A stretch of DNA of 22,675 nucleotides. Source: a virus. Position 1 is the first letter of the stretch; each line of letters begins with the position of its first letter. The position numbers and the translations under genes were made by a program. The notes below the pieces were generated by a model. The model worked only from the letters and a program-made list of their open reading frames with translations. It did no database searches and was not told the DNA's origin. Shown here piece by piece: positions 1-22,675 of this stretch. The DNA lies in IMG/VR virus record IMGVR_UViG_3300046313_000144, positions 1 through 22,675 of that record; one strand, 5' to 3'.

Positions 1-73
1 CTGTAAGAAGTGCTCCTAATACCTTTAGTTGAAATCCTTTTCCGTAGGACGATAATTTTGCTAGTGATGTCAT
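1..73 (-). CDS. Probable replicative DNA helicase (DnaB/gp41 type), N-terminal fragment
   Basis: An open frame starts with ATG at 73 and runs off the left edge without a stop, giving 24 codons beginning MTSLAKLSSYGKGFQLKVL. The pattern LSSYGKxFQxKVxxxLLT is typical of the first residues of phage replicative helicases, where it precedes the helical N-terminal domain. The gene follows the 5'-3' exonuclease with a 20-base gap, and a helicase fits the replication cluster (polymerase, gp32, UvsX, exonuclease). Family membership is inferred from a very short stretch; the Walker motifs would lie outside the window. Confidence 0.55.
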   Translation of the reverse strand, partial: MTSLAKLSSYGKGFQLKVLGALLT

Positions 74-93
74 GTAACTTATTTTATTATAAC

Positions 94-1116
94 TTATTTT
101 TTGTATGTCGAAAGCGGTCTAAATATTTCAAGCCATCCTTCAACGTTTTTGTTTAGAGCTTCAATCTGATCAGCTTCTAACATGCTTAAAAAAGGAACAA
201 CCTGTAATGATGGTGTTGGCTCTTTTATCTTATCTAATATATGAATTATTTCGTAATCTCCCAACCTTGGCTCCAATAAATTCATTAAATTATAATTGGT
301 TTTTACTTTTTCCCAATCATATATAATACCCGCAAATATCTTTTTAGTTTGCAACTTTTGTTCACAAATATTATAGATATCTTGTAACTCAAATGTTGGA
401 TCATCGACTAATCCTGGAAATTCTTTTAATAGAGTTTTTGGTCCTAATCCTTTTACTCCTGTAAGGTTATCTGAGTTGTCTCCCAGTAGTGCCTTCATGA
501 TTAAGTAGTTATTTGGAATTAACCCTATCTCCTCTTGTATGTCCTGCTTTTTGTAAGTCTTTTTCTTAATAGGAGAATATACTTCGATATTATCATCTAC
601 TATTTGTAAAAAATCCTTGTCAGAAGATACAATGGTAACTTTTTTATTATTAGCTCCAAATTTTTGAGCTAAGTAAGAGATCGTATCATCTGCTTCTACT
701 TTATCTATTGAGATCAAAGTTATCGGCAAACACTGTAAGTATTCTACTAGTCTATGCATCTGCATAGTCATTGAGGCATACTCATCTTCCTTATCATCGA
801 ATAACTCCCAATTGGTAATCCTCTTTATGTTTCTATTTGCTTTGTAGTCTGGATTGATGTTCTTTCTACTAGAGGAAGATGCTTGTCCGTCAAATACGCA
901 AATGATTCTTGTAGGGTCAATTGTTCTCATTAGAAATCCTATCGATCTTAGGAACCCAACTAGGCCACCAGTATGATGGCCCTGTGGATTCATTGCCTGT
1001 AGCATCGCAAAAGACCTTATGAAGGTATTCATGCTATCTACTATAAGCACATGATCATTTAGTTTTCTGTCTGGTTTTTGTTCGATGTTATTTAGTATAT
1101 CTAAATAATTAGTCAT
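94..1116 (-). CDS. rnh: 5'-3' exonuclease / flap endonuclease, T4 RNase H-like
   Basis: A 340-residue member of the FEN/5'-3' exonuclease family, which in T4 removes RNA primers and flaps from Okazaki fragments. The acidic metal-binding residues are visible in order: D27 in VLIVDSMN, D76 in CVFDGQ, E141/D143/D144 in VEADDT, D166 and D168 in SSDKDF, and D213/D216 in GDNSDN. The last is followed by the helix-three-turn DNA-binding signature GVKGLGPKT at 220-228. Length is close to T4 RNase H (about 305 residues) with a longer N terminus. The ATG at 1116 overlaps the end of the uvsX-like gene by 8 bases, so the two are probably translated together. Nothing essential appears to be missing. Confidence 0.92.
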   Translation of the reverse strand: MTNYLDILNNIEQKPDRKLNDHVLIVDSMNTFIRSFAMLQAMNPQGHHTGGLVGFLRSIGFLMRTIDPTRIICVFDGQASSSSRKNINPDYKANRNIKRITNWELFDDKEDEYASMTMQMHRLVEYLQCLPITLISIDKVEADDTISYLAQKFGANNKKVTIVSSDKDFLQIVDDNIEVYSPIKKKTYKKQDIQEEIGLIPNNYLIMKALLGDNSDNLTGVKGLGPKTLLKEFPGLVDDPTFELQDIYNICEQKLQTKKIFAGIIYDWEKVKTNYNLMNLLEPRLGDYEIIHILDKIKEPTPSLQVVPFLSMLEADQIEALNKNVEGWLEIFRPLSTYKK

Positions 1117-2185
1117 CGTTCAATCCAATATCTCTAATGTCCTCTCCTGTCTCAGCTTCAATAGCTACTTCAAAGTCTGTTGATCCTAAAATAGTAGCCC
1201 AAGTGTCTTTGTAAGTGTCTTTGTACTTATCGATTGCTCTCTTCTCATCATCGATGAATCCGTGTTGAGTCATTACGATAGCTCCTCTTGACTGAATTCC
1301 GTTGATGTGATTCTTTTCAATCTGTACTTTTGTTTTCTTAGCAAACTCGTACTCTTTTCCTTTTGAGATAGCTTTGATCTTAGAAGTACCTGAATTAGTG
1401 ATGTTACCAAATGTAATAATCAGCGTAGCATCGTACCACATTGCCATTCCACCTTTGTTCTGCAACTTAGGTTGTCCCATTGGATGCTCAGGTTTCATAG
1501 TCCACACTTTGTTGATTGCAACTAAAGTATTTGTGTATTTACTTCCCTCTTTTCTTGACAATAGGATTTTCTGATTCAAGTTGTTACCAAACTGAGTGGA
1601 CATTGCTCCTGCATTCCATTCGTTGTTGTTCTTGTTAGAACGTACTGATAGTTCACATGGAACAGATCCTACAGAATCCCAGAAGAAACATAAATCGTAA
1701 GGTAGGTTACCTTTCTTTTGCTCATCTAGTAAATCTAAGATGTAAGCTGATACATCCTCGATAGTATTTAACGTACCTCTATCTGCATACAAAAAGAATC
1801 CTTGGTAATCTGTAACTTCTCCTGTAGACTCATCTACAACTTCTTCAACCTGTAATCCCATTGTTTGAGCATGTGGCCATGACCATTTCATCTCAGTGAT
1901 GATGAATACTGGAAGTATTCCTTGCTTCTGTGCATTTACTGCAGCCTCTAACAACAGTGTAGTTTTACCTGTATCTGAATGTCCTCTTAGTAGAGTGATG
2001 TGTCCTGCTGGAATACCTGGAAGAGATGTAATGTCTTGAAAGGCCTGAGATGTCTTAATCCAGTCCTGACTCTTGAACTTTACAGACTGGGAGCTGAATC
2101 CCTTGTTCTTCTTAAAGTTGTCCAAATTAAAACCGCCTTTGATTATATCGCTAGCGGTTTGTGTTGTTGTCTTTTTGATTGCCAT
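1109..2185 (-). CDS. uvsX: UvsX/RecA-like recombinase
   Basis: A 358-residue RecA-fold strand-exchange ATPase. Walker A is GHSDTGKTT at 68-76 (K74, T75). E98 in FIITEMK sits where RecA has its catalytic glutamate. Walker B is CFFWDSVG with D170. A later AINKVWTMKP segment and the loop around 225-245 match the L2 region. T4 UvsX coats gp32-covered single-stranded DNA and drives recombination-dependent replication. Here it lies directly after the gp32-like gene, separated by two bases, and before the exonuclease. The N-terminal ~50 residues are lysine-rich, as in UvsX. An ATG at 2185 fits the tight spacing. Confidence 0.92.
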   Translation of the reverse strand: MAIKKTTTQTASDIIKGGFNLDNFKKNKGFSSQSVKFKSQDWIKTSQAFQDITSLPGIPAGHITLLRGHSDTGKTTLLLEAAVNAQKQGILPVFIITEMKWSWPHAQTMGLQVEEVVDESTGEVTDYQGFFLYADRGTLNTIEDVSAYILDLLDEQKKGNLPYDLCFFWDSVGSVPCELSVRSNKNNNEWNAGAMSTQFGNNLNQKILLSRKEGSKYTNTLVAINKVWTMKPEHPMGQPKLQNKGGMAMWYDATLIITFGNITNSGTSKIKAISKGKEYEFAKKTKVQIEKNHINGIQSRGAIVMTQHGFIDDEKRAIDKYKDTYKDTWATILGSTDFEVAIEAETGEDIRDIGLNDD

Positions 2186-2187
2186 TC

Positions 2188-3051
2188 TTAGTTGAATAAG
2201 TCGTCAAATTTGTTAACTGTACTTTTGTTTCCTGCTGTGGCTGCTTCTAGTGAGAATGCCTTTTCTTCCATGATACCAGTTCCTGGAATTACTGATGGAG
2301 CTACTGGTGTTGGAGTAGGTACTGTAACTGATCCTACTGCTTCAGTTGGCTCAGTTGGAGTAGCTGGTGGTGTAGTTACTTCTTCACCTGGGTTTAAGTA
2401 CTCTTGTAGTTTTTTCTTAATGTACTCGTAGTCGTACTGTGTTTGTACTTCAAGTGCATTTGGTTGGTCTTTTAGCCATGAGTTAACTTGACTATCATCT
2501 TCTGACAATACTGTTTGCTTAGGTTTGATACGAACTGTCGTACTTGGGAATTGACCTGGTCCTGCTGCTGGTGTAGTTTCAACAACCATGTCCCATCCAT
2601 TCATTACGTCTGTAAAGTCACCGATATCTTCATCTTCTGCTAAAGCAAGTAATGCTTTGTAGATGTTAATACCAAAACTCCATAAACGAACTCCTTTTTC
2701 TTCTTCACCTCTTACCACTACTGGTGCAAAGTATCTTGACTTAGGAGACAATTTACCTGATAATGACCAGTTGTCTTTGTCAGATGTCTTTCTCAACTCT
2801 TTTACAAACTCTTCAATTGGATCTTGCTTTCCGTAGTTAGAAAGAGATACCATAGGGAACTTACCTATGTTGTAGTGTAGTTTGATCTCTGTGAAAGGAT
2901 CTGCAGCGTTAAAAGCTGAAGGTACGATTCGGATTGTTGATTTTCCGGTAGCTGGTCTCCAATAGATTTTGTCAAAGTCGACTTTCTCTTTGTCAGAGGT
3001 TCCGTTGTTGTTTAAGGCAGCAAGTTTGGCCTTAATCGCATTAATGTCCAT
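2188..3051 (-). CDS. gp32-like single-stranded DNA-binding protein without zinc ligands
   Basis: A 287-residue protein with the gp32 layout: a lysine-containing N-terminal segment (MDINAIKAKLAAL), an OB-fold core from about 25 to 215 (YWRPATGKSTIRIVP at 30-44, RLWSFG at 122-127), a Pro/Thr-rich linker at about 225-260, and an acidic-aromatic tail ending KFDDLFN, resembling the gp32 tail that recruits replication partners. T4 gp32 binds zinc through one His and three Cys; this protein contains no cysteine, and the matching stretch reads SNYGKQDPIEEF where zinc-binding homologues have Cys-Pro-x-Cys. The gene heads a tight uvsX-exonuclease operon. A TTG-N20-TATATTA promoter candidate lies upstream. 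Confidence 0.85.
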   Translation of the reverse strand: MDINAIKAKLAALNNNGTSDKEKVDFDKIYWRPATGKSTIRIVPSAFNAADPFTEIKLHYNIGKFPMVSLSNYGKQDPIEEFVKELRKTSDKDNWSLSGKLSPKSRYFAPVVVRGEEEKGVRLWSFGINIYKALLALAEDEDIGDFTDVMNGWDMVVETTPAAGPGQFPSTTVRIKPKQTVLSEDDSQVNSWLKDQPNALEVQTQYDYEYIKKKLQEYLNPGEEVTTPPATPTEPTEAVGSVTVPTPTPVAPSVIPGTGIMEEKAFSLEAATAGNKSTVNKFDDLFN

Positions 3052-3086
3052 AATGTAACTGATTTTAAATTAAAACTCTTATTTGT

Positions 3087-3117
3087 GTAATATAGGAAAT
3101 AGAATGCTAATATGCAA
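3087..3117 (-). promoter_or_regulatory. Promoter candidate TTG-N20-TATATTA before the gp32 operon
   Basis: AGTTGCA supplies TTG at 3115-3117, and TATATTAC lies at 3087-3094 after a 20-base spacer, 35 bases before the ATG of the gp32-like gene. It would drive gp32, uvsX, the exonuclease and probably the helicase. Confidence 0.45.
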
Positions 3118-3573
3118 CTATAATTCTATAATTCTGTGTAACTTTGTGTTAACTCTTTTAAGCTCTGCTCCTTTAGTTAACAAAATGCAGTTTTGATAAT
3201 CGTTCCAATTTACTTTGAAACTAATATCAAGTACTCCTCCATTCAATGATTCGATTAATCTATTCAATGAATTGATTGTATATAGGGTGTTTGATTCCTT
3301 TTTTCTATGAACTAGGATTGTATTATCGATAAAATTAGAAATATTACCGAAGTCAACGTTGTATGTACATATGTACTCGTCTTGGCTCTTGGAATATAAA
3401 ACAAATATTTTATTATAGATTATTTTATATTTTCCTTGTATAGTACTTAGTACCTCTTCTAGTTGATCTTCTGAGGAGAAAGTACAGAATAACTTGTTAC
3501 TCATATCTGTAAAGTTGAACATTGTGTCGATATCGTAATCGAACTTTGCTGGTGTTAATGTATTTTGTGTCAT
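3118..3573 (-). CDS. Conserved-looking hypothetical protein, 151 residues
   Basis: I do not recognise the family. The protein is acidic near its N terminus, rich in Asn, Ile and Tyr, and has no membrane segment or signal peptide. Mixed beta/alpha content is suggested by KIIYNKIFVLY, EYICTYNVDF, TILVHRKK and NTLYTINSLNRLIE. It sits between the DNA polymerase and the gp32-like gene, where T4-like phages keep small replication or late-transcription factors, so a role in DNA metabolism or its regulation is a guess from position. A TATTTATA box ends one base before the ATG at 3573, an odd position for a promoter of this gene. Confidence 0.7.
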   Translation of the reverse strand: MTQNTLTPAKFDYDIDTMFNFTDMSNKLFCTFSSEDQLEEVLSTIQGKYKIIYNKIFVLYSKSQDEYICTYNVDFGNISNFIDNTILVHRKKESNTLYTINSLNRLIESLNGGVLDISFKVNWNDYQNCILLTKGAELKRVNTKLHRIIEL

Positions 3574-3591
3574 TTATAAATATGATTTATT

Positions 3592-4917
3592 CTATAAAAC
3601 TAAGTTATTACTATATTTAAACTTTATTGGGTACTTCCCTCCTTGATTCATTATGGTCTCTAGCTGCTCTAGTGTCTCCTTTCCATCTGACTTATCGAAG
3701 TCGAATACTATTGCATCGTACGTATAAAGAGCTAGCTTACTCTTCTTGTTATGTAGGAACATTAGCACATCCTTTAATATAAGGATATTCCTACTGGTTT
3801 CCAAACTTTGCATCATATAATTCATCAACTTTTGTGGATGCATCTCAGGTAGGTCTCTTGTAAATCGTTTTCCTGATATTGGATCCTCTACGTACCCCTG
3901 CTCATTAAATTGCTTCCAAAGTTTAGCAATGTACTTCTCGATCTTATCGAACACCTCAAGAAAGGCATACTCCTGAGGTATCTTACCATATATCGCATGA
4001 AAGTTAATTTGTTTTGCTTTTGCATACTCCTCCTCAGCTATTTCATCTTTTCCGAAATACAATCTAGCTAACTGTACGTGTGCGGACTCCTCTGTAAGCT
4101 CATATCCTATTTGCTCACACAGTAGCCTTAGGTGGTATCCATCAAAGTCCATTTCTACAAATACATCATTCTGTGGAATGATTGCTTTTCTAAACTCAGG
4201 TGCTTTTGGTATTGCTGCAAAGTTGACTGAGTTGAATGTATTGGTTGGACGTGAGGTATTGTTGTATAGGTTGTATGAAGTATACGCTATATTGTCCTCA
4301 ATATTATATACTGGATTGTTTGGTTTGAATAGCTCGATGAATGATTGGTACGTAACTCTTAATCCTGCTCTCTCTATCATAAAAAATACAGAAGTGGCTG
4401 TCTTGTTGTAGAAGTCAAATCCATTTGGTATTGCATATTGCAATATGCCTTTTAGTGCTTCGTAGTTATCCTCACATCTCTCAAATAACTTTGCTAGTGG
4501 AATGATAACGTTTATGTCTTTGAAATGTGCAAATCGACTATAGTACCAAGTACATGTTGAATTTAATCTTGGAAGTTCTAGTCTATTGTAGTTTGTCATT
4601 GCATATAGCAACGATATATCTGTTACTGCAGGTAATACAAAGTGATACATCAACTCTTTCTTGTTGAACGTAAAAAGTGTTGTGTAGTGTTTTAGTATGT
4701 CGTAGACACAGTCTTTGCTAACGTTTAGTCCTTCATCATGACATATTGGAATAATATAGCCCTCTGGATGATCTAAAGGTCGTAAGTACACTGCTACGGT
4801 AGTTGTAAGTAGTGGGTGGTAGTTATCATTTGTTGAAATGACTTCTACATATCCTCCTTTCCTGCCTAGATTTTTTAAGAGCTGAATTTGCTCTGGTGTT
4901 TCTATTATATAAAACAT
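3592..4917 (-). CDS. Family A DNA polymerase, short form with divergent active-site motifs
   Basis: A 441-residue protein whose C-terminal half (about 240-441) carries polymerase I-type motifs. Motif A is VEMDFDGYHLRLL (D257, R264). The fingers helix is AKAKQINFHAIYG (K302, F306, Y310, G311). The following helix is MMQSLETSRN (Q370). Motif C is LYTYDAIVFDF (D401). Both catalytic aspartates are present, but the usual Glu of motif A is His262, the Arg four residues before the fingers Lys is Tyr298, and the usual HDE of motif C is YDA. The first ~170 residues resemble a reduced 3'-5' exonuclease fold (YVEVISTNDNY at 23-33, TFNKKELMYHF at 83-93, TDISLLYAM at 99-107) without a clear DxE pair, so proofreading is doubtful. 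The ATG at 4917 follows a terminator-like hairpin and a promoter candidate. Confidence 0.82.
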   Translation of the reverse strand: MFYIIETPEQIQLLKNLGRKGGYVEVISTNDNYHPLLTTTVAVYLRPLDHPEGYIIPICHDEGLNVSKDCVYDILKHYTTLFTFNKKELMYHFVLPAVTDISLLYAMTNYNRLELPRLNSTCTWYYSRFAHFKDINVIIPLAKLFERCEDNYEALKGILQYAIPNGFDFYNKTATSVFFMIERAGLRVTYQSFIELFKPNNPVYNIEDNIAYTSYNLYNNTSRPTNTFNSVNFAAIPKAPEFRKAIIPQNDVFVEMDFDGYHLRLLCEQIGYELTEESAHVQLARLYFGKDEIAEEEYAKAKQINFHAIYGKIPQEYAFLEVFDKIEKYIAKLWKQFNEQGYVEDPISGKRFTRDLPEMHPQKLMNYMMQSLETSRNILILKDVLMFLHNKKSKLALYTYDAIVFDFDKSDGKETLEQLETIMNQGGKYPIKFKYSNNLVL

Positions 4918-4934
4918 TTGCTATAACCTTTATT

Positions 4935-4965
4935 ACAATATAACAAAAAAGACCTGCGTAAGCAA
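4935..4965 (-). promoter_or_regulatory. Promoter candidate TTG-N20-TATATTG before DNA polymerase
   Basis: TTG at 4963-4965 (inside the terminator stem) and TATATTGT at 4935-4942 are 20 bases apart, 17 bases before the polymerase ATG. Confidence 0.45.
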
Positions 4966-4969
4966 GCCT
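4944..4969 (-). terminator. Rho-independent terminator after the 154-residue gene
   Basis: On the coding strand AGGCTTGC and GCAGGTCT form an 8-bp stem with two G-U pairs and a TTAC loop, followed by six T. It lies 9 bases after the stop at 4979 and overlaps the -33 box of the polymerase promoter candidate. Confidence 0.65.
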
Positions 4970-4978
4970 TTGTGTGGT

Positions 4979-5443
4979 TTATTTGTATTGATTATTATAG
5001 TAATCTGGGTTTCCTGATGATTCCTCTGTTTCTGCTTTAATTTGTGCTACTTTTGCAGGATCTGTTATTAAGTTACTATCTTTTACTGATACTAGCAAAG
5101 GTGGTTGTTCTCCTGGTTGTTCTCCTGGTCCTTTTAGGTGGTACACAGCTCCTTTGCCCCTTGGCTTTTCATCACTAAGTATGTCTCCTTGACCAGACTC
5201 ATCATCACTATCGTACCACGACTCAAATGTAACTGGTCCGTTTCCACTATCTAAGTACTGCTTAACTCCTTCAATAGCTGATTGCATGTTTGGATATTTT
5301 GCTTGGATTACAAATAAAGTATCTTCATCATAGATACCCCCTCCATACAATACCTCTTGACCTTGTACTTCTTCCTTAATCATTTTAGAGTTAGGTGTTA
5401 ACTTGTTCTCTACTAGAAATCCTTTTAAATTAAAATTGTTCAT
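4979..5443 (-). CDS. Hypothetical acidic protein, 154 residues
   Basis: Not assigned to a family. The N terminus, NNFNLKGFLVENKLTPNSKM, resembles the short amphipathic LKxFLxENKLT segment that starts several unrelated proteins in T4-like phages. The middle (about 45-85) contains a compact alpha/beta stretch with FESWYDSDDES. A proline-rich patch at about 107-115 contains GEQP twice, coded by a 12-base direct repeat at 5101-5124. The C terminus is polar and probably disordered. It has its own promoter candidate and a terminator hairpin right after its stop, so it may be a one-gene transcription unit between the tail and replication modules. Confidence 0.7.
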   Translation of the reverse strand: MNNFNLKGFLVENKLTPNSKMIKEEVQGQEVLYGGGIYDEDTLFVIQAKYPNMQSAIEGVKQYLDSGNGPVTFESWYDSDDESGQGDILSDEKPRGKGAVYHLKGPGEQPGEQPPLLVSVKDSNLITDPAKVAQIKAETEESSGNPDYYNNQYK

Positions 5444-5466
5444 AGGTGTTTATTTTTTTATTTGCA

Positions 5467-5497
5467 TAAAGATACCCAATTAATACCTTAGTTGCAA
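5467..5497 (-). promoter_or_regulatory. Promoter candidate TTG-N20-TATCTTTA before the 154-residue gene
   Basis: AGTTGCA supplies TTG at 5495-5497, and TATCTTTA lies at 5467-5474 after a 20-base spacer. This is the closest of the four to the Bacteroidota TAnnTTTG box. Confidence 0.5.
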
Positions 5498-5512
5498 CTT
5501 TTTTTGGTTATT

Positions 5513-6199
5513 TTATTTTCTAGTATCGAAATTCGCTTTTCGTGAATTGTCTAACTGTATTGTTGGATCCTCTTCTATTATAGTTTGTGAAGTAGTAGCT
5601 TGTTTGTCTACGACCACTGGTTCCTGTACTAGGTATTTGTAATCTGTTATAAAAGTAGAGATACCTGGTACTTGCTTTTCTAAGTCCTGGATTGTTCTTT
5701 TGTTTCTACTTTCTGCTCCTTCGTACTTATACTGACCAAACATCTTATCCTCTGCAGGTCCTTTTACAATCCAATCTACTTGTGCAAATACTCTATTAGG
5801 TAATTCTTTTTTTGCAGCATTGTAGGTTGGTTCGTCTACTTCCTGGATCTTGCTATTAACTTTGTTTTGTAGGAAGTACCTTTTGGCAACTCCTGAGTCT
5901 GTTTCTCTCTTTGTTAGCTTTCTACCAAATAATCCTGCTGCTAAACTAGCTACAACTGGTAGTAGCTTGTTTACTGTAGCGGCACTACCTACTACCTTGG
6001 TTAATTCTGCACCGTTATCTTCAGGGGTCTTTCCTGCACGGTACTGTCCTCCGTATATCTCAATGTAGTACCCTTTGTACGGCTCCTTATCGAGTGTCGT
6101 TACAAACTCGCCACCGGTAGTGTGCTTAGCCTTTTTGTACTTACCTTTTGGTACGTAGTTATGTTTGGTATCGCTTTTTGGTACTGTGTTAGTTGCCAT
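5513..6199 (-). CDS. Hypothetical protein downstream of the baseplate hub, possibly structural
   Basis: A 228-residue protein of unknown family. The N-terminal half is basic and rich in Gly, Tyr and Thr: VPKGKYKKAKHTTGGEF at about 16-32, then PYKGYYIEIYGGQYRAGKTPE at about 40-60. This short-beta-strand style is often seen in small virion proteins. A mildly hydrophobic segment with SAATVNKLLPVVASLAAGLFG lies at about 72-92 but looks too short and polar for a confident membrane helix. The C-terminal 30 residues are polar. The ATG at 6199 lies 8 bases after the hub gene, so it is probably co-transcribed with the baseplate genes. Confidence 0.7.
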   Translation of the reverse strand: MATNTVPKSDTKHNYVPKGKYKKAKHTTGGEFVTTLDKEPYKGYYIEIYGGQYRAGKTPEDNGAELTKVVGSAATVNKLLPVVASLAAGLFGRKLTKRETDSGVAKRYFLQNKVNSKIQEVDEPTYNAAKKELPNRVFAQVDWIVKGPAEDKMFGQYKYEGAESRNKRTIQDLEKQVPGISTFITDYKYLVQEPVVVDKQATTSQTIIEEDPTIQLDNSRKANFDTRK

Positions 6200-6207
6200 G
6201 TGTATTG

Positions 6208-8985
6208 TTATGTGTATTTTTTTACAGCTTCTATGTATACTTTGTAGATATCTGCAGGGTCAAAAACTCCTCCCTGTCCTCCATATCTTGCTTCTCCATT
6301 CCTATTTACCAAACTAGCCCATACTGCATAATTTCCATCTAAGAAGGTAAGGAAGCCTAGGTTCTTGTTTACGTCAATTTTATTAGAACTTATCTGTTCT
6401 TTTGCTACTTCGAAACTATTTTTAACAGCAGTTTGTTTTTGAACGAGATTCCATCCTCCCAAATCTTGATTCGATTTATTAAAGCTACTAAGTTTTAGAC
6501 CTTTCCAAGTAGATGTCAGGAACTGGTACCTTCCCGCTGCACTACTAGCCAATGTTCTACTAAGTTTAACCACTTTATTAGGATGCCCTAATTTGTAGTC
6601 CTCTGTCCAACCTGGTAATTGTTCAAATCCAACTAGTATATCGTATCCATTATTTCCAACCGCTGCTGTACCCTCTGTATAGGCTATTGTATCTAAAATA
6701 GGTTTTGCATGAATTGGTACACTATCACTTACTTTTCCAAAAGAAGCTAGTTTTTTTGCTGATGTTGGAGCTGCTGTTCGTATCCCTCTTTTCTTATTTG
6801 TAGAGAATCCTTGATTGTTCTGTGAAGAAGTGAGTGTTGAGTTTGTCTTCAACTTACCCTGTAGTACCATAGTTTGAGCTTTTAGAGTTGTTGTCCACCT
6901 ATTACCTGTAATAGCATGATCAACTCCTGTTACAATAAATCCTACAACTCCATTATACTTTGCAGGCATGATAGCATCGTTAATTCTAAATGCCTGTCCT
7001 ATTTTTATTCCTGAGATTCCGTCCATCTCTAGATTCATTTCAAATGGAATGATTCCTGCAGGACCTGCTGTTTTATTGTTTGCACTCTCTTCGTTATGGT
7101 TTTGTATGTAGGTTGTTGCAAAGTAGTTATACTGTGTCTTTGCTAAATCTATATTCTCTCTATTGTATTCTCCAGTACTGTTGTAGCATTTTGCTAATGC
7201 TTCGTTAATAGTATCCCTTCTTGTTTGTTGCTCACTATCTCTCAACTTAACAGGATCGGTTTCTGCTGCTGCTTGTTTTTGTGCTAATGCAATTCCTGCT
7301 GAAAAGCTACCAGCATTAACAGGTGGTGTTTCTGTTACTGGAAATCCTCCTACCTTGATTTTTTTTGTTCCTAAAATCCTATCAGTTAATCCCTCATTCC
7401 ATCTTAACAATGCCTCAGCCTCTAATCCTACATCAGCTGCTCCTGCTTGTGCAGAAATGGCAACCATAGTTGTTAGTGCAGGAGATAGCTTAGTTACAAA
7501 GTCAAACTTAGTTACTGTTGATTTTAATCCTGTTACATTTAACGTTGATACATCCTTCTGCTCTACTTGAGCATTTCGGTCTACTATGTAGTAGGTAAAT
7601 TTGCTTTCATCGTAGTACAGATTAATATCATTGATTCCTCCTAACACATCATTCAGTTGTGCAAAGATTGGAGCAAATAAATTGTTCAACGTTCTGCCCT
7701 CTTTAGGTCCATGTATCAAACTATCTACTACTCCTGATAGGAATGCAACGTTCATTTGGATATTTAGTATCTCATCTGAAGATCCTTCGTGAGCTGCATA
7801 GAGTGGGTTATATACGTTCTCTGGGTATGACCAGTTTTTTGTACCTGGTGATATTAGAATGCATACTCCTGGGTCTACTGATGTGTGGAATTTGAACGAT
7901 CTATATCTACAGAACGGTGTAGTGCTACTTCCCTCTACCGGAGCTATGTCTGTGTTGAGTCTGATGATACTCTTATCATTAGTGTCTACCAATCCTACTC
8001 CATTCAGTATTTCACAAAACGTACGTAGAGATATGTAAGTAAACTCTAACTTACCATCTGACGGAACTAGCGTTGCGTCTGTTATACTATTAAAGAACAA
8101 CTTAGCTACATCCATCTGAGGTCTTCCTCCTAACTTTAAGTACTTACCTGCAAAGGTACTGTACTCCTTCTGTACACTGTCCCATACTTGTCCAGGTTCC
8201 TGAGTTCGTATGGTCTTTAAGATAGACTGGATTACTGTAGCTGGTGCTGTCTCCGTACTGTCTACCGTAGCTTGAGTAGTTAGGGAAGGGGTATCCATGT
8301 CAATTGTCAGTGACTCCATAATCTCCCCTATAGACACTAAAGTGGTAGTACAATCGTATCCGCCATCCGGTCTAAAGCTCCATGAGAAGTTCTTAACAAA
8401 TCCTAAGATACCATCATAGTTACATGAACTACTTTCTTTTAAACTCTCAATCTCTTTGTATATATCCTCTTTCGATGCTTTACCGTTAAAGAATGTGCTT
8501 ACTGTTTGAGGTGTTTTATCAAAAACTCCATTTCCTTTTGCTGCAATACTATGTCCCCATTCAAGCAATGCTGTGAATCCTGGTCTCATGTAAAGTAGCT
8601 CAAGTTCCTGTAACTGAGATACATCCCAACAGTTATATGTAATTGTTGCTTCTTTTAGTACTCCAAATCGGTTGATCGATCTTACAGTAACTCCTGTAAT
8701 ACCTGGCATTGGTCTAAATCCTCTACCTGTCGGTCCTGTTGATGTATCGTAACTGTTTGTGCCTGTTCTTCCTAAAATTCCTCCAAGAAGTACGTTAGCT
8801 TTAGCTAATTGAGTATATCCGTTTATATTTACTCCTGATGATAGTTTAGCCCAACCTGTTCTACCTGCTAGGTATAACAAGTCATCGTTAGTTCTAGCAG
8901 TCTTGTTAAATATGTGACTCCTAACACTTAACTGGTTAATTACCTTATCATCAAAAGGTCCTCCTATAACTTTTCCTCCAGCCAT
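6208..8985 (-). CDS. Baseplate hub protein with C-terminal lambda R-like lytic transglycosylase domain
   Basis: A 925-residue protein ending the baseplate gene run. The N-terminal ~740 residues look like a tail hub: beta-rich, with FGVLKEATITYNCWDVSQ near 115-132, a W/H-containing EWGHS segment, and a closing hub-like stretch (ISGIKIGQAFRIND to NRWTTTLKAQ, about 665-730). A polar linker follows. Residues about 763-925 match phage lambda endolysin R (GH104-type lytic transglycosylase) by eye: ILDTIAYTEGT with E771 in place of lambda Glu19, then NNGYDILVG, GHPNKVVKL, AAGRYQFL and YAVWASL in the lambda order. The domain should cut peptidoglycan locally as the tail tube penetrates, the role the GH24 lysozyme of gp5 plays in T4. 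The ATG follows the LysM-like gene by one base. Confidence 0.85.
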   Translation of the reverse strand: MAGGKVIGGPFDDKVINQLSVRSHIFNKTARTNDDLLYLAGRTGWAKLSSGVNINGYTQLAKANVLLGGILGRTGTNSYDTSTGPTGRGFRPMPGITGVTVRSINRFGVLKEATITYNCWDVSQLQELELLYMRPGFTALLEWGHSIAAKGNGVFDKTPQTVSTFFNGKASKEDIYKEIESLKESSSCNYDGILGFVKNFSWSFRPDGGYDCTTTLVSIGEIMESLTIDMDTPSLTTQATVDSTETAPATVIQSILKTIRTQEPGQVWDSVQKEYSTFAGKYLKLGGRPQMDVAKLFFNSITDATLVPSDGKLEFTYISLRTFCEILNGVGLVDTNDKSIIRLNTDIAPVEGSSTTPFCRYRSFKFHTSVDPGVCILISPGTKNWSYPENVYNPLYAAHEGSSDEILNIQMNVAFLSGVVDSLIHGPKEGRTLNNLFAPIFAQLNDVLGGINDINLYYDESKFTYYIVDRNAQVEQKDVSTLNVTGLKSTVTKFDFVTKLSPALTTMVAISAQAGAADVGLEAEALLRWNEGLTDRILGTKKIKVGGFPVTETPPVNAGSFSAGIALAQKQAAAETDPVKLRDSEQQTRRDTINEALAKCYNSTGEYNRENIDLAKTQYNYFATTYIQNHNEESANNKTAGPAGIIPFEMNLEMDGISGIKIGQAFRINDAIMPAKYNGVVGFIVTGVDHAITGNRWTTTLKAQTMVLQGKLKTNSTLTSSQNNQGFSTNKKRGIRTAAPTSAKKLASFGKVSDSVPIHAKPILDTIAYTEGTAAVGNNGYDILVGFEQLPGWTEDYKLGHPNKVVKLSRTLASSAAGRYQFLTSTWKGLKLSSFNKSNQDLGGWNLVQKQTAVKNSFEVAKEQISSNKIDVNKNLGFLTFLDGNYAVWASLVNRNGEARYGGQGGVFDPADIYKVYIEAVKKYT

Positions 8986-8986
8986 A

Positions 8987-9283
8987 TTATTTATTAAGTT
9001 GTCTAAACGAATTTATGATGTCCTCTACATTACCTGGTACTCTTAACTGAATTCCTGGTTCGACGAATAGTGATGCTCTTTCTGAGTTGTTTGCTGCTGC
9101 AATAATCCACCATAGGGTACTATCATTGTAGAACTGCTGTGCTAATGTGTCGTAACGATCTCCTCCTGTTGTGATGATGTAGTAGTCTGCTTCTGAATTG
9201 GGTACAGCAGGGTATATTACCGTCTCTCTGTAGGACTTGCCTTGTTTAGATTGTGTTACTGGTATGTCTTGGTATCTTATCAT
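8987..9283 (-). CDS. LysM-like baseplate wedge protein, gp53-like
   Basis: A 98-residue protein whose residues 33-80 form a LysM-like module: DYYIITTGGDRYDTLAQQFY, then DSTLWWIIAAAN and a closing PGIQLRVPG. Single-LysM proteins in contractile tails occur as T4 gp53 (baseplate wedge) and as the tail protein X group, where they bind other baseplate proteins rather than peptidoglycan. The gene sits between a tube-like baseplate protein and the hub, with 4- and 1-base spacers, which supports a baseplate role. The N-terminal 30 residues probably form an extended arm. The assignment to gp53 rests on domain and position. Confidence 0.78.
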   Translation of the reverse strand: MIRYQDIPVTQSKQGKSYRETVIYPAVPNSEADYYIITTGGDRYDTLAQQFYNDSTLWWIIAAANNSERASLFVEPGIQLRVPGNVEDIINSFRQLNK

Positions 9284-9287
9284 ATAC

Positions 9288-10985
9288 TTAGTCTAAGAAG
9301 TAGTTTGGCTTTCCTAGCTCAGATGCTGTAAATAGTTTATTCTTAATTCCTGTTGTTGGAGTGAATGTATGAATTGGTGTAAAATCTATACTACAATCCA
9401 TTACCATTGGTAACTCTTGCATAGTTTGATCACCTTCTTTTTCTGGCTCATTCATTGCAATTTCCCAAGGATAGTCTATATTCCAAGTATAGTTCACACT
9501 ATTAAGTACTCCTGGTTGCTCATACACGTAATCTCCTACTGTCATTTTAGTAAGGGTCCCTCTCATAAACTGTCCACCGTCTGCGTAAGTTGGTGCTGTT
9601 GTAGATGCTAGGTATACCATCTTTCTGTAGATACTCTTCATCTCTGCCCTTGTAGCTGCAGCTATTTTGAAAGATAAGGTAATTTTTCTTTGAAAACCAC
9701 CATAGATTTGAAAATCCTCTGCTCTACCTAAGTACTTAACCGGATTCCATTGTGCTGAGTAGTTATCTGCAAAGGAGTCTAGGTAGGCTCTAAAGTACAG
9801 TACCTTCTCACTCTCGTCTGGTGTTATTACGTGAAATCTAAATTTTACAATGTCTCGTCCTACGGTTTCTCCATCTACTTTATAATTCTGAACATCTAAT
9901 GCGTTTAGCTTATCAACCTCAGCTTGGTTTATTGTATCGCTTTGTATCCAATACTTGTTAGATCTTCTCGCATCTTGATAGTTTGCGTCAGTACTTATTG
10001 CTCCTTGATCTCCTAAAGTAATTCTAAGTTCCTTAGTTACGTTTACGTTCTTTGAGCCTACTCGACTCTTCTGTTGAGTGTATGTTGAACCTTCACTAGA
10101 CTTATCTTGTATATCCTGTAATATTCCCTTAGGTCCGTGGTAGTTCGATACTATGTTATCTACTGATCTTCCTAATTTACCTGGAGCTATTGTAGTTTCT
10201 CTAGATGTCTCGTTATTGATTGAACTGCTTGTAGGTAGCTCTATTACTCCATCTGGAATCTCTGCTGTTCCGCCTCCTGTTATTTGAGTTACTTTTTGTG
10301 GCTGTGTAACTGAAATAATGCTACCATCCTTAGCTAGTTCAGAACCTCTTAAAGGTGGTAATACGTCTTCTATTTTTTTATTTGGAATCTCGTTCCAATT
10401 TTTGATTCCAAAATTACTTGTACGAACAGGTGCATTATACTGAAAGCTGCTACTTACATCTAGTAAGGCTGATTCTACAGTACCTACAATTTCCTGTCCC
10501 TTAATAGCAGAAGGTGCTCCCTCTACTCCACCAGCTCCAAAGAATGATGCAAATTGTGAGAATTGGTTTCCGTTTGTTGGCTGTAGATATGTATCCCTTC
10601 TAAATCCTCTTAAGAAATGGGTACCTGTTCCGTTTACTGGAACTTGAGCAATAGTTGATCCAACTACCTTTACCGTAGTAAGGGCTGTACCTCCTAACTC
10701 TTTTAGTAAAGCTCCCGCAACCGACTTTCCACTCTTTCTGGATTTTTCAAATCTATCTTGAACTCCTACTTGTTTAAGTAAAGCCTCGTTTGATAGGTGT
10801 GCTAAACCTGGACGGTCAACAAGCATTTGAGCAATTCTAGATAAATCATCTACACGCTTAGTTGCTTGCATACCGGTTTGGTTACTAGAAGGAGCATTGT
10901 TAATGTCCTTAGTAACGTACGGTTTATCGTTTCCATAACGTAGACTTTTTAAGTCCGTTTGGAGAGTAAGAAGTCCTTTTGACAT
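9288..10985 (-). CDS. Baseplate protein with C-terminal tail-tube-like domain, gp48/gp54-type
   Basis: A 565-residue protein. The first ~370 residues are low in complexity and polar (Ser, Thr, Gly, Gln) and end in short charged stretches. Residues about 374-545 form a well-defined domain: IVKFRFHVITPD, YFRAYLDSFADNYSAQWN, KYLGRAEDFQIYGGFQRKI, SIYRKMVYLASTTAPTY, MTVGDYVYEQPGVLNSVNY and WNIDYPWEIAMN. I recognise this arrangement from baseplate proteins of T4-like phages that carry a tube-like fold and start the tail tube. Its place between the tape measure protein and the gp53-like gene agrees. Whether it equals gp48, gp54 or a fusion cannot be settled by eye. Confidence 0.72.
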   Translation of the reverse strand: MSKGLLTLQTDLKSLRYGNDKPYVTKDINNAPSSNQTGMQATKRVDDLSRIAQMLVDRPGLAHLSNEALLKQVGVQDRFEKSRKSGKSVAGALLKELGGTALTTVKVVGSTIAQVPVNGTGTHFLRGFRRDTYLQPTNGNQFSQFASFFGAGGVEGAPSAIKGQEIVGTVESALLDVSSSFQYNAPVRTSNFGIKNWNEIPNKKIEDVLPPLRGSELAKDGSIISVTQPQKVTQITGGGTAEIPDGVIELPTSSSINNETSRETTIAPGKLGRSVDNIVSNYHGPKGILQDIQDKSSEGSTYTQQKSRVGSKNVNVTKELRITLGDQGAISTDANYQDARRSNKYWIQSDTINQAEVDKLNALDVQNYKVDGETVGRDIVKFRFHVITPDESEKVLYFRAYLDSFADNYSAQWNPVKYLGRAEDFQIYGGFQRKITLSFKIAAATRAEMKSIYRKMVYLASTTAPTYADGGQFMRGTLTKMTVGDYVYEQPGVLNSVNYTWNIDYPWEIAMNEPEKEGDQTMQELPMVMDCSIDFTPIHTFTPTTGIKNKLFTASELGKPNYFLD

Positions 10986-10995
10986 TTGTTAAGTT

Positions 10996-11205
10996 TTATC
11001 CTGGAAGGTTATCCATGTATTTGTCAGGTGTTAATCCGTCTAGATCCAATTGTGATGGAACTGGGAATACCCCTGTTTGGTTTGGATTTCCGTTGATCGA
11101 ATACTCTTTATGTAGAGTTGATGTAGGATCACCTTGAGGTGTTAATCCTGGAGTCTGTCCTGCTAATCCTAAATTCGAGCTTGGTAATAAGTCTATTAAT
11201 CCCAT
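10996..11205 (-). CDS. Small hypothetical protein between tape measure and baseplate genes
   Basis: A 69-residue open frame with its own TATTTATA motif 19 bases before the ATG and a 10-base gap to the next gene. The protein is rich in Gly, Pro, Leu and Asp (LGLAGQTPGLTPQGDPTST, DLDGLTPDKYMDNLPG) with little secondary structure predicted by eye. It is too short to name. The private promoter-like motif and its place at the head of the baseplate run suggest that it is translated and may be a small structural or assembly protein. Confidence 0.65.
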   Translation of the reverse strand: MGLIDLLPSSNLGLAGQTPGLTPQGDPTSTLHKEYSINGNPNQTGVFPVPSQLDLDGLTPDKYMDNLPG

Positions 11206-11224
11206 GTTATGTATTTTTGTTTAT

Positions 11225-11232
11225 TATAAATA
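11225..11232 (-). promoter_or_regulatory. Late-type motif TATTTATA before the 69-residue gene and baseplate run
   Basis: TATTTATA lies 19 bases before the ATG at 11205, in the context CCTATTTATAATAAAC. It could serve the 69-residue gene and the following tightly packed baseplate genes. Confidence 0.6.
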
Positions 11233-11249
11233 GGTTACCTAATTGTTTG

Positions 11250-13757
11250 CTATCCTCCTACAGTGTATAGGTTCTGTCCTAATACTGAGTTTACTTTTTG
11301 TCCATCTAAGTGAACTGGTTTTCCTTGTTTAGTTGCTGCAATAAGTTCTCTTAGTAGTGAAACTACTTCTCCACTATCTCCTCCTCCGCTATTGCCTGCT
11401 AGGCTAGTGCCTCCCATAATAATATCATCTTTTCTGAACTTAAGTGGTTTTTGACCTGGACGCATAATGAAATCCTCTGCTACCTCTGGTCTTTCACCAA
11501 AGAACATATCTCCTAGTGCATCACCTGCCATTCCTCCTGCCATTCCTCCTGCAACGGTTCCTACTCCTGGTAAAAGTGCTGATCCACCTAGTCCTCCTAA
11601 GAATGAACCTCCTCCTGATAGAGCAGCTCTTCCTACAGATTCCATATTAAATCCTCCATCTGCAAATTCCATTCCGGCACCAAGTAGTGCTCCTAACATT
11701 GGAATACGCTTAAGTCCTCCTTTTGCTAATCCCTTTAGCATACTTCCTCCACCTGAGCGTCTTAATGCTCTTGCCATTACTTTTGGATTCTTAACTAAAG
11801 TCTTAAGCTGTTTACCTATACCTGCACTCTTTCCTCCTCCTAGTGATTCAGCGACATCTCCTATTGCTGAGGATCCTCCTCCTTCTCCTCCGCCTCCTAC
11901 TTCTTTGGTGAATATAGGTCGTTTTTCTGTCTCACCTGGTTTACCTGATATAAGGTTCTTTACTCCGTTGATACCTATCATAACAGCGGCTGCACCAGCG
12001 ATTGCTGCTGCGGCTCCTCCTGCTAATCCTACTAGGTATTTTACTATTGGATTTTTGGCCATAGTCTCCAATAGCCCACTTATTAAGTTTGCTGCTGACT
12101 CTAATGGACCTGCGATCATAGATTTGAATGACATAGTCAAACTATCTACCGATTTGTTTATTTTTCCTTGGGCATCTAATTGCTGCTCTGCTAGAGTAAC
12201 GTTCTCTCCTCTAAGTGCTAGTTTTTCTAGTTCTGCAGCTTTTTCGTACTCTCCGTTTGCCTTAAGCTGGTCTAATTTTCTAGTTAAATTAGTTCTCTCA
12301 CTAACTCCTAGTTTTTCTAACTGCTGTGCTTTAACTAATGAATTAGCTAATTCATCTGTAGATAATCCCATAGACTTAGCTAACGCATCTTGTTGGAGTA
12401 CGTTCATGCTCTGGAACTTGGCTAGACCTCCTGTCTGCTTTAACATTTCTGCAGCGGCTTCTGCTGTCTTACCCTGTAGGGCTAGTGCTCTTGCTTTTTC
12501 TAAGTTAAGCTCTTGACCTGTTAGTAATTCTGCTTCTAACTCTGCTGAAATTGAGTCTTCAAAGTTAAGTAAACCACTAGCCATGTTCTTGGCTTGTTCT
12601 AGGTTGATACCTAATTTCTGAGTTTGGATTACTGCTTGCGCAATTAGAGTTGGGTTATTTCTATACTGTGCTGCTAATTGCCCACTTGTTTTTAATACCT
12701 CTTGAAGTACTTTTTTGTTATTAAGTACTCCTTTATTAGTCCTACCTACTCCATCATAGATTGCTTCCTGGGATTGTCCTGTAAGCAATGAGTATTCGTA
12801 TAGCTTTGCGGACTCCTCTGCTGCCAATCCTGTAACTTGCATCAACTTAGCTTGCGTTGCTAATACGTCTGCAGAAAAAGTTGCTGATGTTCCTAAGGAT
12901 TCGTTTAAGTTGTTATTTGCTGAAGTTAGGTCGTTGTAGTTTGCAAACAGATCATTTGTAGTCTGCTGCATACTCATAAACTCCATACTCAAGCCCTTAG
13001 CCTGTGCTGTGGTTAGTCCTAAGTTTTTTTGTAATTCAAAGGTCTTACTACTAAACTCTGTACCTATTTTATATAAGGTACTAAACGTTTTTAGTAGTAA
13101 CCCTAAACTTACTAAAGGATCTGATAGGTTTTTCTTAAGGTCAGAACCTAGCTGCTTAAATGCAGCACCCATTACCTTAGTTCGATTAGTTCCCTCTTGT
13201 GCTGCTTTTCTCTGAGCTGCTGCTAGAGCACTTTCGGCATCTAGGAAGTTACCTAGTACAGGTATTTTTGCTATTCCTTTTAGTATTCCTCCGGTTACTC
13301 CTAAGTTCTTCTGTATTCTCTCTGCATAATTAAGTTGATCTGCTAATAGAGCATTTTGCCCTCCAATACTTTCTAGTATTTCTTGCTCAGCCTTAGCCTT
13401 CTGATCTTCCGTGATAAGACCAGCATTAAGTAGTGTATTTAAGTTTCTCTGTGCAGAGAGTTGTTTTAATTGTAATACTTGTTGAGTTTTTTGTATATCA
13501 GCTACCTTAGCTGTTCCTTGTGCAAGTTTTAGTGTATTTCCTAAAATTGCTTCAGAACCTCTAGCTATCTCCCTAATACTCTTAGTTAGGTTATTGCCAA
13601 AGATTTGAGATACTCCCTGAGACTCTTCTCGTATGTCTCGTATGGCATCCTTAATAGATCCTGATAACCTATCAGATATGCTTAATAGCTGATCTTCAAG
13701 ATATCCTAACTCTTCGTTAACATCTTTTATATCTTTTCTAGGATCTGTAGTAGCCAT
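11250..13757 (-). CDS. Tail tape measure protein, gp29-like position
   Basis: An 835-residue protein that sets tail length by spanning the tube lumen before DNA ejection. The first ~240 residues are helical and coiled-coil-like with many Gln, Leu and Lys. A central helical region contains repeated KA/LE-rich segments (for example LEAELLTGQELNLEKARALALQGKTA, split in shorter helices). A hydrophobic glycine/alanine stretch lies at about 569-598 and a second glycine-rich one at about 703-748; such segments are typical of tape measures, which insert into the host membrane. The position directly after the chaperone pair is the classic one. At the usual ~1.5 angstrom per residue, 835 residues suggest a tail near 125 nm. 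The long plus-strand frame opposite it is a codon-bias shadow. Confidence 0.88.
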   Translation of the reverse strand: MATTDPRKDIKDVNEELGYLEDQLLSISDRLSGSIKDAIRDIREESQGVSQIFGNNLTKSIREIARGSEAILGNTLKLAQGTAKVADIQKTQQVLQLKQLSAQRNLNTLLNAGLITEDQKAKAEQEILESIGGQNALLADQLNYAERIQKNLGVTGGILKGIAKIPVLGNFLDAESALAAAQRKAAQEGTNRTKVMGAAFKQLGSDLKKNLSDPLVSLGLLLKTFSTLYKIGTEFSSKTFELQKNLGLTTAQAKGLSMEFMSMQQTTNDLFANYNDLTSANNNLNESLGTSATFSADVLATQAKLMQVTGLAAEESAKLYEYSLLTGQSQEAIYDGVGRTNKGVLNNKKVLQEVLKTSGQLAAQYRNNPTLIAQAVIQTQKLGINLEQAKNMASGLLNFEDSISAELEAELLTGQELNLEKARALALQGKTAEAAAEMLKQTGGLAKFQSMNVLQQDALAKSMGLSTDELANSLVKAQQLEKLGVSERTNLTRKLDQLKANGEYEKAAELEKLALRGENVTLAEQQLDAQGKINKSVDSLTMSFKSMIAGPLESAANLISGLLETMAKNPIVKYLVGLAGGAAAAIAGAAAVMIGINGVKNLISGKPGETEKRPIFTKEVGGGGEGGGSSAIGDVAESLGGGKSAGIGKQLKTLVKNPKVMARALRRSGGGSMLKGLAKGGLKRIPMLGALLGAGMEFADGGFNMESVGRAALSGGGSFLGGLGGSALLPGVGTVAGGMAGGMAGDALGDMFFGERPEVAEDFIMRPGQKPLKFRKDDIIMGGTSLAGNSGGGDSGEVVSLLRELIAATKQGKPVHLDGQKVNSVLGQNLYTVGG

Positions 13758-13776
13758 ATAGTGTATCTGTTTTAGT

Positions 13777-13784
13777 TATAAATA
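13777..13784 (-). promoter_or_regulatory. Late-type motif TATTTATA before tape measure gene
   Basis: TATTTATA lies 19 bases before the tape measure ATG, in the context GCTATTTATAACTAAAAC, directly after the chaperone hairpin. Confidence 0.6.
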
Positions 13785-13785
13785 G

Positions 13786-13813
13786 CAAAAGGCATCATTT
13801 TTTAGACGCCTTT
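13786..13813 (-). terminator. Terminator-like hairpin at the end of the chaperone pair
   Basis: AAAGGCGTC pairs with GATGCCTTT (9 bp, one G-U) around an A/T loop; the stop codon of the chaperone extension is inside it. The tail is only TTTT. It sits directly upstream of the TATTTATA motif of the tape measure gene. Confidence 0.5.
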
Positions 13814-14121
13814 GTACTATAACTGGGTGATATTGCTTTAGAAACTACTTCTGGTGGTGATATTTTATTTTTCACAGACTGTGGTAGCTCTTCTTCTGTA
13901 TTGTTTTGTTGTTCAAAATACTCCTTCATAGTGTTGAAGGTGAATCTTCTTAGCCAGATTGGCATGTTGTATACTGTTTCCCAACTGTAACCTCCATTGC
14001 CATTGAACACTATTTCGTGTATCTGTCTATATAAGTAGGTCCTATAGTCCGGACTCAGGCCAAAAAAAGCTCGTAGTAAACTGAACATTGACGTCCTCCT
14101 CAACGCCATCTGAGAATTCAT
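13795..14121 (-). CDS. Tail assembly chaperone, C-terminal (frameshift) part, gp51/T-like
   Basis: An open frame of 108 codons that overlaps the upstream chaperone by 80 bases in the +1 frame. It ends just before the tape measure gene. The useful part starts after the T7 run: FGLSPDYRTYLY, a central WETVYNMPIWLRRFTFN segment and a charged tail. The arrangement matches lambda G/GT and the T4 gp26/gp51 chaperone pair. I infer that the main product is a fusion of 243 residues of the upstream frame with 88 residues of this one (331 residues by +1 shift, 332 by -2). Independent starts exist: ATG at 14121, and ATG at 14088 preceded by AGGAGG at 14095-14100. These are alternatives, but the neighbouring genes do not use Shine-Dalgarno sites. 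Confidence 0.7.
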   Translation of the reverse strand: MNSQMALRRTSMFSLLRAFFGLSPDYRTYLYRQIHEIVFNGNGGYSWETVYNMPIWLRRFTFNTMKEYFEQQNNTEEELPQSVKNKISPPEVVSKAISPSYSTKASKK

Positions 14122-14791
14122 ACCTGATTTTGGTATCCATTCCTGGGTTTATCTTGTTGTAGTATTCTCTGAATGCTTTTGAATCTCTTGATAAAAATGC
14201 AGTATCTACAAACTGTCTTACTACTGATCTTTCGTAGTTTCCGTTTACTGAAAGTATCATGTACTTAAGACGTGTTGTTAGGTCGTGATTGTCATTTTTA
14301 TTAAGTTTTTTCAATCCTGCCAATTCAGCATCGATATCTTTATCGTCCTTTTGTGTTAGGAGTTTGAAAGTGATCGTGTTATCTGTATGTGGTAATTTAA
14401 ACTCAAACTCATTCTTCCCCTTAGTCTTAATCAACGTAATGTCTAGTTCCTTAGGTTTTAGTTGTGTTAAGTCAACTTCCACTACTTCTCCTGCATAGCC
14501 AAAGCTATACTCTTTTCCATATCCCAATATACGTGCAGCCATCATAATAGCATCCTTATCTCCTAGAAGTAGGTCATTATAATCTACCTTAGATACTATT
14601 AACGATTGTAGTAGTTTGTCGATAACTACGCCCTGTTGTATGTAGTTTTGGTTTGTTAAGATATCCTCTTCCCTAGCAGTCATGTACTTAATCTCAACTT
14701 TTCCTGATGATAGTTCTGAGTCTTTTGGATAAAGTAATCCCTTTGAAGGAAGCTCTACCATTTCGGTTGGTAGGTTAAATTTGTTTTCCAT
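14042..14791 (-). CDS. Tail assembly chaperone / baseplate hub gp26-like protein
   Basis: A 249-residue protein beginning ENKFNLPTEMVELPSKG, with MTAREEDILTNQNYIQQG at about 37-54 and a GKEYSFGYAG segment near 92. This resembles the T4 gp26/phage tail-assembly-chaperone group, whose N-terminal half binds the tape measure protein. Its stop (14042-14044) lies about 18 bases after a run of seven T in which the frame can shift into the 108-codon frame. The gene has its own TATTTATA motif (30 bases before ATG) and a terminator-like hairpin upstream of that. Naming it gp26-like rests on the N-terminal pattern and position between tube and tape measure. Confidence 0.78.
   Translation of the reverse strand: MENKFNLPTEMVELPSKGLLYPKDSELSSGKVEIKYMTAREEDILTNQNYIQQGVVIDKLLQSLIVSKVDYNDLLLGDKDAIMMAARILGYGKEYSFGYAGEVVEVDLTQLKPKELDITLIKTKGKNEFEFKLPHTDNTITFKLLTQKDDKDIDAELAGLKKLNKNDNHDLTTRLKYMILSVNGNYERSVVRQFVDTAFLSRDSKAFREYYNKINPGMDTKIRYEFSDGVEEDVNVQFTTSFFWPESGL
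14062..14068 (-). other. Probable programmed frameshift site (T7 run, +1 or -2)
   Basis: On the coding strand the zero frame reads AGC TTT TTT TGG CCT and stops 18 bases further on. The second frame reads GCT TTT TTT GGC CTG. A tRNA-Phe on the second TTT can re-pair perfectly one base forward or two bases back, and either move enters the 108-codon frame. Frameshifting between the two chaperone frames just before the tape measure gene is established for lambda (-1), Mu-type (-2) and PSA (+1) phages. No strong downstream pseudoknot is visible; a 4-bp GTCC/GGAC hairpin is possible. RNA polymerase slippage on the T run would have the same effect. Confidence 0.65.
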
Positions 14792-14821
14792 AAATTTTAT
14801 TTGTTAGTAACTAGTTCTATA

Positions 14822-14829
14822 TATAAATA
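14822..14829 (-). promoter_or_regulatory. Late-type motif TATTTATA before chaperone gene
   Basis: TATTTATA lies 30 bases before the ATG at 14791, in the context GTATATTTATATATAGAA, downstream of the terminator that ends the HNH gene. Confidence 0.55.
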
Positions 14830-14849
14830 TACATAGAATGATTTTATAA

Positions 14850-14876
14850 AACAACAAAGCCTGGATAAACCAGGCT
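14850..14876 (-). terminator. Rho-independent terminator after the HNH gene
   Basis: AGCCTGG and CCAGGCT form a perfect 7-bp stem with loop TTTAT, followed by TTGTTGTTTT. It begins immediately after the stop codon of the HNH gene. Confidence 0.7.
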
Positions 14877-15503
14877 CTACTCTATCTTCCAGCCTTTTTT
14901 AAATTGTCCTGGGTTGTTCCTATGTCTGTGTTGCAGTGTTGCGTAAGCTATCCCTATTTGATTAGATATGTCTTGGTAGGATTGCTCTACATATGTTCTA
15001 CCGTCCTCAAAGGTAACTGTGTACGGACCTTTTGATGCTAATTTTAACCCCCTATTTCTCTCTGAAATACTGTTTGATATTTTTGCTCGACCTTCTTCCG
15101 TTATGTCTGATTTCATTCCTCTAAATACTCTTGAGGAGTTGTTTATATTACCTTTTAGTGCTATCGATATTTTCTCCCTATGGGATATACTTTTTTCACT
15201 TTTCCATAGATCTTGCAGAATTCTTCTTGCTTCTCCATACTCCTCTTTTGTAATTTTCCTCTTACCGTCAAAGGAAATTCTATGAAAAGCCCATAGCATC
15301 ATTTTTCCATAGATTGAATGTCCTTTCCAATACTCTGCCAGTATTTTATGAACTGTAAAGTGTTCTTCGGGAGTTAACAGTACCGTTGTCGATTTCTTAT
15401 CAAAACTTTTAGGAACGATATGATGTGCCTCATAGTAGGTCCCTTGTCCTTTTTTTCTACCTTCTTTTATTACTTGTCTAATAATTTTAAAATACTCTTC
15501 CAT
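14877..15503 (-). CDS. Free-standing HNH homing endonuclease with NUMOD3-like and HTH regions
   Basis: A 208-residue protein. Residues 22-60 carry the HNH core: YYEAHHIVPKSF (H27, H28) and LLTPEEHFTVHKIL (H48, H52). Residues about 106-145 hold NUMOD3-like DNA-binding repeats (HREKISIALKGN, then EEGRAKISNSISE). The C terminus (about 162-208) reads FEDGRTYVEQSYQDISNQIG and ends in FKKGWKIE, the style of a helix-turn-helix module of homing endonucleases. Such genes nick or cut DNA at a target in phages lacking the gene and spread by repair. It interrupts the run from tail tube to chaperone, has a terminator-like hairpin on each side and its own TATTTATA motif, so it appears to be an inserted cassette. 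Confidence 0.9.
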   Translation of the reverse strand: MEEYFKIIRQVIKEGRKKGQGTYYEAHHIVPKSFDKKSTTVLLTPEEHFTVHKILAEYWKGHSIYGKMMLWAFHRISFDGKRKITKEEYGEARRILQDLWKSEKSISHREKISIALKGNINNSSRVFRGMKSDITEEGRAKISNSISERNRGLKLASKGPYTVTFEDGRTYVEQSYQDISNQIGIAYATLQHRHRNNPGQFKKGWKIE

Positions 15504-15539
15504 AAAAAATGCCTATTTACTTTAATATAAATAGGCATT
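15504..15539 (-). terminator. Rho-independent terminator between tail tube and HNH genes
   Basis: A perfect 12-bp stem, AATGCCTATTTA with TAAATAGGCATT, has an 8-base loop and is followed by six T that run into the HNH start codon. The 5' arm contains the TATTTATA motif of the HNH gene, so only read-through RNA from upstream can form the full hairpin. Confidence 0.7.
15526..15533 (-). promoter_or_regulatory. Late-type motif TATTTATA before HNH gene
   Basis: TATTTATA lies 22 bases before the HNH ATG, in the context CCTATTTATATTAAAGT, inside the 5' arm of the terminator hairpin. Confidence 0.55.
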
Positions 15540-15571
15540 AGTTTTAAAAAGTAGTAATTTAGTATACGACT

Positions 15572-16060
15572 CTAATAGTTGAGAACACAGTAATCCATTG
15601 CTACTGTAATTCCTATCTCCACAATTCCGTCAGTAGAAGTCCAGTCGAACTGTCCAAAGTCACCTTTTGTTAAGAAAGCTCCTTTAATGATCCATTCTCC
15701 TACGATATCTCCTACAGGACCTAAGATGTTAAGTGTTAAGTCTTTTTTGTAGAAATCAGAATAACCAGCTCTACCAGTTACTGATTCATATCCTAGACGA
15801 GCCCATTCCATTACTGCTTGAGCCCCTGAAGGTGTGATTGGTGAGTAAAGAGTCATATCCATGTTCTCCCAGTTTCTTTTTCCTCTTATTTTTCTGTAAG
15901 AGTTAATGTGATCAAGTTTGATCTCTGAATCTGTGAAGTTTGGTGCTTTTACGTTTTTAACCATAAAAGCTGGGATATTATCTATATACATTACGAACCT
16001 GTGCTGAACCATTGGTTCGAAGGCTCTGAACATTATTTCGTTTGGATCTAATACTGCCAT
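15572..16060 (-). CDS. Tail tube protein, gp19-like
   Basis: A 162-residue protein that polymerises into the inner tail tube. It begins AVLDPNEIMFRAFEPMVQHR followed by FVMYIDNIPAFMVKNVKAP, the characteristic opening beta strands of T4-type tubes, and has the expected length (T4 gp19 is 163 residues). DHINSYRKIRGKRNWENMDMTLY at about 50-72 and the C-terminal EIGITVAMDYCVLNY complete the pattern. The gene follows the sheath by 46 bases that contain a TATTTATA motif, so the tube can be transcribed separately and more strongly. A terminator-like hairpin lies after it. Confidence 0.93.
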   Translation of the reverse strand: MAVLDPNEIMFRAFEPMVQHRFVMYIDNIPAFMVKNVKAPNFTDSEIKLDHINSYRKIRGKRNWENMDMTLYSPITPSGAQAVMEWARLGYESVTGRAGYSDFYKKDLTLNILGPVGDIVGEWIIKGAFLTKGDFGQFDWTSTDGIVEIGITVAMDYCVLNY

Positions 16061-16081
16061 TTTATTTTTTACTTATTTAAT

Positions 16082-16089
16082 TATAAATA
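16082..16089 (-). promoter_or_regulatory. Late-type motif TATTTATA before tube gene
   Basis: TATTTATA lies 21 bases before the tube ATG, in the context GATATTTATAATTAAAT; it shares the GA before and the TAA-rich run after the box with the sheath copy. Confidence 0.6.
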
Positions 16090-16106
16090 TCTATGTTTAT
16101 CAAATC

Positions 16107-17858
16107 TTATCCGAAAGTAGCTCCTGTTGGTTCGATTACGAAATCTAATACTACATATTCAATTGTTTTAGCTGGTTGGATAAAGATCTGACCTACTAAT
16201 TGGTTTCTGTCTACAACATCTGCTGTGTTGTTTGAATCATCCATTACAACTCTGTATGCATAAAGACCTTGTCTTTGTACTACTGATTCTAAGTAAGGAT
16301 TTACTGTAGCTAAGAATTTGTTTCTTGTAGCGATAGTATTTTGTTCGAATACTAAGTTACGAGCTTGATCACCAATGAATTTCTTAAGTTCGATTAACAA
16401 TCTTCTTACATTTACTCTATCTAATGCTGATGCTTTAGTTTGCAATGTTTTTTGTCCGAATACTGAAATACCTGTTCCTGGGAATGAAGCGATTGGGTTA
16501 ACTTTTCCTGCGTAAAGAGTATCTCTTTCTGCTTTAGTTAATCTCTTCTCTGCTTGGATTACTCCTCCGATTCCTCCTCTTACTAGACCTGCTGGTGCAA
16601 ACCATGGTGCTGAAGATGCATCTGTGAAAGCGTATACTCCTGGAATCATTGTTCCTGCTGGAACGTATTCGTTTTTACCTGTAGCTGATTGAACTTGTAC
16701 CCATGGCCAGTAACTTGCTGCATATGAACTATTGATTCCTGCTGCTTCTGCTACTGCTAGTGCTGCTGTTGAACCTGTTGCAACTAAATCCACTACTGCG
16801 ATACAGTCTCCTCTATCCTCTGCTAAAGCCACTACATTAGCCAATACTGTAGCTCCGTTTGGATTATCGTTGATAAGACCTGGTGCTGCAATAACGTTGA
16901 ATTGGAAGTCGTCTTTGTTTGATAACAAGTTAACTGCATTTGTATAGTTAGCTGCTACTAATCCTTGAATGTTGCCTGATGTTCCGATTGAACTAAACAA
17001 GTTGGCTCCACCTGCTATAGCTCCAGATGCATTGTAGAATGAACCTGATGTTGCTTTTGGTAAAGATGCTGCGTAAGAAACGTTGTTCGCATCCACTCCT
17101 ACACTTACTCCATCTGTTTTAATGTAGTCAGGTGTTGGATGATTAACTGCAGTTATTCTAATATAGTTTGATCTATTTGGATATTCTCCAACTACTCTGT
17201 TAGATGATACTCCATCATAGGTAACTGTTTGGTTACCAATTACTCTTTCTACATAGTTTGGAGAGTTTGGATCTAAGTCTACGTTAAATGTCTCTAAGAT
17301 AGTCTTATTATTAGCACTATCGTCTCCCTGTCTAACAAGTAAAGAGAAAGTACCTTTGTCTGCATTTACATTAGCGATTTCCCATCTTACGTTCTCTTTT
17401 GATCCAGATACCAATGATCCATCTGAATTGATGTAAGTAGAAGCTCCAACTACTGCTGAAGTCTGTGCTAATGCATTGTTATAAAGAGCGCCTTTTCCTA
17501 TAGTTTCGAAAGTGAAAGGTTGATCTATGTGAGTAGATGATGCTGATAAGAATGTATTTGCTGCTGCTGTGTATGATCCAGAAACCACTCTTGTTACTAA
17601 TGCTGTTTGTCCTCCATTTGAGAAGTAATTCTTAACTGCAATAGAAGTCAAGAACTCATAGCTTTTAGAAGCTGAAAGGAATGTATCGCCGAACTTTCTT
17701 ACATACTCATTATAAGATGTAACAACAGTAGGCTGATCATAAGGTCCTTTTACAGTAGGTCCTAAAAACGCTGCTCCTGCCGCAATTGGCTGTGGTTGTA
17801 TAAACGAGATGTCATTTTCTCTTGAAAATACTCCTGGAGAGATAATTGATTCTGCCAT
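16107..17858 (-). CDS. Contractile tail sheath protein, gp18-like
   Basis: A 583-residue sheath subunit. The start ESIISPGVFSRENDISF is the usual sheath N terminus, and FLGPTVKGPYDQPTVVTSY at about 31-49 follows. The conserved C-terminal sheath domain (about 465-583) contains NVRRLLIELKKFIGDQARN, LVFEQNT, VNPYLESVVQRQGLYAYRV and a final IEYVVLDFVIEPTGA. Length is somewhat shorter than T4 gp18 (659). A TATTTATA motif lies 26 bases before the ATG, and a hairpin with a TTCG loop lies further upstream, so this gene heads the late tail operon. Confidence 0.94.
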   Translation of the reverse strand: MAESIISPGVFSRENDISFIQPQPIAAGAAFLGPTVKGPYDQPTVVTSYNEYVRKFGDTFLSASKSYEFLTSIAVKNYFSNGGQTALVTRVVSGSYTAAANTFLSASSTHIDQPFTFETIGKGALYNNALAQTSAVVGASTYINSDGSLVSGSKENVRWEIANVNADKGTFSLLVRQGDDSANNKTILETFNVDLDPNSPNYVERVIGNQTVTYDGVSSNRVVGEYPNRSNYIRITAVNHPTPDYIKTDGVSVGVDANNVSYAASLPKATSGSFYNASGAIAGGANLFSSIGTSGNIQGLVAANYTNAVNLLSNKDDFQFNVIAAPGLINDNPNGATVLANVVALAEDRGDCIAVVDLVATGSTAALAVAEAAGINSSYAASYWPWVQVQSATGKNEYVPAGTMIPGVYAFTDASSAPWFAPAGLVRGGIGGVIQAEKRLTKAERDTLYAGKVNPIASFPGTGISVFGQKTLQTKASALDRVNVRRLLIELKKFIGDQARNLVFEQNTIATRNKFLATVNPYLESVVQRQGLYAYRVVMDDSNNTADVVDRNQLVGQIFIQPAKTIEYVVLDFVIEPTGATFG

Positions 17859-17884
17859 GTTTTTCTAATTTGTGTTTAATTTAA

Positions 17885-17892
17885 TATAAATA
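17885..17892 (-). promoter_or_regulatory. Late-type motif TATTTATA before sheath gene
   Basis: TATTTATA lies 26 bases before the sheath ATG, in the context GATATTTATATTAAATT. It belongs to a set found only in intergenic DNA. Confidence 0.6.
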
Positions 17893-17948
17893 TCTTGGGA
17901 TTTTGGGAAACCCTTCACACTAGTTACAGGGCTTGTTCTCTACAATAA

Positions 17949-17986
17949 ATAGGAAAGGAGAGTCGAAACCCTCCTTTTTATCCTAT
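17949..17986 (-). terminator. Hairpin with TTCG loop upstream of the sheath gene
   Basis: AAGGAGGGT and ACTCTCCTT form a 9-bp stem (one G-U) closed by TTCG. Outer arms ATAGGA and TCCTAT can pair beyond a four-base bulge. No clean T tail follows, only TCCTATTTATT, so it may be a weak terminator or an RNA end-protecting structure between the enzyme operon and the sheath. Confidence 0.5.
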
Positions 17987-18000
17987 ATGTACGTTTAGAT

Positions 18001-18276
18001 TTATACTGCAGGTACTTCTTCTGCTGGTACTAAAGTAATCTCACCTGTTTGTAGGTTGATTGATCCTTTTCCGTAAGCCTCTTCTAAGTGTTTTGCAATC
18101 TCTTTCTCTTCAGCTACAACCTCTAACAAGAATGCCTCTACTGACTCTCTTCTTGATTTTAATTGTAATTTAGCCAATTCGATTTGACCTAATTCAATTA
18201 CTGCCGAATGAGTTTTGTCTTGAACTTCTCTTACTTCTTTTAACTCTTTTTCTGTTAGTTTTTTTACTATTTCCAT
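18001..18276 (-). CDS. Small coiled-coil protein of unknown function
   Basis: A 91-residue protein that is charged and almost entirely helical from residue 5 to about 68 (LTEKELKEVREVQDKTHSA, then ELGQIELAKLQLKSRRESVE), with heptad-like Leu/Val spacing that suggests a coiled coil. The last 20 residues (NLQTGEITLVPAEEVPAV) look like a small beta hairpin plus acidic tail. It starts 4 bases after the 740-residue enzyme gene and precedes the terminator-like hairpin in front of the sheath gene, so it belongs to the enzyme operon rather than to the sheath transcript. No family assigned. Confidence 0.75.
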   Translation of the reverse strand: MEIVKKLTEKELKEVREVQDKTHSAVIELGQIELAKLQLKSRRESVEAFLLEVVAEEKEIAKHLEEAYGKGSINLQTGEITLVPAEEVPAV

Positions 18277-18280
18277 GGTT

Positions 18281-20503
18281 TTAATTTAATTTATTTAACA
18301 TATATTTTTCTGCGTTCTTAATTCTATCACTCGTATCCTCCATACCAGTTAATATGACTGGATCAACTAAGTCTGGATGTACCCACCAATCCTCATAATT
18401 TGAGATGTTATTTGGTGCTATATCCGATACTACTAATTGGTATCCTTTTGATTGTAAATACTCTCTTGACTTTTCTCTATATGATCTAGTTACATCTGCA
18501 TAGTAGTCGTGTTCGAAAGTAATCACTGCAAACCTGTACTTGTCTAGTGGTATCATCTTTAGAATATCCAACGTAACTGATGGTGGTTCACAATCTACTT
18601 GTAAGTAGTCGATATCTGTTGTATCGAAGTTCTCTCCAATAAATACGTCATAGTCTACTTTTGTAGCATCTGTTAGTACTATTTTGTTTGCTCTCTGTGC
18701 TTTAAACTTCTCTACCTCATGTGGTAGAATCTCTAACGATACTCCTGTCCAGTCGTAGTTCTTTTCAAGCAATGCTGTATTGTTTCCATGAAAAGGATCT
18801 GCTGCTCCTATCTCTAAGTACGTACCTTTTTTCTTACCATCCAACATCGATAGTATAAACATATCTTGGTATGTCTGAGAGTAGTTGCTTACAATCTTAT
18901 CTGAGTCTTTGAATTTGAATCGTAAAGATGAGTGCATCGATGATGTATATCTTAGGAACGGATCTGGTCCTGATCCTAGTGATGTGATATTGTTTTGTAC
19001 TAACTCGACGTATCTTGGATTCATACTACCTCTCTGTAGAACTAGCTCCTGCAATAACTCCCTTGCCTCCATTGTTCTACCAATCCACCAAGCAGCTACT
19101 GCTTTTTGGAAGGTTAACATATAGCTTCCCAAGTAGTCCGCATCTAGTATGCTTGGTTGTGAGTGCCCATGTGTCAATCCCATACTTGCCATTACATATG
19201 CATCTTGCCACTCTTGTTTTGATTCATACCACATACTTAAGTATAGGTAGGCCTCAGGTCTTGTAGGATCGTTTGCTAATGCATTTTGGTAAGCATGTTT
19301 TGCACTATAGGGTCTTCTTCCCTGTTTATCGATACACTTTGCTACCCTAATTAATGCTGTGTAGGGTTCATTACTATATTCTGCACTTCTTAGGTAGAAC
19401 GATAATGCTGATGAGTAGTCTTGTGTGTGTTCGTAGTATCTCCCTACTTGAAAGTTAAGTGTTGGATCGAATGGATTGTTAAGGTAGTCTGCAATCAACC
19501 CCTCTTGTCTAGTTTTACCTGTATACTCATTGTGCTCTAATCCTAAAAAGGTATTAAGGTAATCTACTGGTATCTCTAGTAGAAATGAAGTTGTATCCTG
19601 GAATGCGAATGTAACTAGCATTTTACCCCTATGTAGTGCTATTCCACAAGCAAACTCAATTCTTGCAGTCATGAACTTAAAGTCCTCAGTAACGGTTACG
19701 ACATTCCAGTCCTTATCCCAAACTATGAACCTATGGTAGTATTGTCCATCCTTACGTCCATTCTCGTTGTTCCAAAGATCAACCTCATGTGTAAGTGCTA
19801 TCCTATAATCTCCAAAAGGAATTACTTGTGATCCTCCTCTTACATCCCTAGCGAACTCCTTAGTATTTTCTTTAAGGATTACTGTCTCTGATGTGTTAGT
19901 AACTGGATCTACTTTAACGATCTCTAAAGGGAAAGTCCACTTAACGTAGTGGTACGGCATATCCACAATAGGCATCCAGTTTTTCTCACAATACGTATCT
20001 GCAGGTGGTTCAATTCTATTTCTAGTTACCTCTGCATTGTTGACTATTTGTGATAGTTCCATTCTACCTACCCCATTTGTTGTAGTGTCTCTCCTTACTC
20101 CTGAGTATAGTAGCTTGTTATCCCATTTAGTTATTCTAACATCCTCTAGTCCTACAAACTCCCAAAGTGGTTTTACATCCAACTTAGTTGTATCTACTTT
20201 TGCAGATGACACTATTTCTAGTGTATTTGGATCTAGTTTACATAGGTAGTTGGTGGTTGTAAGGGTAATATCATCCTCAGGGTTTAGGTACGCTAATGGT
20301 CCCCATTTACTTTGGAATTTCTGCTCACCTTCACTATGATACAGCATGTAGTTTATGTGTCTCAAGTTTAGGTAGATGTCGCCTCCCTCTACTAGAATAG
20401 ATGGATTAATTTGAGGTAGTCCTTGGGTTTGAGAACTTGGAAGAATTAGAGGTTTAATAAACCCTCCATTATCTATGACCTGTTTACAAAAATTGTCTAA
20501 CAT
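18281..20503 (-). CDS. Three-domain enzyme: glycosidase-like beta-propeller, TPR region, FkbM-type methyltransferase
   Basis: A 740-residue fusion. Residues about 35-320 resemble five-bladed propeller glycosidases/phosphorylases (GH43/GH130-like): FVGLEDVRITKWDNKLLYSG near 116-135, EKNWMPI at 173-179, RGGSQVIP at 222-229, YYHRFIVWDKDW at 255-266 and IEFACGIALHRGKM at 282-295. Residues about 350-485 are helical TPR-like repeats (YYEHTQDYSSALSFYLRSAE; YQNALANDPTRPEAYLYLS). Residues about 540-715 are an FkbM-type SAM-dependent methyltransferase: SQTYQDMFILSML, then YLEIGAADPFHGNNTALLE with E564-I-G-A as the SAM loop, VDCEPPSVTLDIL, and ITFEHDYY. This suggests methylation of a sugar on a glycan recognised by the propeller. 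A TTG-N20-TATATTA promoter candidate precedes it. Confidence 0.8.
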   Translation of the reverse strand: MLDNFCKQVIDNGGFIKPLILPSSQTQGLPQINPSILVEGGDIYLNLRHINYMLYHSEGEQKFQSKWGPLAYLNPEDDITLTTTNYLCKLDPNTLEIVSSAKVDTTKLDVKPLWEFVGLEDVRITKWDNKLLYSGVRRDTTTNGVGRMELSQIVNNAEVTRNRIEPPADTYCEKNWMPIVDMPYHYVKWTFPLEIVKVDPVTNTSETVILKENTKEFARDVRGGSQVIPFGDYRIALTHEVDLWNNENGRKDGQYYHRFIVWDKDWNVVTVTEDFKFMTARIEFACGIALHRGKMLVTFAFQDTTSFLLEIPVDYLNTFLGLEHNEYTGKTRQEGLIADYLNNPFDPTLNFQVGRYYEHTQDYSSALSFYLRSAEYSNEPYTALIRVAKCIDKQGRRPYSAKHAYQNALANDPTRPEAYLYLSMWYESKQEWQDAYVMASMGLTHGHSQPSILDADYLGSYMLTFQKAVAAWWIGRTMEARELLQELVLQRGSMNPRYVELVQNNITSLGSGPDPFLRYTSSMHSSLRFKFKDSDKIVSNYSQTYQDMFILSMLDGKKKGTYLEIGAADPFHGNNTALLEKNYDWTGVSLEILPHEVEKFKAQRANKIVLTDATKVDYDVFIGENFDTTDIDYLQVDCEPPSVTLDILKMIPLDKYRFAVITFEHDYYADVTRSYREKSREYLQSKGYQLVVSDIAPNNISNYEDWWVHPDLVDPVILTGMEDTSDRIKNAEKYMLNKLN

Positions 20504-20525
20504 ATAACTTATTAAGTGTTTTTAT

Positions 20526-20556
20526 ATAATATACAAAACTATTTTACATTATCCAA
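20526..20556 (-). promoter_or_regulatory. Promoter candidate TTG-N20-TATATTA before the 740-residue enzyme
   Basis: TTG (20554-20556) and TATATTAT (20526-20533) are separated by 20 bases, 22 bases before the ATG at 20503. The form is close to the Bacteroidota -33 TTG / -7 TAnnTTTG pattern. Confidence 0.45.
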
Positions 20557-21259
20557 CCTGTATATTGAAGTTAATTACTGCTCGATGTTTTTTTCCGTAG
20601 AATGGTTCTACTGAGTGGACTATGTCGTATGGCCAGATGATTAGCATTCCCTTCTTAGGTCTTATGTAATATTTCATACCTCTGATGTGAAAAGAGAACA
20701 CACCGCTATATGGATGGTCTTGAATTGGATCACCATCAGACAAGTAATATCCCCCTGAGAACATGATTGGCTTAGCTTCTTCGTGATGCCATCTGCAGTG
20801 GTTGTGTGCATTGTGTCCTCTACCTGAGTATGGGTCATAATATTGTAGCCAACTTTCGGTTATGGTAGGTTTGCTCTTTACTTCTACTTGTATTGATTTA
20901 AGTAGTTGTAAAAACCCTCCCTCTATTCGTCTTCTTATAACCTGTACATCCTCATCCGGATTATCTAAGAAATCATTTGGTGGAGTATAGAACCTACTTC
21001 CAATAGGTGGGAACTCATGATTCTCTACCCACTGATCTTGTCTGTCGTAACTTACTTGATAGGTAGATTGTCTCTCTTGATCATACTGCTGAGGTAGTTC
21101 CTGTCCCATTCTCTTCTGGGTATCTGTAAGAGTCTCTAATCCTAATTGGTATATCTTATCTGTTAGTACGTCGTCAAAGATTCTTTGATATACAGGAATT
21201 GGAGCTAAGTGGAATACATGCTCGTCTGCTGTTTGTATGAGTGGCTGTTTAAAGTACAT
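20549..21259 (-). CDS. Probable 2OG-Fe(II) oxygenase (prolyl hydroxylase-like fold)
   Basis: I choose ATG at 21259 (236 residues) because it lies two bases after the stop of the preceding gene; a longer reading from TTG at 21349 would overlap that gene by 89 bases. The C-terminal half has the double-stranded beta-helix pattern of phage 2OG-Fe(II) oxygenases: YDPYSGRGHNAHNHCRWHHE at 141-160, IMFSGGYYLSDGD at 165-177, PKKGMLIIWPYDIVHSVEP at 201-219 and KKHRAVINFNIQ at 223-234. Metal ligands are probably from H152/H154 or the H158-x-E160 pair with H215; R226 is the likely 2OG anchor. The substrate is unknown. The neighbours point to glycan or protein modification. Confidence 0.75.
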   Translation of the reverse strand: MYFKQPLIQTADEHVFHLAPIPVYQRIFDDVLTDKIYQLGLETLTDTQKRMGQELPQQYDQERQSTYQVSYDRQDQWVENHEFPPIGSRFYTPPNDFLDNPDEDVQVIRRRIEGGFLQLLKSIQVEVKSKPTITESWLQYYDPYSGRGHNAHNHCRWHHEEAKPIMFSGGYYLSDGDPIQDHPYSGVFSFHIRGMKYYIRPKKGMLIIWPYDIVHSVEPFYGKKHRAVINFNIQVG

Positions 21260-21260
21260 A

Positions 21261-22016
21261 CTATACGTGTTGAAAGTAGATGGTCTTATTTGGGAGTACC
21301 TTGTTAAGGTCTCTTTGAGTAAAATGGGTATCCTGCTTTGCACTAGCAACTAGTGGTTCAAATCTTAACGAGTACTCCTCTATGTTATTACAGTGCTGTT
21401 TTGCATACTGTAGAAATCCCATCTCCTCAATTGCTATATTAATATCGCTATTTTGTTTGAGTATACCTACTAAGGAATTAATGGAGTCGTAACTACTACA
21501 GTAGATAAATCCTGCATTTGGAGTAACAAAGGAATCTTGCCACTTATAGTGGAACTTGGTTAGCCCCTCATACTGCTTCTCTATGTACTGCTTTTCCTTT
21601 ATTGGAATATCTAGCCACTGACTATAGACTTGCTCTTTGTAGTTAATAGGGTATACGTATAGTGGCATCTGAATACTATCTCTGCTTCTCAGTAGCTGAT
21701 AGAAGTTGTCATCCAGCTCTCTCTCCTGTAGGCAGTCCCAATCTAGAAATACTACTTCTTTGAATTGAAGTACACCTGATTGAATTGCCCAGAGTTTAGG
21801 TAGCATGTATATGTCTGAGTTGTTTAAGTAGTCGTACTCGAATTCTCCCATATACTCACATTCAAATCCTAACGATTTTATGTAGTTATAGTTTGATTGG
21901 CCCCAAACATATACGTAGTCATCTAACTTAGATGTGTTTCTTATGTTAAGTATCTCATCCGAATGCCTCCCACCAAAGGCTGAGAGGTCTCCCCAATATG
22001 CTCTAATGAATCTCAA
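21261..22016 (-). CDS. Glycosyltransferase-like protein (GT-A type), copy 2 of a tandem pair
   Basis: A 251-residue protein starting at TTG 22016, overlapping the TGA of the previous gene as TTGA; there is no earlier ATG and the N terminus RFIRAYWGDLSAFGGRH looks complete. EVVFLDWDCLQ at 87-97 gives D92-W-D94, a DxD-like metal/nucleotide-sugar site, and VTPNAGFIYCSS at 164-175 matches the NxGf strand of GT-A enzymes. YIKSLGFECEYMG at 45-57 and QMPLYVYP at 116-123 are shared with the upstream gene. I infer sugar transfer from these motifs; the exact family and acceptor are unknown. Confidence 0.62.
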   Translation of the reverse strand: MRFIRAYWGDLSAFGGRHSDEILNIRNTSKLDDYVYVWGQSNYNYIKSLGFECEYMGEFEYDYLNNSDIYMLPKLWAIQSGVLQFKEVVFLDWDCLQERELDDNFYQLLRSRDSIQMPLYVYPINYKEQVYSQWLDIPIKEKQYIEKQYEGLTKFHYKWQDSFVTPNAGFIYCSSYDSINSLVGILKQNSDINIAIEEMGFLQYAKQHCNNIEEYSLRFEPLVASAKQDTHFTQRDLNKVLPNKTIYFQHV

Positions 22017-22675
22017 TTGTGTTTGAAATAGAGGTTCTTATCTATCTTACTTCTGATATACGAATCCAACATTGCTTGTTCATTAATCCACCACTCCTCT
22101 GAATGTAGCTTACCTGCAATAGCTTTTGGTTCTACGTTCTGTATGTACGAATCTAAATCATATCCTAATTCTTTAGCATAACACATTACAGCGAACTCGT
22201 CAGGAACGCTTTCTAAATTATGTATATCACACAGTTCTAATAGTCTCTCAGTAATCTCACTATTTCTACAGTAAATAAATCCTGTGTTAGGAATAACGTA
22301 GTTAGTTCCAAACTCGTAAGAATGTAACTGTATCATTTCAGTTAACTTAATAAAGAACCTATTTGTTGTCTCTTGTTTAGTTTTCTCAACTAACCATCCT
22401 AAGGCATGCTTTGGGTATACGTAAAGTGGTACTTGAAGTTCAGTACCGTTACTTAGTGTTTGGTAAAAGTCTGAATCTAAGTTACGTAGTTTTTGGCAGT
22501 CCCAATCTACGAATATAATCTCTCCATACTCCTTAACTGCTATATCTATGCATTTTAGTTTGTGAATTAAACTCCTATAGTCCCAAAACGTATGATTAGA
22601 TGCTATAGTGTAGTCATACGGCTCTTCTGAGATTAGTTTGCATTCGTATCCTAGTTGTGATATGTAGCTGTAGTT
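22013..22675 (-). CDS. Glycosyltransferase-like protein, copy 1 of the pair, N terminus outside window
   Basis: The frame stays open from the stop at 22013 to the right edge, giving 220 visible residues, so the ATG-initiated C-terminal piece from 22336 is only part of the gene. Its residues align along their length with the next gene: NYSYISQLGYECKLISEEPYDY, then EIIFVDWDCQKLRNLDSDFYQ, QVPLYVYPKH, YVIPNTGFIYC and LYFKHN against NYNYIKSLGFECEYMGEFEY, EVVFLDWDCLQERELDDNFYQ (in parts), QMPLYVYP, FVTPNAGFIYC and IYFQHV. The DWD site is preserved. The two genes overlap by three bases. This looks like a tandem gene duplication with both copies intact. Confidence 0.6.
   Translation of the reverse strand, partial: NYSYISQLGYECKLISEEPYDYTIASNHTFWDYRSLIHKLKCIDIAVKEYGEIIFVDWDCQKLRNLDSDFYQTLSNGTELQVPLYVYPKHALGWLVEKTKQETTNRFFIKLTEMIQLHSYEFGTNYVIPNTGFIYCRNSEITERLLELCDIHNLESVPDEFAVMCYAKELGYDLDSYIQNVEPKAIAGKLHSEEWWINEQAMLDSYIRSKIDKNLYFKHN

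Follow-up and report, generated by a model that had tools for sequence, protein, structure and literature searches.

According to the review of Atkins et al. (2016), the G/GT-type frameshift of long-tailed phages is conserved "except T4" (PMC5009743). In phage lambda, a short chaperone, gpG, and a shift-extended form, gpGT, are encoded upstream of the tape measure gene (PMC5009743), an arrangement that resembles the one described here. The shift is −1 in lambda, −2 in Mu, and likely +1 in HSTV-2, and these systems differ variously from the present one in shift direction, slip codon, and sequence family. SPP1 uses a −1 shift for its tail chaperone gene 17.5 and a +1 shift for its tail tube gene 17.1. 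Among T4-like phages, −1 poly-T signals have been described (PMC12846349), and Vladimirov et al. (2022), as cited in PMC10885494, identified T4-like chaperones and found that some phages have a short and a long gene. The closest mechanistic parallel comes from influenza A PA-X, in which a P-site tRNA-Phe slips +1 from UUU to UUC at UCC_UUU_CGU; the authors of that work predicted a wider UUU_C class (PMC3498833).

Here, we describe two overlapping frames, A and B, from an uncultivated virus. A preliminary description had proposed that they are joined by a +1 or −2 frameshift. From comparison of homologous loci, we find it very probable that they are a tail assembly chaperone pair expressed by programmed +1 ribosomal frameshifting, which would yield A and an A-B fusion.

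Results

Two overlapping frames immediately before a tape measure gene

The window, i.e., the whole stretch of DNA that was analyzed, comprises 22,675 bases and is a fragment from IMG/VR (IMGVR_UViG_3300046313_000144). We verified on its minus strand the positions previously given for A, B, their 80-base overlap, the T run, the distance to the stop of A, the AGGAGG, and the ATG (Table 1). The overlap is 80 nt when counted from the ATG of B and 107 nt when counted from the upstream stop in the B frame. Tail tube and sheath genes lie upstream of A. The gene next to the pair, previously called a tape measure gene, is indeed similar to the gene annotated as tape measure in Flavobacterium phage immuto (26% identity, E 5e-34), and the G/GT-type trait of two overlapping frames immediately before the tape measure gene is present.

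The window also holds a homing endonuclease gene (phrog_655, E 4e-22; 14877-15503) between the tail tube gene and A, and a 740-aa gene (18281-20503, minus strand) upstream of the tail sheath gene that matches a beta-1,4-glycosyltransferase (phrog_13126, E 2e-8). A 349-codon open frame (11467-12516, plus strand) runs antisense to the tape measure gene; since several relatives also have long antisense open frames, reaching 478 codons, it is probably a product of composition.

Table 1. Features of the A/B locus, in coordinates of the window
Feature	Position	Strand	Details
Gene A, putative short tail assembly chaperone (T4 gp26 / PF12322 type)	14042-14791	minus	249 codons / 249 aa; stop TAG 14044-14042
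Frame B as ATG ORF	14121-13795	minus	108 codons; +1 relative to A
T run (seven T)	14068-14062	minus	zero frame AGC TTT TTT TGG; stop of A 18 bases on
Candidate shift site TTT TTT TGG (zero frame)	14060-14068	minus	UUU then U/C in all +1-layout loci
First predicted post-shift codon GGC	14061	minus	P-site tRNA-Phe on UUU would re-pair +1 on UUU
B extension, predicted C-terminal domain of long chaperone (GLSPDYR...)	13795-14061	minus	three helices; T4 gp51 C-terminal counterpart
ATG in B frame behind AGGAGG	14086-14088	minus	competing start; spacing AGGAGG-6 nt-ATG
Shine-Dalgarno-like element AGGAGG	14095-14100	minus	30-35 nt upstream of second UUU codon
Tape measure protein gene	11250-13757	minus	directly downstream of A/B; similarity to immuto tape measure

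Protein family and folds of A and B

The tail had been called T4-type, which holds at the level of the protein family. A matches phrog_150 ("baseplate hub"; E 2e-10) and PF12322, the family of T4 gp26 and gp51 (E 7e-5); the latter match, at 23.0 bits, is 1.5 bits under the cut-off of 24.5, which is exceeded by the relatives from LIS04, SagM-GXN1, and RM378. We folded A and B apart with AlphaFold2. The best viral fold matches (BFVD) of A (pLDDT 93.5) are baseplate hub/gp26-type proteins, including one from Bacillus phage SP-15, and B forms a module of three helices whose core is predicted confidently (core pLDDT about 94). A PDB fold search with A returned nothing significant: the HK97 tail assembly chaperone (gp13, 2ob9_B) came at rank 12 (E 3.1, prob 0.30, TM 0.40 of target), a hint at most. 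A PDB sequence search with the fusion profile gave zero matches.

Within this family, A is the counterpart of T4 gp26 and A-B that of gp51. T4 differs in having two complete, separate genes and no frameshift, as previously stated; we found both genes 26 and 51 in T4 and in several other Straboviridae. In immuto and the other named relatives (the window being a fragment), the gene is single copy and the two-gene T4 arrangement is absent. A second set of phages (cyanophages, pelagiphage HTVC008M, Cr30, and phiM12) is like the window in having one PF12322 gene with a downstream B in the tail region, a poly-T junction, and homology throughout, but their B, the "baseplate hub assembly catalyst" ORF, occupies the −1 frame, with a canonical U_UUU_UUY heptamer at the junction and often an ATG directly behind it. 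The profile of these −1 fusions matched T4 gp51 (E 2.7e-17) and, colinearly through B, that of the +1 fusions (E 6.5e-15); gp51 against the +1 fusions directly gave E 1e-4. When the profile of 26 fusions was compared directly with gp51, the match was weak (Prob 2.7, E 0.017) and became convincing only through the cyanophage-type fusions, and direct BLASTP of B against T4 gp51 found no match. The B of P-SSM2 and the C-terminal part of gp51 both match phrog_634 ("baseplate hub assembly catalyst"). Because the profiles are colinear across gp51, the −1 fusions, and the +1 fusions, we regard gp51 as the in-frame counterpart of the +1 fusion.

The +1 layout and its slip site are conserved among relatives

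We collected relatives by IMG/VR scans seeded with A of the window, RM378, LIS04, Mel-JY01, and a huge phage, together with phage records. The 183 usable loci were reduced to 103 non-redundant ones at 90% identity over 180 nt; deeper scans added one locus with the RM378 seed and two with the LIS04 seed. A locus was scored as having the +1 layout if B was open in the +1 frame for at least 25 codons beyond the stop of A. This relation was retained in 99 of the 103 (L066, which runs into a contig end, was classed apart), and a layout so recurrent is more than chance. Across the 99 loci, the +1 frame stays open past the stop of A for a median of 71 codons, vs 10 codons for the −1 and 5 for the zero frame. 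Named hosts of the relatives include Flavobacterium, Microcystis, Rhodothermus, Bacillus, Listeria, and Streptococcus. The isolate immuto (L048/L081) has the same +1 layout, with B annotated merely as a 36-aa ORF encoding a hypothetical protein.

The alignment of homologous loci that had been suggested as a check shows that the slippery site and the overlap are conserved, with variable neighboring codons. At the junction, every one of the 99 loci carries UUU in the zero frame with U or C as the next base. Around the slip codon assigned by our script, the codons read TTT TTT TGG (73 loci), TTT CTT TGG (12), CTT TTT TGG (3), TTC TTT TGG (3), and TTT TTT TAC (2), and TTT TTT CAC, TTT TTT CGT, TTC TTT CGT, GAG TTT TTT, ACC TTT CTA, and AAC TTT CTA occur once each. 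Thus, what is conserved of the reported run of seven T is UUU and then U or C; the seven T themselves are not, being interrupted as TTTCTTT in 12 loci, TTCTTTT in three, TTTCTA in two, and TTCTTTC in one. Nucleotide conservation at the site is in large part a consequence of dual coding, for FFW in A and FFG in B. The A-site codon at the slip is usually UGG and is not a stop codon. By sequence, a P-site UUU followed by U or C makes the site a candidate for the UUU_Y slip class (+1, PA-X type). The −1 heptamer class does not fit: B is +1 to A, and just 3 of the 99 loci have a T as the base preceding the run. Searches for RNA structure up- or downstream of the site as a stimulator gave z-scores the same as those of control regions.

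A single forward slip of tRNA-Phe could account for every locus

A −2 shift leads into the same frame as +1 and would make the junction one Phe longer. The run TTTTTTT permits re-pairing of the P-site tRNA after a −2 slip, and Mu provides a natural −2 precedent (PMC3498833, PMC5009743). The relatives nevertheless make this reading improbable. At the UUU chosen by the script, the −2 codon is UCU, CCU, AGU, or ACU in seven loci (L171, L176, L178, L083, L058, L086, and L084), none of which pairs with tRNA-Phe, although L084 would still pair if the shift took place at its second UUU. Re-pairing after a +1 slip finds UUU or UUC in all 99. Since −2 is broken in 7 of 99 loci and +1 is always possible, a single slip of tRNA-Phe from UUU to UUY explains every locus, and the alternative between +1 and −2 left by the preliminary description resolves towards +1.

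CUU_U occurs in 12 loci, and in the immuto clade a CUU_U slip, known from prfB, is also possible. One member of that clade, L058, reads TTT CTA TGG, so that only UUU_C is left there.

Many loci lack a start codon from which B could be initiated

The preliminary description had named an independent start as the competing explanation, with B a separate protein initiated at the internal ATG behind AGGAGG. The window does have AGGAGG-6 nt-ATG in the B frame, a good Shine-Dalgarno (SD) arrangement, and an independent start is possible in this one phage; moreover, B really is encoded separately in three relatives (L044, L181, and L186). Across the family, we judge this reading to be slightly less probable still than the −2 shift, for several reasons. 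First, the start is lineage-specific: an SD-preceded ATG in the B frame before the site occurs in just 3 of 99 loci, and the AGGAGG-ATG of the window is absent from its 76%-identical relatives L003-L013. Second, 35 of the 99 loci have no ATG, GTG, or TTG in the B frame between the upstream stop and the first post-shift codon, and the whole of B is devoid of them in L115, L143, and L075. Third, 22 loci lack such a start before B codon 27, and their codons 8-27 show a coding type of substitution (56% at third positions, 18% at second positions), which argues that these codons are translated. Finally, an SD-like element is kept in 27 of the 40 loci in which the +1 frame is closed between element and site. 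An SD-driven independent start of B as a general rule is therefore out.

Loss of the slip site coincides with gain of a start codon

Three relatives serve as natural controls. The site is lost in L044, L181, and L186, and it is precisely in these three that B has been given a start ATG of its own. L181 reads TTC TTG TAT and starts B two bases after the stop of A, L186 reads TTC CTT TGG and starts B five bases past that stop, and L044 reads TTC TTC TGG. A maximum-likelihood tree of A places the three losses among lineages that frameshift, as two independent events. Loss of the slip codon is thus accompanied by acquisition of a start, as predicted for a functional slip site. Homologues with a clean stop and a separate start, or with the T run lost, had been named beforehand as evidence against a frameshift; both exist, but always together and in these three loci, and so they support the frameshift, as do the conserved +1 layout and the missing starts. 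Since B is encoded on its own in these loci, not every lineage strictly needs the fusion.

In L181 and L186, where A and B are separate and nearly adjacent, the chaperone may work without fusion or by another route. In L044, an ORF that by eye resembles a GIY-YIG homing endonuclease (L044:4811-5410) lies between A and B.

Slippage of RNA polymerase on the T run, such that some mRNA is one U shorter, is a far weaker rival to the ribosomal +1 shift. The window and many relatives have the seven T on which it could occur, but the same layout is found at the interrupted sites listed above, where no homopolymer is long enough to cause it. Homopolymers are error-prone and the window is a metagenomic fragment, but an artifact of sequencing or assembly is refuted in practice by the identical offset in 99 non-redundant loci, including the isolates immuto, Mel-JY01, and RM378 and sites that are not homopolymers.

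An SD-like element lies upstream of the slip codon

AGGAG, GGAGG, or AGGGG occurs at −40 to −20 from the slip codon in 67 of 99 loci vs a background of 3.1%. The 5-mer typically lies 27-36 nt upstream, an unusual distance, with the element at −36 to −31. We noted a local synonymous codon bias around this position: GAG makes up 69% vs 23% in the body of A, GGG 59% vs 7%, and AGG 56% vs 10%, and the bias fades with distance. The distance of the element from the slip codon matches neither the prfB nor the dnaX geometry, and SD sequences are not recognized by Bacteroidia ribosomes (PMC9976891). We suggest that this distant element, about 30 nt upstream, may help the +1 shift.

In the −1 type phages L198, L199, and L202 (P-SSM2, S-PM2, and Cr30), about 9 nt separate GGAGGG from the U_UUU_UUY heptamer downstream of it, which resembles the spacing of the dnaX stimulator.

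Discussion

We propose that most ribosomes would pass the shift site in frame, terminate 18 nt later at the stop of A, and release the short chaperone. Some would pause with UGG in the A site, whereupon tRNA-Phe would slip one base forward, from UUU to UUU or UUC, and translation would proceed into B to give the long A-B chaperone. By analogy with lambda gpG/gpGT, from which we infer the chaperone role of A and A-B, the tape measure protein would be coated by many copies of the short form and few of the long one, whose B domain would recruit the tail tube subunit.

Function and strategy of such a pair are known. Shift direction, slip codon, and distribution are apparently undescribed in the literature searched, the full text of Vladimirov et al. 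2022 aside; judging by its title, that study argues for a different mechanism of chaperone production in T4-like phages. A slippery fusion in a T4-type tail had been expected to be notable. This stands insofar as T4 itself is unshifted, but such a fusion is not unprecedented in other T4-like phages, in view of their −1 poly-T signals (PMC12846349).

Two loci, L083 (TTC TTT CGT) and L090 (TTT TTT CGT), even share the UUU_CGU of PA-X. The likeness is at the level of mechanism only, since here the ribosomes are bacterial, the gene is a structural phage gene, and the A-site codon is usually UGG. We think it rather more probable than otherwise that the T4-type chaperones are one homologous family with four strategies: a +1 shift at UUU_Y (this clade, from several bacterial phyla), a −1 shift at U_UUU_UUY (the cyanophage type), two full genes (T4), and two non-fused genes (L044, L181, and L186). 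In the same proposal, the +1 class would be the bacterial counterpart of the UUU_C class of PA-X, and it may be aided by the SD-like element about 30 nt upstream.

The evidence points to frameshifting in a large branch of the T4-type family, in the less common +1 direction and at a simple UUU_Y site where RNA structure was undetected. One annotation is corrected as a result: B of immuto, now listed as a 36-aa hypothetical protein, is the B frame of the pair. If our reading is true, the family offers roughly one hundred naturally varying +1 sites in bacteria, and its +1, −1, two-gene, and split-gene members would form a natural series for the gain, redirection, and loss of recoding in homologous proteins.
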